From: Butyricimonas faecalis
Lineage (GTDB): Bacteria > Bacteroidota > Bacteroidia > Bacteroidales > Marinifilaceae
NCBI RefSeq assembly: GCF_003991565.1
Contig: NZ_CP032819.1
Location: forward strand, 4,216,001 to 4,280,000
Direction: 5' to 3'
Length of the DNA stretch: 64,000 bases
The translations under genes and the position numbers were made by a program. Positions 1-64,000 of this stretch are shown piece after piece. Within the stretch, counting starts at the first letter, position 1, and the number at the start of each line of letters is the position of its first letter. The notes under the pieces were generated by a model. That model did not search any database. It saw only the letters and a list, made by a program, of their open reading frames with translations, and had not been told where the DNA came from.

Positions 1-486
1 TCGTAGCGTGTCGTAGAAATATCCCACGAACACTTGATCCGAGGCGCTTGCTTTCGGGCAATCGATACCGTTTTCCCAGTGCAAGGTGACCGTCCACCCG
101 TTACGTTCCGAACCGGTGATGACGGGAGCTTCTAGTGTTCCCACGGAAAAACGGAAAGTTTTGAATGCCCATACTCCTTTGCCCGGGAGTAGGCATCCTC
201 CATTGGTTGAATGGAATAGAGAGTCGCTCTTGGAAACCCCTCTCTCCCGGGCCGCAATTCGCCATATGGGTAAATCCCCGATAGCCCGTTTGTAAATTTT
301 CCACATTTTGCGGGCTTCCGTGAATCGGTCCGTGGTTTGTTTCTCTCCCTCTGTTCTGGATTTTCTGGGTCCCCGGCTGGATTTGCATTTCCGGGCTTTC
401 CCCCCGTACAAGAAATAAGTATACCCGTCGGCTTTAACCGGGCCGTTTGCAAGTAAAGCTAAAAATAGAGGAGAGGTTATGTCCAT
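1..486 (-). CDS. Hypothetical protein, DUF6266-like C-terminal part (3' end outside window)
   Basis: Open frame read leftward from ATG at 486 to the window edge (162 codons, no stop), so the C-terminus is missing. I do not recognise it firmly. Its visible C-terminal part (TLHWENGIDCPKA, then QVFVGYFYD) lines up by eye with the end of the protein at 755-1435 (EDWNESMDFPEKA, then LVVYVFA), so a distant DUF6266-type relationship is inferred. The middle is basic, with a stretch reading RKMWKIYKRAIGDLPIWR. The first residues are hydrophobic (MDITSPLFLALLANG) but do not make a convincing signal peptide. Divergently oriented to the 755 gene across a repeat-rich spacer. Confidence 0.55.
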   Translation of the reverse strand, partial: MDITSPLFLALLANGPVKADGYTYFLYGGKARKCKSSRGPRKSRTEGEKQTTDRFTEARKMWKIYKRAIGDLPIWRIAARERGVSKSDSLFHSTNGGCLLPGKGVWAFKTFRFSVGTLEAPVITGSERNGWTVTLHWENGIDCPKASASDQVFVGYFYDTLR

Positions 487-571
487 GTCAATATTGATTT
501 AGAAATGAATAATTGATGAATATCGGTGCAATAGTAGTAATAATATTTTGAATAAACAATATCTACACTTT

Positions 572-648
572 ATGAACCTTATATATAATAAGGTTCATAT
601 AAGGTTTCTATAAGGTATCTATAAGGTTCATGAAGGTATTAATTCGGT
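572..648. repeat. 11-bp-step direct repeat array (AAGGT units) with an inverted unit
   Basis: GGT occurs at 592, 603, 614, 625, 635 and 646, i.e. steps of 11, 11, 11, 10 and 11 bp. The first four units begin AAGGT(T/A). An inverted unit at 572-582 forms a 12-bp-arm palindrome with the first direct unit around 577-600. Located about 110 bp upstream of the next start codon, between divergent genes. One-turn spacing suggests iterated protein binding on one DNA face (inference). Confidence 0.75.
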
Positions 649-754
649 ATTCATCAAAAAATGAAGATGAATTTTTATTTCAACTTTTATGCTAATTAGC
701 TCTACTTTCAGATTAATTGTCGTATATTGCGGGTCTTAATTAAATAAAAGGATT

Positions 755-1435
755 ATGGCGGAATTTGTGAACTCTATTGGTCAGGTGCGGGGAAAATTCG
801 GAAACGTGGTTGCCTATGTGCGGGCTAACGGTAAGAATTATTGTAAAGGTGAGAGTATTTCTCGTAAGCCGAGTACGGAGTTGCAAAAGCAACGGGCTGC
901 AGCGTTTGCTGTTGTGGTGAGTAAAAAAGGATGGATGGCTCGGGCGATTCGATTGGGATTTCCGGGAAATCAATACCCGAAAGGTTTTAACGGGTTCACG
1001 AGTGTGAACGTGACAACGGCGGTGACGGTTGAAAAGATTAATCCCATGAAGCCGATTGCCCGCTATAAGAAGGCTACCCAGGAATACCGGGGTGTTATTG
1101 ATTACTCGAAACTTCGCGTGGCGGCGGGTGCGCTTGTCAGCCCGGTAGTTGTTTGCGAGGTGGAGTCAGGGAACCGGAAGGTGCATTTTTCGCACCAAAG
1201 AAGGGTCGTGGAGGCTATAGACTGTTTCTTGGATGACGAGATTTATGGTGTACTTCTTCACGAATCGACGCATTCCTGTAAAGTGATGCGACTAGGAACG
1301 CGCGGGGAGGATTGGAACGAGAGCATGGATTTCCCGGAAAAGGCAGAAGAGGAGGGGCTGGTTGTCTATGTTTTTGCCCGTGCGGCAGATGGGAAGGATG
1401 CTTCTGATTCGGTGTGTTTAAAATGTAATGGGTAA
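755..1435 (+). CDS. DUF6266-like hypothetical protein
   Basis: 226 residues, no signal peptide or membrane segment. The N-terminus (FVNSIGQVRGKFGNVVAYV) matches the pattern I associate with the Bacteroidetes DUF6266 family: a small Gly-rich strand segment followed by a basic GKNY...RKPST stretch. Function unknown. The KilA-N gene starts inside its last codons (8-bp overlap), so the two are translationally coupled. A weak TATATTGC -7-like box lies about 25 bp upstream of the ATG. Family assignment is from memory of the motif; a profile search would settle it. Confidence 0.7.
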   Translation: MAEFVNSIGQVRGKFGNVVAYVRANGKNYCKGESISRKPSTELQKQRAAAFAVVVSKKGWMARAIRLGFPGNQYPKGFNGFTSVNVTTAVTVEKINPMKPIARYKKATQEYRGVIDYSKLRVAAGALVSPVVVCEVESGNRKVHFSHQRRVVEAIDCFLDDEIYGVLLHESTHSCKVMRLGTRGEDWNESMDFPEKAEEEGLVVYVFARAADGKDASDSVCLKCNG

Positions 1436-2279
1436 CTTGAAAATTGAAAAACTAGATAAAATGGTAAAGAAGGCGGTTATACAGGTTCGGGACACGATGA
1501 TCCGGACGTTACAAGAAAATGGAATAGACTATATCTGTATCACGGATATTGCTCGTCAGAAGAATCCAGTTGAACCTAAAGATGTGGTGAAGAATTGGAT
1601 GAGGGTAAAGAATACGTTGGAATATCTTGGCCTGTGGGAGAAATTGAATAATCTCAATTTTAAAGGGGTCGAATTCGACCCCCTTTTGAACGAGGCGGGA
1701 AACAATGCTTTCACGATGAGTCCGTCTCGTTGGGTGGAAACAACGGGAGCTATTGGTATTATCACGAAAAATGGAGCGGGAGGAGGTACATACGCCCAGA
1801 GGGATATCGCGTTTAAGTTTGCCAGTTGGGTTTCCGTGGAATTTGAATTATACTTGATCAAGGAATTCCAGCGTTTGAAAGAACAGGAGCAAGCTCAACT
1901 CGGTTGGTCGGCCAAACGGGAGCTTTCAAAAATCAACTACCATATCCACACGGACGCGATTAAGCAGAATCTGATCCCGGAGGAGCTTTCTCCGGCACGG
2001 GTTTCTCAAGTGTATGCCAATGAAGCCGACGTGTTGAATGTGGCCATGTTCGGGATGACGGCTTTCGAATGGCGGGAGGCACATCCGGATTTGAAAGGTA
2101 ATATCCGGGATTATGCCACGATCAATGAATTGATCTGCCTTTCGAACATGGAAAACTTGAATGCCGTTTTTATCCAGGAAGGTATGGATCAACAAGAGCG
2201 TTTGTTGAAATTGAACCGGATTGCCATCCAGCAAATGAGAGTGTTGGCGGATATGGACGGACGGAAGTTGATGAAATAA
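1428..2279 (+). CDS. KilA-N domain protein
   Basis: 283 residues. The N-terminal third shows the KilA-N fold signature: ICITDIA near residue 36, VVKNWMR near 53, then GAGGGTYAQRDIAFKFASW near 116 followed by a Phe/Leu-rich helix and LKEFQRLK-type segment. KilA-N is a DNA-binding domain common in phage and chromosomal accessory genes of Bacteroidetes. The C-terminal half (about 160-283) is helical, with no motif I recognise. The start overlaps the preceding stop by 8 bp; an alternative ATG is 33 bp downstream. Role is unknown; a regulator or phage-derived protein is likely. Confidence 0.85.
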   Translation: MGNLKIEKLDKMVKKAVIQVRDTMIRTLQENGIDYICITDIARQKNPVEPKDVVKNWMRVKNTLEYLGLWEKLNNLNFKGVEFDPLLNEAGNNAFTMSPSRWVETTGAIGIITKNGAGGGTYAQRDIAFKFASWVSVEFELYLIKEFQRLKEQEQAQLGWSAKRELSKINYHIHTDAIKQNLIPEELSPARVSQVYANEADVLNVAMFGMTAFEWREAHPDLKGNIRDYATINELICLSNMENLNAVFIQEGMDQQERLLKLNRIAIQQMRVLADMDGRKLMK

Positions 2280-2280
2280 A

Positions 2281-2310
2281 ATAACGCCCGGAGGTTCCTC
2301 CGGGCGTTAT
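2281..2310. terminator. Bidirectional hairpin terminator
   Basis: GC-rich stem with about 13-bp arms (ataacgcccggag and its complement) and a 3-4-nt loop, between the convergent KilA-N and C1 peptidase genes. Confidence 0.8.
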
Positions 2311-2330
2311 GCTTGTTGTTTGAGTTTCTT

Positions 2331-3710
2331 TTAGAACATATAGTCCCACATCGGCAGTAGGATCGGTTTTTGATCTAGGGCTTTCAATGCCTTTTCTCCC
2401 AAGTATTTTTTGTGAATAACTACCCGGAAGATGTATTCGTCAAACCATCGGTCGGTGAAGGTGAGGTAACCGTTGTGTCCGGCTTGCGGGCCCCAGCTGT
2501 TCTCGAATTCCCATTTCGTGGGTTTGCCGTTCGCGTCAACATCCACGGCGATCAATGTCATGGCGTGAGCGGAACCGCTTTGACGGGTTAGGATACGGGT
2601 TTTCTTGTCCATGGAGAAGTCTACGCCCATCAACGAGTTGTAGTCGTACATTTCCGGGTCGAGAATTCCGGTTTCCCGGTTGAAGTATTTACCCACGTCG
2701 CTGGAGGTGTACATGGCCTCGTTGCCTTTGATGGAGGCGATGGCTGCTGCTTTGATGTCCTTGTTCGGCAGGTTCAGATATACCCAGTTGATGCCCTCGA
2801 CCGTGTTTCGGTAATTTTGAATATCATATACTTTATAATATTCCCGCGTTGGGTCGTTCATGATCATGATGTAATTCTTCGGGCTGTAATCGGCTGGCGT
2901 GATCTCCTTGTAGAATTGTTGAGGAGTGTAGTTTGCCAGTTCCTTGATATCCCCGTTTTTGTCCTTGTATCTCCAGGTGAACGTGGTTGGCGGTTCTCCT
3001 AGGCAAAGAGCCAGGATGCGATAAATGTCTTTCAAAACAGACACTTTCTCTGCACGCAGTTCTTTGATTTTTTTGCCTTGAGCGGCCATTTCCCGGATGG
3101 TGTAGCCACCTTTGCGGAGACGCTCGTTGATCAATGATCCCATGGCGCTCGTGTTGTTCGAGTGGGCGGTTTCCGGCATAACTTCTTTGGGTACAACACC
3201 GTATTTTTCTCCCAGGTTGTAATAGAGGTTCCATACACCACCGTCACCCACGGGAGCTTGGAACATGAAGGTCACGTCCCGGTCGTCCATCGGTTTGTTG
3301 GCCGTGGCGATCATATTCTCTAAAAAGAGATTGGATTTCTCGAACATATCCCAGAAGTAAAGGTAGTTGTGAGAGAAGTCGAAGCCCGTGAGGTTGTATT
3401 TCTCGATGATGCTCGGACGTAACACGTTCATGGAGGTAAACATCCAGCAGCGTCCGGAGCTTTGCTGATCCGTGATACCTTGTACTTTTACCCGATATTT
3501 GAAATAGTGGTCTATTTTCCCTTGAATTTCCCGGTTGAGGGCGTTGTCCCGGATATTTTTGTCATTGGTCAACACGTTCTGAATGGCTTTCGTGGAGGCG
3601 TCTTTTTGAAAGCTTCCCTTGATGTCATTCAGTTCTTTTTCACCGATCGTTTGGGCGCATAGCGACGCACCGATGAATAGTAAAGAGCTTGTGAGTAGCG
3701 TGATTTTCAT
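2331..3710 (-). CDS. Exported C1-family peptidase (PepC/bleomycin-hydrolase type)
   Basis: 459 residues with a type I signal peptide (cleavage probably after SLCA, residue 19). The papain-like catalytic set of the bleomycin hydrolase/aminopeptidase C family is complete: Gln near 82-83 and Cys88 in QQSSGRCWMF, His382 in SAHAMTL, Asn404 in FENSWG. Length matches the family (about 450). Family members act as cysteine aminopeptidases; the signal peptide places this one outside the cytoplasm, as in many Bacteroidales. It lies 23 bp downstream of lpdA on the same strand, so co-transcription is possible. Confidence 0.93.
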   Translation of the reverse strand: MKITLLTSSLLFIGASLCAQTIGEKELNDIKGSFQKDASTKAIQNVLTNDKNIRDNALNREIQGKIDHYFKYRVKVQGITDQQSSGRCWMFTSMNVLRPSIIEKYNLTGFDFSHNYLYFWDMFEKSNLFLENMIATANKPMDDRDVTFMFQAPVGDGGVWNLYYNLGEKYGVVPKEVMPETAHSNNTSAMGSLINERLRKGGYTIREMAAQGKKIKELRAEKVSVLKDIYRILALCLGEPPTTFTWRYKDKNGDIKELANYTPQQFYKEITPADYSPKNYIMIMNDPTREYYKVYDIQNYRNTVEGINWVYLNLPNKDIKAAAIASIKGNEAMYTSSDVGKYFNRETGILDPEMYDYNSLMGVDFSMDKKTRILTRQSGSAHAMTLIAVDVDANGKPTKWEFENSWGPQAGHNGYLTFTDRWFDEYIFRVVIHKKYLGEKALKALDQKPILLPMWDYMF

Positions 3711-3733
3711 TTTTTTGGTATCCTCGTTTTTAA

Positions 3734-5137
3734 TTAGATATGGATTACTTCGTCGTAAGCGGCCGCGGCAGCTTCCATCACAGCCTCGCTCATGGTCGGG
3801 TGCGGGTGAACCGTTTTGATGATGTCATGAGCGGTAGCTTTTACTTTGCGGGCAAGCACCATTTCGGCAATCATTTCGGTCACGTTCATTCCTACCATGT
3901 GGGCTCCCAGCAGGGTGTTGTCGGCAGCGTTGAAGATCAATTTGATGAATCCTTCGTTTGCCCCGGCTGCACTTGCTTTACCTGATGCCGTGAACGGGAA
4001 TTTACCGATCTTGATTTCATAACCGGCTTCCAGTGCTTTTGCCTCGTTCAGACCAACGGATGCCACTTCCGGAGTCGTGTAGGTACACCCGGGGATGTTG
4101 GTGTAGTCGATCGGTTCCGTGTGGACACCCGCGATATGTTCCACGCAGCAGATGGCTTCGGCAGATGCCACGTGAGCCAGTGCCGGACCGTGAACGATGT
4201 CCCCGATAGCGTAAACACCTTCCACGTTCGTGCGGTAGTAGTCGTCCACTTTCACGCGACCTCTTTCCATTTCAATGTTCAATTCTTCCAAGCCGATGTT
4301 TTCCACGTTCGGGGAGATTCCCACGGCAGACAATACGATTTCAGCTTCGTGTACTTCGATCTCGCCTTTCTTGTTTTTGATGTTCACTTTCAACAGGCCT
4401 TCTCCGCTTTCCACGCTTTCCACGGAAGATTTTACCATCACGTCAATGCCGGCTTTCTTGAAGGAGCGACCCACTTGTTTGGATACTTCCTCGTCTTCAA
4501 GCGGCAGGATGGTCGGCATGAATTCAACCAGCAATACTTTGGTACCCATGGCATTGTAGAAGTATGCCAATTCAGAACCGATTGCACCGGAGCCTACCAC
4601 GATCATGGATTCCGGTTTGTGGTCAAGGGTTAACGCCTGGCGGTAACCGATAATCCGCTTTCCATCTTGGGGAATGTTCGGTAACTGACGGGAACGTGCT
4701 CCCGTGGCTAAAACGATATGTTGAGCCTCGAAAATGGTTTTTTCTCCGGCGGCATTGGTTACTTCTACCGTTTTGTCCGCGGTTAACTTTCCATGGCCTT
4801 CAATCACGGTAATGTTGTTCTTTTTGAACAGGTACTGAATTCCTTTGCTCATTTTATCAGCAACCCCCCGGCTGCGAGCGATGATGGCATCGAAATCGGG
4901 TGTGGCATTTTCGATCTTTACCCCGTAGTCTGCGGCGTGATGGGCGTATTCCAGCACTTGTGCTGATTTGAGTAAGGATTTCGTGGGAATACATCCCCAG
5001 TTCAGGCAAATACCTCCCAGTTCGGCACGTTCTACAACAGCCACGCTCATTCCTAATTGAGCCCCACGAATAGCAGCCACGTATCCACCAGGACCACTAC
5101 CAATCACGATTAAGTCGTATTTCATTTTATTTGTCAT
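3734..5137 (-). CDS. lpdA: Dihydrolipoyl dehydrogenase
   Basis: 467 residues. FAD-binding GSGPGGYVAA near residue 13, redox disulfide Cys44/Cys49 in GGICLNWGCIPTK, NAD-binding GSGAIGSELAYF in the middle, and the catalytic HPHPTMSE near the C-terminus. It reoxidises dihydrolipoamide in 2-oxoacid dehydrogenase or glycine-cleavage complexes. No E1/E2 or gcv gene is adjacent, so its partner complex is encoded elsewhere. A second ATG 12 bp in (5125) gives the usual family start MKYDLIV. A -7 box TAATTTTG (complement at 5177-5184) lies upstream. Confidence 0.96.
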   Translation of the reverse strand: MTNKMKYDLIVIGSGPGGYVAAIRGAQLGMSVAVVERAELGGICLNWGCIPTKSLLKSAQVLEYAHHAADYGVKIENATPDFDAIIARSRGVADKMSKGIQYLFKKNNITVIEGHGKLTADKTVEVTNAAGEKTIFEAQHIVLATGARSRQLPNIPQDGKRIIGYRQALTLDHKPESMIVVGSGAIGSELAYFYNAMGTKVLLVEFMPTILPLEDEEVSKQVGRSFKKAGIDVMVKSSVESVESGEGLLKVNIKNKKGEIEVHEAEIVLSAVGISPNVENIGLEELNIEMERGRVKVDDYYRTNVEGVYAIGDIVHGPALAHVASAEAICCVEHIAGVHTEPIDYTNIPGCTYTTPEVASVGLNEAKALEAGYEIKIGKFPFTASGKASAAGANEGFIKLIFNAADNTLLGAHMVGMNVTEMIAEMVLARKVKATAHDIIKTVHPHPTMSEAVMEAAAAAYDEVIHI

Positions 5138-5696
5138 TTATAATGTGAATAATTATTACACTGAATCATTGGGACACAAAATTAGGGGATTTGTTTAGAA
5201 TAGAAAATAAAATCGATTTTAGATTTTAAAAGGTTTCTCTTGCGTTTGCGTTAATGTAAGATAAATAATGTGTATAAACAAAGAATTTAATTGTGGTTGA
5301 TAGGTAGTATCTCCTATTCAATTTTCATTTAATTCTTACTATAAAGGTATAAGAATAGAATTTAAATTTGAATAGAAAATAGAAATAGCATAAAAATTAT
5401 GGTAATTATATACCATTTTGCAGTACATCAACGTAACTCTTGTTATTACACTCAAACTCCTCCGTTGTTACCTCCTCCAACTCCTTACACAAGGGGAAGA
5501 GTTGGTGTTTCTTCCCGAAGGGGGGGAAGGGAGTTCATTGGCTATAAGCCTGTATATAAATTCCAAATTATTAATACTAAGATTATAGTATAAATATTAT
5601 TTCTTTTACATGGAATGACTGATTGTGTCGAGAGCTGTTCTTGAACGGAGTAGAAAATTTTTATAGATCAGCAAGTTGATCCGAGAAGTATGTTAA
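5138..5696. other. AT-rich intergenic stretch, no gene
   Basis: Divergent spacer between lpdA and the FN3 gene. It holds the lpdA -7 box near 5180 and a decayed copy of the dispersed palindromic repeat near 5467-5535. Short frames here have no coding character. Confidence 0.6.
5467..5535. repeat. Fragment of dispersed palindromic repeat (copy 1)
   Basis: Contains the hairpin CCAACTCCTT...GAGTTGG around 5478-5506, resembling the ccaactctccccc...gagagttgg hairpin at 22967-22999. Terminal arms are not recognisable, so this looks like a remnant. Confidence 0.5.
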
Positions 5697-5728
5697 TTGT
5701 ATAAGTGTGATTTTTTATCTTATCTTTG
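5697..5728 (+). promoter_or_regulatory. Bacteroidetes-type promoter
   Basis: TTG at 5697, 21-nt spacer, TATCTTTG at 5721-5728; about 43 bp upstream of the FN3 gene start. Confidence 0.7.
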
Positions 5729-5770
5729 TATAGAATGCTGAATTAATCAGATAGCTAAAAACAGAAAATT

Positions 5771-6172
5771 ATGAAAAAAAAGGGGTTTAGGTCATTATTG
5801 TTTATTTGTTTAGGTTTGATTGCTACAATTGTATTTACTAGTGCGGTTATGATGGTTAGTCCTCCTGATCCTCCAGGAAGGCCTCAGGCGGTTGATGTTC
5901 AAAGAGATCGTTGTAAGATAAAGTATGCCGCACCCCGGTATGACGGTGGGTCGTCGATAACAGGATATATTATTGAGCGGAAGTATAAGTCATCAGATAA
6001 TTGGTATAAAGTAAGTGGAAAAGATAATCCTACGGACCTTGAGTATACTATTGATGGTTTAGTTGAAGGTAGTGAGATGCAATTTCGTGTGCGTGCTGTC
6101 AATGCAGAAGGACTGAGTGATCCATCAAAGCCGAGTGATATGATAATGATAGAAGATCCGTTTGTGAAATAG
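5771..6172 (+). CDS. Small exported protein with a single FN3 domain
   Basis: 133 residues: N-terminal hydrophobic segment (about 6-30; uncleaved anchor or signal peptide), then one fibronectin type III domain filling residues 32-128. The domain keeps the hallmarks of titin/twitchin-like FN3 (PDPPGRP start, YDGGSSITGYIIERK, FRVRAVNAEGLSDPS), with Tyr in place of the usual Trp of strand B. No catalytic domain or lipobox is present. A lone FN3 is normally an accessory domain, so function is unknown; a surface adhesion or matrix role is only a guess. Own promoter upstream, palindromic element immediately downstream. Confidence 0.75.
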   Translation: MKKKGFRSLLFICLGLIATIVFTSAVMMVSPPDPPGRPQAVDVQRDRCKIKYAAPRYDGGSSITGYIIERKYKSSDNWYKVSGKDNPTDLEYTIDGLVEGSEMQFRVRAVNAEGLSDPSKPSDMIMIEDPFVK

Positions 6173-6182
6173 AGTAATTATG

Positions 6183-6323
6183 AGGGAGTGTCTAACAAGT
6201 CAGTCTTTTAATGACTACCTTCCATAATCTCTCCTATAGGAGGGGAAACCGCTTGGTAATCAATCCTCCCCTTGTGTAAAGGGGTAGCTTGTTGATAGGA
6301 ATAAGACTTGTTAGATAGTCCCT
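6183..6323. repeat. MITE-like palindromic element (copy 2)
   Basis: Terminal inverted repeats AGGGAGTGTCTAACAAGTC (left) and the complement of AGGGACTATCTAACAAGTC (right) bound a 141-bp element. The core (gactacct...aggaggggaaaccgcttggtaa) is nearly the same as in the copy at 16655. No target duplication is obvious and no transposase is present. Confidence 0.75.
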
Positions 6324-6352
6324 TTGTGTCTTAATTACGTTAAAAAACAGTT

Positions 6353-7732
6353 ATGAAAACAATTATCTTTTACGAGGAAAAATTATTAAGGAGAAATTGG
6401 TTGTTCTACTTTTTTATTCTCGGGGTTTTAGGTTACATCGTGGGTGTTTTGATCCCGTGGAATGCCAAACAGGTGCTGTGGTCGGATGTTGCATTGGCTT
6501 CGTCAGTTTTTTCTCGAGGGATTTCTTTTTTGAATTTGTTTCAATCGGTGATTGTTGTTTTTCTCGTTTGTGATATTCAAAGGAAACGGAACAAGGCAGA
6601 AACTCGAGAGACTTTTTCTATCCGTCCCGTTGGGAATGGACGTTTTTTTCTTGGAGAATTCTTTGGTATTTTCTTACCGTTCCTTGTGGTGGATGTTGTT
6701 TTCATGATTGTTTGCGCGATGATCCATATAGTCGTGCCTGATTCGCCTGAGAATCTTTGGGTATTTCTTTTTTATTTTTTCGTGCGAGTGTTGCCTCCGC
6801 TTATTTTTGTTTCCGGCTTGTCTTTGCTTGTTACTAAGTTGGTGAAATTACCTTTTGTTAGTTGGTTTGTTCTGATCGGTTTTCTTTATTTTTCATATGC
6901 GTTCTTGGTGTCCCCCTTGTATGGGGTGTTGGATTTCCGGGGATCTTTGTTGCCAGACTCTTTTTCGTCATTGGTCGGATTTATACATGTCGAGGAGAAT
7001 TTGATGCAACGAGGGGCTTTTTTGTGGTTGGGAATTAGTTTCCTTTGTTTTGCCGCTTCTCTCGTGAAAAGGTTGCCCAATATTCCCGGTAGAAAGTTTT
7101 ACCTTATTGTTCCCGCTTGTTTGTGTTTGATGGTTTCCTTGTGCCTGGGGGCTCTTTATGTCGGGAAGTATCAAGCCCGCTTGAAAAACAGGGGTGCGTT
7201 CAGGGAAGCTATTCTTGAATACGGCAAGTGCCCCACGGCACGTGTGCTTGAACACGAGATCACGTATCGTCCCCTGGGGGATAAATTTTCAGCAACGAGC
7301 CTAATGAAAATACAGAATCGGCGGAAAGCGGAGATGGATAAGTTCCCTCTTTTTTTAAACCCGGGACTCGAAATTTCTAAGATTGAATCCGACGGGCAAA
7401 GAGTGGCTTTTCGCAAAAATCGTCAAGTTGTTGTTGTTGAACGAGCGTTGGCTTGTGGTGAGATAGTCGAGCTAAAGATTGAATATGAGGGCAGTATCGA
7501 TGAGGATATTTATCAGGTGAAAATTCTCGACGAAGATTATTTCGCTCCTGTTGTTTATTCTTCGTACCATGAAAATTACGGAAAACGTGCGGCTTTCGTG
7601 TCGCGAGGTTATACGTTGCTCTTGCCAGAAGTGATGTGGTACCCGATGGCGGTGTTGCCCGGGGGAGCAGCAGGTAAGGAGTTGAATTTCACGAGTTATG
7701 TGCTTCGGGTTGAGAACCCGGGGAGAATATGA
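6353..7732 (+). CDS. ABC-2-like multi-pass membrane protein (N-terminal half of a permease/M1-type unit)
   Basis: 459 residues. About seven hydrophobic segments (near 16-36, 57-75, 104-128, 139-163, 170-195, 222-240, 248-272) precede a soluble region of about 190 residues. The layout matches Bacteroidetes proteins annotated as ABC transporter permease/M1 aminopeptidase, where an ABC-2 membrane part is followed by an M1-like region. The product ends in RVENPGRI at a TGA that overlaps the next ATG (ATGA), and the next ORF continues smoothly with TVVSQGEQQ. It is therefore either a coupled pair or one gene broken by a -1 shift. No ATPase gene is adjacent. Role unknown. Confidence 0.6.
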   Translation: MKTIIFYEEKLLRRNWLFYFFILGVLGYIVGVLIPWNAKQVLWSDVALASSVFSRGISFLNLFQSVIVVFLVCDIQRKRNKAETRETFSIRPVGNGRFFLGEFFGIFLPFLVVDVVFMIVCAMIHIVVPDSPENLWVFLFYFFVRVLPPLIFVSGLSLLVTKLVKLPFVSWFVLIGFLYFSYAFLVSPLYGVLDFRGSLLPDSFSSLVGFIHVEENLMQRGAFLWLGISFLCFAASLVKRLPNIPGRKFYLIVPACLCLMVSLCLGALYVGKYQARLKNRGAFREAILEYGKCPTARVLEHEITYRPLGDKFSATSLMKIQNRRKAEMDKFPLFLNPGLEISKIESDGQRVAFRKNRQVVVVERALACGEIVELKIEYEGSIDEDIYQVKILDEDYFAPVVYSSYHENYGKRAAFVSRGYTLLLPEVMWYPMAVLPGGAAGKELNFTSYVLRVENPGRI

Positions 7733-9546
7733 CCGTTGTGTCACAAGGTGAACAGCAGATGAATGGGGGTAATGTTGTATTTGAAAATGTGCAAAAACTG
7801 ACCGGATTGAGTCTTTGTATAGGAGAATTCCAGAAGCGGACGGTGACAGTCGATTCCTTGACGGTGGAGTTTTATACGGGTCCGGGCAATGATTTCTACA
7901 TGAAGCATTTTGACAAGTGGGATGTATTGAAAGAGGAGATGCCGGGGCGAGAGAAAAGGTTGGCAAAAATATTTAACATGTGTAAGGGGATGATAGAGGA
8001 GAATCAAGCGGAGCCTTATCCTTTTAAGTTTTTTAAGATGATAGAGACCCCTCCTTCCTTTTTACGAGGTTTTTTGTCGGGGGATAACGTGCAGCCTGAA
8101 ATTGTGTTTTTCGAGGAACGGTTTGCGACAACGGATCATTATAAACCAGATGCAATTGCCGGGGAAGGTGGTGTGCAGGAAGGGATGCTTTACGAAAATC
8201 TGCCTTATAATTTAAGTAGGATGAATATAGACCGTATTTTTACGGAATTTACTCGTGGTGTGACTTCCGAGAGATACCGGGGAATAAATTTAATATACAA
8301 TGAGTTGTTGGACGAAAAAATGTTGTATCGGACAATACGTCCAAGAGTATTGAACCATGTTGTAGAAAAGGGATTGGAAGGATGTATGGCGGAAGAATAT
8401 GGTTCGGAACAAAGTTTGGCGATTTCTTTAAAAGTTTCTCAGTTGCTAGGATACTTGACGTCAATAACGACTAGGGATTCCTTGAAGCAATTTATGCAGG
8501 AATTTAGTGCAAGAGCTCATTTTCATGAAGTTGATTTTGAAATGTTTATTGACGATTTTGAACGGTGTTTCGGGCAGAATATTCGAGAAACTCTGGATGA
8601 GTGGTACGCGAGCCGTGCGATTCCGTGGTTGCGGATAAAAGATTTGTCCATTAAAAAGACGGAAGAGTTGCAGGTTTTGGACTTCAAAGTGGGTAATTTT
8701 AGTGAAACGGACGGGGTAATATCGATTATCACTATGGGGACAACAGAAAGCGGGAGGGATAAGATTGAAGATAGGCGTAGTTACTTGATTAAAGCTGGGG
8801 AATGCAAACGGATAGTTGTGCATGAAGACGGGAGATACGGTTTGAAGTTGACTACTAATTTTTCAGGGAATATGCCTAAAACGTATTCTCTTGATGGAGA
8901 ACAGGTTTTAAAGTATGATGTGATCCCGGATGAAGGAGTGACGTTACTTGAGAGGGAGCAGTTTTATCCTCCGGGAGAGATTGTTGTTGATAATGAAGAT
9001 AAAGATTTCCACTTGATTGATTCGATCGGTGATCGAAAGCGATTGGCTGATCTGTTCACAAAAGAGAACGAGGACATATACACGAATGCCCTGAATCCTA
9101 AAGTCAACACGTGGGGAAAGCCTATCCTGTCAAACGGATTTGATTGGTTTTACGGGGAAAGTGTTCTTAGTGTTTTTGTCAAGAGAGCCGGAACAGGTAG
9201 ATGTAAGGCGGAATGGGTGGCAGATATTCCTGAAACAAGTAAATATGAGATTTTTGTCTATAGAACCTATAGTGGCAGTACTCCTTCGGACGGGAAGGAG
9301 TGTCCGGAGTTGAAAAATTATTATACAGTTTATACTCCGGAAGGGGAGGAGGAAGTTGTTTTAAAATTTGAAAAAGACGATACTGGCTGGATTTTTTTAG
9401 GTATGTTTACTTTGCCGGTGGGAGAATGTCGTGTCGTCTTGGATGATCGAGGGGCTTCTTTTCTTATAGGGAAGGGACACGGGGATTCTAAGGAGTACAT
9501 CCCATGTATTGTTGCCGATGCCGTGAAATGGGTAAAGGTAAAGTAG
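7729..9546 (+). CDS. M1-peptidase-like protein lacking the zinc motif (second half of the unit)
   Basis: 605 residues beginning TVVSQGEQQ after the initiator Met. The first 200 residues resemble the part of M1-type proteins that precedes the active site (LTGLSLCIGEF, YTGPGNDFY). No HEXXH motif occurs anywhere, so peptidase activity is not expected. The C-terminal 300 residues look like beta-rich domains with no recognisable motif. It overlaps the preceding ORF by 4 bp in a different frame. If the pair is one gene, the intact protein would be about 1,060 residues, near the fused family's size. M1 homology is from pattern memory and needs a profile or structure search. Confidence 0.5.
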   Translation: MTVVSQGEQQMNGGNVVFENVQKLTGLSLCIGEFQKRTVTVDSLTVEFYTGPGNDFYMKHFDKWDVLKEEMPGREKRLAKIFNMCKGMIEENQAEPYPFKFFKMIETPPSFLRGFLSGDNVQPEIVFFEERFATTDHYKPDAIAGEGGVQEGMLYENLPYNLSRMNIDRIFTEFTRGVTSERYRGINLIYNELLDEKMLYRTIRPRVLNHVVEKGLEGCMAEEYGSEQSLAISLKVSQLLGYLTSITTRDSLKQFMQEFSARAHFHEVDFEMFIDDFERCFGQNIRETLDEWYASRAIPWLRIKDLSIKKTEELQVLDFKVGNFSETDGVISIITMGTTESGRDKIEDRRSYLIKAGECKRIVVHEDGRYGLKLTTNFSGNMPKTYSLDGEQVLKYDVIPDEGVTLLEREQFYPPGEIVVDNEDKDFHLIDSIGDRKRLADLFTKENEDIYTNALNPKVNTWGKPILSNGFDWFYGESVLSVFVKRAGTGRCKAEWVADIPETSKYEIFVYRTYSGSTPSDGKECPELKNYYTVYTPEGEEEVVLKFEKDDTGWIFLGMFTLPVGECRVVLDDRGASFLIGKGHGDSKEYIPCIVADAVKWVKVK

Positions 9547-9565
9547 AGAGGATTGCTGAGATTGT

Positions 9566-9597
9566 TTTGTATTTCTAAGTGGAAAATAGTATCTTTA
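9566..9597 (+). promoter_or_regulatory. Promoter of the etfBA-acd operon
   Basis: TTTG at 9566-9569, 20-nt spacer, TATCTTTA at 9590-9597; predicted transcription start near 9604 leaves a 5' leader of about 120 nt in which no riboswitch is apparent. Confidence 0.75.
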
Positions 9598-9725
9598 CAC
9601 GCTTAAAATTTTATTAGTGTTGAAAATATTTGGTATATGGAGTATTCTGTAACGAGAGTTCATGTCTCTGGTTGTAAATCAAAGGAGTATTTCATGTCAC
9701 TTGGAACATAAAATTGGATATTAAT

Positions 9726-10598
9726 ATGAAAGGACTAAAAATTGTTGTTCTTGCTAAGCAGGTTCCCGATACGAGAAACGTGGGGAAAGATGCAATGAAA
9801 GCGGACGGAACTGTAAACAGGGCAGCTTTACCTGCCATCTTCAATCCTGAGGATTTAAATGCTTTAGAGCAAGCTTTAAGATTAAAAGATACAATTGAAG
9901 GGACGACCGTTCATGTATTGACGATGGGCCCCGGCCGTGCTGCCGAGATCATTCGCGAGGCTATGTACCGTGGGGCAGATGGAGGTTATTTATTGTCTGA
10001 TCGTGCTTTTGCCGGTTCGGATACGTTGGCAACTTCTTACGCTTTGTCTTGTGCGTTACGTAATTTGGAATATGATTTGATTGTTTGCGGTCGTCAGGCT
10101 ATTGACGGGGATACTGCTCAGGTAGGTCCGCAGGTGGCTGAGAAATTGGCTTTGCCGCAGGTTACTTATGCTGAAGAAATTCAAGGCTGTGACGGGAAGA
10201 TCGTGACGATCAAACGTCGTTTGGAAAGAGGTATTGAAGTGGTTACTTGTCCGATGCCTTGCGTGGTGACCGTGAACGGTTCTGCTGCACCTTGTCGTCC
10301 GAGAAACGCCCGTTTCGTGATGAAATATAAAAATGCAAAAGGTACTCAAGAGGCGCAGGATGCTAACGAGGATTATTTCGCATTGGTGAACGAACGTCCG
10401 TATTTGAAATTGACGGAATGGAGCGTGAACGATATTCAGAGTAACCCGGAGGATCTCGGTTTGAGCGGATCGCCGACCAAGGTAAAGAATATCGAGAATG
10501 TGGTGTTCCAAGCTAAAGAGGCTAAAGTACTTTCCGGTACGGATGCAGAGTTGGATGCCATGATGAAAGAGTTGATAACTAACCATACAATTGGATAA
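9726..10598 (+). CDS. etfB: Electron transfer flavoprotein beta subunit
   Basis: 290 residues. Start chosen at ATG 9726 (MKGLKIVVLAKQVPDTRNVG), the conserved family N-terminus; a TTG 12 bp upstream is less likely. Typical EtfB segments include NPEDLNALEQALRLKD and the nucleotide-binding stretch DLIVCGRQAIDGDTAQVGP. With EtfA it forms the FAD heterodimer that carries electrons to or from acyl-CoA dehydrogenases. First gene of a three-gene operon with etfA and an acyl-CoA dehydrogenase, separated by AT-rich spacers of about 90-100 bp. Confidence 0.97.
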   Translation: MKGLKIVVLAKQVPDTRNVGKDAMKADGTVNRAALPAIFNPEDLNALEQALRLKDTIEGTTVHVLTMGPGRAAEIIREAMYRGADGGYLLSDRAFAGSDTLATSYALSCALRNLEYDLIVCGRQAIDGDTAQVGPQVAEKLALPQVTYAEEIQGCDGKIVTIKRRLERGIEVVTCPMPCVVTVNGSAAPCRPRNARFVMKYKNAKGTQEAQDANEDYFALVNERPYLKLTEWSVNDIQSNPEDLGLSGSPTKVKNIENVVFQAKEAKVLSGTDAELDAMMKELITNHTIG

Positions 10599-10687
10599 TT
10601 TACGATTTTAGATTTACGATTTTAGATTAGATGAACCTAATCGTAAATCATGAAATCATAAATCATAAATTATAAAAGAATTACAGA
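10599..10687. repeat. AT-rich spacer repeat between etfB and etfA
   Basis: Repeated words ttacgattttagatt and aatcataaatcataaat form an imperfect hairpin (GATTTACGATT...CTAATCGTAAATC). Similar spacers recur elsewhere in the window. Confidence 0.6.
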
Positions 10688-11707
10688 ATGAACAGTGTAT
10701 TTGTATATTGCGAAATAGAAGAGGGTACGGTTGCAGACGTGAGTCTTGAATTATTAACCAAAGGACGTGCCCTTGCTACAAAACTTGGCGTGAAGTTGGA
10801 GGCTATCGCTCTGGGCGAAGGCTTGAAAGGTATTGAAAAACAAGTATTCCCTTATGGTGTGGACGTGCTTTGGGTGGGTGACGATGCTCGCTTGGCTCCT
10901 TACACGACGTTACCCCACACGAAGATGTTGGTACGTTTGTTTGACGCGGAGAAACCACAGGTGGCTTTAATGGGAGCAACCAGCGTGGGACGTGATTTGG
11001 GTCCTCGCGTGTCTTCTGCATTGCATAGCGGATTGACGGCAGACTGTACGAGTCTTGAAATCGGTGAATATACCGACGCCAAGAGCGGGAAAAAATACGA
11101 GAATTTGTTATACCAGATTCGTCCGGCCTTTGGAGGAAATATCGTGGCCACGATCGTAAACCCGGAATGTCGTCCGCAGATGGCGACGGTTCGTGAAGGT
11201 GTGATGAAGAAAGAGATCTTCAATCTTCAACACCAGGGAGAAGTGAAGAAATTGAACGTGGACGAATATCTGGATGATACCGACTTGGTGGTGAAAGTGA
11301 TCGAGCGTCACATGGAGAAATCCAAAGTGAATATCAAGGCTGCCCCGATCATTGTTGCCGGTGGATATGGTGTCGGTTCAAAAGAGAACTTTAATCTGTT
11401 ATACGAACTAGCTGCCGTGTTAGGAGGGGAAGTCGGTGCTTCTCGTGCTGCTGTTGATGCCGGGTTCTGTGAACATGAACGCCAGATCGGACAGACAGGA
11501 ACAACGGTTCGTCCTAAATTATATATCGCTTGCGGTATTTCCGGACAGATTCAGCATACGGCCGGAATGGAAGAGTCTTCTATGGTGATTGCTATTAACA
11601 CGGACGCAAACGCTCCGATTAATAAATTTGCCGATTACGTGATCACGGGTGACTTGAACGTGGTTATCCCCAAGATGATTCAGTATTATAAGAAGAATAG
11701 CAAGTAA
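10688..11707 (+). CDS. etfA: Electron transfer flavoprotein alpha subunit
   Basis: 339 residues. The C-terminal FAD-binding domain is intact: KLYIACGISGQIQHTAGM, then VIAINTDANAPINKFADY and ITGDLNVVIP, the standard EtfA signature. The N-terminal domain resembles EtfB in fold. It partners EtfB and probably accepts electrons from the dehydrogenase encoded next. In Bacteroidales this etfBA-acd arrangement is commonly found; in a butyrate producer it could take part in crotonyl-CoA reduction, although that is an inference because no other butyrate genes are in the window. Confidence 0.97.
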   Translation: MNSVFVYCEIEEGTVADVSLELLTKGRALATKLGVKLEAIALGEGLKGIEKQVFPYGVDVLWVGDDARLAPYTTLPHTKMLVRLFDAEKPQVALMGATSVGRDLGPRVSSALHSGLTADCTSLEIGEYTDAKSGKKYENLLYQIRPAFGGNIVATIVNPECRPQMATVREGVMKKEIFNLQHQGEVKKLNVDEYLDDTDLVVKVIERHMEKSKVNIKAAPIIVAGGYGVGSKENFNLLYELAAVLGGEVGASRAAVDAGFCEHERQIGQTGTTVRPKLYIACGISGQIQHTAGMEESSMVIAINTDANAPINKFADYVITGDLNVVIPKMIQYYKKNSK

Positions 11708-11806
11708 AATTATTTACGATTTACGATTGAGGATTTACGAAGAAAGAGGGGTTTTGTGGGGAGAAATCTAAAATCATAAATCACTAAATCTAAAATTAAA
11801 AAAGGT
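11708..11806. repeat. AT-rich spacer repeat between etfA and acd
   Basis: Words tttacgatttacgattgagg and aaatctaaaatcataaatc resemble those in the etfB-etfA spacer and in several other spacers of the window. Confidence 0.55.
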
Positions 11807-13513
11807 ATGGCAAATTTCTATACAGATAACGAGGATTTAAAGTTCCACTTGGGACATCCCTTGATGCAGAAGATTGTTGCTTTGAAAGAGCGCAATTTCG
11901 AGGATGCAGGGAAATGCGAAATCGCACCGCGTGATTTCGAGGATGCAATGGATAATTATGATAGAGTGTTGGAGATCGTGGGAGATATTTGTGGTAACGT
12001 GCTGGCTGAAAATGCAGAGAGCGTGGATCACGAGGGACCGGAAGTAATTGACGGTCGGGTAAAATATGCTGCCGGAACTCAACAGAATCATGATATGCTG
12101 ACTCAGGCCGGATTGTACGGTATGTCATTACCGCGTGAGTATGACGGGTTGAATTTCCCGATGGTGCCTTACGTGATGGCTGCAGAGTTAGTTTCCCGTG
12201 GTGATGGCGGTTTTGCTAACATCTGGGGCTTGCAGGATTGTGCTGAAACCATTCACGAGTTCGCTAGCGAGGAGCAAAAACGTCAATACTTACCTCGTGC
12301 CGCTAAAGGCGATACTTACGCCATGGACTTGACCGAACCGGATGCAGGGTCGGATTTACAGTCTGTACAGTTGAAAGCTACCTATTGTGAGAAAGACGGG
12401 AAATGGTATCTGAATGGAGTGAAACGTTTCATCACGAATGGAGATGCTCACATTTCATTGGTACTTGCTCGTTCTGAAGAAGGTACACATGACGGACGTG
12501 GTTTGTCCATGTTTATCTATGACAAAGCTAACGGTGGAATGACTGTTCGTCGTATCGAGAATAAATTGGGAATCAAGGGGTCTCCGACTTGCGAGTTGGT
12601 GTTCAAGGATGCACCGGCAGAATTGGTGGGAGAGCGTAAACTTGGATTGATCAAGTACGTGATGTCTTTGATGAACGGTGCCCGTTTGGGTGTTGGTGCT
12701 CAATCTGTGGGTATTGCTGAAGCCGCTTACCGTGAAGGTTTGAAATATGCTCAAGAAAGACGCCAGTTCGGTAAAGCAATTATCGAATTCCCGGCTGTGT
12801 ACGAGATGTTGACCAATATGGAGGCGAAGTTGCAAGCCGCTCGTTCTGTTCTTTACGAGACCAGCCGTTTCGTTGATATGTACAAAGCTTACACGCACAT
12901 CGCTAACGAGCGTACATTAAATAAAGAGGAGCGTGAGGAGATGAAGAAATACCAGAAGTTGGCTGATATTTTTACTCCGTTATTGAAATTGTTCTCCAGC
13001 GAGTATGCAAACGAGATTGCTTATGATGCATTGCAGATTCACGGAGGTTCCGGATTCATGAAGGATTATCCGATTGAGCGTTTGGTTCGTGATGCTCGTA
13101 TCACTAATATTTATGAGGGGACTTCTCAGTTGCAGGTCGTGGCTGCCATCCGCGGTGTGACCACGGGACAATTCTTGAAACAAATTCGAGAAGAATACGA
13201 GCAAGCTTCTATCTGTCCGGAGCAAGAATATATTCGCGAAATATTGAAAGGTATGACCGGGGCATTCGAGGCTGCCGTGACAAAAGTAACGGCTGTTGGA
13301 GAGACGGAATACGTGGATTTCCATGCACGTCGTTTGGTTGAAATGGCTGGGTATATTATTTTAGGTTACTTGCTGTTGCTAGATTCTCAACGTTGCGATC
13401 GTTTTGCTAAATCTGCCGAGATTTTCGTGAAATATGGTCAGGCAAAGGTGGCAGGATATGCTGCATTTATCAATGATTTCGAATTGAAGGATTTGGGAAT
13501 GTATAAAAAATAA
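11807..13513 (+). CDS. Acyl-CoA dehydrogenase
   Basis: 568 residues, longer than the common 380-residue family by a C-terminal extension of about 130 residues, as in other long Bacteroidetes members. Family motifs: MDLTEPDAGSDL (FAD contact), GVKRFITNGD, RRQFGKAI, QIHGGSGFM, and IYEGTSQLQVVA, which carries the Glu aligned with the usual catalytic base. It oxidises acyl-CoA or reduces enoyl-CoA with ETF as partner; chain length cannot be read from the sequence. Last gene of the etfBA operon, followed by a hairpin terminator. Confidence 0.94.
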   Translation: MANFYTDNEDLKFHLGHPLMQKIVALKERNFEDAGKCEIAPRDFEDAMDNYDRVLEIVGDICGNVLAENAESVDHEGPEVIDGRVKYAAGTQQNHDMLTQAGLYGMSLPREYDGLNFPMVPYVMAAELVSRGDGGFANIWGLQDCAETIHEFASEEQKRQYLPRAAKGDTYAMDLTEPDAGSDLQSVQLKATYCEKDGKWYLNGVKRFITNGDAHISLVLARSEEGTHDGRGLSMFIYDKANGGMTVRRIENKLGIKGSPTCELVFKDAPAELVGERKLGLIKYVMSLMNGARLGVGAQSVGIAEAAYREGLKYAQERRQFGKAIIEFPAVYEMLTNMEAKLQAARSVLYETSRFVDMYKAYTHIANERTLNKEEREEMKKYQKLADIFTPLLKLFSSEYANEIAYDALQIHGGSGFMKDYPIERLVRDARITNIYEGTSQLQVVAAIRGVTTGQFLKQIREEYEQASICPEQEYIREILKGMTGAFEAAVTKVTAVGETEYVDFHARRLVEMAGYIILGYLLLLDSQRCDRFAKSAEIFVKYGQAKVAGYAAFINDFELKDLGMYKK

Positions 13514-13535
13514 TATAATCGAAGCATGATTATGA

Positions 13536-13566
13536 AAAGGGGAGGCGTTAAGACCTCCCTTTTTTA
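13536..13566. terminator. Terminator between convergent genes
   Basis: GGGAGG/CCTCCC stem with an 8-nt loop and a run of six T; the T-tract reaches the stop codon of the opposing small membrane protein gene. Confidence 0.8.
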
Positions 13567-13779
13567 TTCCGTTTTCTTTATTTCAATGGGTTTATAATTT
13601 TCTCTTTCTTGACGATCTGTTGTGGCTGCACAACTGATACCCCGTTCTTTCATGGCTTTGTTTTTCCCGATATGGGTATCGGGGAATTTCTTTTTCTTGC
13701 TGAAAAAAGTAGAGATCCCCAAGCCAATAAAAGCCAGGCCGATCAATACGACTATAATAATAAAGTAGATTCCTATCAT
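13564..13779 (-). CDS. Small single-span membrane protein
   Basis: 71 residues: one strongly hydrophobic helix (MIGIYFIIIVVLIGLAFIGL), a KKKKF stop-transfer cluster, then a short cytoplasmic tail FPDTHIGKNKAMKERGISCA with one Cys. I recall this arrangement as a conserved Bacteroidetes small membrane protein of unknown function. The start was placed at 13779, not at an upstream in-frame codon, because a promoter (-7 complement 13800-13807) lies inside the longer reading. Confidence 0.75.
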   Translation of the reverse strand: MIGIYFIIIVVLIGLAFIGLGISTFFSKKKKFPDTHIGKNKAMKERGISCAATTDRQERENYKPIEIKKTE

Positions 13780-13799
13780 AATGGTTTGTTTTAATAAAA

Positions 13800-13830
13800 C
13801 AAATATACCCATATTACTTCGTTTTCCCAA
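13800..13830 (-). promoter_or_regulatory. Promoter of the small membrane protein gene
   Basis: On the minus strand, TTG (13830-13828), 20-nt spacer, TATATTTG (13807-13800), about 20 bp before the chosen ATG. Confidence 0.65.
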
Positions 13831-14074
13831 GGGAATGGAGGGGGATTCTTGATGGCGATATTTTAAAGATACCCAATGAATTGTAATTTTAAGAATACAG
13901 GGAGTTTTGATTCGAAATTGGTAAGAAAGAGGCTATGAATTCGTGTTTATATGGTGTTTTGAGAGGTTTTTTCGTATAAAAACAAGAATCGTTAAAAAAA
14001 AAGATTAAAAAAGGCTATTTATTACGTTGTTTTTTCTACATTTGAGGTGCAAAGTCAAATAAAATTGAGAAACA

Positions 14075-14383
14075 ATGGAAGGATACGAACAAAACGACGG
14101 AATGGATACGAATGATAGAGATGAAATCTATTCCAATGCAGTGAAAGCAGGGAAAAGAACTTATTTTTTTGATGTGAAGGCGACCCGTAATAATGATTAC
14201 TATTTGACGATCACCGAAAGCAAGAAAAAATTTGATAATAACGGTAATCCAAGCTACGAGAAACATAAAGTGTTCTTGTATAAAGAAGACTTTGACAAGT
14301 TTGTCGAGGGCTTAGAAGAGGCTATTGGCGTGGTAAAAGCTGCAATCAATGGCGAACTTCCGGAAAGAAATACGGACCTGTAA
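14075..14383 (+). CDS. DUF3276 (PUR family) protein, copy 1
   Basis: 102 residues. The core KAGKRTYFFDVKATRNNDYYL and TITESKKK...HKVFLYKEDFDKF is the DUF3276 signature; solved bacterial members fold like Pur-alpha nucleic-acid-binding repeats. A single-stranded DNA/RNA-binding role is therefore expected, the target unknown. A -7 box TACATTTG (14037-14044) lies about 30 bp upstream. A closely similar paralogue is encoded at 47761-48114 but carries a longer acidic tail that this copy lacks. Confidence 0.92.
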   Translation: MEGYEQNDGMDTNDRDEIYSNAVKAGKRTYFFDVKATRNNDYYLTITESKKKFDNNGNPSYEKHKVFLYKEDFDKFVEGLEEAIGVVKAAINGELPERNTDL

Positions 14384-14405
14384 ATGATACTGTAATAAAT
14401 ATGGA

Positions 14406-14439
14406 AGCGGGATGCACGATCAGTGAGTCCCGCTTTTTG
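14406..14439 (+). terminator. Terminator of DUF3276 copy 1
   Basis: AGCGGGA/TCCCGCT stem with a 15-nt loop and T-run. Confidence 0.75.
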
Positions 14440-14452
14440 CATGAACTCCTTT

Positions 14453-14487
14453 TTTGTTTTTTCTCCATTGAATTTTGAGTATCTTTG
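14453..14487 (+). promoter_or_regulatory. Probable rarA promoter
   Basis: TATCTTTG at 14480-14487 with TTTG at 14453-14456; the 23-nt spacer is longer than usual, so the -33 assignment is uncertain. Confidence 0.55.
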
Positions 14488-14509
14488 TGAGGATAGAAAG
14501 AAGAGAAAC

Positions 14510-15784
14510 ATGGAGAATAAGCCGTTGGCAGAGCGCATGAGGCCGAAGTCTTTAGAAGACTATATCGGACAACAACATTTGGTAGGACCAGGCAAGGTGC
14601 TACGAAAGATGATTGATTCGGGAGTGGTGTCTTCCTTTATTTTATGGGGGCCTCCGGGTGTCGGGAAAACAACGTTGGCAATGATAATCGCGGAACAGTT
14701 GAAACGTCCGTTTTACGTGCTGAGTGCCGTGAGTTCCGGGGTAAAGGATGTGCGAGAAGTGATACAGAAAGCCGAGGGACAGCGATTCTTTAATACGCCG
14801 AATCCCATCTTGTTTATCGATGAAATCCATCGATTCTCGAAAGCCCAGCAGGATTCCTTGCTGGCAGCTGTCGAGAAAGGTACCGTGACTCTTATCGGTG
14901 CCACGACTGAAAATCCTTCTTTCGAGGTGATTTCCCCGCTTTTATCCCGGTGTCAGGTGTATGTGCTAAAATCTCAAGAAAAGAAAGACCTTGAAGATCT
15001 GATAGATCGTGCCGTCACCAAAGATTATTACTTGAGTAAGCGGAATATCACGGTGAAGGAGAAAGAGGCCATGATTTCTTATAGTGGCGGTGATGCCCGA
15101 AAGTTGTTGAATATTTTGGAGTTGGTGGTAAATGGATTGGGCGAGGGGGATATTGTGATCGATAACGAGGCGGTGCATCGGGAACTGCATGAAAACCCGT
15201 TGATGTACGATAAGGATGGGGAACAGCATTATGATATTGTTTCCGCGATGATCAAGTCCATCCGGGGAGGTGACCCGAACGCGGCGGTTTATTGGATGGC
15301 TCGTATGTTGCAGGGGGGAGAGGATCCGAAGTTTATAGCCCGTCGTTTGATTATTTCTGCGGCAGAGGATATCGGGTTGGCTAATCCGAATGCAATTTTG
15401 ATCGCGAATACTTGCTTTGAAGTGGTGCATAAAATCGGTATGCCGGAAGCTCGTATCCCGTTGTCAGAATGCGTGATCTATCTGGCGACTTCACCGAAGA
15501 GTAATTCCGCTTATCTGGCTATTGATGCGGCTATTGCTACGGTGAAACAGACCGGAAATTCTCCGGTACCCTTACATTTACGCAATGCCCCGACCAAGTT
15601 GATGAAGGATTTGAATTACGGTCAGGATTACAAGTACCCGCATGATTATCCGGGAAATTTTGTAGACCAGCCATATTTGCCGGAAGAGTTGAAGGACAAG
15701 AAGTTTTATCAGCCTCAACCGAATGCTCAAGAAGCGAAGATTCTGGAGCGCCTGAAGGCTTGGTGGAGAAAATACAGGGGATGA
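14510..15784 (+). CDS. rarA: Replication-associated recombination protein A (AAA+ ATPase)
   Basis: 424 residues. Start chosen at ATG 14510 (MENKPLAERMRPKSLEDYIG), the conserved N-terminus; the open frame extends 29 codons upstream across the promoter. Walker A GPPGVGKTT near residue 46, Walker B LFIDEIHRFSKAQQD, sensor 1 GATTENPSFEV, arginine finger region LLSRCQVY, and the C-terminal tetramerisation region. RarA/MgsA/WRNIP1-type clamp-loader-like ATPase acting at stalled replication forks. Followed by a 58-bp AT-rich spacer and kdsA on the same strand. Confidence 0.96.
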   Translation: MENKPLAERMRPKSLEDYIGQQHLVGPGKVLRKMIDSGVVSSFILWGPPGVGKTTLAMIIAEQLKRPFYVLSAVSSGVKDVREVIQKAEGQRFFNTPNPILFIDEIHRFSKAQQDSLLAAVEKGTVTLIGATTENPSFEVISPLLSRCQVYVLKSQEKKDLEDLIDRAVTKDYYLSKRNITVKEKEAMISYSGGDARKLLNILELVVNGLGEGDIVIDNEAVHRELHENPLMYDKDGEQHYDIVSAMIKSIRGGDPNAAVYWMARMLQGGEDPKFIARRLIISAAEDIGLANPNAILIANTCFEVVHKIGMPEARIPLSECVIYLATSPKSNSAYLAIDAAIATVKQTGNSPVPLHLRNAPTKLMKDLNYGQDYKYPHDYPGNFVDQPYLPEELKDKKFYQPQPNAQEAKILERLKAWWRKYRG

Positions 15785-15842
15785 TAATTTAGGATATAGG
15801 ATTTGAAATTTTAGAATGAAATCATAAATTTAAAGTTGTATC
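15785..15842. repeat. AT-rich spacer repeat between rarA and kdsA
   Basis: Short variants of the spacer words (gatttgaaattttagaatg, aaatcataaatttaaag). Confidence 0.45.
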
Positions 15843-16640
15843 ATGGATAAGTTGATAAATCAGGAGATGTTTTTTTTGTTGGCCGGGCCTTGCGTGATCG
15901 AGGGGGAGGAGATGGCTTTAAATATTGCTGAACACGTGAAGAAGGTGACGGATCGTTTGGGAATCCCGTACGTGTTCAAGGGGTCGTTTAAGAAGGCCAA
16001 CCGTTCGCGTCTGGATTCTTTCACGGGGATCGGGGACGAGAAGGCATTGAAGATATTGGCCAAGGTGAAAGCCGAATTCGGCATCCCGGTGGTTACGGAT
16101 ATTCACACGGAACGAGACGCGGAAATGGCTGCCGAATACGTGGATGTGTTACAGATTCCGGCTTTCTTGTGTCGTCAGACCGATTTGTTGGTGGCTGCCG
16201 CGAAAACGGGAAAAATGGTGAATATCAAGAAAGGACAGTTCCTTTCTCCCGAGGCCATGAAATTCGCCGTGGATAAGGTGAGGGAATCCGGGGATGACCG
16301 GGTGATGGTTACAGAACGGGGAACGACGTTCGGGTATCAGGATTTGATCGTGGATTACCGCGGCATCAGTATCATGCAACAAGCTTGCCAGTGTCCGGTG
16401 GTTGTGGATGTGACACATTCTTTGCAACAACCGAATCAAGCTTCCGGGGTAACCGGAGGACAGCCCGCGTTAATTGAAACGATTGCCAAGGCCGGAATTG
16501 CCGTGGGGGCAGATGGTATTTTTATTGAAACTCATGCTGAGCCTCGTTGTGCCAAATCGGATGGGGCAAATATGTTGCGCTTGGACCTGATCGAAGGATT
16601 ACTGGAAAAACTGGTTCGCATTAGAGAAGCGATAAGATAG
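15843..16640 (+). CDS. kdsA: 3-deoxy-8-phosphooctulonate (KDO-8-P) synthase
   Basis: 265 residues. Condenses PEP with arabinose 5-phosphate for the KDO of lipid A inner core. Motifs: LAGPCVIEGE (Cys17), FKGSFKKANRSR, DIHTERDAE, QIPAFLCRQTDLL, VTERGTTFGYQDLIVD, DVTHSLQQPNQ and EPRCAKSDGANM. A Cys in the first motif is the feature of the metal-dependent class; the metal-independent class has Asn there. The C-terminal loop reads SDG where many metal enzymes have CDG. Near manA, which is also an envelope-sugar gene. Confidence 0.97.
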   Translation: MDKLINQEMFFLLAGPCVIEGEEMALNIAEHVKKVTDRLGIPYVFKGSFKKANRSRLDSFTGIGDEKALKILAKVKAEFGIPVVTDIHTERDAEMAAEYVDVLQIPAFLCRQTDLLVAAAKTGKMVNIKKGQFLSPEAMKFAVDKVRESGDDRVMVTERGTTFGYQDLIVDYRGISIMQQACQCPVVVDVTHSLQQPNQASGVTGGQPALIETIAKAGIAVGADGIFIETHAEPRCAKSDGANMLRLDLIEGLLEKLVRIREAIR

Positions 16641-16654
16641 TTCATGAAGTTGAT

Positions 16655-16821
16655 AGGGTGGTCCATAAAGGGATTGTTTAACGACTACCTCCCCTAACCC
16701 CTCCTTGCACAGGAGGGGAAACCGCTTGGTAAGCAGCCCTTCTGTGTAAGGGGGAGTTGGAGGGGGTAGTTTGTTTAACAGGATAAAGCAATTTTGCCTT
16801 ATAAACTTTGTGGACCACCTT
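16655..16821. repeat. MITE-like palindromic element (copy 3), abutting the manA stop codon
   Basis: Terminal arms AGGGTGGTCCATAAAG and the complement of AAGGTGGTCCACAAAG bound about 167 bp. The core shares cgcttggtaa and aggaggggaaacc with copy 2 and gtgtaagggggag...gttggagggggtagt with copy 4. The right end overlaps the TAA of manA. Confidence 0.75.
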
Positions 16822-17791
16822 ACTCTTCCACGTATATTTCTAAGATTTGCGTTATATCATCGGGGTATAGTGTGAGATTTTTAAAGCAAGCGGGAATAAG
16901 AACGGTTTCCCCTTTGTTGACTAACACCGGGTCACATTCACCGGTTGTGATGGTGAATGTGCCTTGCAGACACATGTAGATAACAAATGAGTCGAGGTGA
17001 ACATACTCTTTTTCAATATCCCGGTCAAAAACAAGTAGATTTGTAGTGAAATAGGGGCATTTCACGAGTCTTGTGGATTGATTGTCCTGAGGGGTATAGT
17101 TTACCCGGTGTTGTGGTTGATAGCTATAATCGATCACATCGGTGGCTAGATCCGTGTGCAGTTCGCGGGTGTTCCCGTTAGCGTCCTTCCGGTTATAGTC
17201 GTAAATCCGGTACGTGATGTCGGAAGTTTGTTGAATCTCCGCAATCAAGCATCCTTTCCCGATAGCGTGTACCAGTCCGGCGGGAATAAAGAAGCTTTCC
17301 CCCTTTTTCACTTTCTGGACATTCAATAAATCCATGAGTTTGTTTTGGTGTAATGCCTGAAGATAGGTTGCCTTGTCTATTTCCTGATTGAATCCCAACA
17401 CGAGGGAGGCATCCTTTTCCGCGTCGACAATGTACCACATTTCGGTTTTGCCGTAGGCGTTATGGCGTTCTTTTGCGGTCTTGTCATCCGGGTGAACTTG
17501 GATGGACAGGTCATCGTTCGCATCGATATATTTAATTAATAGAGGAAATTCAATCCCGAATTTCTCGTAAATATGATCTCCGACAAGGTCGCCCATGTAC
17601 ACTTCGATTAGCTCTTGCAAATCGTTGTCAGCAAGGATTCCGTTTGAAACCACCGAAATATTGTCTTCCACGGCCGATATTTCCCAGCTTTCACCAATGG
17701 ATTCTTCGTGTTCTTTACTTTTGTAAGCTAATCTTTCACCTCCCCATATCTTTTTTTTGAGAATTGGATGGAATTTTAACGGGTATAACAT
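16820..17791 (-). CDS. manA: Mannose-6-phosphate isomerase, type I (cupin)
   Basis: 323 residues, the short Bacteroidetes form. Metal-site motifs: SIQVHPDD near residue 95, KTEMWYI, the IPAGLVHAIGKG His and QQTSDITYRIYDYNR. Interconverts fructose 6-phosphate and mannose 6-phosphate for mannose use and GDP-mannose/fucose glycans. On the minus strand a -7 box TATCTTTG lies at 17838-17831, about 40 bp upstream of the ATG. The stop codon is formed at the very edge of the palindromic element, which may also serve as its terminator. Confidence 0.95.
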   Translation of the reverse strand: MLYPLKFHPILKKKIWGGERLAYKSKEHEESIGESWEISAVEDNISVVSNGILADNDLQELIEVYMGDLVGDHIYEKFGIEFPLLIKYIDANDDLSIQVHPDDKTAKERHNAYGKTEMWYIVDAEKDASLVLGFNQEIDKATYLQALHQNKLMDLLNVQKVKKGESFFIPAGLVHAIGKGCLIAEIQQTSDITYRIYDYNRKDANGNTRELHTDLATDVIDYSYQPQHRVNYTPQDNQSTRLVKCPYFTTNLLVFDRDIEKEYVHLDSFVIYMCLQGTFTITTGECDPVLVNKGETVLIPACFKNLTLYPDDITQILEIYVEE

Positions 17792-17918
17792 GATTTATTT
17801 TTTTGTTAGGCATAATTATTGTACTAAGAACAAAGATAGGAATTTTGTGACTGGGGGATTATAATTTATGGATTAATTTTGCGATAGAATTACGGTTAAT
17901 GATATAAAACGGAGTGAA

Positions 17919-18959
17919 ATGAAGAAATTAGGAATGTTAATTCTCGTTGTGGGGAGTTTGTGGTTGAGTGGTTGTAGTGACGATGACAAGGATTTTATGT
18001 TAGATATTAATCGAATGACAGGTGTTGATTGGTATTACAATAGAACCACGAATAAGAATTACTTGTCATTCTCGGATGAAAACGTACTGCAAATACATCG
18101 TTTTGACAAAAGCGGGGGAATAAATGGCATTGATCTGCGAGGAGTGATTGATTCGGTAGCCGGAACATGGCGGGATGAAGGGGAGAACATTCTTGCCGTG
18201 GATTGGAAGGATGGGAATACCGAAATGTGGACGGTGGAAAATTGTACGTCTCGTGAGTTCGTCGTGAATAATGGATGGGGTAAACGGGTATATGTCACGG
18301 TGCCATCCTATCTTGAGAATTTGACAGGTGATGCTTTCTGGGTAAATAAATTTGTAGATGGAGTAAGTAAGCCCCAACTTGGTTTCCGGATCTCAAACGA
18401 TCGAAGTATGCGTGCGGGGTATGTACTAGCTTTGTTATCGGACGATAAAATAGAACTGAAAGGTTACGGTAATGTTTGGAAAGGAGAGGCTGACATTAGT
18501 CGGGTAGAGGATCGAAGAGTTCGTTTCTCTTGTCGTATCGGCTCTGATTACGTGAAATTTGACGAATTTATCACGGCAGATAATTTCAGTTCCATGCGAT
18601 TAACGGACATTGATTTTACTTCATCAATAAAGGCCGGCTATCCTAATCAGTTGGAAATCACGTGGAATAAATTTGAGGGAGAAAACGTGTATTACAAGAT
18701 GGAGGTGTATTCAAAGGACAATGAAGCCGATGTGTATTTTGAGAGTGGATTATTCCCTTATGACAATGGTAGATATATCCTTAACGAGAGTACTATCGGG
18801 AAAATTAATAAATTGGATAAAATTAATTCCAAGAAAGAGTACACTCTTCGTTTGACTGCTGTTATGTTGGAGTCCGGTGTCGCTTCTAATAGTGTAATAG
18901 CAGAAAGTCACGTACAAGCAGTCGTGTACGTGACAGATAAATGCCTACTTGGCAGATAG
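17919..18959 (+). CDS. Hypothetical surface lipoprotein
   Basis: 346 residues with signal peptide and lipobox LSGC (Cys at about 19) followed by the acidic run SDDDKD, the type of signal that sends Bacteroidetes lipoproteins to the cell surface. The C-terminal 110 residues (PNQLEITWNKFEGENVYYKM onward) look like a beta-sandwich of FN3 type; the centre is beta-rich without motifs. A TAATTTTG -7 box lies at 17874-17881. No function recognised; stands alone between manA and an oppositely oriented hydrolase. Confidence 0.7.
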   Translation: MKKLGMLILVVGSLWLSGCSDDDKDFMLDINRMTGVDWYYNRTTNKNYLSFSDENVLQIHRFDKSGGINGIDLRGVIDSVAGTWRDEGENILAVDWKDGNTEMWTVENCTSREFVVNNGWGKRVYVTVPSYLENLTGDAFWVNKFVDGVSKPQLGFRISNDRSMRAGYVLALLSDDKIELKGYGNVWKGEADISRVEDRRVRFSCRIGSDYVKFDEFITADNFSSMRLTDIDFTSSIKAGYPNQLEITWNKFEGENVYYKMEVYSKDNEADVYFESGLFPYDNGRYILNESTIGKINKLDKINSKKEYTLRLTAVMLESGVASNSVIAESHVQAVVYVTDKCLLGR

Positions 18960-18969
18960 CAAGTTGAGA

Positions 18970-19746
18970 TTATTCTAGAAGAAAATTTCTAACTGCCTGA
19001 ACCAGTTTTTCCGGTTGTTCGCTATGAATCCAATGTCCACACTGTGGAAGTTCGATAAGGCGGGCAGCCGGAAATTCTTTTTGCAGGCATTCCATTCCGG
19101 TGATCAAGTTGGATTGTTCGCCTTTAATGAACAGGATTTCTTTATCGTACGTCTTGTAGGGTAGTGAAGACGGACAACCGCTAATCTCGTCAAAGTGTTT
19201 ACTGATGACTTGGTGGTTGATTTTCCACTCGAAACCGGAAGGCGTCTTTTTAATATTTTTCAAAAACAACTGTTGAGAACGTTCCGTTCTGAAATGTTGC
19301 CGAATGGCCTCCTTGATTTCTTCACGGCTGTGTAAACGGGAAAGATCGAAATTTGTCATGAAATCGATAATCCGGTTATGGCTTCCCCCATCTCGTTGGG
19401 AATACGATATCGGGGCGATATCCACGACAATGGCTTTATTCACGAGTTCCGGTCTTTTGAGTAACAAAGCCATCACGATCTTGCCACCCATGGAGTGTCC
19501 CATGATATGAGGCCGTACGGGGAGTTTCAGGTCTTCAATGAGTTCGATGACATCATTACTCATCACTTCGTAATTCATAGCCTCGTCGTGGGGGGATTGA
19601 CCGTGATTACGGACATCCGGTAAAATGACTTGGAATTTATCTTCTAATAGATGGGCAATGGGGAGCCAATTTTCAGATGCCCCCCATAAACCGTGTAGTA
19701 TAATTAAAGGAGTCCCCTCTCCAATGGTACGAAAAAATAATTTCAT
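18970..19746 (-). CDS. Alpha/beta hydrolase (YbfF-type esterase)
   Basis: 258 residues. Oxyanion region HGLWGASENW near residue 18, nucleophile elbow GHSMGG (Ser near 84), acid from the late strand (IKGEQSN region), and catalytic His in CGHWIHSEQP. No signal peptide, so cytoplasmic. The family (YbfF/MenH-like) contains short-chain and acyl-CoA esterases; the substrate cannot be inferred. Separated by 30 bp from the next upstream lipoprotein gene on the same strand. Confidence 0.88.
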   Translation of the reverse strand: MKLFFRTIGEGTPLIILHGLWGASENWLPIAHLLEDKFQVILPDVRNHGQSPHDEAMNYEVMSNDVIELIEDLKLPVRPHIMGHSMGGKIVMALLLKRPELVNKAIVVDIAPISYSQRDGGSHNRIIDFMTNFDLSRLHSREEIKEAIRQHFRTERSQQLFLKNIKKTPSGFEWKINHQVISKHFDEISGCPSSLPYKTYDKEILFIKGEQSNLITGMECLQKEFPAARLIELPQCGHWIHSEQPEKLVQAVRNFLLE

Positions 19747-19776
19747 ATTATTGCGGTGTGATTTCAGACTGGTGAA

Positions 19777-21426
19777 CTAAGGCAAAAAGACCACACGGAA
19801 ACCATAGGTGGTGTTTATTTCATCTGGTTTGCGGTTGAGACGATAGGCCGAACTGCACATCTGCGGATTCCCTGTATATGAGCCGCCGCGCGCTATGCGG
19901 AAACTACCTGTTGCAGGCCCTGTAGGATCGGTAACAGCATCGTCTGAATAGTAATCGAACCAATCGGCACACCACTCATTCACGTTTCCGTGCATGTCGT
20001 AAAGTCCCCACGAGTTGGGAGCCTTGGTTCCGACTTCGTGTGTTTTTCTTCCCGAGTTGTAGCTGAACCATGCATATGTACCGAGTTCGTTGCTGTCGTC
20101 TCCGAAAGAGTATGTTGTCGTAGTTCCTGCACGGCAGGCATACTCCCACTGCGCATCGGTTGGCAAACTGCCGCCTACCCAGTCGGCATAAGCCTTAGCT
20201 CCGTACCATGTTACGTTAATGACAGGAAAATCATCCTTGCCGTCTTGCGGTTTCCACGTACCGTTTTCGTAGTTCACTCCATCTGTATCTATCTTAATCA
20301 ACGCCTGTTCTTCTGTCTGCTCATTGCCCTTTCCGTCGGGATAGGAAACCTGTCCCTTACCGTCTTCTCCGACTCCCGTTGCATTTAGGAAAGCTGCATA
20401 CTGGGCGTTGGTTATCTCGTATTTGGTCATATAAAAATCATGCGATAAGGTTACTTCATGAACGGGCTTCATAGATGCGTAAATACTCTCTGCATCACCC
20501 ATCATAAACTTGCCGGCAGGAATAAGTACCCTATGCAAATTTTTAATATCGTTCGGCAACGAACGGGTAAAAATTACTGCTTTTTCGGCTTGCAATTCCA
20601 ACTCCGCATCAGGACCGCTACCTTTGTAAAGTACCCCCTCGTTAGAAATCAGGAACAAATCCGAACCGCCTTGTAGCGTCTGTACGGGAATGACTGCCCG
20701 GTACGTGTAATTGTTGTAACCATCCGTACCCGGTTTTCCGGTAAGGTACATTTTCACGTTCCCCGTTTCGGTTTTTGTTTGCACGATGGGAGTATTCTCG
20801 CTTGTTAGATTTAGTGTTGCTCCTGTCTGTACACCTTTAAGGCTTACGGTCATGTTTTCGCTCGCACCCAAACCTTTCCCCAGTGCCTGAGCCGGAACTT
20901 CTACTTGGATCATGACAAATTCATGTTTAAATGACAGGGAAACTGTAGAACCTACTGATAGGCCCTGCGTGTTCGTTGCTGTCATCAGATCGGAAAGGCT
21001 GTAATTGGATTGTTTATCATTGTCCTCGCCCGTCGTACCGCTTTGGTCTGATTTTACTTGAAATGTAATGTCTGCCGGATCGGATACCGTTGCGTCGTAA
21101 GGATAATAGGCATAGAATTTCAATGTTTTGCCTTTCCAGTACAAACCGTCACTACTATTCCATTCGGAACCGTCATAGGTCACTTTTGCGTTATTGAGAA
21201 CTAAATTGTTATTGGCGTCGTAGGCAAAAATACCGATAGCGTCGCCTTTCTCCCAGGTACTTTCAAATTCCGCGTCTGTTGCTACTCTCGCGGCGGAAGT
21301 GAACCCGATATCGAAACGTATGTCCCCGCTTCCGGTCGTATCGCTGTTAAAGCTTTCTTCGCTGCAACCGGCTATCATGGAAAGCAAGCCGGACAATAAC
21401 AGGAATAAATTCAATCGTTTGTTCAT
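19777..21426 (-). CDS. Fimbrillin-like lipoprotein fused to a formylglycine-generating-enzyme (SUMF1) domain
   Basis: 549 residues. Signal peptide with lipobox MIAGC (Cys about 21) and acidic/polar flank. Residues about 30-290 have the fimbrillin-family pattern (FTSAARVATDAEFESTWEKGDAIGIFAY, SFKHEFVMIQVEV). From about 300 the C-type-lectin-like FGE-sulfatase domain follows: IPAGKFMMGD, FYMTKYEITNAQYAAFL, FPVINVTWYGAKAYADW, LPTDAQWEYACRAGT, WGLYDMHGNVNEWCADWF, RGGSYTGNP, GFRVV. Catalytic FGE needs two specific cysteines; the Cys pattern here is not the standard pair, so a ligand-binding role is more likely. Lies just downstream of a membrane AraC regulator. Confidence 0.88.
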   Translation of the reverse strand: MNKRLNLFLLLSGLLSMIAGCSEESFNSDTTGSGDIRFDIGFTSAARVATDAEFESTWEKGDAIGIFAYDANNNLVLNNAKVTYDGSEWNSSDGLYWKGKTLKFYAYYPYDATVSDPADITFQVKSDQSGTTGEDNDKQSNYSLSDLMTATNTQGLSVGSTVSLSFKHEFVMIQVEVPAQALGKGLGASENMTVSLKGVQTGATLNLTSENTPIVQTKTETGNVKMYLTGKPGTDGYNNYTYRAVIPVQTLQGGSDLFLISNEGVLYKGSGPDAELELQAEKAVIFTRSLPNDIKNLHRVLIPAGKFMMGDAESIYASMKPVHEVTLSHDFYMTKYEITNAQYAAFLNATGVGEDGKGQVSYPDGKGNEQTEEQALIKIDTDGVNYENGTWKPQDGKDDFPVINVTWYGAKAYADWVGGSLPTDAQWEYACRAGTTTTYSFGDDSNELGTYAWFSYNSGRKTHEVGTKAPNSWGLYDMHGNVNEWCADWFDYYSDDAVTDPTGPATGSFRIARGGSYTGNPQMCSSAYRLNRKPDEINTTYGFRVVFLP

Positions 21427-21473
21427 ATTTTGGGTATATTTTATTTTTGTTGTTTTAGTATATCTTTATCGTT

Positions 21474-22631
21474 TTAGCACGTTTCATGATCTGCTTTTTT
21501 CTTGTTCCCTTGATTCGTCTTCTTCCATGTGGACGGAGAACAACCCTCTTTTTCTTTGAATGTCTTTATGAAATGGCTCATTGACAAAAAGCCTGATATC
21601 CCGGCTATTTCAACAATGGTTTTCTCAGGGTATTGAATAATCTTTCGCTTGGCATATTCCATGCGCAGTTCGGTAATCCAGTTGCGGAAAGACATATTAT
21701 ACTCCGTGTTTATATATGTCGAAAGGTAAGTACGGTTTGTGTGAAGCTCTTTAGAGAGTTCTGTTATGGTAAGTCCCGGATGAACATACTTGTCCATGTT
21801 TATCCACGCGTTGATTCTCTTCCCGATTATTTCGGTCGAGTTACCGGGCAACTCATGGGTATTCCCGTCTTCCTGTTCAGGGGTGTATAAGACTTCATTT
21901 TCCGAAGGCATTTCATTTTCCATCGCGTTTTCCACTTGCTCGTAAAACAGCAGGTAATTCTGGTAACAGATATAGAGGTAAATGTAAAATGGAACTGAAG
22001 AAAGAATCCATATAAAAATATATTTGTCCGGGAGAAAAGTTAGCGCCCCGCATCCTACGCCGAATATGATGGCCCAATAGGTAAAGACGGACATCCAATG
22101 GATGTATGTCCCGATGTCATCCGAAAAAGAATTGTTTAAAATCGTAACGGCCTTTTTGTAGGCGAGAAGAAGTCTTCGGGACAAAACAAGGCCATAAATG
22201 ATCAGCCATATCGCCATGGCGATCAAGCCCACCTTTTGTACCATCCCTTCGGGCAGGACAAATAGTACGATCCCGGAAAGTAATGAGAACGATATCCACA
22301 TGCCGATATGGATGCCAAACCTTTTCCGCGTAATGTAGAATCGGTTGAGCAGAGACGTCAGTGCCGAACTGAAGAGCCAGTAACACAAGAAATAGGTGGT
22401 CAGGTTCATCAATATAGCTGCGTTAGGATTCAGATACCTGATTTCGAAGAAAAAGTGCATGGAGTAGTTCACCGCGAGCAACAACAGGGCTACCCCCATA
22501 ATACGTCGTGAGCGCAGATAATTATTAAAAATATTTTTGTCCGGAGTTTTTGAGAACAAAAAAGAAAAGCCGAAGAATAACATCAACGGCAAGGCAACGC
22601 AAAGTGAATAACTATATATCATGTGCTCCAT
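21474..22631 (-). CDS. Membrane-anchored AraC-family regulator
   Basis: 385 residues. Six to seven hydrophobic segments occupy residues 1-225 (e.g. YSLCVALPLMLFFGFSFLF, WLIIYGLVLS, YIFIWILSSVPFYIYLYICY), then an acidic linker, then an AraC double helix-turn-helix from about 285 (LTITELSKELHTNRTYLSTY; VEIAGISGFLSMSHFIKTFKE). This architecture is common in Bacteroidetes beside fimbrillin/FGE lipoprotein genes, so regulation of the adjacent fusion gene is the simplest inference. It may sense an envelope signal. Gap to the downstream gene is 47 bp, so the two may be co-transcribed. Confidence 0.88.
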   Translation of the reverse strand: MEHMIYSYSLCVALPLMLFFGFSFLFSKTPDKNIFNNYLRSRRIMGVALLLLAVNYSMHFFFEIRYLNPNAAILMNLTTYFLCYWLFSSALTSLLNRFYITRKRFGIHIGMWISFSLLSGIVLFVLPEGMVQKVGLIAMAIWLIIYGLVLSRRLLLAYKKAVTILNNSFSDDIGTYIHWMSVFTYWAIIFGVGCGALTFLPDKYIFIWILSSVPFYIYLYICYQNYLLFYEQVENAMENEMPSENEVLYTPEQEDGNTHELPGNSTEIIGKRINAWINMDKYVHPGLTITELSKELHTNRTYLSTYINTEYNMSFRNWITELRMEYAKRKIIQYPEKTIVEIAGISGFLSMSHFIKTFKEKEGCSPSTWKKTNQGNKKKADHETC

Positions 22632-23064
22632 TACAACATCCGTCGGTTGATTTTGATCATTTACTGTAATTGGGCAACACGGCTTGTATGTGCGTGTCCT
22701 TTATAATGCTAAACAATACCATAAAAGCGCCATCACCCACGTGCAAAATTATAAAAATATTTTTTGAGCAACAATGAAAAAGAGGGGCTTTTTCTTCCGC
22801 AGATTCAACTCCCTCCCGGCTTCGCCGTATTGAGCCCGAAAGGGACTCGAACCACCTTTCGTTTGACAGATTCCGAGCAAGCTCTTCGTCTGTTCTCGCT
22901 TACCCGGTGGTTTCCCTCTATAAACAGAGGGAGAGCTGAAATATACACAATCTTCAAGAAGAAGTACCAACTCTCCCCCTGTGTAAGGGGGAGAGTTGGA
23001 GGGGGTAGTGACACACCCTCTGTTTATTACCGGGAAGCTGGAGAATAAAAACAAGGCTAAAAGA
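22632..23064. other. Intergenic stretch, no gene
   Basis: Gap between the AraC gene start and frdB. It holds the palindromic element copy 4 and a segment (22830-22860) whose complement reads ggttcgagtcccttt, like a tRNA T-arm, but no full cloverleaf can be built. Confidence 0.6.
22903..23034. repeat. Nested palindromic element (copy 4)
   Basis: Outer arms cccggt...ataaacagaggg and accctctgtttattaccggg enclose a perfect 13-bp-arm hairpin (22967-22979 with 22987-22999, 7-nt loop). The 3' part gttggagggggtagtg is shared with copy 3. Confidence 0.75.
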
Positions 23065-23097
23065 AAAGAGTCCGGTGCAATACCGGACCCTTTTATA
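23065..23097 (-). terminator. Terminator of the frdCAB operon
   Basis: GTCCGGT/ACCGGAC stem with A-tract and T-tract on both sides, about 30 bp after the frdB stop. Confidence 0.75.
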
Positions 23098-23127
23098 TAC
23101 ATCATCGTGTTAAATCGTCCAACTGTA

Positions 23128-23889
23128 CTAGTCTTTCAATTTAGCTTTCAAGAACTCTCTGTTCAAGCGAGCGATATGCTCGATAGAGATGCTCTTCGGA
23201 CACTCTGATTCGCAGGCACCCGTGTTGGTACAGTTACCGAATCCGAGTTCATCCATTTTAGCCACCATCGCTTTAGCACGGCGAGCAGCTTCGATTTTCC
23301 CTTGCGGAAGAAGGGCCAACTGAGAAACTTTTGCAGCCACGAAAAGCATGGCTGAAGAGTTCTTACAAGTGGCGGCACAAGCTCCGCAACCGATACAAGC
23401 GGCTGCATCCATAGCCTCGTCGGCAGCCGGCTTGGCGATTGGAATTGCATTTCCGTCAGGAACACCACCGGTGTTTACTGAAACGTATCCTCCAGCCTGC
23501 AGAATTTTCTCATAAGCACCGCGGTCTACGATCAAGTCTTTGATTACTGGGAAAGCCCCGCAACGCCACGGTTCGATCGTGATGGTTGCCCCATCCTCGA
23601 AACGGCGCATGTGTAATTGACAAGTGGTCACGTCATCATCTGGTCCGTGTGCGCGTCCATCGATGAATAAACTACAGGTTCCACAGATACCTTCGCGACA
23701 ATCGTGATCGAAAGCCACCGGTTCTTTGTTCTCGCTAACCAGTTGTTCATTCAAAATGTCAAGCATTTCAAGGAATGAGCTACCGGTTGAAATATCATGA
23801 ATCTTGTAAGTTTCAAACCCACCTTTTGATTTTGCATCTTTTTGACGCCAGATCTTTAGGGTTAGTTCTTTTAATATTTTATCTGCCAT
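23128..23889 (-). CDS. frdB: Fumarate reductase/succinate dehydrogenase iron-sulfur subunit
   Basis: 253 residues. [2Fe-2S] ligands in [15 protein letters not shown] with a later TTCQ Cys; [4Fe-4S] motif [12 protein letters not shown]; [3Fe-4S] motif [14 protein letters not shown]. It passes electrons between the FAD site of FrdA and the membrane cytochrome. Third gene of the C-A-B operon, 20 bp after frdA. In an anaerobic Bacteroidales, fumarate reduction with menaquinol is the expected direction, though sequence alone does not exclude succinate oxidation. Confidence 0.96.
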
Positions 23890-23908
23890 AACGATTTTTC
23901 ATTTAAGA

Positions 23909-25849
23909 TTATTTATAAGAACGTTGAGCTACTTGGATGTTTTCAAATACAAGGTCTTCCTTGTGTAATTCAGGTTCTTTGTCATCTCCCTTGTATTCCC
24001 AAACGGAAACGTACTGATAGTGCTCGTCATCACGTTTTGCTTCACCTTCCTCGGTAACTGATTCCAAGCGGAAGTGACCTCCACAGGATTCGTTACGATT
24101 CAAGGCATCCAAAGCCATCAAGTGTGCGATATCGATGAAGTCTGCCACACGTCCGGCTTTTTCAAGCTCGTTGTTCATCGCAGTAAACTCTCCGGTTATG
24201 CGCAAATCCTTGTAAAACTCTTCTTTCAATTCGGCAATCAATTGGATTGCTTTCTTCAAGCCCTCGGCCTCGCGAGCCATTCCGATGTAATCCCACATGA
24301 TGTGTCCCAACATTTTGTGGAAGTGATCCGGTGATTTCGTACCCTTGATGTCGTACAATTTACGCAGACGATCGGTAACATTCTTTTCGGCCGCGTCGAA
24401 TTCCGGTGTATTTGTTTTGATTTTCGGGGTTTGAATATCATGGGCGAGATAATCTCCAATCGTGTACGGTAACACGAAATAACCGTCAGCCAAGCCTTGC
24501 ATCAAAGCAGATGCTCCCAAACGGTTTGCACCGTGGTCAGAGAAGTTACATTCTCCGATAGCGTACAATCCCGGGATGGTAGTCATCAAGTTATAGTCAA
24601 CCCAAAGACCTCCCATAGAGTAGTGGATAGCCGGGTAAATCATCATCGGATTGTGGTACGGGTCAACAGCAGTGATCTTTTCGTACATCTGGAACAAGTT
24701 TCCGTAACGTTCCTCGATCACGTGTCTTCCTAAACGTTCGATAGCGTATTTGAAGTCCAGGAACACGGCTTTACCGGTGTTGTTTACTCCGAATCCGGCG
24801 TCGCATCTCTCTTTAGCGGCACGGGATGCCACGTCACGCGGAACCAAGTTCCCGAATGCCGGGTAACGACGTTCCAGGTAGAAGTCACGATCCTCGTCCG
24901 GAATATCGTTCGGGTTTAACGTGCCGGCTTGTAATTTCTTGGCATCTTCCAATTTTTTCGGAACCCAAACACGTCCGTCATTACGTAATGATTCGGACAT
25001 CAAAGTCAACTTACTTTGTTGGTCTCCGTGTACGGGGATACAAGTCGGGTGGATTTGCACGAAACAAGGATTTCCGAACATGGCACCGCGTTTGTAAGCT
25101 TGCCAAGCAGCACTACCGTTACATCCCATAGCATTGGTTGACAAGAAGAACACGTTTCCGTATCCTCCGGTAGCCAGTACCACGGCATGAGCACCGAAGC
25201 GTTCGATCTTTCCAGTGACTAAGTCACGGGCAATAACACCTCTTGCTTTTCCGTCCACGATAACAACATCCAGCACTTCGTGACGGGTATATGATTTGAT
25301 TTTGCCTTTTTCAATCTGGCGGTTCATTGCCCCATAGCATCCTAACAACAATTGTTGTCCGGTCTGACCGCGAGCATAGAATGTACGGCTAACCAATGCT
25401 CCTCCGAAAGAACGGTTGTCCAAAAGACCGCCGTAATCACGGGCAAACGGTACACCTTGAGCCACACACTGGTCAATGATGGCATTACTTACCTCTGCCA
25501 AACGATACACGTTAGCTTCACGAGCACGGTAGTCACCACCTTTGATAGTTTCATAAAATAGCCTATATATAGAGTCGTTATCATTCGTGTAATTCTTGGC
25601 AGCGTTGATACCACCTTGTGCAGCGATAGAGTGTGCACGACGGGGAGAGTCTTGATAGCAGAATGTGGTTACATTGTATCCTAGTTCAGCAAGACTGGCA
25701 GCAGCCGATCCTCCGGCAAGTCCAGTACCCACGATAATAACATCAAGTTTTCTTTTGTTAGCAGGGCTCACAACATTGATATGGGCTTTGTGATTCGACC
25801 ATTTCTGGGCTAGTGGGCCTGCTGGTATTTTAGCGTTTAATTCTGTCAT
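23909..25849 (-). CDS. frdA: Fumarate reductase/succinate dehydrogenase flavoprotein subunit
   Basis: 646 residues, the long Bacteroidetes/Wolinella-like type. FAD-binding [15 protein letters not shown] near residue 42; [18 protein letters not shown] carries the His for covalent FAD in this family; substrate-site segments [22 protein letters not shown] and [21 protein letters not shown]. Catalyses fumarate to succinate interconversion at the cytoplasmic face. Follows frdC after a 96-bp AT-rich spacer. Confidence 0.97.
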
Positions 25850-25854
25850 AACCT

Positions 25855-25945
25855 TAGTAATTTTAAATTTTAAGTTTTAAATTTTAAATTTAGATCGTTG
25901 ATTCATGCAATTTAAAATCTACAATCTATAAATTTAAAATTGTTG
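25855..25945. repeat. AT-rich spacer repeat between frdC and frdA
   Basis: Imperfect palindrome built from aattttaaatttagat and atctataaatttaaaat; same word family as the etf and murB spacers. Confidence 0.55.
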
Positions 25946-26635
25946 TTAGTTTGCCAGTCCAAGCATGAAATAAAGCGGAATGATGCTAAAGCCTGCAGCA
26001 ATGATGAAAGCGAAGATTTTAGCCAAGCATTCCAGTCTTTTTCTCCAAATTTGGTTACAGAAACCGATAGATTGGAAAGCAGACCAGAAACCGTGGGTCA
26101 AGTGCAATCCCAAGAAGATACCTCCCAAGATGTAAAGCAAGCAATAGATGATACTTGATTTAAATAGTCCGGAAACCAAAGCGTAGGTGTTTTCCATGGC
26201 AGTACCGTCTACGTTGATCTCTGCTAAAAGAGGATCCCCGGCAAACTTGATTTTCCACCAGAAGTTCCAAAGGTGAACAAGTAAGAAGATCAAAACCAAA
26301 CCACCCAAGATGTACATGTTTCTGGATGACCATGTACAATTCCCTGATTGTCTGCGAAGATCGTACTTGATAGGACGTGCGCTTCTGTTTTGAAGAGTCA
26401 GGATAGAAGCCAAGATGATATGGATAATGAATCCTATGGCAAGAATCGGCTCTACGATTTTAATGATAGGATTTGTAGCCATGAAATGGGCTCCGATATT
26501 AAACAAATCTCCACTATTATCTACAATCAAAAGTAGATTCAGTGCTAAGTGGACGCACAAAAACGCAATAAGAAAAAGGCCTGATAAACTCAGAATGATC
26601 TTTTTCCCGATCGACGATGTTAAGAAATTACTCAT
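25946..26635 (-). CDS. frdC: Fumarate reductase/succinate dehydrogenase cytochrome b subunit
   Basis: 229 residues, five hydrophobic helices. Candidate haem-ligand histidines sit in helices: FLCVHLALN (about 29), IGFIIHIIL (about 72), LLVHLWNFWW (about 120) and LGLHLTHGFW (about 178/181), the pattern of the dihaem B-type family of Wolinella/Bacillus. Anchors FrdAB and exchanges electrons with menaquinone. First gene of the operon; on the minus strand a TACTTTTG -7 box lies at 26688-26681. Confidence 0.93.
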   Translation of the reverse strand: MSNFLTSSIGKKIILSLSGLFLIAFLCVHLALNLLLIVDNSGDLFNIGAHFMATNPIIKIVEPILAIGFIIHIILASILTLQNRSARPIKYDLRRQSGNCTWSSRNMYILGGLVLIFLLVHLWNFWWKIKFAGDPLLAEINVDGTAMENTYALVSGLFKSSIIYCLLYILGGIFLGLHLTHGFWSAFQSIGFCNQIWRKRLECLAKIFAFIIAAGFSIIPLYFMLGLAN

Positions 26636-26779
26636 AATTGGGTCTATTTATTGATAACTATTTAAATTCTTTATCTGGCACAAAAGTATCTATTTTTCCG
26701 TCATTTTAAACGGGTTTGCCTATTTTAAAATCATTCTAAATATACTGAATTTTTTCCGTAATGAAGGAGGTTGAAAAAG

Positions 26780-26843
26780 AGTATAAAAGTCGGAAGTCCA
26801 TAAGGTCAAAAGTCTATAAAGTCCATGGACTTTCGACTTTTTT
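26780..26843. terminator. Hairpin terminator after the GH3-lactamase gene
   Basis: Arms AAGTCGGAAGTCCAT and ATGGACTTTCGACTT flank about 23 nt; T-tracts on both strands. Sits between the GH3-lactamase stop and the frdC promoter. Confidence 0.6.
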
Positions 26844-26854
26844 AGTTTACGAAC

Positions 26855-29830
26855 TCAGTTGTCCATTGCTTTATAAATAACTTCTTGAATTTTAGTACGG
26901 ATATTGTCTTTGATCAGTTTGTCATTGAATTCGTTGGGATAAAGCCGGTTGGATAGAAAGATATATATCAATTGATTGTCCGGGTCATTCCATGCGATGG
27001 CTCCCGTGAATCCCGTGTGCCCGTAGCTGGAGCAAGGGGCTTCCTTGCAGGTTGGGCCTAATTTGTTGGGCAGGGTTTCCGGTTTGTCGAACCCGAGTCC
27101 CCGTCTGTTCTGTTCGAGAGGTAATTGGGTTTGAGTGAAAAGGTCAATTGTCGTCGAATCGATGAAACGTTCTCCCCCGTACGTGCCGCGGTTCAAGTAA
27201 ACACTCATGATTTTGGCCAGGTCTTCCGCGGTGGAAAATAAACCGGCATTTCCGGACACACCGCCCATGAGTGCCGCGATCGGGTCATGCACGTACCCGT
27301 GTAGTTGGGATTTTCTGAAAATATCATCTTTATTAGTGGGGACCACTCTTTTCATGTCAAGATTAAAATGAGCGTTGAAGTCCGTGTTATAGGCTCCCAG
27401 TCTTTTAAAGAAATGTTTCCGGCAATAAACGTCAAAAGGGGTGGCGGACTGTGCTTCCACGATGTCCTTTAACAACACGAATCCAAGGTCGCTGTACGTG
27501 TATTTTTTCTGGGGCAGCAATTTGGAGTTTAAAATCAAGTCGTGAATGGAATCCTGGAAATGTTTGTGAATATAAAAATGTGGGGAAACAACCAGGTAGC
27601 CTTCGCCTCCCGTGAAATTGAACGTGCTGTCCCGGTACGTGAATTTGGGATTTACGTAGAGTCGATCCCGGAGTTTGCGGGTATTGGTTTTCGTGTATTT
27701 TGTCGTGAATAACCGGCCTTGCATCTTGTCCCAGTCAATCGCGTGCTGGAAGAAAGAAAAAGATGCCTTTAGTCCGGACGTGTGCAGCAACAATTCCTTG
27801 ACGGTGATATCTTGCTTGTCGGTTTCCCGAAGCGCGTAAGAGTATCGGACAATCGGGGAGTCGAGCGCTATATGTTGCTGGTCATAAAGCATCATGACAG
27901 CCGGAAGGGTGGCCGCAATTTTCGTGATAGAGGCAATGTCGTATATATTGTCGGTCGTGTTTTTCTTTTTTTTATCATACGTGTTGAAGCCAAAGGCTTT
28001 GTTGTAGACAATGTAACCGTCTTTTGCCACGAGTACCTGACAACCGGGCGTGGCCTTTGTTTTTATGGCGGCTTGGCATATGCTGTCAATTTTAAGCAGC
28101 GTCTGAGAATTCATGCCGCAACTTTCCGGCCGGTAATATCCCAACCGTAATTTCGGGGTGGACAACCCGGTACCCGCGGGATAGTAGAGGTTGATGCTCA
28201 CGGGCAATTTCCCGTTCACGTTGATGCCCCCGAAAATGGCTTGGGCGGCAAACTGCTGGGCGGGAGTGTCATGTGAATAGCTCACGATGATGGCATCCAT
28301 GGGGAGGTAGCTGTACAGGTCGAGCCCGTAAGGCGTGGCCGGATGGCAGAACACGATATGTTTCCCTTTCAGTTGCTTGATGATATTGACAAGTTCCATG
28401 GTCGCCCCGAATTGTCGGGAGGCCATGTTACGGGCGGCACTGTTGTACAGGATGACACAATTGTATTTTGATAGATTTTTGATCAGTTGTTCCACTTTCT
28501 CTTTTGAGGATCCGGGCGATAGAGAAAAGTGGGCACAAGGAGCGTATTTCTCCAAGGTACTCTCGAAAGCGGTCGCTTTCCGGTCGCCAAAATTCAAAGA
28601 GGCTATACGTAGCGTGTCCACGTGTGTCAGTGGGAGTAAGAGATCGTCATTTTTCACGAGCGTGATCGCTTTGGCGTATGCCTCTTGTAATAATGCTTGG
28701 GCAGATGGAGAACTTAATCGTTCGGTCAGCCGGACTGTATCCACGGGAGTAGCATACGGGAGCACAAATTCGGCTTTTGCTTCGAGGACTTTGCGGCATT
28801 TTTCATGGATCATTTCTTCCGAGAGAATGCCTTGCTGGATGGCTGCTTTGATCTTCTTCACGGAGGCCTCCACGTCTTCTGGGAACAACAGCACGTCGTT
28901 GCCTGCTGCCAGCGCCTTGACATCAGCATCCCCGGGAGTCTTTCCTTGGGTGACACCTTTCATATTCATGGCGTCCGTGAAACAAAGACCGTCGAAGTGC
29001 AATTTCTCGCGTAGCAGATCCGTGACGATCTGTTTGGATAAAGAAGCCGGGATATTGGCCGAATCGTAGGAAGGTACGTTTAAGTGGGCAATCATGACTC
29101 CCGGTATTCCTGCCTCGAAAAGCTGGCGGAAGGGATACAACTCAACCGTGTCAATACGTGCTACCGTGTGACGGATCAGGGGTAATGCCAAGTGTGAATC
29201 GACGTCCGTGTCCCCGTGTCCCGGGAAGTGTTTGGCCACGGCCATCACGTGCTGGGATTGCAGGCCTCGCATGTATTGCAGGGTGCGGTTGCCAACCTCC
29301 TCTTTCTTTTCACCGAACGACCGAATGCCGATCACCGGATTTTTGGGGTTAACGTTTATATCGGCCACGGGGGCAAAGTTCACGTGAATGCCCATGGCGC
29401 GGCATTGCTGTCCGATGGCTGCTCCCAGACGGTAAATCAGATTCGTGTCTCGAATGGCTCCCAATAAGGTCTGGTTGGGAAATTCCATGGCGGGCTTAAT
29501 CCGCCAACCGACCCCATTTTCGGCATCCATCCCGATCATGAGTGGAATTTTTGCGCTTTGCTGGTATTTATTTGTCATCAAAGCCTGCTTTAGGGGACTG
29601 CCTTGAAAGAAAATGATTCCCCCGATATGATATTTTTCAACGGTAGCTCCTAAGTGGTTTTCGTACACGCTGTCTTTGTTGCTGTAGGCGGCAACCATGA
29701 TCAGCTGTCCGATCTTTTCATCCAGGCTCATGGTATTTAATGTCGAATCGGCCCACGCGGACTGGGCTTGACCGTGAAATGAGGGGAGGAGCATGCAAAA
29801 TAGTCCGATTGCGGAAAGGAGCTTGTGCAT
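26855..29830 (-). CDS. Exported GH3 beta-N-acetylhexosaminidase fused to a beta-lactamase-type serine hydrolase
   Basis: 991 residues with a signal peptide (about 1-22). Residues 30-360 form a GH3/NagZ-type barrel: MDAENGVGWR, KHFPGHGDTDVDSH (200-213, the NagZ catalytic loop with Asp and His) and nucleophile Asp286 in FTDAMNMKG. Residues about 370-560 resemble the GH3 C-terminal domain. From about 575 a class C beta-lactamase/esterase domain follows: Ser634-x-x-Lys637 in DIASITKIA, Tyr in TYSDLGFVLL, and HTGFTG. It would act outside the cytoplasm, probably on peptidoglycan fragments, coupling glycosidase and peptide/ester hydrolysis. The fusion is known in Bacteroidetes. Confidence 0.93.
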   Translation of the reverse strand: MHKLLSAIGLFCMLLPSFHGQAQSAWADSTLNTMSLDEKIGQLIMVAAYSNKDSVYENHLGATVEKYHIGGIIFFQGSPLKQALMTNKYQQSAKIPLMIGMDAENGVGWRIKPAMEFPNQTLLGAIRDTNLIYRLGAAIGQQCRAMGIHVNFAPVADINVNPKNPVIGIRSFGEKKEEVGNRTLQYMRGLQSQHVMAVAKHFPGHGDTDVDSHLALPLIRHTVARIDTVELYPFRQLFEAGIPGVMIAHLNVPSYDSANIPASLSKQIVTDLLREKLHFDGLCFTDAMNMKGVTQGKTPGDADVKALAAGNDVLLFPEDVEASVKKIKAAIQQGILSEEMIHEKCRKVLEAKAEFVLPYATPVDTVRLTERLSSPSAQALLQEAYAKAITLVKNDDLLLPLTHVDTLRIASLNFGDRKATAFESTLEKYAPCAHFSLSPGSSKEKVEQLIKNLSKYNCVILYNSAARNMASRQFGATMELVNIIKQLKGKHIVFCHPATPYGLDLYSYLPMDAIIVSYSHDTPAQQFAAQAIFGGINVNGKLPVSINLYYPAGTGLSTPKLRLGYYRPESCGMNSQTLLKIDSICQAAIKTKATPGCQVLVAKDGYIVYNKAFGFNTYDKKKKNTTDNIYDIASITKIAATLPAVMMLYDQQHIALDSPIVRYSYALRETDKQDITVKELLLHTSGLKASFSFFQHAIDWDKMQGRLFTTKYTKTNTRKLRDRLYVNPKFTYRDSTFNFTGGEGYLVVSPHFYIHKHFQDSIHDLILNSKLLPQKKYTYSDLGFVLLKDIVEAQSATPFDVYCRKHFFKRLGAYNTDFNAHFNLDMKRVVPTNKDDIFRKSQLHGYVHDPIAALMGGVSGNAGLFSTAEDLAKIMSVYLNRGTYGGERFIDSTTIDLFTQTQLPLEQNRRGLGFDKPETLPNKLGPTCKEAPCSSYGHTGFTGAIAWNDPDNQLIYIFLSNRLYPNEFNDKLIKDNIRTKIQEVIYKAMDN

Positions 29831-29862
29831 GGTAGTTGCAAATTTTAGCGTTAGAGGTTGGT

Positions 29863-29901
29863 TAAAAAAAGTGCGGCAATCAATTTATGTTTGCCGCACT
29901 T
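29863..29901 (-). terminator. Terminator of the thioredoxin lipoprotein gene
   Basis: AAGTGCGGCAA/TTGCCGCACTT stem with an 11-nt loop and a T7 run on the minus strand. Confidence 0.85.
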
Positions 29902-29919
29902 GTATCGATAGCTTGAAAA

Positions 29920-30999
29920 TTATTTCAATAATTCAGCAATCTTTTGTTTTAATTCATCGCCTCTTAAATTCTTGGCAATGATTTTGTTATTTTCGTCTAA
30001 TAATACCGTGTGAGGAATTCCGGTTACACTGTACAATTGAGCAGGAGCTGATTGCCAACCTTTCAAGTCGGAACCGTGTTTCCATACCAAACCGTCATCA
30101 GCGATAGCTTTCACCCAAGCCTCTTTGTTGTTGTCCAAAGATACACCGAAGATTTCCAATCCTTTCGGGTGATATTCTTTGTAGATCTCAACTACATGAG
30201 GATTCTCTCCGCGGCAAGGACCACACCATGAAGCCCAGAAATCGATTAATTTCACTTTACCCTTGATGTCATACAAAGAGATAGACTCTCCTTCCGGGGT
30301 AGTGATCGTGAAGTTAGGAGCGATTTGGCCAATGGCAGTGCTTTCTAATTTAGCAATTTGAGCAGCGATAGCTTTACCTTGTGCGCCAGCTTTTGCTTTT
30401 TCGCCCAGTAAATTATATCTTTCTTTCAATTGCTCGTATTCCATTTGTCCCATGCCGGAAGCGATAACGAAAGCTGAAACGTAAGAATCCGGATTAGCTT
30501 TGATTAATTCGGTTTCTTTAGCTTGAACATCCGTCATTAATTTAGCGTATGCTTCTTGGATGGCTTGAATTTTAGCCTGATCTCCGTTAGCTGCTTGGAA
30601 TTCTTGTTGCAACTTCATGGCTTCTTGTTGAGCTGTTGCGTTGATAGCCATGAATTGGTCATATATTTTTTGACCTTCGCTACCGGTAACCGTCAATCCT
30701 GCTTGTCCGGCACTGATCGTGATGTTTGCATTTTCCAACATGAATGGGATCGCTCCTCTTTGACCGATAACCATGATGTAAGCTCCGGTAGGTTCGCTTA
30801 CGTTTCCGGTAAATTCAAATGAACCGTTCTTCACGTCTGCTTTTGCTAACGTGTCAAGAGTACTGCCATTAACCGTTGCGATAATGGCTTTACCGTCCGG
30901 CATTCCTTCTACCGTTCCGGTTACTTTGTAACCACTTTGGGCGTTACATGCTGCAAGAGTCATACTTGCAGCAACGATTGATAATAAAAGTTTTCTCAT
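29920..30999 (-). CDS. TlpA-like thioredoxin lipoprotein with DUF4369 domain
   Basis: 359 residues. Signal peptide with lipobox LAAC (Cys18). Residues 24-110 form the beta-rich DUF4369 domain (YKVTGTVEGMPDGKAIIAT), 115-215 a helical Gln/Ala-rich linker, and 225-359 an AhpC/TlpA thioredoxin fold with active site FWASWCGPCRGE (Cys259, Cys262) and the cis-Pro region GIPHTVLLDE. A periplasmic-facing or surface thiol-disulfide reductase; substrate unknown. Very common in Bacteroidales. Separated by 35 bp from the upstream beta-barrel gene on the same strand, but with its own strong terminator. Confidence 0.93.
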   Translation of the reverse strand: MRKLLLSIVAASMTLAACNAQSGYKVTGTVEGMPDGKAIIATVNGSTLDTLAKADVKNGSFEFTGNVSEPTGAYIMVIGQRGAIPFMLENANITISAGQAGLTVTGSEGQKIYDQFMAINATAQQEAMKLQQEFQAANGDQAKIQAIQEAYAKLMTDVQAKETELIKANPDSYVSAFVIASGMGQMEYEQLKERYNLLGEKAKAGAQGKAIAAQIAKLESTAIGQIAPNFTITTPEGESISLYDIKGKVKLIDFWASWCGPCRGENPHVVEIYKEYHPKGLEIFGVSLDNNKEAWVKAIADDGLVWKHGSDLKGWQSAPAQLYSVTGIPHTVLLDENNKIIAKNLRGDELKQKIAELLK

Positions 31000-31034
31000 G
31001 TGTTTTAGTTTTCTAAATATGAAATATGTTGTCT

Positions 31035-32303
31035 TTAATAAATCTTAGCTTTCATAAACCAGATCTCTTTAAAGGCAATGTTTATTCTTAATTTTGCGTA
31101 TTTCTCCAAAATTTGGTTATTCCGGTGAGTTCCGCGCATACCTAAATCAACGGCGACTCCCAACATCAACTCCTGACGGGCCAGGCGAAGAGGCATCTGG
31201 GTTCCGATGGTCACGCCGTAAGTGTTTATGTCGGTGGAGTTGAAATTAAGATGTGATCTGGTAAAATAAGTTCCTGCCATATACTTATTTCTTTGCCACC
31301 AATAACGCCCATTCTCGTTGGGTTGTAGATATGCCCCCATGGCTATCTTATGATAGTTTTGATACTCCTTGTTTGTGTGGAATTCTTCATATTGTGACAT
31401 ATTTTGAAATGTGTAATCTCCGGCAAAAAGCCATTTTTGATTACTTTGGTAAGAAAGTCCTGTTACAATTCTAAATGGGTAAAAGACGCTACTATTTTCC
31501 AAAGATTCATTGTCAACTGGAATCATGGATGAATTAGTATTACTTATTTTGTATGAAACAAAAGTCTGATTGGCGTGAAGCGGGGTTCCAAAATTAAAAC
31601 TTGTACCTATTACAAATTTATTTTTTCCACCAATAGAAAACGGCATTTGTGCTCCTAATGTAAATAGAGCACTTCCCATTTGGGTAACAGTTTGCGTTTT
31701 CATATAATAGCCGCTAGTGGCAGGTTGTAAAACCAATGTCAAGCGATCATCAATTCTCCCAAATAAATAAGACATGTTTACCCCTAAGGATAGGCGTCCC
31801 AGTTGATAAGCTGCCCCTAAATAAACTTCATTTAATCCACCTTCTCCTTCGATATGTTGGATATAACGCATAGAATAGTCACCTCGTACATCATTGTTAT
31901 ATAATACGTCAAATCCTCGATTTGATCGCTGAAGAATACCAAATGATACAAATAATTTTTTGTAAACACGGAATGCCATTACGACTTCTCCATTTTGAGC
32001 AACTTTATAGTTTGTATGCGTCTTGTTAGTTGAAATATCAACATATTCTCCAGTAATTCCTGATTGAAAATAAAATCTGACAGAATCTAAGGCTGTGTAA
32101 GAAGCTGGATTTAAAAAATTGATATTGTAATTATCGCGCATGGCGGCAGAAACTCCTCCCATTCCTGTAAACGCTCCGTAATTGTCAGGCAATAATCCAA
32201 AACCTTCTTTTGAATAAGGTGTTCCTGAATTATTTTGCGCCCAAGTATTTATTGCTATCAATAAAATAATGATACATCCTAATAACTTTCTCATAAGTTT
32301 CAT
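31035..32303 (-). CDS. Outer-membrane beta-barrel protein partnered with DUF4270 lipoprotein
   Basis: 422 residues; ATG 32303 chosen over a GTG three codons upstream. Signal peptide ends at NTWA. The mature N-terminus (PYSKEGFGLLPDNYGAFTGMGG, NPASYTALD) and alternating amphipathic strands ending in Phe/Tyr resemble the PorV/FadL-like barrels of Bacteroidetes. It follows the DUF4270 gene by about 25 bp, an arrangement I have seen repeatedly in this phylum; the pair probably forms an outer-membrane unit. Cargo unknown. Confidence 0.8.
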   Translation of the reverse strand: MKLMRKLLGCIIILLIAINTWAQNNSGTPYSKEGFGLLPDNYGAFTGMGGVSAAMRDNYNINFLNPASYTALDSVRFYFQSGITGEYVDISTNKTHTNYKVAQNGEVVMAFRVYKKLFVSFGILQRSNRGFDVLYNNDVRGDYSMRYIQHIEGEGGLNEVYLGAAYQLGRLSLGVNMSYLFGRIDDRLTLVLQPATSGYYMKTQTVTQMGSALFTLGAQMPFSIGGKNKFVIGTSFNFGTPLHANQTFVSYKISNTNSSMIPVDNESLENSSVFYPFRIVTGLSYQSNQKWLFAGDYTFQNMSQYEEFHTNKEYQNYHKIAMGAYLQPNENGRYWWQRNKYMAGTYFTRSHLNFNSTDINTYGVTIGTQMPLRLARQELMLGVAVDLGMRGTHRNNQILEKYAKLRINIAFKEIWFMKAKIY

Positions 32304-32327
32304 TTTTGACACTACGTAATAATTCGT

Positions 32328-33668
32328 TTACTTATAATTACTATAATATATGCTGAATACAGGTAATTCTTCAAAAATAACCCGTCGAAATTTGTTGTAA
32401 ACATCTCCAGTAAAAATTTGATACCCGTCCCATGGAGAATAAATATAACCTGGCAGACCTATTAATAGGTATATCTCTTTGTCTAGAGGGTGAACTCCTT
32501 CTACTTGTTTAATATAAAAATCTGTAAGATCTATAGTATACTTTTTACTATTAATATCCATTACATTTTGAGAAAGAACTCCATATATATTATTTGATGA
32601 ATTATCAGTTAAAACTTGCTTGACGTAATTGTCTTTACTGACAATGTATACACTTAATAATTGAGGTTCTGGGATATTCTCCCATATTTCAGTTTTAGGT
32701 CGTAATTCAATTTCTGCTTTTACAATCGTTTTGTATCTGGTCTCATCTGCAATAAACGGTATTTTCATCTTCAACATGAAACCATTCATTCCTTCTATGA
32801 TAGCCATTCTCCCTTCTTGAAAAGGTATAGCATCTGTAAATGTTGCATTTTTTAATGGAAAATTTTCTGATGCTTCATATTTAATATTTGTATAAGCATA
32901 AGATCCGGAAGAAAATGTTGGCATTGAAAAATATAATCCTTCTTTTGATCCAATGTGATAATAGCAGCGAAGTTGTATATCGGTAGCCGATAGTGATGTT
33001 AATACTGAATTGTGTTCTTGGGGAACAATGGCAAATCCTTTTAAATAATCCATAAATAGGTAATTTATTCCAAGTTTTTCCTCAAACATGGGATCACGAG
33101 ATCTCATTCGGTTAAATAGATTTTGACCGATAGTGTCATTTATTTTAAAATAAAGTTCTCTTGTATAATTTTCTTTTTGTGGATAAATATTTAATGTTGC
33201 GAGTTTTTTATACCATGGTAAAGAATCGATATTACAGAATATAGGATTATCTATATTATAAATCATGTGTTTGTCTAATTGGTATAAATCGAATGCTTGA
33301 TATTTTGTGGTATCTCCTGCTAATGTTTGAGGATTAGGGATTGTTAGTATTAAAGAATCAAATACACAATTAGTTTCCCACGTGACATTACTAGCGAAAC
33401 CAGTTGGGTTTACTTGAAAATAAGGTATTGCCTTGGTGACACCAGTATAGTAATCTTTAATTTTCCCCATAGTGAGCTGGAAAGCACTAGTCGTTGACAT
33501 GTTAGATGTCGGAAATGAATCTAATTTAATTGTAGAAGTTTCGTCTAAAATAAAACGTGTTACTTCTACATAGTGGTCGTTGGGAATTAAATTATCACCA
33601 ATCGTTGTAAGGTCATTGTCACACGCATATAATGATAACAAAAAAAATGCGATAAAGAATATTCTCAT
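32328..33668 (-). CDS. DUF4270 lipoprotein
   Basis: 446 residues. Signal peptide with lipobox-like LYAC (Cys16), then DNDLTTIGDNLIP, the typical DUF4270 start; the interior has FDSLILTIP and the C-terminal part is beta-rich. Function unknown; outer-membrane or surface exposed by the acidic +2 residue (inference). First gene of the unit with the beta-barrel gene. On the minus strand the weak -7 (TACCTTCG) lies about 35 bp upstream. Noticeably AT-richer than neighbours such as frdA, as is the following kelch gene. Confidence 0.88.
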   Translation of the reverse strand: MRIFFIAFFLLSLYACDNDLTTIGDNLIPNDHYVEVTRFILDETSTIKLDSFPTSNMSTTSAFQLTMGKIKDYYTGVTKAIPYFQVNPTGFASNVTWETNCVFDSLILTIPNPQTLAGDTTKYQAFDLYQLDKHMIYNIDNPIFCNIDSLPWYKKLATLNIYPQKENYTRELYFKINDTIGQNLFNRMRSRDPMFEEKLGINYLFMDYLKGFAIVPQEHNSVLTSLSATDIQLRCYYHIGSKEGLYFSMPTFSSGSYAYTNIKYEASENFPLKNATFTDAIPFQEGRMAIIEGMNGFMLKMKIPFIADETRYKTIVKAEIELRPKTEIWENIPEPQLLSVYIVSKDNYVKQVLTDNSSNNIYGVLSQNVMDINSKKYTIDLTDFYIKQVEGVHPLDKEIYLLIGLPGYIYSPWDGYQIFTGDVYNKFRRVIFEELPVFSIYYSNYK

Positions 33669-33798
33669 GTTTCTTGATTTTGTTTTATAACAAGATGCGA
33701 AGGTATAACTATTTTCTAAAAAATCGATATTTGAAGTTGTATTTTATCTAATGAGAGGTTAAAAAAAAAGAATGCGTGACATTTCTGTCATCGTTTTG

Positions 33799-33828
33799 TT
33801 GGATTTCATGATAAAATATGTAGTTTTG
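33799..33828 (+). promoter_or_regulatory. Promoter of the kelch lipoprotein gene
   Basis: TTG 33799-33801, 19-nt spacer, TAGTTTTG 33821-33828. Confidence 0.7.
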
Positions 33829-33889
33829 CCTTTTGAATTAGAGAAAATATTATAGAATATTGCAAATAAAATAATCAAGTAGAAAAAGT

Positions 33890-35023
33890 ATGAGAACATT
33901 TAGTTTATTAGTACTAGCCATTTTAGGATTCGCTTTTGTCGCTTGTGATGATGATGATCATTTAGGTGACTGGGAGAAAGCTCCTGAATTTAGCGGTAGA
34001 TTACGTAACCAAGCTGTATCATTTGTTATTGGAGATTACGCTTATGTTGGAACTGGATTCGGAGTTGATTTAGCAGAATATACAGATTTTAAAAAGTATA
34101 ATTTGAAAGAGGGAACTTGGACTGATGTTCCAGATAATTTTCCGGGAAAGGGACGCCATGGCGCTGTCGCATTTGTAGCTGAAAAGGAAGGGAAAACTTA
34201 TGCTTATGTTGGATTGGGCTATATTTCTGCAAATCAAATACAGGGATCAGATGGAACAGACGTAATTCGTGCTAAAGAATATTTGAAAGATTTTTATCGT
34301 TTTGACCCGACAGATAATTCTTGGACAAGAATAGAAGATTTTCCAGGAGAAGCTCGTAGAGATGCAGTTGCTTTTACTCTAGATAATTATGGATATGTAG
34401 GAACGGGGCGTGCTGATAAAGCATTACTCTTCAAAGATTTTTATTGCTTTGACCCAAAGACCGAAACATGGAATACGAACGAGTTAGGGTTTAAGGGGGA
34501 TCAAAGATACGGGGCATCTGCTTTTGTCGTTGGTGGTGCTGCTTATGTATGTTTAGGTGCAAAAGGATCTGGATATGCACAGGATGTTATTAAATGTACC
34601 CCATTAGGAGAGGGAAAAGTTTCTTGGGATAATATGCAAGCTTTAACTGATAAGCCAGGCGTAAAGCAAGATAAAGATTATGATCGGATTCCAAGAGCGT
34701 TCGCAGTATCTTTCGTTTCTAATAAAGGGAAGGATGGTGAAAATTATGCTTATATTGCAACTGGTACGGGAAATAGTTCTTCAACTGTATGGAAATATAA
34801 TCATAAAAAAGATCAATGGCATCAAATGGAGGATTTAGCTCCATCTGCAGGTAACGTTGTTGGTGCTGTATCTTTTGTTGCTGATGGTTATGGTTATTAT
34901 ACAACAGGTGGTACTAGTATAGATCCAATTGATGCAGTTTCAAGTTCATCAACAAGATACTTTACCAATTCTACTTGGAAATTTATCCCAGATATAAAAG
35001 AAACTCGTAGAAACGACTATTAA
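33890..35023 (+). CDS. Kelch-repeat surface lipoprotein
   Basis: 377 residues. Lipobox FVAC (Cys19) followed by DDDDH, a surface-export type acidic signal. About six kelch-like blades, each with a short hydrophobic strand then GYVGTG or AYVGLG and a trailing W: RNQAVSFVIGDYAYVGTG, RHGAVAFVAE, RRDAVAFTLDNYGYVGTG, RYGASAFVVGGAAYVCLG, PRAFAVSFVS, VGAVSFVADGYGYYTTGG. Forms a beta-propeller on the cell surface; ligand unknown. Divergent from DUF4270 and the barrel, with about 220 bp between, suggesting a shared surface system. Confidence 0.88.
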   Translation: MRTFSLLVLAILGFAFVACDDDDHLGDWEKAPEFSGRLRNQAVSFVIGDYAYVGTGFGVDLAEYTDFKKYNLKEGTWTDVPDNFPGKGRHGAVAFVAEKEGKTYAYVGLGYISANQIQGSDGTDVIRAKEYLKDFYRFDPTDNSWTRIEDFPGEARRDAVAFTLDNYGYVGTGRADKALLFKDFYCFDPKTETWNTNELGFKGDQRYGASAFVVGGAAYVCLGAKGSGYAQDVIKCTPLGEGKVSWDNMQALTDKPGVKQDKDYDRIPRAFAVSFVSNKGKDGENYAYIATGTGNSSSTVWKYNHKKDQWHQMEDLAPSAGNVVGAVSFVADGYGYYTTGGTSIDPIDAVSSSSTRYFTNSTWKFIPDIKETRRNDY

Positions 35024-35052
35024 TTTAGTTTGATCACATAAAGGTTTATAAA

Positions 35053-35089
35053 TTCTGACAAGAGAAATGATCTTGTCAGAATTTTTTTT
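35053..35089 (+). terminator. Terminator of the kelch gene
   Basis: Perfect 11-bp stem TTCTGACAAGA/TCTTGTCAGAA, 7-nt loop, eight T. Confidence 0.92.
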
Positions 35090-35480
35090 GGGGGGATGTG
35101 GCTGAGCAACGTCTAACAGGTGTAAATCCTGAGCAAACTTTAATAGTGAAAATTACATAGACAATGGCAAGGGTGTATGTATAGGGAGGAGTCTAAAAGA
35201 ACGTCCATGGCCAAACATCTGGCTTGACGACAGGACCACTATACAAGATATTAGCATGGATGAAATCGCCAAACAAATCAATGTGTTCTATCACTATTTG
35301 GAATGTAGTTGCCGTAAATGAAGAGAGTATAGTATAGAAAGATATTGCCTTATCCGAAGAGGTCGCACGGATTATGGTGATTAGTTGCCTTTTTACGAAA
35401 GTCACAGAGTAAAGTTAGCCATTCGAAGTCTGCAGGCGTCATAGTAGTGGTGCTTTTGATAGAGCATCATGAAAGACGAA
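35090..35480. other. Unassigned intergenic DNA, possibly decayed coding sequence
   Basis: About 390 bp without a credible intact gene. A plus-strand frame around 35150-35310 reads protein-like (ERPWPNIWLDDRTTIQDIS), and a minus-strand frame at 35193-35405 is open for 70 codons, but neither is recognised or supported by a start context. It looks like a remnant of a former gene. Confidence 0.35.
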
Positions 35481-35518
35481 ATCTATTAATTAGGGATATA
35501 TGTCCCTAATTAATAGAT
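35481..35518. repeat. Perfect 16-bp-arm inverted repeat
   Basis: ATCTATTAATTAGGGA, 6-nt spacer, exact complement. About 60 bp after the stop of the minus-strand lipoprotein gene. No T-run follows on either strand, so an operator or a weak terminator are both possible. Confidence 0.8.
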
Positions 35519-35579
35519 AATTAACATTGAGATTTGAGAGATGAAACTCGGTTATTTCGATTGAGTTTTTAATATTTAA

Positions 35580-36311
35580 TTATTCAAAGGTCTTGATAGA
35601 CGAAATTCGATCGTTCCAATTAATTCCTTTTTTTACTTTATAATCGTGAAAATTCCTTACTTTGCAATAATAGTAATAACCAGATTCCACACTGGTGAGG
35701 CCATTAACTGTAAATGTTATGGATTGAGCTTTATAATCGGGATTTCTGAAAAACGTTATTCCCTCGCCATTAGATGAATACATCAGATTGTGAGCGCCTG
35801 CTGTAAATGATGATATCATGTCATTCATACCGTAAGCGTCAAGGTGTGGGATAGCAACAGGAGGAATAAGCAATGCTTTTCTTCCTTGGCGTAGAGTGTT
35901 GTAATCTGCATGTTCGTATATGTAGATTTCGTATGAAGGCCCAAATATTCTTGAAATAGCATTCTTATTTTTAACTCCTTTAGATTGTTTGTTCATCTCC
36001 AGTTCTTCATAAGAATTGTAATATTCTATATCTCCATTAGAAGCAACATAAGTTGCTAATTCTGGTAACTCTTGGAGCCTATTATAGACTGCTGCAACTT
36101 CTTCATCCTCTAATATCATAAGTGTGTCATTTTCCATATAGAAAGGTGAAGAGTAAGTTTTTCCATTGTAAGTGAAATCAAATGTTTCTCTTAATGGAAT
36201 AAATGGGTCATTGCTCTGTAAATTTTCAGTCGGAACTAGTTCTAAATCTGAATTTTGACATCCCAACATAACACCAATGAACAAGGCGATTAAAATTGTA
36301 ATTTTTCTCAT
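35580..36311 (-). CDS. Hypothetical lipoprotein
   Basis: 243 residues. Signal peptide with lipobox VMLGC (Cys18) followed by QNSDLELVP. The centre contains FTYNGKTYSSPFYMENDTLMI and the C-terminal 90 residues are beta-rich (GITFFRNPDYKAQSITFTVN), with an Ile/Tyr-rich section resembling a small carbohydrate-binding or lectin-like fold (inference only). I do not recognise a family. AT-rich, stands alone; low similarity to anything around it. Confidence 0.65.
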   Translation of the reverse strand: MRKITILIALFIGVMLGCQNSDLELVPTENLQSNDPFIPLRETFDFTYNGKTYSSPFYMENDTLMILEDEEVAAVYNRLQELPELATYVASNGDIEYYNSYEELEMNKQSKGVKNKNAISRIFGPSYEIYIYEHADYNTLRQGRKALLIPPVAIPHLDAYGMNDMISSFTAGAHNLMYSSNGEGITFFRNPDYKAQSITFTVNGLTSVESGYYYYCKVRNFHDYKVKKGINWNDRISSIKTFE

Positions 36312-36621
36312 GATTTTGATTTTTATTAATAAATATTAGTCCCGATATAGAAACATAAATGAGCTATTTACGTGAAGATTACGGTTTTTCTTCGGCTACT
36401 TGTTTTACTTTTTATTACACCTCACTTTCTTGGATATTTAACTAAATGACTAAATTTTGATAATTCACAACTCTTTATGTTTTATCTGTGTTTATTTGTA
36501 TATTTGCAAAGGTATGGTAATAAACAATTGCAATGTTGGTTGATTTGTGGTAAAATTGTTCCTTTTTTTGTGGTGTTTTTATTTGTGCCGTATGATAAAT
36601 TTATTGTAGTAAATCTTGTTT
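36312..36621. other. Divergent promoter region
   Basis: No gene. Contains a -7 box TATATTTG at 36499-36506 for the histidine kinase gene (leader about 110 nt). Three CGT/CGG trinucleotides at 36371, 36382 and 36393 are also 11 bp apart, a possible short version of the 11-bp arrays. Confidence 0.5.
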
Positions 36622-37986
36622 ATGAATAAACACTTTGGCGTAAATTGGGGTATAGCGGTAACGGTAATAGCTGTTTTGGGAGTGCTCGTTTGGCAGGCAC
36701 TTTCGATTGTTGAATTGTATCATTTCCAAAAAGAGAGATTTGTCACCAAGGTGAACCATAAGATTACTCATTTCGTTAACGAATTGAATTTGCTTGCTGT
36801 ACAAAAATCAGCTACCGTTCCCGTTGAGCGTTCTGTTCCTTGTTTGATGCTTACGAAAGGAGGAAAAAGCGAGAGGTGTCGACATTGGCGAGATGATGAT
36901 TGGGTTGATGCGGAATGTCGGGCAATATATGATATCCGGGATACAACTCTTTTGACATTGGAAAAGTTCTACTCGCTTCTTAGACAAAGCATGAGGATGG
37001 ATGAAAAATCTTTTCCTATTGAGATTAGCTTGTTGGATAGTTTTGGAAATAGAATTGATAGTTTTAGTTGTGGATATATACACCCTTGGTCTATGGTTAA
37101 AGCGGAACCCATTCGGTTATTTTTGGGGGAGAAGCACGTGTTAGAAGTTAGATTCATGTTTTCGATTCATCAGTTTTGGAACCGTTCGAAAAATTCTTTT
37201 ATTCTTTTATTCGTATTTATGGTTTTGTTGATTGTTTGTATTATGATCTTAATACGCAAGATTAACCAAGAGAGGAAACGTACTATCGGGCAACATCTTT
37301 TTCTTGATACCGTGATACATAATTTGCAATCACCTTTGGATTATATGAGTTTTACACAAGAAGTTCTTGACAAGAAATATGGAAGTATGATGGAAATAGA
37401 GGATCAACAGGCACTAGAAAGAATTCGGGAAAAACAATCGGATATGGGGCGGGCCATTACTCGTTTGTTAACCTTGTCGGATATATTTCACCGGATTCAG
37501 ATTTATCCTTATCCTCTTTGTTTGAAAGAGATGCTTGAAAAGCTAAATGCTTTGAATTTTGTGAAAATCCAACCTGGAAAACAGGTAGATATGAATATTG
37601 CTTGTGAGATGGAAAACCCGGAAATTTCTGTTGATCCGGTCTATTTCCCGATTGTTTTTGAAAATTTGATAGGAAATGCCATAAAGTATTCAGGAAAGAA
37701 CGTGAAAATAGATATTACTTGTCAAGAAAAGGGGAAATGGATTGAAATTCGAGTAAAGGACAATGGGGCAGGGATTCCCCCGCGTAGTTTAAAACATATT
37801 TTTGAAATTTACTATCGCGATCCTTCCATACGGGATGACCATTCGAGAAAAGGGTTCGGGATTGGTTTGTCTTTTGTGTATTCTGTAGTGAAAGCTCATC
37901 ATGGAAAGATTATTGTTCGTAGTATTGTAAATGTAGGAACAGAATTTATTATTATTTTACCTCATAGACAATGGAAAAGAAAATAG
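36622..37986 (+). CDS. Sensor histidine kinase
   Basis: 454 residues; ATG 36622 preferred to an upstream TTG. Two membrane helices (about 10-28 and 193-212) bracket a periplasmic domain of about 160 residues with four Cys. H-box HNLQSPLDYM (His233) with Asn instead of the usual Glu/Asp after His; N-box FENLIGNAIKYS (Asn352); G1 DNGAGI (380); G2 GFGIGL (411). Autophosphorylating kinase for an unknown signal. Overlaps the response-regulator gene by 16 bp, so tightly coupled. No target operon adjacent except the TPR gene. Confidence 0.93.
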   Translation: MNKHFGVNWGIAVTVIAVLGVLVWQALSIVELYHFQKERFVTKVNHKITHFVNELNLLAVQKSATVPVERSVPCLMLTKGGKSERCRHWRDDDWVDAECRAIYDIRDTTLLTLEKFYSLLRQSMRMDEKSFPIEISLLDSFGNRIDSFSCGYIHPWSMVKAEPIRLFLGEKHVLEVRFMFSIHQFWNRSKNSFILLFVFMVLLIVCIMILIRKINQERKRTIGQHLFLDTVIHNLQSPLDYMSFTQEVLDKKYGSMMEIEDQQALERIREKQSDMGRAITRLLTLSDIFHRIQIYPYPLCLKEMLEKLNALNFVKIQPGKQVDMNIACEMENPEISVDPVYFPIVFENLIGNAIKYSGKNVKIDITCQEKGKWIEIRVKDNGAGIPPRSLKHIFEIYYRDPSIRDDHSRKGFGIGLSFVYSVVKAHHGKIIVRSIVNVGTEFIIILPHRQWKRK

Positions 37987-38678
37987 ATGTTTTGTACGCA
38001 GAGGATGATGACAAGATGGCTAAGATGGTGAAAAATTTGCTGGAAGATCATGAATTTCATGTTCGGATTGCTTGTGACGGGAAGCGGGTGTGGGATGTTT
38101 TTCAGCATAGTCCCCCGGATTTGTTGCTGTTGGATTTGGAAATGCCGAAAAAAGATGGGTTGAAGATTGTTAAATTGGTTCGAAAGGTAAACAAACGAGT
38201 TCCGATCGTTTTTTATAGTTCGTACATGAATGTTGAGAAAGAATTGGAGGCGATAAAATTAGGAGCGGATGATTGTATTCGGAAAGGTTGCCCGATAGAG
38301 CTATTGTTGGAAAAATTGAGAAGTATTTATCGTAGAGTTGTACGAGATGAAGGAAGTCCTCAAATATATTTCTTATCTGAAACGACAAAATTTAATGCCG
38401 TGACTGGATTGTTAGTTATGAATGGGAAAAATTTGGTTCTAAAATCAATGGACTCCCGTTTGCTTCATTTGCTTTGTGTCAAAATGCACGAGATAGCAAG
38501 CAATGATTATTTGATTCGTGGATTATGGGGAATGGGGTATACAGAGAAGGGAAATGCATTGAGAAAAGGTATTACTCGTTTAAGAAGTATCTTGGAGGCA
38601 GATGCTTCTTTAATGATCGGAAATTCTTTTGGAGAAGGGTATTTTTTGACTTCTCGAGATTTGCATTTGAAGGTATAG
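37971..38678 (+). CDS. OmpR/PhoB-type response regulator
   Basis: 235 residues. Receiver: acidic pocket AEDDD (11-14), phosphoacceptor Asp55 in LLLLDLEMPKKDG, Ser83/84 switch, Lys105 in CIRKGCP (the usual KP reads KG here). C-terminal winged helix about 140-230 (LKSMDSRLLHLLCV, ALRKGITRLRSIL, GEGYFL). Cognate partner of the overlapping kinase. Target genes unknown. The winged-helix start replaces the usual LT-x-x-E by KSMDSR, a mild divergence. Confidence 0.92.
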   Translation: MEKKIDVLYAEDDDKMAKMVKNLLEDHEFHVRIACDGKRVWDVFQHSPPDLLLLDLEMPKKDGLKIVKLVRKVNKRVPIVFYSSYMNVEKELEAIKLGADDCIRKGCPIELLLEKLRSIYRRVVRDEGSPQIYFLSETTKFNAVTGLLVMNGKNLVLKSMDSRLLHLLCVKMHEIASNDYLIRGLWGMGYTEKGNALRKGITRLRSILEADASLMIGNSFGEGYFLTSRDLHLKV

Positions 38679-38864
38679 GGATGCATAACTTTATAATCTA
38701 AGTATCTCAATGCCTATTTGATAAACGAAATCGATCAAGATGTATTTGTATCTATGAGATTGTAGCGGGAAAGGTCGTATTTGTTTGCCATGTAATTTAC
38801 TCCCGTGATGTTACTCTAATTTAACCCAAATAAGGAAGTAATCTTACCCCAATAATCCTACATA
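38679..38864. other. Intergenic DNA before the 11-bp array
   Basis: No gene and no clear terminator; sequence is ordinary AT-rich spacer up to the ordered repeats that begin at 38865. Confidence 0.5.
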
Positions 38865-39007
38865 TTCGTTGCGCTTTCGTTGTTCATTCGTTGTTCAAAC
38901 GTTCCGGAATGGTTGAGCTCTGTTTAAGCTTCGAATAATCTTCGAATATGTGGAATTATTTCCTTAGTATCTCCCTAGGTTTTCCCTAGGTTCTTATTAT
39001 AAGTCAG
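38865..39007. repeat. Long 11-bp-step repeat array upstream of the TPR gene
   Basis: Thirteen consecutive 11-mers in one register. TTCGTTGCGCT, TTCGTTGTTCA and TTCGTTGTTCA open the array; TCGAATAATCT/TCGAATATGTG and CTAGGTTTTCC/CTAGGTTCTTA are adjacent similar pairs later. CGT or GGT falls at 38867, 38878, 38889, 38900 and 38911. Units drift in sequence while the phase is kept. Ends about 110 bp before the TPR start codon, as in the 590 array. Confidence 0.8.
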
Positions 39008-39116
39008 GCTTGGTGGTGTAGGGAAAATTCATACGGGTATTATGAACTTGATACAGGAAGTAATACAGATGCGAACTTTTTTATTATCTTTATCCCCCAA
39101 AATATATGCTTATCGA

Positions 39117-41081
39117 ATGAAGAAATTTGGCATTATACTATTCTTCTGTTTGGCGACATTGGGAGTGTCGGCACAATGGAATACGACAAATATGTTGCGA
39201 GTGGGAAAGAGTGCGATCATGTTTGACGACTACGTGAGTGCAATTGAAAACTTCAATAATATTATACGGATAAAGCCTTACTTATCTGAACCTTATTTCT
39301 TCCGGGGACTGGCAAAGTTGAACCTGGATGATTTTGAGGGGGCGATAAGGGATTATACACAGGCGATAGAGTTGAACCCGAATTATTTCCATGCTTACAT
39401 GTACCGGGGAATAGCCTATCATAACATGAAGCAGTACGAGGAGGCCATGCACGATTACAATACGGCAATCGCGATAAATCCGGGAGAGGCTTACGTGTTC
39501 GCGAACAGGGCAATTACCGAGGCGGATATGGGTGATTTCAAGGCGGCGGAGAAGGATTACTCAAAGGCGTTGATTATTGATAAAAACCTGTTGCCTGCCT
39601 ATCTGAACCGGGCGATCATGCGGGAGAAGCTGGGCGATCAAGAGGGGGCTATTGCGGATTGTAACATGGCGATCAAGTTGAATATGTTTTCAGATGATGC
39701 TTACGGGTTGAGGGGATATTTGAGGTTTCAGGCAAAAGAGTATCACGACGCGATAGAGGATTATAACAAGGCGTTGAAGATTAACCCGGAGAACAAGCGG
39801 ATTCTTATGAGCCGGGCGATTACTTGGTACGAGATGAAAAAGTATCCCGAGGCTTTGGAGGATTACACGGCCGTCTTGAAAGTGGATAGTACTTACGCGT
39901 ATGCTTATTATAACCGGGCTTTGTTGCGGTCGGAAATCGGAGACGTGAATAATGCCATTCATGATTTTGACCAGGTGTTGGAGATGAACCCGGATAACAT
40001 TTTGATTTATTTCAACCGCGGATTGTTGAAAATGGAGATCAAGGATTACGAGGGGGCTTATAATGACTTTTCCCAGAGTATCTCGATCTACCCCGATTTC
40101 GTGAAGGCATACCTGGCAAGAGCCGCGACGAGCATGGATATGCGGGATTACGATGCGGCCGAAAAGGATCGTTACAAGGCGGAAGAGATCATGGACCGCT
40201 ACCGACGGATGAAGGAGGGGGATCGGAATGCTTTGGTGGATACCACGGAAAATTTCAAGCGACTGATAGATATAAATTCCCGGGATGACCGGATGAAAGA
40301 CGTGATTAACGGACGCTTGCAGGATCGGAACGTGATTATCGAATTGCAGGATATGTTTATCGTGCAGTACTTGTCTTTGGATACATTACGAAAAGGGAAG
40401 GTGCAGTATTTTGACAAGCGGATCATGAAGTTTAACCAGGAACATAATTATAACCCGGCGTTGACCGTCTCGAATAAGAAATTTAATTACCCGAGGGAAT
40501 TCGAGGATAATTATATCGAGACGCTGTCTTCGGATATCCGGAAAAACAAGGAGGTCACGGATGCATTGTTGCTGCGCGGTTCGTTGTACTTGAACCGGGG
40601 AGATTACACGAAAGCGATCGAAGATTTTCGGGCCGTGCTGGAGCGTGAGCCGAATCATTTGTTTGCTTTGATGAATTTGGCAAGTGCCCGTTCCCGAATG
40701 TACGACTACATCGAGTCGATAGAAGAGAAGACTTCCCGTGTCGTGGGTGAGGAGAAGAAAGTGGAGCGGAACGTGGATTATTCTTTGGTGTTGGAAGGAA
40801 ATAACAAATGTCTGGAGATTGATCCGGAATTCGTTTTTGCCCTGTTTAATATCGCTAACGTGTATGCCAAGAGCGGTGAGATCCAGAAAGCGATCGATAT
40901 GTACACGAAGGTGCTGGAGGTGGACGGGGATATCGCCGAGGCTTATTTTAACCGGGGGCTACTCCATATCTACCAGGGAGACCGGAGTGCGGCCAACGTG
41001 GATTTAAGTAAAGCCGGGGAGCTTGGGCTGACGGATTCTTATAGCATTATCAAGCGCTATTGCTCGGTGGAGGAGGAGTAA
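39117..41081 (+). CDS. Exported tetratricopeptide-repeat protein
   Basis: 654 residues; start at ATG 39117 gives a signal peptide (MKKFGIILFFCLATLGVSA), whereas an upstream in-frame ATG at 39042 does not and includes the probable -7 box TATCTTTA (39085-39092). About nine TPR units run from residue 35 to 345 (e.g. AIRDYTQAIELNPNYFHAYM, AIEDYNKALKINPENKRILM), then a non-TPR region of about 110 residues, then at least three more TPRs to the end. A periplasmic scaffold for protein interactions; partners unknown. Preceded by an 11-bp-step repeat array. Confidence 0.9.
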   Translation: MKKFGIILFFCLATLGVSAQWNTTNMLRVGKSAIMFDDYVSAIENFNNIIRIKPYLSEPYFFRGLAKLNLDDFEGAIRDYTQAIELNPNYFHAYMYRGIAYHNMKQYEEAMHDYNTAIAINPGEAYVFANRAITEADMGDFKAAEKDYSKALIIDKNLLPAYLNRAIMREKLGDQEGAIADCNMAIKLNMFSDDAYGLRGYLRFQAKEYHDAIEDYNKALKINPENKRILMSRAITWYEMKKYPEALEDYTAVLKVDSTYAYAYYNRALLRSEIGDVNNAIHDFDQVLEMNPDNILIYFNRGLLKMEIKDYEGAYNDFSQSISIYPDFVKAYLARAATSMDMRDYDAAEKDRYKAEEIMDRYRRMKEGDRNALVDTTENFKRLIDINSRDDRMKDVINGRLQDRNVIIELQDMFIVQYLSLDTLRKGKVQYFDKRIMKFNQEHNYNPALTVSNKKFNYPREFEDNYIETLSSDIRKNKEVTDALLLRGSLYLNRGDYTKAIEDFRAVLEREPNHLFALMNLASARSRMYDYIESIEEKTSRVVGEEKKVERNVDYSLVLEGNNKCLEIDPEFVFALFNIANVYAKSGEIQKAIDMYTKVLEVDGDIAEAYFNRGLLHIYQGDRSAANVDLSKAGELGLTDSYSIIKRYCSVEEE

Positions 41082-41176
41082 AAGGAGATAAAAGTTTATA
41101 AAGTCCGTAAGGTGGCCCCTTGCGGGGCGCTTTGCTTGTGGCTGCTGGGGCAACCGGGGTTTTGTGAGGTTGGAAT

Positions 41177-41213
41177 CTAAAATCTAAAATCTAAAATCTA
41201 AAATTTAAAATTG
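41177..41213. repeat. AT-rich spacer repeat (aatctaaaatct)
   Basis: Three to four tandem copies of taaaatc/aaatctaaa between the TPR gene and the stop of the rRNA methyltransferase gene. Confidence 0.6.
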
Positions 41214-42563
41214 TCTGATTCTCCACTCTTTCGGGTAATAGTTGTTTACCCGGTTACCGACTTCTTTTACCCAGCCCAGTCCGATGCCTTTGTAGGTGAT
41301 GAGAATCCATTCGCCTTTGGGGGCATCGAAACGGATGTCTTCTTTGCGTAGGAATTGGAGGGCCGTCGGGAGGTCCACTTCCTGACGGGTGACGTACTTT
41401 TGTTGAAGTTTGTGGTATAGCGCCAGAGAGTGGGCGGGTTTCGTTTTCCCTTTTACACATTCACCGATTTCGCATCCCTTGTAAATGACACCGGCTTTGG
41501 TGGATAGATATTGAATAAATTCGGCATGTTGCTTGGGGAGAATACCTAGCGTTTCACCCGCGATGTAAGGCGTGTATGGGGTCATGTCCGGTAGAAGCGG
41601 GAGTATGTCGGCCGGGAGTTTGACCGCGGGTGACGGGGTGGCTCGCTTCTCTTTTTTCATGATAAAGGGTGTCCCGTCGTTTTTTTGAATAACTCCCATG
41701 AACAGACCTTCACCGTTCGTTTTGTGCGGGTAGAAATGATACCCGTGAAGAGGGGCGGGGGATGGGGTGATAGCCGGGAAGTTATGCCGGATCGCGATGG
41801 ATGATGCATCGAACGTGGTCAGCATCCAATTCAGTATCTCTTCATTTTCACCCGGATTGTAAGTACAGGTGCTGTACACGAGATACCCTCCGGGGGTAAG
41901 CGCGTCCCACACGTCGGAAAGGATTCTTTTCTGGCGTTCTTCGCATAGACGGAGGTTATTCTCGCTCCATTCCGTGATGGCTTTCTCGTCTTTCCGGAAC
42001 ATACCTTCCCCGGAACAGGGGGCATCCACGAGAATGATGTCGAACGCTCCCTTCAGACTGGTGAAACGGTTGGGGTCACTATTGGTGACGACGACGTGAT
42101 CGTACCCCCATTTGATCATATTTTCTTTAAGGATGGAGGCTCTTGATTTGATGACCTCGTTGGAAACCAGCAATGAATCCTTGGGCAGACTGCTTGCCAG
42201 TAACGTGGATTTACCTCCCGGGGCAGCACATAGGTCGAGGACCCGGAGAGGGGTATTCCCCGTTATTTGCTGCAGAACGACTTGCAGAAACATGGAAGAG
42301 GCCTCTTGCACGTAATAAGCTCCCCCGTGTAGAAGCGGGTCGGAGGTGAACGAGGGGCGTTCTTTCAGGTAATATCCATTACTGCACCAGGGCACTTGTT
42401 GTGAAACTAATTCCGGGAAGGGCAGGTTGGTAAGGGGTGTTTTCTCCGGGTTTAACCGGATGGAAGTGGGTGATTCCGAAACTAACGCCTGGAAGAAGGC
42501 TTCCGATTCCGTTCCAAGGAGCTGCTGCATCCTTTCTGTAAATGCTGGTGGTAATGAGATCAT
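41205..42563 (-). CDS. rRNA cytosine-C5 methyltransferase (NOL1/NOP2/Sun, RsmF-like)
   Basis: 452 residues; ATG 42563 used, an upstream GTG is less likely. SAM-binding VLDLCAAPGGKST near 108, Cys in DAPCSGEGMFRK (about 183) and catalytic TC motif STCTYNPGENEE (about 233). C-terminal 160 residues match the RsmF-type RNA-binding extension (LALYHKLQQKYV..., IDLPTALQFL-like). Methylates 16S rRNA cytosine; exact position not inferable. On the minus strand, -7 TAAATTTG at 42592-42585. Confidence 0.92.
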   Translation of the reverse strand: MISLPPAFTERMQQLLGTESEAFFQALVSESPTSIRLNPEKTPLTNLPFPELVSQQVPWCSNGYYLKERPSFTSDPLLHGGAYYVQEASSMFLQVVLQQITGNTPLRVLDLCAAPGGKSTLLASSLPKDSLLVSNEVIKSRASILKENMIKWGYDHVVVTNSDPNRFTSLKGAFDIILVDAPCSGEGMFRKDEKAITEWSENNLRLCEERQKRILSDVWDALTPGGYLVYSTCTYNPGENEEILNWMLTTFDASSIAIRHNFPAITPSPAPLHGYHFYPHKTNGEGLFMGVIQKNDGTPFIMKKEKRATPSPAVKLPADILPLLPDMTPYTPYIAGETLGILPKQHAEFIQYLSTKAGVIYKGCEIGECVKGKTKPAHSLALYHKLQQKYVTRQEVDLPTALQFLRKEDIRFDAPKGEWILITYKGIGLGWVKEVGNRVNNYYPKEWRIRQF

Positions 42564-42667
42564 ATACACGTTGGATTAATGGGACAAATTTAGTGATTTA
42601 TTTCCTGATATATTTTACCTTCGCGAGAGAAAAGAGAGCGCGGAGTTGATTAACAGTTAGAAATAAA

Positions 42668-43681
42668 ATGATTGAGATTAGCGAAAACTTTAGTTTGAAA
42701 GAATATAACACGTTTGGTATAGACGTGACTTGTAAATATTTTGTGAAGTGTGATCAGGAGAGCGAATTGTTGGAATTCGTGAGATCATACGAGTTGGACC
42801 CGGAAGAGATTTTGCTTTTAGGGGGAGGAAGTAATTTCTTGTTCACGGAAGACTTTGACGGGGTTGTCTTTTATCCCATGATGCAAGGGTGTGAGATCGT
42901 CGGGGAAGATGACGAACACGTGTTTGTCCGGGTCGGTAGTGGCTTCGTGTGGGATGATTTCGTGGCGTGGACGGTTGAACGCGAGTATGGAGGGGTGGAG
43001 AATCTTTCTCTGATCCCTGGGCATGTCGGGGCGACTCCGGTACAGAACATCGGGGCTTACGGGACGGAAGCGGGGGAATGTATTGACCGGGTGGAAGCCG
43101 TGGATATCGTGAAGGGAGAAAAGGTGACGATTGACGCGGCAACATGTCGTTTCAGTTACCGGGATTCTATTTTCAAGCATGAGTGGAAGAATCGTTTTCT
43201 GGTAACGTATGTCACGTTCCGTTTGGCGAAACATCCCGAGTTTAAGTTGCACTACGGGAGCGTGAAGGATGAAGTAGCCCGTTTGGGCGAACCTTCGTTG
43301 AAAACGATACGCCAAGCCATTATTCGTATACGGGAGGCGAAGTTGCCGGACGTGAAAGTTTTGCCTAATGCCGGGAGTTTTTTTAAAAACCCGATGGTTG
43401 AACGTGCTATCGCGGACGCCTTGTCGGAAAAGTATCCTGCACTGCCGATTTATCCCGTGGATGACGACCATGTGAAACTGGCTGCCGGGTGGTTGATCGA
43501 GGCTGCCGGATGGAAGGGAAAAGTGGTGGGGCATGCCGGGGTACATGAAAAACAGGCACTCGTGTTAGTGAATACGGGTGGGGCTACCGGTATAGAAATT
43601 GCACATTTGGCCAACGAGATAAAGAAATCCGTGTTCCTTCAGTTTGGAGTGTGGTTGGAAGCTGAGGTGAACGTGATATGA
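42668..43681 (+). CDS. murB: UDP-N-acetylenolpyruvoylglucosamine reductase
   Basis: 337 residues, type I MurB. N-terminal NTFGIDVTCKYFV, FAD-binding LLGGGSNFLF, LSLIPGHVGATPVQNIGAYG, CRFSYRDSIFK, NAGSFFKNPMV with the catalytic Ser, and C-terminal KQALVLVN. Makes UDP-MurNAc for peptidoglycan. Followed after 53 bp of AT-rich spacer by an acyl-ACP thioesterase gene. Confidence 0.97.
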   Translation: MIEISENFSLKEYNTFGIDVTCKYFVKCDQESELLEFVRSYELDPEEILLLGGGSNFLFTEDFDGVVFYPMMQGCEIVGEDDEHVFVRVGSGFVWDDFVAWTVEREYGGVENLSLIPGHVGATPVQNIGAYGTEAGECIDRVEAVDIVKGEKVTIDAATCRFSYRDSIFKHEWKNRFLVTYVTFRLAKHPEFKLHYGSVKDEVARLGEPSLKTIRQAIIRIREAKLPDVKVLPNAGSFFKNPMVERAIADALSEKYPALPIYPVDDDHVKLAAGWLIEAAGWKGKVVGHAGVHEKQALVLVNTGGATGIEIAHLANEIKKSVFLQFGVWLEAEVNVI

Positions 43682-43734
43682 ATGGAATTTCTAAATCTAA
43701 AATCAAAAATCATTAAATCAAAAATCAGAACGGG
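43682..43734. repeat. AT-rich spacer repeat between murB and the thioesterase
   Basis: aaatctaaaatcaaaaatc and attaaatcaaaaatc words, same family as the other spacers. Confidence 0.55.
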
Positions 43735-44484
43735 ATGGTAAAATATTCGGAAAAGATAGATATTCGGGGACATTACACGGATTTGGAAGGGCGATTGATA
43801 GTGAAGTCCTTGTGTGATTTGTTTAACGACGTGGCAAACGTGCAGACTTACGCCCTGAAAATAGACGTACCCACGTTGAACGAGCAGGGGTTGACGTGGA
43901 TGTTGCACAAGTTGCATATATTGATAGACCGAATGCCGGAGCAGGGAGAAAAAGTGACGTTGGAAACGTGGCCGTCGGGTATTGACCGTTTATTCGCGAT
44001 TCGCGATTTTAGAATGCTGGACGGGGAAGAGGTTATATTGCGGGCTACTTCCGAGTGGATGGTGATTGATTTGAATCGTCGTCGTCCCGTGCGTTTACCG
44101 GCTTGCGTGACGGAAACGGCTGCCTTTTGCGTGGACGGTATTCGGGAAATTCCTTTTGAACTGGATACGAAAAAGATGCCGACAGACTTCGAGAGCACTC
44201 GTCGTTTCACGGCAACATACGATAATATTGATTTCAACAAGCATGTCACTCAAGCCACGTATGTACGCTGGGTTACCAATTCTTTGTCTTACGACTTCTT
44301 GAAGGACCACGAGATCACGGAGTTGGAAATCATTTACGAGCATGAGGTCCTGCCGGATAGCGTGGTGTGTGCCGGATGTCATGTTGAGGAAGCGGGAAAT
44401 CGTGTAAAAGTGTATCATCAAGTGAAGAATGAAAGTTTGGATAAGACACATTGTTTTGCTGTTAGTTACTGGAAAAAACGGTAA
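43735..44484 (+). CDS. Acyl-ACP thioesterase
   Basis: 249 residues, two hot-dog halves. N-terminal half has LEGRLIVKSLCDLFNDVAN and LTWMLHKLHI; C-terminal half has DNIDFNKHVTQATYVRWV, with the Asn/His pair of the FatA-type catalytic set, and HEVLPDSVVCAG. Hydrolyses acyl-ACP to free fatty acid, probably for lipid supply or export; chain-length preference not readable. Same strand and close behind murB. Confidence 0.92.
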   Translation: MVKYSEKIDIRGHYTDLEGRLIVKSLCDLFNDVANVQTYALKIDVPTLNEQGLTWMLHKLHILIDRMPEQGEKVTLETWPSGIDRLFAIRDFRMLDGEEVILRATSEWMVIDLNRRRPVRLPACVTETAAFCVDGIREIPFELDTKKMPTDFESTRRFTATYDNIDFNKHVTQATYVRWVTNSLSYDFLKDHEITELEIIYEHEVLPDSVVCAGCHVEEAGNRVKVYHQVKNESLDKTHCFAVSYWKKR

Positions 44485-44546
44485 GGACAAGGTGCATCCT
44501 TTTCTGTTTATTTCGTGAAATTCGGGTTAAAATACCGCTTATTTGT

Positions 44547-44577
44547 TTTGCAATAACGAGAAAATGCTATATATTTG
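44547..44577 (+). promoter_or_regulatory. Promoter of tRNA-Leu
   Basis: TTTG 44547-44550, 19-nt spacer, TATATTTG 44570-44577; start expected near 44584, just before the tRNA. Confidence 0.85.
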
Positions 44578-44591
44578 CACCGTTAAAAAAT

Positions 44592-44675
44592 GCCCAAGTG
44601 GTGAAATTGGTATACACGCTACTTTGAGGTGGTAGTGGCCGTTCGGCTGTGCAAGTTCGAGTCTTGTCTTGGGCA
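44592..44675 (+). tRNA. tRNA-Leu (GAG)
   Basis: 84 nt. Acceptor GCCCAAG pairs with CTTGGGC, discriminator A, CCA not encoded. Anticodon arm CTACT-TTGAGGT-GGTAG gives GAG; long variable arm gtggccgttcggctgt; T-loop GTTCGAGTC. Confidence 0.97.
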
Positions 44676-44676
44676 C

Positions 44677-44716
44677 AAATCCCCTTCTTAATCGATTGAT
44701 TTTGAAGGGGATTTTT
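44677..44716 (+). terminator. Terminator of tRNA-Leu
   Basis: AATCCCCTTC/GAAGGGGATT stem with T-run beyond. Confidence 0.85.
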
Positions 44717-44872
44717 ATTAGTAAGGATACGTGTTACAAGGATTTCAATTTGGATATGTCCTTTCAGTTATCGCAATGTGGGCCTAAAGTTAAAAACCAA
44801 AAATAATCTATTGGGCAATTTGATTCCATAAATAATATTTGTACGTTTACAACGTAAAATAAAAGAAACACC

Positions 44873-45262
44873 ATGGATAGAGCGTCAAAAAATGTTCACT
44901 TTGAGGGGAAATGGGAAGGAGCTAATAAACAAGTTGAGGTTAAATTATCACTTATCATTTTTGAGGATAGCGGCTCGCAGGTCGTGTATTGTCCGGCTTT
45001 GGACGTGTATGGTTATGGTGTCACGGAAAAAGAGGCATTAGATTCTTTCAAGGTTTGTCTTGGCGAGTTCTTGAAATATACCCTTAATAAGGGGACATTA
45101 CATTCCGAGATGGCAAAAATGGGATGGACGATAAGGAAAAAGAAGTTTACTCCGCCTTTATTCTCTAAACTGCTAAAGATTAACGAGGACTTTAGTGATA
45201 TATTCAACAATCATAATTTCAAAAAAATAGATCAAAATATTAACATCCCAATTCTTGCCTGA
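44873..45262 (+). CDS. hicB: HicB-like antitoxin
   Basis: 129 residues. N-terminal HicB partial RNase-H fold (LSLIIFEDSGSQVVYCPALDVYGYGVTEKEALDSF) from about 25; C-terminal tail of 60 residues is basic and without a clear HTH, so DNA-binding is uncertain. Precedes and overlaps the toxin gene by 1 nt, an antitoxin-first order. Immediately downstream of the tRNA-Leu terminator. Confidence 0.85.
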   Translation: MDRASKNVHFEGKWEGANKQVEVKLSLIIFEDSGSQVVYCPALDVYGYGVTEKEALDSFKVCLGEFLKYTLNKGTLHSEMAKMGWTIRKKKFTPPLFSKLLKINEDFSDIFNNHNFKKIDQNINIPILA

Positions 45263-45495
45263 TGGGAACCTTGCAGAATATATCTTTAGCTTTATTTCGT
45301 AGATTCTTGGAAGCGCAAGGATTAAAAGTTATAAGGAAAAAGGGAGGCCATGAGATGTGGGCTAAAAGTGGGTTGGGAAGGAGCATTGTTCTCCAAGCGC
45401 ACGTGGATCCGGTGCCGGAATTTATTATTCGATCAAATTTAAGAACGATGGGGGTATCCGTTAAAGATTTTATCGCTTTTGTAGAGCAAAAGTGA
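45262..45495 (+). CDS. hicA: HicA-family mRNA interferase toxin
   Basis: 77 residues with the double-stranded RNA-binding-like HicA fold: ALFRRFLEAQGLKVIRKKGGHEMW (catalytic His in KGGHEMW) and FIIRSNLRTMGVSVKDF near the end. Cleaves mRNA when HicB is degraded; stop of hicB and start of hicA share an A (TGATG). Functional status is likely because the His and basic patches are intact. Confidence 0.88.
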   Translation: MGTLQNISLALFRRFLEAQGLKVIRKKGGHEMWAKSGLGRSIVLQAHVDPVPEFIIRSNLRTMGVSVKDFIAFVEQK

Positions 45496-45579
45496 TGGTT
45501 TGTTGATTATGTTACATGATAGCGTAAATTGTTTTTTTTCTTTACTTTTGCCGACGAGAGAGAATGAATATTTTGAGTT

Positions 45580-46608
45580 ATGGAAGAAAAAATAAGAACT
45601 CTTTTCAAACAATATAGTGGCAATGATGCATTGCGAGTAGAGTCACTACCCGTGTCCGGTTCGGCCCGGAGATATTACCGGGTGTTCACGGAAGACAGAA
45701 CATACGTGGGTGTGTACCATGAAAATTTGCGGGAGAATCGTTTGTTCGTGGATTTTACTCGGCATTTTGAAAAATCCCGGTTGCATGTTCCGCACGTGTA
45801 TTGTGTTTCGGAGGACGGGTTTTGCTATTTGCAGGATGATTTGGGGCCGGATATGCTGTTGAATGTCGTGGAGCGGGAGCGAGAGGGAGAATTTCTGAGC
45901 GAACATACCATGGAATTATATCGAAAAGCCTTGTCCGAGTTGTTGAAATTCCAGTTAGTGGGAGGAAAAGGATTGGATTATTCGGAATGTTTGCCTCGTC
46001 CTGTTTTTGATGAACGCTGTATCCGGTGGGATTTGAACTATTTTAAATATTGTTTTTTGAAATTGGCCGGAGTGGAGGCTGATGAGGATCGGTTGGAGGA
46101 TGATTTCGATCGGTTAACGGCGAAACTGGTCATGGCCGGGACGGGTGGTTTCATGTTTCGGGACTTTCAATCAAGAAATATCATGGTCGTTGATAACGAG
46201 GTGTATTTTATCGATTATCAGGGAGGCAGGCAAGGAGCTTTGCATTATGACGTGGCGTCCTTGTTATATGACGCGATCGTGAAAATTCCTGAAAGTCAAA
46301 AGGAAGAATTATTGAATTTCTATATCCGGAAATTAACGGCGTGTGAACCGGAATACGCGGAAAAATTTCGGGAAATGTACTATCATTTCGTGCTGGTACG
46401 TTTGTTACAAGCCATGGGTGCGTTTGGGTTGCGCGGCCTGCACGAGGGGAAAACTCATTTTATTGACTCGATCGTCCCCGGTTTACAAGGAATTATCACG
46501 CTGTTCGAATCCGGAAAGCTGGAAGGAGAATATACCGAGATTCAGCACGCTATCCGAATGGCTTTTGAAAAATACTTCGTACCTTTGCACCCTGAAAGTA
46601 AAGAATAA
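45580..46608 (+). CDS. Aminoglycoside-phosphotransferase-like kinase (AmgK-type sugar kinase?)
   Basis: 342 residues. APH/ChoK-fold signature: SARRYYRVF (P-loop region), catalytic FRDFQSRNIM with Asp and Asn (the usual His-x-Asp reads Arg-Asp), and metal-binding FIDYQGGRQG. Relatives in Bacteroidetes are annotated as MurNAc/GlcNAc-1-kinase (AmgK) for wall-sugar recycling. Its usual partner MurU is not next to it; pyrE follows instead, so substrate remains open. Confidence 0.75.
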   Translation: MEEKIRTLFKQYSGNDALRVESLPVSGSARRYYRVFTEDRTYVGVYHENLRENRLFVDFTRHFEKSRLHVPHVYCVSEDGFCYLQDDLGPDMLLNVVEREREGEFLSEHTMELYRKALSELLKFQLVGGKGLDYSECLPRPVFDERCIRWDLNYFKYCFLKLAGVEADEDRLEDDFDRLTAKLVMAGTGGFMFRDFQSRNIMVVDNEVYFIDYQGGRQGALHYDVASLLYDAIVKIPESQKEELLNFYIRKLTACEPEYAEKFREMYYHFVLVRLLQAMGAFGLRGLHEGKTHFIDSIVPGLQGIITLFESGKLEGEYTEIQHAIRMAFEKYFVPLHPESKE

Positions 46609-46629
46609 CCATTAAAATAATAGACAGAT

Positions 46630-47259
46630 ATGAATACTGTTGCAGAACAAGTAGCGTCACATTTGCTACAGATCAAAGCGATAAAGTTAGAACCGAATCA
46701 CCCTTTTACATGGGCTTCCGGATGGAAATCTCCTATTTATTGCGACAACCGGAAGACCTTGTCTTACCCGGAAGTGCGTACTTATATCCGGGATCAGTTC
46801 GTGAACTTGATTAAAACGAAATACCCGCAGGTGGAATTGATCGCCGGGGTGGCTACCGGGGCAATTGCCCAAGGGGCTTTGGTGGCTCAAGAATTGGAGT
46901 TGCCGTTCGTGTACGTGCGTTCCGCCGCGAAGAATCACGGGTTGGAAAACTTAATCGAAGGTGAGTATAAAGAGGGACAGAAAGTGGTGGTCGTGGAGGA
47001 TTTGATTTCTACCGGAGGATCCAGCTTGCAGGCCGTGGAAGCGTTGAGAAATGCAGGTTGTGACGTGTTGGGAATGGTGGCTATTTTCACGTATGGATTC
47101 CAGAAAGCGATTGATAATTTCACGAATGCTCATTGTGTTCTCGACACATTGAGTGATTACAACGCCATGATCGACCTGGCACAGAAAACCGGATACGTGC
47201 AGGAGAGCGACGTGGTCAAGTTGAAAGAGTGGCGCTTGAGCCCGGAATCTTATAAATAA
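46630..47259 (+). CDS. pyrE: Orotate phosphoribosyltransferase
   Basis: 209 residues. FTWASGWKSPIYCDNRK orotate-binding start, PRPP loop VVVVEDLISTGGSSLQAV, GVATGAIAQGAL. Converts orotate and PRPP to OMP in pyrimidine synthesis. Co-directional with the kinase upstream (21 bp) and the SRPBCC gene downstream (6 bp). Confidence 0.97.
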   Translation: MNTVAEQVASHLLQIKAIKLEPNHPFTWASGWKSPIYCDNRKTLSYPEVRTYIRDQFVNLIKTKYPQVELIAGVATGAIAQGALVAQELELPFVYVRSAAKNHGLENLIEGEYKEGQKVVVVEDLISTGGSSLQAVEALRNAGCDVLGMVAIFTYGFQKAIDNFTNAHCVLDTLSDYNAMIDLAQKTGYVQESDVVKLKEWRLSPESYK

Positions 47260-47265
47260 GGGAAT

Positions 47266-47724
47266 ATGGCAACACGAGTTGTTAGTGAGGTCCAAAAAAT
47301 TAATAGCGCGATAGCTGACGTGTACGCGTTTCTTTCTGATTTTTCGAAGATCGGAAAATTGATCGAGATGGCACGCCAGATGGGGGCCGGTAATCAGATG
47401 CCGGAACTAGCTGACAAGATCGAGGACGTTCGCACCACGGAAGATACCTGTACTTTTATGGTAAAAGGCGTTGGTGAAATGGGGATGAAAATCGTGGAAC
47501 GGGAAGAACCGAAATTGATTAAACTGGAGGGGGACGGGCGCATACCTTTCGAATTTCAAGTATGGATACAATTGCTGGATAACGGCCCTTATGATACCCG
47601 CTTGCGGATAACGGCAGAGGCAGATTTGAACATGATGATGAAAATGTTGCTGAAGGGAAAGCTAGAAAAGGGAATCAATCAAATGGCAGAAGGTTTGGCG
47701 AAAATTCCTTATGGATATATATAA
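47266..47724 (+). CDS. SRPBCC (START/polyketide-cyclase-like) protein
   Basis: 152 residues. N-terminal SAIADVYAFLSDFSKIGKLIEM and alternating strands ending in FQVWIQLL give the SRPBCC helix-grip pattern. Function unknown; this gene follows pyrE in related Bacteroidales (recalled), 6 bp apart here. Its stop codon lies inside the arm of the downstream terminator. Confidence 0.8.
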   Translation: MATRVVSEVQKINSAIADVYAFLSDFSKIGKLIEMARQMGAGNQMPELADKIEDVRTTEDTCTFMVKGVGEMGMKIVEREEPKLIKLEGDGRIPFEFQVWIQLLDNGPYDTRLRITAEADLNMMMKMLLKGKLEKGINQMAEGLAKIPYGYI

Positions 47725-47765
47725 TAACAAAAAAGCTCTTCACGATGAAGAGCTTTTTTGTTATT
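47723..47765. terminator. Bidirectional terminator overlapping both stop codons
   Basis: 20-bp arms (47723-47742, 47746-47765), 3-nt loop, A6 and T6 flanks. The plus gene stop (47722-47724) and the minus gene stop (47763-47761) are inside it. Confidence 0.95.
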
Positions 47766-48114
47766 TGGATAGATCGTCAAAATCAATGTCGTCAAATTTG
47801 TTTGTTTCAATTTCTTCGTGAACTGCCATTGTTTCTCCGTTAAGAGCTGCTTTGATATAAGCGACAGCGTTGTCAAGCCCCTCTGCAAATTTATCAAAGT
47901 CTTCTTTGTATAAAAAGATCTTGTGCTTTTCGTAATTTTGAGAACCATCTTTTTCGAGTTTCTTCTTGCTTTCGGTAATTGTCAGATAATAATCGTTATT
48001 ACGAGTAGCTTTTACATCAAAAAAATAAGTCCTTTTCCCTGCTCTCACCGGTTTTGAATAGATCTCATCCCGATCATTCATTTCCATACCATCATTCTTT
48101 TCGTAACCTTCCAT
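47761..48114 (-). CDS. DUF3276 (PUR family) protein, copy 2
   Basis: 117 residues, first 90 very similar to the protein at 14075-14383 (identical stretch GKRTYFFDVKATRNNDYYLT; both begin MEGYE). Unlike copy 1 it has a C-terminal acidic tail of about 25 residues (TNKFDDIDFDDLSK). Predicted nucleic-acid-binding Pur-alpha-like fold. -7 box TACTTTTG (complement 48150-48157). Convergent with the SRPBCC gene. Confidence 0.93.
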   Translation of the reverse strand: MEGYEKNDGMEMNDRDEIYSKPVRAGKRTYFFDVKATRNNDYYLTITESKKKLEKDGSQNYEKHKIFLYKEDFDKFAEGLDNAVAYIKAALNGETMAVHEEIETNKFDDIDFDDLSK

Positions 48115-48424
48115 GTTTAAATTAAAATTATTAATTAGACTTTGCGTTTCAAAAGTAGGAAAAATAATATAACAACATCGATTTTTGTATTATTTTTTTC
48201 TCGTTGTCTATCAATATCTTACTTTGATGAAAACGTTTTAAAAAGGTGTGTGGTCGTTTGTGGTAGATGTAATTTATTGATAGTCATTGTTTTGATTGTA
48301 TTTAAATGGTCGAATGCCAGTTGCCGTTTTGAGTGTTCAGTAAAAATGGATTTTACCGCTTCGCGTGTAGATGCAGGTAAAGTGTAGTGGTGAATATTGT
48401 TTGCCGATGCATAGCGCTACATAG
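48115..48424. other. Divergent spacer, no gene
   Basis: An 81-codon frame at 48142-48387 lacks coding character. Holds the DUF3276-copy-2 -7 box; nothing else recognised. Confidence 0.5.
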
Positions 48425-48454
48425 TTGTACAAAACGAATAAAACCGTATCTTTG
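48425..48454 (+). promoter_or_regulatory. Promoter of trpS
   Basis: TTG 48425-48427, 19-nt spacer, TATCTTTG 48447-48454; about 22 nt leader. Confidence 0.85.
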
Positions 48455-48482
48455 TATGTTTTAAATTTGTAAATTTCAGACA

Positions 48483-49466
48483 ATGGAAACAGTAGTAAGT
48501 GGAATCAGACCTACGGGTAATTTGCACCTGGGAAATTATTTTGGTGCCGTGAAGAATTTTCTAAAAATGCAGGACGAGTACAAATGTTTCTTTTTTATTG
48601 CCGATTGGCACTCGTTGACTACGCATCCGCACCCGGGTAACGTGGTGGAGAACGTGCGAAAGATTCTGGCAGAGTACCTTGCTTGTGGTTTGGATCCCGA
48701 GAAGGCGACAATATACGTGCAGAGTGATATTAAGGAGATTGCCGAGTTGTATTTGTATCTAAACATGAATGCTTATCTTGGCGAGTTGGAGCGTACAACT
48801 ACTTTTAAGGAAAAAGCTCGTAAACAGCCGGATAACGTGAATGCTGGTTTGTTGACCTATCCCACGCTGATGGCCGCGGATATTATTATACACAGGGCTC
48901 ACAAAGTGCCTGTCGGAAAAGATCAAGAGCAAAACATGGAGATGGCCCGGAAATTTGCCCGGAGATTCAATACGATATACGGAAGTGAATTGTTCCCGGA
49001 GCCGGCATCTTTCTCCTACACGGGGGAAGGAATCAAGATTCCGGGATTAGATGGTTCCGGGAAAATGGGAAAATCCGAGGGAAATGCCATCTATCTGGTT
49101 GATGATGCAACAACAATACGTAAAAAGGTGATGAAAGCCGTTACCGATAGCGGGCCAACCGAACCGAATAGCGTGAAACCGGAGGTGATCCAGAACCTGT
49201 TCACGTTGATGGATGTTGTTTCTTCGAAAGACACGTACGATTATTTCAACGAAAAATATAATAATTGTGAAATCCGCTACGGGGATTTGAAAAAGCAACT
49301 GGCAGAGGATATTATTAATTTCAACACTCCGATTCGGGAACGAATCATGGAATATGCCGCTAATCCGGATAATCTGGATAAAATTGCCGCGGCCGGGGCC
49401 GAGAAAGCACGGGCTAGCGCGGCTGTCACGATGAAAGAAGTGCGTAAACTTATCGGGTTCCGCTAG
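48483..49466 (+). CDS. trpS: Tryptophanyl-tRNA synthetase
   Basis: 327 residues. Class I motifs: HIGH-type GNLHLGNYFG near 12 and KMSKS-type KMGKSEGN near 195; FIADWHSLTTHP is typical TrpS. Charges tRNA-Trp. Own promoter; spacer to ruvA is AT-rich with an imperfect hairpin. Confidence 0.97.
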   Translation: METVVSGIRPTGNLHLGNYFGAVKNFLKMQDEYKCFFFIADWHSLTTHPHPGNVVENVRKILAEYLACGLDPEKATIYVQSDIKEIAELYLYLNMNAYLGELERTTTFKEKARKQPDNVNAGLLTYPTLMAADIIIHRAHKVPVGKDQEQNMEMARKFARRFNTIYGSELFPEPASFSYTGEGIKIPGLDGSGKMGKSEGNAIYLVDDATTIRKKVMKAVTDSGPTEPNSVKPEVIQNLFTLMDVVSSKDTYDYFNEKYNNCEIRYGDLKKQLAEDIINFNTPIRERIMEYAANPDNLDKIAAAGAEKARASAAVTMKEVRKLIGFR

Positions 49467-49482
49467 TAGTATAAACATAGAA

Positions 49483-49532
49483 TTGAAAATTGAGATGCCG
49501 TGGCATTTTCAATTTTCAATTTTTAATTTTCA
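49483..49532. repeat. AT-rich hairpin spacer between trpS and ruvA
   Basis: ttgaaaattgagatgcc/ggcattttcaattttcaa inverted repeat followed by tttttaattttcaa; may act as trpS terminator. Confidence 0.55.
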
Positions 49533-50120
49533 ATGATTATGTACGAATATATAAAAGGTGAATTAGTGGAGGCAACTCCGGCAAACGCGGTTGTCGACTG
49601 TGGGGGTGTCGGGTATTATATTCATATTTCGGTTAATACGTATTCTAAAATAGCTTCCCAGAATCAGGTCATGTTTTATATTCACCAGATTGTGCGGGAG
49701 GATGCTCATTTATTGTATGGATTCTTTTCTAAAGAGGAGAGAAGTTTATTCCGGGCATTGATCTCTGTTTCCGGAATCGGGGCTAACACGGCGAATGTCA
49801 TGTTGAGCTCTATGTCGGTGGAAGAAATAACCGGGGCGATACTTACGGAAAATGTAAATGCTATAAAGAGCGTGAAAGGGATTGGCGTGAAGACTGCCCA
49901 GCGGGTTATTATTGAACTAAAGGATAAAGTTGGCAAAGAGGGAGTTCCTGTGGAGGGATTGAGTCTTTCTACAAGTGCTGTTCGGGAAGAAGCACAGGCC
50001 GCTTTGGTTATGTTGGGCTTTGCTCGTGCTCAAGTGGCGAAAACATTGGATAAGATTTTGGCTTCGGAGAAAGTCGAAACTGTCGAAAATCTGATCAAAT
50101 TAGCTCTAAAACATTTGTAA
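49533..50120 (+). CDS. ruvA: Holliday junction DNA helicase subunit RuvA
   Basis: 195 residues; family N-terminus MYEYIKGELV begins at the second ATG (49539). OB-fold N-terminal domain, two helix-hairpin-helix motifs (LISVSGIGANTANVML, IKSVKGIGVKTAQRVIIELK) and C-terminal domain III (EAQAALVMLGF). Binds Holliday junctions for RuvB. Followed by a 775-bp gap to the rRNA genes. Confidence 0.96.
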   Translation: MIMYEYIKGELVEATPANAVVDCGGVGYYIHISVNTYSKIASQNQVMFYIHQIVREDAHLLYGFFSKEERSLFRALISVSGIGANTANVMLSSMSVEEITGAILTENVNAIKSVKGIGVKTAQRVIIELKDKVGKEGVPVEGLSLSTSAVREEAQAALVMLGFARAQVAKTLDKILASEKVETVENLIKLALKHL

Positions 50121-50276
50121 TATTCCGCTTCTTGTTCGGGGTTTCCTGGTCCTTGGTTAATGGTTGGTCTATCCCATGAACCTGTCATGTATATTCATGC
50201 GCCGTTGCGTTTTTTTGGAGCGACGTTGTGGATTGGTAGTGTTTCCCGGCCCGCTCGATCCCTGGGACCGGTCGAT
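50121..50276. other. Intergenic DNA before the 11-bp array
   Basis: Low coding potential; short plus-strand frames here and up to 50561 are not supported as genes. Confidence 0.5.
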
Positions 50277-50430
50277 CCTTGCCCGTGATTTTCCCGTAGT
50301 TTTCCGGTTGCATGCAGGTGTTAAAGGCGTATCATTGCCGCATCAAAGACGTTTCAAAGACGTTCACGGGCGTCCTTGAAAGGTGTATATTCAGGTATTA
50401 TTATCTTTTTGCCGGTTGTTTTTCCCGTTG
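50277..50430. repeat. 11-bp-step array upstream of the rRNA promoters
   Basis: (C/G)GT at 50284, 50295, 50306, 50317, 50328, (CGC at 50339), 50350 and 50361: eight consecutive steps of exactly 11 bp. The unit TCAAAGACGTT is perfectly duplicated at 50343 and 50354. Register then slips by one (CGT 50371, GGT 50382, GGT 50394). Same phase logic as the arrays at 590 and 38865. Confidence 0.78.
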
Positions 50431-50572
50431 AATCGCGCCTCGATCCCGGGGAAGCGGGGGGCTTGACCCTTTTTTACCGGGCGGGGGCGAAAAAACTTTT
50501 CTCCCTAACGTTTTTCCAGCCAGGCTCTTGCGGTGGTGAGAGGAAAAAACTTGAAAAATAATCGCTAGAATA

Positions 50573-50605
50573 TTTGGAAAAAGGGAAATGATTGCCTTAT
50601 CTTTG
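50573..50605 (+). promoter_or_regulatory. rRNA promoter P1
   Basis: TTTG 50573-50576, 21-nt spacer, TATCTTTG 50598-50605. Confidence 0.8.
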
Positions 50606-50690
50606 CACCCGCTTTCGAGAGAGAGGGCGCGAGGGGGAAGAGGTTAAAACGAGGGGCCGGGAAAAAAGTTTGAAAAAAAGCTTGAAAAAA

Positions 50691-50721
50691 TTTGGAGATT
50701 GAAAAACAAGCCTTACCTTTG
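50691..50721 (+). promoter_or_regulatory. rRNA promoter P2
   Basis: TTTG 50691-50694, 19-nt spacer, TACCTTTG 50714-50721; downstream sequence gcagccgctttcaagag resembles that after P1 (gcacccgctttcgagag). Confidence 0.8.
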
Positions 50722-50783
50722 CAGCCGCTTTCAAGAGGGGGAGCCGGGAGGGACGATCGAGAGCGGGAGAAGATGAAAGAAGA

Positions 50784-50795
50784 GTTCTTTAAGAT
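50784..50795 (+). promoter_or_regulatory. Leader boxA-like antitermination site
   Basis: gttctttaagat; a near copy gttctttgacat lies in the 16S-23S spacer at 52593. BoxA-type role inferred from position and E. coli likeness. Confidence 0.45.
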
Positions 50796-50895
50796 ATTGA
50801 GATGAACAAAACGTAGCGAGCGTGAATCGGAATCGACGGGAGTCGAGATTCATACACATGACCCTGCCAGATAAAATTTCTGTAAAGTAACTTTT

Positions 50896-52420
<1,525 letters not shown>

Positions 52421-52723
52421 CTGGAGCTGGAGTCATGCGGCTCGCTACAGCAAGTTCATCATCAACGGGATTCCCTCGAGGGATCTTCACGACGAGGCTC
52501 GTTGCCCCGGTCCCGACATCATGAATTTAGAATTTAAAATTTAGAATCTAGTCAATCTAGAATCTAGAATCTTTAAATCTGGAATTCGAGAAGTTCTTTG
52601 ACATGCTGGAACGTTAACGGATCATTTGATCCGCGAAGTATAAGAATGTAGTAGAATAACACAGAGCCGCCGTCGTCGGGAGACGACGGCAAAGGTGAAA
52701 TGATTAAAGACACACGACGCTAA
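52421..52723 (+). other. 16S-23S spacer without tRNA genes
   Basis: Contains no tRNA-Ile/Ala. Holds an AT-rich repeat block (52522-52582: tagaatttaaaatttagaat...) and a boxA-like gttctttgacat at 52593-52604. Confidence 0.75.
52522..52582. repeat. AT-rich spacer repeat in the rRNA operon
   Basis: gaatttagaatttaaaattt and repeated aatctagaatct; same word family as protein-operon spacers. Confidence 0.55.
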
Positions 52724-55612
<2,889 letters not shown>

Positions 55613-55805
55613 GCGGGTGAGATGATCCGGTTAACGTTCCCGGCGATTGTCAAGCGGCAATCGCGAGAAAAGCATGAATAAACGATCTTCAAGGGTATTT
55701 GTCACGCCGGCCGGAGGGCCGCGAGAAGTGACGGGAATCTGGAAGGTGTTTTTGGGTGACGAGAGGTCATTTCAAATTCCACGTTCTAAATTCTAAACTT
55801 ATTAA

Positions 55806-55913
55806 AAGGTATCTATAGCTACGGTGATCCACCTCTTCCCATCCCGAACAGAGAAGTTAAGCCCGTTAGCGCCGATGGTACTGCCCTTGGGTGGGAGAGT
55901 AGGTCGATGCCGA
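55806..55913 (+). rRNA. rrf: 5S ribosomal RNA
   Basis: About 108 nt; terminal stem GGTATC (55808) with GATGCC (55906); conserved cccatcccgaacagagaagttaa-type core and gggagagtaggtcg end. Confidence 0.92.
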
Positions 55914-55921
55914 ATTTAGGG

Positions 55922-55953
55922 AGAGCGAGTCAACACGACTCGCTCTTTTTTTA
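55922..55953 (+). terminator. rRNA operon terminator
   Basis: Perfect 10-bp stem AGAGCGAGTC/GACTCGCTCT, 5-nt loop, T8 run. Confidence 0.92.
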
Positions 55954-56027
55954 TTTTCTCATTTTCAAGTTTCAACTTTTAATTGTTCGACGAACCTGTA
56001 ACTTGCCGAAGGCAAGTTTAAACTAAT

Positions 56028-56063
56028 AAAAAATCCCCCGAAAGTGTCTTTCAGGGGATTTTC
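56028..56063 (-). terminator. Terminator of tRNA-Arg
   Basis: On the minus strand, aaatcccctgaaag / ctttcgggggattt stem with T6 run. Confidence 0.8.
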
Positions 56064-56064
56064 G

Positions 56065-56137
56065 TGAACTCGGCGGGAGTCGAACCCACAACCTCTTGGG
56101 CCGTAACCAAGTGCTCTATCCATTAAGCTACGAGTCC
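56065..56137 (-). tRNA. tRNA-Arg (ACG)
   Basis: 73 nt. Acceptor GGACTCG pairs with CGAGTTC (one G-T), discriminator A. Anticodon arm CTTGG-TTACGGC-CCAAG gives ACG. T-loop ggTTCGACTcc. CCA not encoded. Confidence 0.97.
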
Positions 56138-56334
56138 TTCTTGATTTGCGTTGCAAAGATAGAGAATGTTCTTTTTTTCTGCAAGAGTTAACGGTATTTT
56201 TTCAAATACTTTTTTTATGTTTGAAAAATAACAAAGTGGAGGGCATACAATTTTTATTACTACATTTGTGTTACTCTGTTTATGTACAAATGAATATGAT
56301 AAAGTTAGGAGAAAAGCCAGATAAATAGTTTTAT

Positions 56335-56844
56335 ATGTTTAAATGTATTGCGGAAGAATTTAAAAAGCACCATTTAAAGCACATGGTGGTAAAAGACGAA
56401 CGAGTGTTGTCATTTTATAATTTAGATACAGCTAAAAAATGTATAGTGTTTTGGGGAGCTGATGATGTCCCAATGTCCTCCGTTAATAAGGTACGGGAGG
56501 CTTTGGGGAATCATATGGCCGTTTGTTTGTTTGCTTTTTTTCGGCGGTCGAGATTGAATCAGGAACAAATACCGGATGCTATTTATTTGGATAGTTCAGG
56601 GGTTTCTTATAAGGGAGAATTTTGCGATCCCCGGGTACAGGAACTGCTGGACAGAAAGGAGGGCTTGTTGATTGACTTATCGTTGAATCAGAATGCGTGG
56701 GGGAGTTATATCATGCGGTCGGCTAAGACTTCTTGTAAGATCGGTTATAATACGGGGCATGATATTGATTTTGACAGAGTGAGGGATATAGATGATTTTA
56801 TGAATCGATTGTTTGAATTATTAACTAAGATAAATGCGTATTGA
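56335..56844 (+). CDS. DUF6913 hypothetical protein
   Basis: 169 residues, no signal peptide. Matches the small protein (DUF6913-type) that commonly precedes dapA in Bacteroidales (recalled). Contains KKCIVFWGADDVP and SYIMRSAKTSCKIGYNTGHDI. Function unknown. Stop codon lies 1 bp before the dapA ATG, so coupled. Confidence 0.75.
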   Translation: MFKCIAEEFKKHHLKHMVVKDERVLSFYNLDTAKKCIVFWGADDVPMSSVNKVREALGNHMAVCLFAFFRRSRLNQEQIPDAIYLDSSGVSYKGEFCDPRVQELLDRKEGLLIDLSLNQNAWGSYIMRSAKTSCKIGYNTGHDIDFDRVRDIDDFMNRLFELLTKINAY

Positions 56845-56845
56845 A

Positions 56846-57721
56846 ATGAAAAAGTTTTCGGGAGTAGGGGTTGCTCTAGTGACTCCATTTGACGAAACGG
56901 GACGTGTAGATGAACATTCTCTGAGGAATCTGGTGAATTATGTGATTGATGGCGGAGTGGATTATCTGGTTGCTTTGGGTACGACTTCTGAGGCGGCAAC
57001 GATGACGGCTGAAGAGAGAGCTTTTGTCGTGCGGGTTATTGCTGAAGAGAACGCTGGACGTTTGCCGATAGTTTTGGGTATCGGGGGGAATAATACGGAG
57101 CAAGTAATCCATGATCTTGCGACACTGCCTTATTTGCAATTGGGAGATGCTATCTTGAGTGTTACCCCGTATTACAATAAACCTTCTCAACAAGGCTTGT
57201 ATAATCATTTTAAAGCGATAGCCGAACACACTCCTCTTCCCGTTATCCTATATAATGTTCCGGGACGTACATCCGTGAATATGACCGCGGCGATAACCTT
57301 GAAGTTAGCTCGTGATTTTGAGAATATCATAGCCATTAAAGAGGCTTCGGGAAATTTTGAACAGGCTACGGCAATTATTTCCGGTATGCCGAAGAATTTT
57401 ATATTCTTGTCGGGTGATGATGGCATCGCCTTGCCTTTGGTATCTATTGGGGCAAGTGGTGTTATTTCGGTGATAGCGAACGTGATGCCTGGTGAGTTTT
57501 CCTCGATGTTACATTTGGCTCTGGAAGGTGAATATGGAGAGGCTCGACAGATTCATTTGCAGTTGGGCGAGATGTTTAAAGCTCTCTTTGAAGAGGGAAA
57601 CCCTGCCGGGATAAAAGCAGCGTTACATGCCAGGGGTGTGATTGCCTGCCAAAAGTTAAGATCGCCGTTGTGCGAGGTGAGTGAGACCTTGTATCAAAAA
57701 ATAAAACGATTAGATGAGTGA
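56846..57721 (+). CDS. dapA: 4-hydroxy-tetrahydrodipicolinate synthase
   Basis: 291 residues; ATG 56846 gives the family start MKKFSGVGVALVTPF. Substrate Thr pair LGTTSEAAT (46-47), Tyr136 in LYNVPGRT, Schiff-base Lys165 in AIKEASGN, GDD segment FLSGDDGIAL. First step of the DAP/lysine branch, feeding peptidoglycan. Coupled to the upstream DUF6913 gene and convergent with gldG 4 bp away. Confidence 0.96.
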   Translation: MKKFSGVGVALVTPFDETGRVDEHSLRNLVNYVIDGGVDYLVALGTTSEAATMTAEERAFVVRVIAEENAGRLPIVLGIGGNNTEQVIHDLATLPYLQLGDAILSVTPYYNKPSQQGLYNHFKAIAEHTPLPVILYNVPGRTSVNMTAAITLKLARDFENIIAIKEASGNFEQATAIISGMPKNFIFLSGDDGIALPLVSIGASGVISVIANVMPGEFSSMLHLALEGEYGEARQIHLQLGEMFKALFEEGNPAGIKAALHARGVIACQKLRSPLCEVSETLYQKIKRLDE

Positions 57722-57725
57722 TCAC

Positions 57726-59225
57726 CTAATCGATACGACCCGGTTGAGAGCGTCTCAACCGTTTTCTTTTATATTCCCTGTATTGATATAGACCGATAAG
57801 TAATACGAGCACGATGGGCAGGAAGAAGTTGGTATATTTTAAAAATCTCCTGTAAGAATCGCTTACTACTTTTAGGGACTGGTTTTCGATATATTTGTTT
57901 CTCAATTTAATCAATCCTGAATCGTCCGCCAACCATTCGATGGAGTTGACGGCAAAATTGATATTACTGATATAGAACGGGTCAAAGAATTTGTCTTGCA
58001 TGAAATCGGCATCCGTGATGACAACAATAGCACTGTTGTTATCTTCGTTGCTTAATAATGCGGCAACGGTGTTGTAAGGGTGGTTAAAGTCATGTTTTCG
58101 AGTCCAGGTTTTATAAATATCAAAGAATACCGGAACTTTTTGTACTCCCGAAATGGAAGATGATTTTGCCAGTGGGGTGAACGTGTAAGCGGATGTCGTT
58201 TTTACATTCGTGATGCTGCTGGCAAATTGTAATAACATGGCATTCAGACCTTTCGTGATCACATGTGAACTGAAGTTCTGGATGATGGGTATATACGGGA
58301 AATGGCGATCGCTTTGGAGTTGTAGAAATCCTTGGTCTTGCGTGACCAGTATACGTCCGCAATAGTTATCCACGACGAAATCATAGTTGATTTTCAACCC
58401 GAATTCTTCCAGCATGTCTTCAATGCCGACCCGATTGATGAATCCGTTATTTTGGCTGTAACTGATTTGTCCGACGGCATGATTCAAAGCAATATAGAGT
58501 CTTCCTCCTTGTTCCAGGTATTGCTCCAACCGAACGAGTTCTTCCTTGCTGAATGATTCTTTTGGTCCCACGATGCAGATTACTTTGTAGTCATTCAGAT
58601 CTGTAAACTGGTCTATGCGCATGGATTCGATCTTGGCGCTATGAGATAGCTCGTGCTCGATTAACTGTGTTTTTTGCCTCAACATTTCGTTGTGTCCACG
58701 TAAGAAGCCGATAGTCGGTTTGGTCGTGTCGCAAGCTTCTTTTAAACGACGGGTAACCTCGTATTCCAATGCCGTGGTCGGGAGAATGTTGATGGTTTCT
58801 TTTTTGTCGCCAATCTGGATGACAGCTCCAAAGTACACTTTTTGAATTTTCACCATGTCTCTCTCGGCTATTTCCTGTGCTATAGGTTCTATCCCCAGTT
58901 GTTCCGCCAGAGCTTCCTTGTCTCTATTGTTCGGGATGATTGTGTTTATGGTGAATACTTTATTACTGATTGTTTTGTATTCTTTTAGCAGGTGTCGGAA
59001 TTCCCGCCCGAGTTTTACTTTGTCGGGCGTGAGACCTTCGGACATGAATAGGGTAACGGAAATATCCTTGTCAATTTTTTTGATCATTGTTTTGCTGACA
59101 GGGCTTAAAGAATATTTTTTGTTACTCGTGAGGTCGATCCTGATAAATAGAAAATAGGAAATAATATTTACCGCTATCAGTGATAAAATCAAGTAGGTCG
59201 GATTATATATTAATTTCTTTTTCAT
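57726..59225 (-). CDS. gldG: ABC transporter auxiliary protein GldG-like
   Basis: 499 residues; ATG 59225 used instead of the adjacent GTG. N-terminal membrane helix (YLILSLIAVNIISYFLFI), large extracytoplasmic domain of the ABC-transporter-auxiliary type (SKKYSLSPVSKTMIKKIDKDI; EYEVTRRLKEACDTTKPTIGFLRGH), C-terminal helix near 470-490 followed by KRKRLRRSQ. Works with GldF and GldA. Convergent with dapA with only 4 bp between stops. Confidence 0.92.
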   Translation of the reverse strand: MKKKLIYNPTYLILSLIAVNIISYFLFIRIDLTSNKKYSLSPVSKTMIKKIDKDISVTLFMSEGLTPDKVKLGREFRHLLKEYKTISNKVFTINTIIPNNRDKEALAEQLGIEPIAQEIAERDMVKIQKVYFGAVIQIGDKKETINILPTTALEYEVTRRLKEACDTTKPTIGFLRGHNEMLRQKTQLIEHELSHSAKIESMRIDQFTDLNDYKVICIVGPKESFSKEELVRLEQYLEQGGRLYIALNHAVGQISYSQNNGFINRVGIEDMLEEFGLKINYDFVVDNYCGRILVTQDQGFLQLQSDRHFPYIPIIQNFSSHVITKGLNAMLLQFASSITNVKTTSAYTFTPLAKSSSISGVQKVPVFFDIYKTWTRKHDFNHPYNTVAALLSNEDNNSAIVVITDADFMQDKFFDPFYISNINFAVNSIEWLADDSGLIKLRNKYIENQSLKVVSDSYRRFLKYTNFFLPIVLVLLIGLYQYREYKRKRLRRSQPGRID

Positions 59226-59242
59226 CACTTTTGTTCTAAATA

Positions 59243-59965
59243 TTAAAACCGATTTTTACTGATATAATGTTTTGCTAATGCTAAAAATATAATAATTACG
59301 CTGATAAAGTACACCAAATCTTTCGTGTCGATCACTCCGCGGGGAATAGCATCAAAATGCTCTCCTATGGAGAGATACGTGAATAATGCCGCCATGAATC
59401 CGGAACCCCATAGTTCCGCAATGAATTCAAATAAAAGCACGAATCCTGTTTCAATAGCAAACGTGATGAAGAAGGCTACGATGGTGTTCGGGGTGAGGGA
59501 TGAAGCGAACATTCCGATACTGATGTAACACCCACTGACTAGAATGAGCCCCAGGTAACCGCAAAAACCAACGGCATGGTCAACGTTGCCCAGTGAGGCA
59601 ATCGTGATATAGTAGGGAAGTGTTAATGTCAGACATATAACTACTTGTAATAGTATCGCGAGGAATTTTCCCATGATTACCTGCCCTGTTTTAATCGGTT
59701 TGGAGAATAAGAGTTCGAAGGTCCCCTCCTTGCGTTCTTCTGAAATACTTTTCATCGTGAGTGCCGGGATTAGGAAAAAGAGTGTCCAGTAAAACACGTT
59801 GAATAGGTTGCTTAAAGAGGCTTGTCCGCTTGAAAAGATGTTTTTCCCGGAGAACCAGCAAACAAATCCTGTTACACCAAGGAAAGCTGTGTACGCGATG
59901 TATATTAATAGTGAATTAAATGCTACTTTTAATTCTTTGTTTATGATAACTTTAACTGCACCCAT
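59243..59965 (-). CDS. gldF: ABC transporter permease GldF-like
   Basis: 240 residues, six hydrophobic segments of an ABC-2 permease (LLIYIAYTAFLGVTGFVCW, TLFFLIPALTMKSISEERKEGTFELLFSKPI, ILLQVVICLTLTLPYYI, LGLILVSGCYISIGMFASSL, IVAFFITFAIETGFVLLF, LVYFISVIIIFLALA). Subunit with GldA and GldG; 3 bp after gldA. Confidence 0.93.
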   Translation of the reverse strand: MGAVKVIINKELKVAFNSLLIYIAYTAFLGVTGFVCWFSGKNIFSSGQASLSNLFNVFYWTLFFLIPALTMKSISEERKEGTFELLFSKPIKTGQVIMGKFLAILLQVVICLTLTLPYYITIASLGNVDHAVGFCGYLGLILVSGCYISIGMFASSLTPNTIVAFFITFAIETGFVLLFEFIAELWGSGFMAALFTYLSIGEHFDAIPRGVIDTKDLVYFISVIIIFLALAKHYISKNRF

Positions 59966-59968
59966 GAA

Positions 59969-60895
59969 TTATCCATTTTGTGTGACTTTACGAAATATAT
60001 CTTCCAATCTGGTTTGTACGGGAGTTAACTCGCTGATGTACCAGTTGTTGTCTTGACAAAGGCTAAAGATTGATTTTTCAATTTCTATATCGGGTTTGCA
60101 TTGAAGTTCAAAATTCTGTTTATGAATAATTTCGATGTGGAGCACTCCCGGTAGGTTGTCTAAAGCCTTGTGAATGTCGGATGTTTCTCCGCCCTTGATG
60201 CCTACTTTCAGGCAATATTCAGCATCTGATTTGCGACGAAGTTCAGATGTCGTACCGTTGGCTACGATTTTTCCGTTGCTCATGATCATCACTTGATCGC
60301 AAGTCGTTTCGATTTCAGAAAGAATATGGGAACTTAAAATGACTGTTTTTTCTTCCCCGATTTCTTTGATGATTTTGCGGATTCCGAAAATTTGGTTGGG
60401 GTCGAGTCCTGTTGTCGGTTCATCCAGGATGACTACTTCCGGATCATGAATTAATGCTTGGGCAATTCCTACCCGTTGACGGAATCCCTTGGATAATTCG
60501 CCAATCTGTTTGTGCTTATCGTTGTCTAACCCGCATAAACGAATCATATCCAGAACACGTGATGTGATTTTGTATTTGGGAATGTTGTGGAGTTTTGAAA
60601 TGAAAAATAGAAAATCAATCACGTTCATTTCGTTATACAAGGGGTTTCGTTCCGGGAGATAGCCAATGATATTTTTTATTTTACCTGTTTGTTTCCCAAT
60701 CGAATAGTCCCCGAATGTGATATTCCCGAAATCCGGTGTCAGTAGTCCTGCCATGATCTTCATTGTAGTTGTTTTACCCGCACCGTTCGGCCCCAGAAAA
60801 CCAAGAATTTCGCCTCTTTTTGCTTGAAAAGAAATAGAATCCACGGCTTTCTGATTCTCGAAAGATTTCGTCAGGTTTTCCACAATTACATCCAT
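59969..60895 (-). CDS. gldA: ABC transporter ATP-binding protein GldA-like
   Basis: 308 residues. Walker A GFLGPNGAGKTTTM (34-47), signature LSKGFRQRVGIAQAL, Walker B VVILDEPTTGLDP, switch SSHILSE; C-terminal 70-residue GldA-type extension. First gene of the gldAFG operon. These proteins are tied to gliding in Flavobacterium; in non-gliding gut Bacteroidales the homologues persist with unproven role. Confidence 0.94.
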   Translation of the reverse strand: MDVIVENLTKSFENQKAVDSISFQAKRGEILGFLGPNGAGKTTTMKIMAGLLTPDFGNITFGDYSIGKQTGKIKNIIGYLPERNPLYNEMNVIDFLFFISKLHNIPKYKITSRVLDMIRLCGLDNDKHKQIGELSKGFRQRVGIAQALIHDPEVVILDEPTTGLDPNQIFGIRKIIKEIGEEKTVILSSHILSEIETTCDQVMIMSNGKIVANGTTSELRRKSDAEYCLKVGIKGGETSDIHKALDNLPGVLHIEIIHKQNFELQCKPDIEIEKSIFSLCQDNNWYISELTPVQTRLEDIFRKVTQNG

Positions 60896-61017
60896 GGGCT
60901 GCTGTTATTAATTTCTACAAAAATAGTCATTCAAACCGTTGATTTTTAGGTTTAATAATCTTTAACCGAGTAATTAACAAGGTTTTGATTTATATTGTTA
61001 AGATTTTTGTAATTATG

Positions 61018-62058
61018 TTAGCATCTGTCGTGTCTACATCGTCTGTCCGAAGATTCTCTAACGATCAGTTCACAATTAATGATTTCTTTTTTAATCTGAG
61101 CGTGCTTGCTGTTTAGTATTTGATCAAACAAAAGTTCAGCCGCGGCCCGTCCGATCTTTTCTGGGAACTGGTTGATGGAACTTACTGTCGGATTCATGTA
61201 GCGTGAGCGTTTCGTGTTGGAGAAACCGACAATAGCGATATCCTCCGGGATATTAAGGCCTTTTTCTTTGATGGCTTCGATTGCCCCGATTGCCAGGTCG
61301 TCCGTGATCCCGAATATGGCATCCGGTCTTTCTTTCCGGGAGAGCAATTGGCGTGTTGCTTCTTTTCCTGCTTCTACTGTGAAGTCTGAGCAATGGCAGA
61401 TCAATTCTGGCTTCACTGGAAGATGGTTGGCTTCCATGGCTTTTTCGTAGCCCTCCATACGATTGCCCCCGATGCCAACGTTTTCGGGACCGCATAATAA
61501 AGCTATTTTTTGGCAACCTTCAGAAACGAGATGCTGAACGGCTTGAAATGCTGCAGTGACACCATCCGTTACAACCCGTGACACGTTGAGTTCATTAGTG
61601 GTACGATCGAACAACACGATCGGGGTTCCGGATTCCTGTATCATTTTAATATGCTCGTAATCTTTCGTCTCGTGTGATAAGGCAAGGATAATTCCATCCG
61701 CCCGGTTGGCCATAAGTACCTCTACGCTTTTTTGTTCTTTTTGGAAACTTTCGTTCGAAGATATGACCAAAACATTGTAACCGTGACCGTCTGCCACTTC
61801 CTCAATCGTTTTCACTACCGTGGCAAAAAAAGTACTCACAATTTGGGGAACGATAACCCCGATCGAATGACTTTTATGGGTTTTTAGGGCTACGGCGATG
61901 GGATTGGGTTTGTAACCGAGTTGTTTTGCCAGATCCTGTACGGTTTTGCGTGTTTGTGCACTAATTTCATGATTGTCTTTTAGCGCCCGGGAAACGGTAG
62001 ACACGGATATATTTAATTTCTCGGCAATGTCTTTGATGGTTATTGGTTTTTGTGTCAT
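61018..62058 (-). CDS. LacI-family transcriptional regulator
   Basis: 346 residues. HTH ITIKDIAEKLNISVSTVSRAL at 7-27, hinge NPIAVALKTHKS, periplasmic-binding-type effector domain from about 60 (SIGVIVPQIVSTFFATVV; IALLCGP; DAIFGITDDLAIGAIEA). No sugar operon is adjacent; the effector is unknown. Just downstream of the 7TM-HD gene on the same strand, 17 bp apart. Confidence 0.94.
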   Translation of the reverse strand: MTQKPITIKDIAEKLNISVSTVSRALKDNHEISAQTRKTVQDLAKQLGYKPNPIAVALKTHKSHSIGVIVPQIVSTFFATVVKTIEEVADGHGYNVLVISSNESFQKEQKSVEVLMANRADGIILALSHETKDYEHIKMIQESGTPIVLFDRTTNELNVSRVVTDGVTAAFQAVQHLVSEGCQKIALLCGPENVGIGGNRMEGYEKAMEANHLPVKPELICHCSDFTVEAGKEATRQLLSRKERPDAIFGITDDLAIGAIEAIKEKGLNIPEDIAIVGFSNTKRSRYMNPTVSSINQFPEKIGRAAAELLFDQILNSKHAQIKKEIINCELIVRESSDRRCRHDRC

Positions 62059-62075
62059 ATATTTAGGTCTTGAGG

Positions 62076-64000
62076 TTATGCTTTGGTTTGTAATTTCGGG
62101 TACGCGATACGGGCATGGTACACGTTGATAAGCATTTCTGTAAATACTCGTTTCACCGTGGAAATGTCCTTGAATGTCAAGTCTGCGTTAGAGAAACGTC
62201 CATCTTGAAGAAGGCCGTCAATCAGGCTATTTACCAGTTTGGTCAGGTTTTCTTCATCCTTGATTTCCAGTGCTCGTGAGGCAGCTTCCACGCCATCGGC
62301 CATCATGACTACGGCACACTCTTTTCTCACGGGGTCCGGACCGGGGTAGGTGAATAAAGATTCGTCTATTTCCTTGTCCGGGTATTTGTTTTTGAAAGAA
62401 TAGTAGAAATATTTTACTTTGCTTTTACCGTGGTGCGTGCGGATAAAATCCTTGAGCACTTCCGGTAATTTGTATTTATTGGCAAGTTCCAGGCCTTGTG
62501 TCACGTGTTTGATAATAATTTGGGCGCTTTCGTCAAAACCCAGAAGGTCGTGTGGATTCAAACCACCTGTTTGATTCTCCACGAACATGATCGGGTTGTA
62601 TGTTTTCCCGATGTCGTGGTACAATGCTCCCGTACGGGCTAAAAGAGGGCTTCCCCCGATGTGGTAAATTGCTTCTTCCGCCAGGTTGGCAACCATGAGG
62701 GAGTGCTGGAATGTCCCCGGGGCTTTTTTGGTCAGGTTGCGCAAGGCCGGGTGATTCGGGTTGGAGTATTCCAGTAAACTGATTTCAGAGGTGTACCCGA
62801 AGAGGCGTTCTACTAGGTAAAGGGCCGGATAAATTAAACTTAACAGACCAGTATTTATAATGAGGAACACGATAGCGAATAGATGTTTTGGCGTGAGCGC
62901 CCCCTCTTGAATGAGCGAGAATGCCCCATATACTAACGTGTAAGTTAGGAATATTAGACCTAGTGCAATAAATAATTGAGAGCGACGTTGCAGGTGCAAG
63001 AGGCTGAACATGGCAACGATTCCTGCCGATATTTGCATGAAGAAGTACATGTAATTGTTGGGAGCGTAGTAGGAAACCAGCAAGCTTGTACCTATCAATA
63101 GATAAAGGGCCGGTCTTGTCCCAAACAGTATGTTCACGATGATCGGGAAGAACAAAACGGGAATCGTGAGGATATTGATGTGTTGAAAGTAACTGATGCT
63201 TCCCAGGGCAATGGTTAGTAAGAACATGCTATACAGGAAGAAAAAGTCCTTGTTGTTATAAAATAGTCGTTTTCGGGAAACATACAGGAAAATTGAAAAA
63301 CTCATGATAGCAATCAAGGTCAACACGGTTTGGGCAACCGAGATCCGGATTCGGTCAATGGTTGAGCCCAAGTTTTGCTCATGTTCTATCCGGAAAGATT
63401 CCAGAATTTTATATTTTTCGGGTGTTACCAGATCGTTTTGGGATATGATAATATCTCCCCGGTTGATCATTCCTTGGGTTGGCGTGATACTTTTTATACT
63501 GGTTTCAATGGCAAGTCCCGTTTTTCCGGCATCGTATTCCAAGTTCGGGTTGATGTAGTTGTTCAAGCCCAAACTAAGTATTCCTTCCTCGGTGGATTTG
63601 TTCAGGTGAAGGCTCTCGATGTATTTAACCAACGTTTCGTAGGCTTGCTTTAGCGTGTACACGTTGGAGAACTTTTCATCGAAGGCAATGTTGTTCTTGA
63701 CGATAAGAATATTTTTTATTTTAGCAGGATCCATTTTTTCCGGCATCAGCAGAATACCTTTGGAATAAATGTCCCGCAGTTTTTGAATGATTTTATCCAT
63801 ATCTTCTCCGTTGTGCGCGGTTCGATATGGATTTATTTTTTCCGAAAGTTTGTTGATTTGAACTTCAACATTTGTTGCTTTGAAGTTAAAAATGGGGGCT
63901 TGCTCTTCTTTGATTTTTTCAATATCGGCAGCAAGTTCTTCGGCACTTTTATGCAATGGAAAATCTAAGGGTGCGATCAATGTCTCGTATTTCCAAGGCA
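62076..64000 (-). CDS. pgpH: 7TM-HD family cyclic-di-AMP phosphodiesterase (5' end outside window)
   Basis: At least 641 codons; the frame stays open to the right edge (PWKYETLIAPLDF), matching the region just after the first helix, so only a short N-terminus (about 40 residues, inferred) is missing. Extracytoplasmic domain, then seven helices (about 225-425), then an HD domain: HSLMVANLAEEAIYHIGG, ALYHDIGKTYNP (HD pair), HVTQGLELANKY, and later VMMADGVEAASRAL. Family members hydrolyse c-di-AMP to pApA. Confidence 0.93.
   Translation of the reverse strand, partial: PWKYETLIAPLDFPLHKSAEELAADIEKIKEEQAPIFNFKATNVEVQINKLSEKINPYRTAHNGEDMDKIIQKLRDIYSKGILLMPEKMDPAKIKNILIVKNNIAFDEKFSNVYTLKQAYETLVKYIESLHLNKSTEEGILSLGLNNYINPNLEYDAGKTGLAIETSIKSITPTQGMINRGDIIISQNDLVTPEKYKILESFRIEHEQNLGSTIDRIRISVAQTVLTLIAIMSFSIFLYVSRKRLFYNNKDFFFLYSMFLLTIALGSISYFQHINILTIPVLFFPIIVNILFGTRPALYLLIGTSLLVSYYAPNNYMYFFMQISAGIVAMFSLLHLQRRSQLFIALGLIFLTYTLVYGAFSLIQEGALTPKHLFAIVFLIINTGLLSLIYPALYLVERLFGYTSEISLLEYSNPNHPALRNLTKKAPGTFQHSLMVANLAEEAIYHIGGSPLLARTGALYHDIGKTYNPIMFVENQTGGLNPHDLLGFDESAQIIIKHVTQGLELANKYKLPEVLKDFIRTHHGKSKVKYFYYSFKNKYPDKEIDESLFTYPGPDPVRKECAVVMMADGVEAASRALEIKDEENLTKLVNSLIDGLLQDGRFSNADLTFKDISTVKRVFTEMLINVYHARIAYPKLQTKA

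Follow-up and report, generated by a model that had tools for sequence, protein, structure and literature searches.

The irregular stretch at positions 38865-39007 of the window (the whole 64-kb stretch of DNA analyzed here) belongs to one of several families of arrays built on an 11-bp step. The complete element in the window is non-coding and consists of 11-bp sites arrayed with rough symmetry on double-stranded DNA. Its family (F1) is dispersed over the chromosome, and at least three further families of differing sequence (F2, F3, and F4) share the register; F4 occupies conserved loci around oriC and parS. The reading that we favor, tentatively, is that these are symmetric arrays of one-turn sites for a putative double-stranded DNA-binding protein with a role in chromosome organization or segregation.

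When the 143 bp are compared with themselves, lag 11 gives an identity of 0.57 and lag 22 one of 0.41, whereas all other lags from 1 to 39 give 0.20-0.33. The best 99-position lag-11 score is 58/99; dinucleotide shuffles reach a mean of 30.5 and a maximum of 46, and none of 1000 attains 58, whether lag 11 alone or the full range of lags 8-15 is considered. Within the whole window the array scores 66/110 at lag 11, compared with at most 50/110 in 60 Markov shuffles. The first-pass annotation had described thirteen 11-mers in register from 38865, with neighboring units alike and distant ones unlike. The units are as listed, the register stands against the shuffles (0/1000 at lag 11), and the drift recurs in aligned copies of F1 and F4, where identity falls with distance. 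Mean identity at lags 11, 22, 33, and 44 is 0.455, 0.423, 0.317, and 0.306 over 19 aligned F1 copies (L008, L013, and L036, with a shifted axis, are omitted from the pairing, unit, and lag-identity counts) and 0.493, 0.405, 0.323, and 0.264 over 31 aligned F4 copies (13 of 44, with another axis, are left out of the unit and lag-identity counts). Alignment A2 does not include L013 and L036, and alignment A1 does not include L156, L159, L162, and L174. The proposed extent holds for the 143-bp register, but the true element is larger: by profile match (G000:C1:4254808-4255017) and aligned copies it covers 210 bp, 38808-39017 on the forward strand, about 19 units of 11 bp forming a quasi-palindrome, a symmetry absent from the earlier description. 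The thirteen units correspond to the core and right arm (38865-39007, forward strand); the last of them, at 38997, is weak. The best axis lies between 38905 and 38906, in an unstranded symmetry center TTCC/GGAA (38902-38909). As judged from the aligned copies, the left arm (38808-38905, forward strand) has A/C-rich outer units and TTCGTTG-type inner units, and the right arm (38906-39017, forward strand) has GCTTCGA-type inner units and CTAGGTTTTCC-type outer units. In the window copy the symmetry is modest: 27/45 positions are paired, as many as in 1 of 200 same-length stretches of the window, and 48/95 are paired about the best axis. Tandem Repeats Finder breaks the array into four short rows.

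The genome of the window (G000) comprises 4.98 Mb in two contigs. With the window stretch as query, 15 other places are found; the union with a search using a relative as query amounts to 22 copies, and a profile search again gives 22. Lags 11 and 22 are the top two of lags 7-25 in each of the 16 F1 copies tested (16/16). All 22 copies are quasi-palindromic, with 46-61 of 95 positions paired. In the 19 copies counted, conserved pairs alternate with conserved non-pairs (C/C in 19/19 at distances 56 and 78, T/T in 19/19 at 66), and the pairing profile peaks narrowly at period 11 among periods 5-19. A profile search of 56 genomes of the family finds F1 in six, all Butyricimonas; the window F1 copy and one F4 copy were also compared with plasmid and phage records, with no match. 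In five F1 copies (L001, L002, L004, L008, and L013) the core looks, by eye, inverted relative to the outer arms, with top-strand TT for AA in each arm, suggestive of a flipped core. At one orthologous F1 site (L194 in G001, L046 in G004) a nearly perfect palindrome of about 80 bp is seen, again by eye, in one species only, which suggests occasional template-switch correction between the arms. F1 lies within about 350 bp of the start of an F3 match in 4 of the 22 copies (G000:C1:4912622/4912949, 4638837/4639164, 4394648/4394963, and 2245450/2245256), and compound elements are therefore possible.

Arms that pair could form a structured RNA or an extruded DNA hairpin with mismatches about once per turn, an explanation that we consider very improbable. 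One turn of an A-form duplex is 11 bp, and the narrow period-11 peak of the F1 pairing profile counts in favor of such a structure, as do predicted folds of -43 to -80 kcal/mol for 210 nt (eight copies, folded without a shuffled control) and the 42 G-U against 28 A-C combinations in the 53 mostly paired F1 columns of 19 copies. Over all positions, however, G-U and A-C are balanced (211:191 in F4, 139:151 in F1). The 13 orthologue pairs compared, in which G000 partners are shared, provide 671 registered positions with 5 compensatory changes against 175 gained or lost pairs, and 28 positions would be expected to change on both sides by chance, paired or not (298 unregistered positions, nearly all of four pairs, are omitted). 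Covariation of inverted pairs relative to permutation is positive in neither family (z -4.6 for F1, z -1.2 for F4). No Rfam match at gathering score falls over the arrays of the window and nine loci; two microRNA families in F4 loci score far below the Rfam thresholds. The lack of compensation between the arms argues against a functional hairpin, and stable but varied RNA hairpins were rejected as the function because the pairing does not covary. The symmetry thus appears to be mainly a property of conserved positions, as expected for double-stranded DNA sites.

A lag scan of 224 kb of G000 detects five lag-11 arrays, three of them inside the window, and one of 120 kb of G003 detects four. G001, G011, and G016, scanned over 120 kb each, have none, and one Markov shuffle of each scanned stretch yields none either. 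The excess at lag 11 over shuffled sequence that the first-pass annotation had called for is thus present in G000, where this lag has the most clusters of lags 8-30, and in G003, and does not extend to the other three. Lag 14 comes second in G000 with 4 clusters and ties with lag 11 in G003, at 4 each. Overlap with predicted ORFs is at most 1% in eight of these nine lag-11 arrays and 36% in the remaining one. The window carries an F2 array of ATAAGGTTTCT-type units at 526-697 (forward strand; 52/88 and 61/110 at lag 11) and an F3 array of TCAAAGACGTT-type units at 50262-50378 (forward strand; 50/88), about 0.5 kb upstream of a 16S rRNA gene; F3 occurs in 31 places of G000. F4, with TAGCGTTTTAA units, was found in L062 and L063. 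A DNA search of seven genomes finds F2 in six (in one as a 24-base match outside the genus) and F3 and F4 in five each. Palindromes are equaled by few of 200 control stretches: 1 and 4 for F4, 5 and 5 for F2 (26/45 positions and 5 controls for the window array), 8 for F3 (25/45 in the window array), and 3 for F6. Two G003 arrays of the GGCGATAATCG type are not palindromic (190 and 42 of 200 controls equal), which counts against protein-bound arrays. Butyricimonas belongs to the Odoribacteraceae in NCBI. In the profile search of 56 genomes, F4 is found in ten, all six Butyricimonas and four of other genera, F4 and F2 matches being separated by their positions in the DNA search. One F4-like locus in each of the four outsiders has its best lag at 11 (51, 49, 50, and 45 of 77, the last ahead of lag 7 by a small margin) and differs in its units, and such arrays with other units outside the genus count in favor of the protein-array reading. 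In the portions of the open-licence PMC literature available to the search, no description of these 11-bp elements was found.

Genome-wide periodicity of 10-11 bp is a different phenomenon: as described in the available part of the source, it consists of weak A/T-tract phasing, mostly in coding DNA (PMC4132750), whereas the arrays here have the same period and are discrete and intergenic, with about 0.5 identity at lag 11. The same partial source links an approximately 11-bp period in bacterial genomes to negative supercoiling (PMC4132750), and the arrays might accordingly be DNA-topology elements, whose bends, phased at about 11 bp, would favor plectonemic supercoiling or wrapping by gyrase/HU. 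F4 units, in which A/T-rich and GCG stretches alternate every 11 bp, would fit such a role. It is nonetheless improbable, since neither the F1 cores (TGAGCAACGAA) nor the GGCGATAATCG arrays of G003 are A-tract arrays and the similarity covers most of the unit.

Each of six Butyricimonas genomes contains one exact parS-like palindrome. In five genomes the cumulative GC-skew minimum lies 8.8-11.5 kb from parS (16-19 kb beside parS were read), with a DnaA-box-like word at most 2.6 kb from the minimum; minimum and word together are taken as the probable oriC. In G000 the best match to the DnaA C-terminal domain (G000:C1:1763534-1763740) is about 1.28 Mb from this skew-defined origin. An F4 array lies within 0.5 kb of the minimum in G000 and G005; in the other three genomes none there exceeds the threshold. 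Taking G000, G001, and G003 together, 30 of 44 F4 copies fall in the fifth of the half-chromosome nearest parS, and none of 100,000 uniform draws gives so small a mean distance. All 17 copies of G001 and G003 lie at a relative distance of at most 0.21, although these two are close relatives, and their counts are not independent. In G005 the 1.41-Mb contig with parS carries all 21 F4 profile matches (12 places), and in G002 8 of 12 F4 places are on the parS contig among the matches listed (18 of 23). For the same three genomes, F2 is confined to relative distances of at most 0.55 (20/20, P 0.0016) and F3 has a mild origin bias (P 0.007). Concentration in the origin domain across species is found for F4 and not for F1, which is uniform over G000, G001, and G003 (mean relative distance from parS 0.508). 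The nearest F1 copy to the origin of G000 is at 0.29, and the parS contig of G005 has none of 13 F1 matches; exclusion of F1 from the origin domain as a rule was rejected, as G001 and G003 have copies there. Compared with random placement, F4 sites are more evenly spaced in G000 (17 of 27 sites, P 0.003), G005 (P 0.005), and G003 (P 0.02), but not significantly so in G001 (P 0.10) and G002 (P 0.47). The zoning and even spacing of F4, together with its orthologous loci and a symmetry without covariation, count for the protein-array reading; the absence of zoning in F1 and the lack of significantly even spacing in G001 and G002 count against it.

Flanking DNA assigns 8 of 9 G003 F4 loci to loci of G001 and 7 of 9 to loci of G000, and seven F4 sites occupy loci shared by three species. 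The orthologous F4 cores of G003 and G000 have an overall identity of 75.6%, yet their lag-11 identity is still 0.44-0.58, and this retention of the register as the sequence diverges supports protein-bound arrays. Against them stands the finding that the cores (about 75-82%) diverge faster than well-aligned neighboring genes (87-90%); pooled spacers, poor alignments included, are 63.0% identical, below the cores. The first-pass annotation had also offered growth by local duplication. Indels of unit length, identified by reading (-22 bp in L013, +11 in L159, +33 in L156, and -11 in L173), agree with it, apart from a 2-bp insertion at the axis of several F4 copies, as does a modest homogenization of neighboring units within F1 copies (z +3.8 and +4.3 at lags 11 and 22, against +1.6 and +2.6 at the control lags 10 and 12). 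In F4, however, the effect is reversed (z -3.7 at lag 11, with +3.0 and +3.4 at lags 10 and 12). Duplication shapes the arrays and alone does not explain them.

A close rival to the protein-array reading, and itself a real possibility, is that the families are dispersed mobile repeats of the MITE, REP, or ERIC type with an internal tandem array, like BrickBuilt of Porphyromonas gingivalis. The 11-bp period would then stem from slippage and template switching, for which the unit-length indels also count, and insertion bias, copy history, or inheritance would account for the zoning. REP/BIME, ERIC, and RUP elements are short non-coding palindromic repeats between genes, and the arrays resemble them in being intergenic, non-coding, palindromic, dispersed, and multicopy; 60 of 66 F1/F4 loci have no predicted ORF of at least 70 aa across the center. 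To our knowledge, those elements show neither a whole-element 11-bp register nor origin zoning. BrickBuilt is, on the accessible part of its description, the closest known element in anatomy: a MITE of 19 copies, always intergenic, whose 23-nt tandem repeats lie inside inverted-repeat ends and which has bidirectional promoter activity (PMC4596501). It shares with the arrays here a host among the Bacteroidales, an intergenic position, about 20 copies per genome, and an internal tandem array, and it has inverted-repeat ends around the array with the transposase not inside. Its 23-nt repeats differ in being one repeated sequence without spacers, and an 11-bp register, mirror-image arms, and origin zoning are not mentioned in the accessible part of the source (PMC4596501).

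Further evidence for mobility comes from the 22 F1 and 27 F4 copies of G000, some about 90% alike, and from a terminal repeat (consensus TTAACGTGAGTTCGATATAA, at most 4 mismatches) found beside 10 of 44 F4 loci (9 of 27 in G000) and 5 of 22 F1 loci. Within 2 mismatches it occurs in 31 places of G000, compared with 2 for the reversed pattern. In two F4 loci, L149 and L159, it stands at either end, with about 400 bp from one to the other; L159 also has, by eye in this one copy, a possible 5-bp target duplication. Terminal repeats beside such loci, on both sides in two, indicate that part of the dispersal is MITE-like, and their presence on some copies weighs against the protein-array reading. 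Unlike BrickBuilt, most F4 and F1 copies have no terminal repeat at the threshold used, and none lies within 3 mismatches inside the window. F4 sites with locus-specific arms do not have it (0/6 such loci in G000, 0/8 in G001, and 1/9 in G003), and these sites are conserved at the same loci across species. That several families of differing sequence have one period also speaks against mobile repeats, and origin zoning would need a separate explanation. The likeness to BrickBuilt and the palindrome controls raised the weight of the mobile-repeat explanation and lowered that of the protein-array, address-system (below), and hairpin readings. The two leading readings are not exclusive: a mobile element may carry or have captured host sites. 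Should the selfish reading be true, the families would form a MITE-like class with an unusual period and origin bias. Arrays may also be insertion targets. The G003 F4 site L174 (2590-4080) is half present: its left half is followed by an insertion with ORFs that resemble an IS3-type transposase pair, the right core was not found, and the right outer flank resumes after the insertion. By eye, end sequences like those of this insertion adjoin the arrays in L030 and L048.

For the protein-array reading, the closest functional analogue may be parC of plasmid R1, the ParMRC centromere, which reportedly consists of ten direct repeats flanking a promoter. Like the arrays here, it has 11-bp repeats, which in R1 are read by a DNA-binding protein; unlike it, the arrays are chromosomal, occupy dozens of loci, and have arms in opposite orientation around an axis. 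A minimum of two 11-bp repeats is required by R1 ParR, according to the part of the source available (PMC9426499). By analogy, a sequence-specific protein would bind about one site per helical turn and, like ParR on the parC repeats, might spread or oligomerize away from the axis. The arrays would thereby serve chromosome organization or segregation, with one protein or a related set reading all families; F4 would serve the origin domain, F2 the origin-proximal half, and F1 and F3 the wider chromosome. The suggestion of the first-pass annotation that a protein touches each turn on the same face survives in part. Contact at each turn is favored, but a strict 11-bp step drifts off one face, since relaxed B-DNA has 10.5 bp per turn and the difference adds up to about one turn over some 20 units. 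Strict 11-bp steps would suit a helical protein filament or underwound DNA better than flat contact on one face.

Sites for MatP (matS), Noc, and SlmA are many single short palindromes biased along the origin-terminus axis. The arrays resemble them in their number and origin-terminus bias and differ in being 11-bp arrays of at least 120 bp in several sequence families. We know of no large-scale chromosome-organizing site in Bacteroidota besides parS, and a literature search on such sites in Bacteroidetes found nothing relevant. A more ambitious version, which we regard as doubtful, is that Butyricimonas, and apparently members of other genera in the same family too, use a chromosome-wide address system, in which families of 11-bp arrays occupy their own zones along the origin-terminus axis, F4 stands at fixed loci roughly evenly around oriC, and a putative filament-forming protein acts as reader. 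Register and symmetry, rather than exact sequence, would then be under selection, and a kept register and locus with drifting unit sequence would be an unusual non-coding constraint. If F4 is a chromosome-organizing site, it gives defined DNA baits and loci, and clear Hi-C and deletion predictions.

The window element lies between a histidine kinase/OmpR-type regulator pair and a TPR gene. The response regulator gene (37971-38678, forward strand; Pfam Response_reg and Trans_reg_C) ends about 130 bp before the element. OmpR-type regulators as a family bind tandem 11-bp repeats, and the element could on these grounds be the operator of its neighbor. This is extremely unlikely, as the flanking genes of 66 F1/F4 loci (3-5 kb each), compared with the window's kinase and regulator, include a homologue at only 2, one being the window locus itself, and autoregulation by the neighboring regulator was dropped for this reason. 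The TPR protein gene (39117-41081, forward strand; ORF list and Pfam TPR families) has a further upstream ATG at 39042; its likely start is the ATG at 39117, in agreement with the distance of about 110 bp from the array end given in the first-pass annotation. Nothing ties the array to this gene, as the 21 other F1 copies are located elsewhere. Relatives of the TPR protein were found at five loci, in Candidatus B. faecavium (96%), B. sp. Marseille-P3923 (86%), B. synergistica (87%), Sanguibacteroides (73%), and one distant case (26%); with three of the five in Butyricimonas, the window very probably comes from this genus. The expectation that orthologous spacers upstream of this gene would carry the array is borne out in part: the spacers in L054 and L056 have a moderate lag-11 excess (equaled by 1 and 5 of 1000 shuffles at lag 11 and by 12 and 14 at any lag from 8 to 15), whereas that of the closest relative, Candidatus B. 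faecavium (L053), has none (182/1000 shuffles equal), which counts against protein-bound arrays. Visual inspection of L054 and L056 had suggested arrays upstream of the gene; these were rejected, being below the 36/66 threshold with only moderate results on shuffling. About 0.2 kb downstream of the TPR gene of Candidatus B. faecavium there is a strong lag-11 array (L053:8207-8319), which scores 42/66 and is equaled by 0 of 1000 shuffles.
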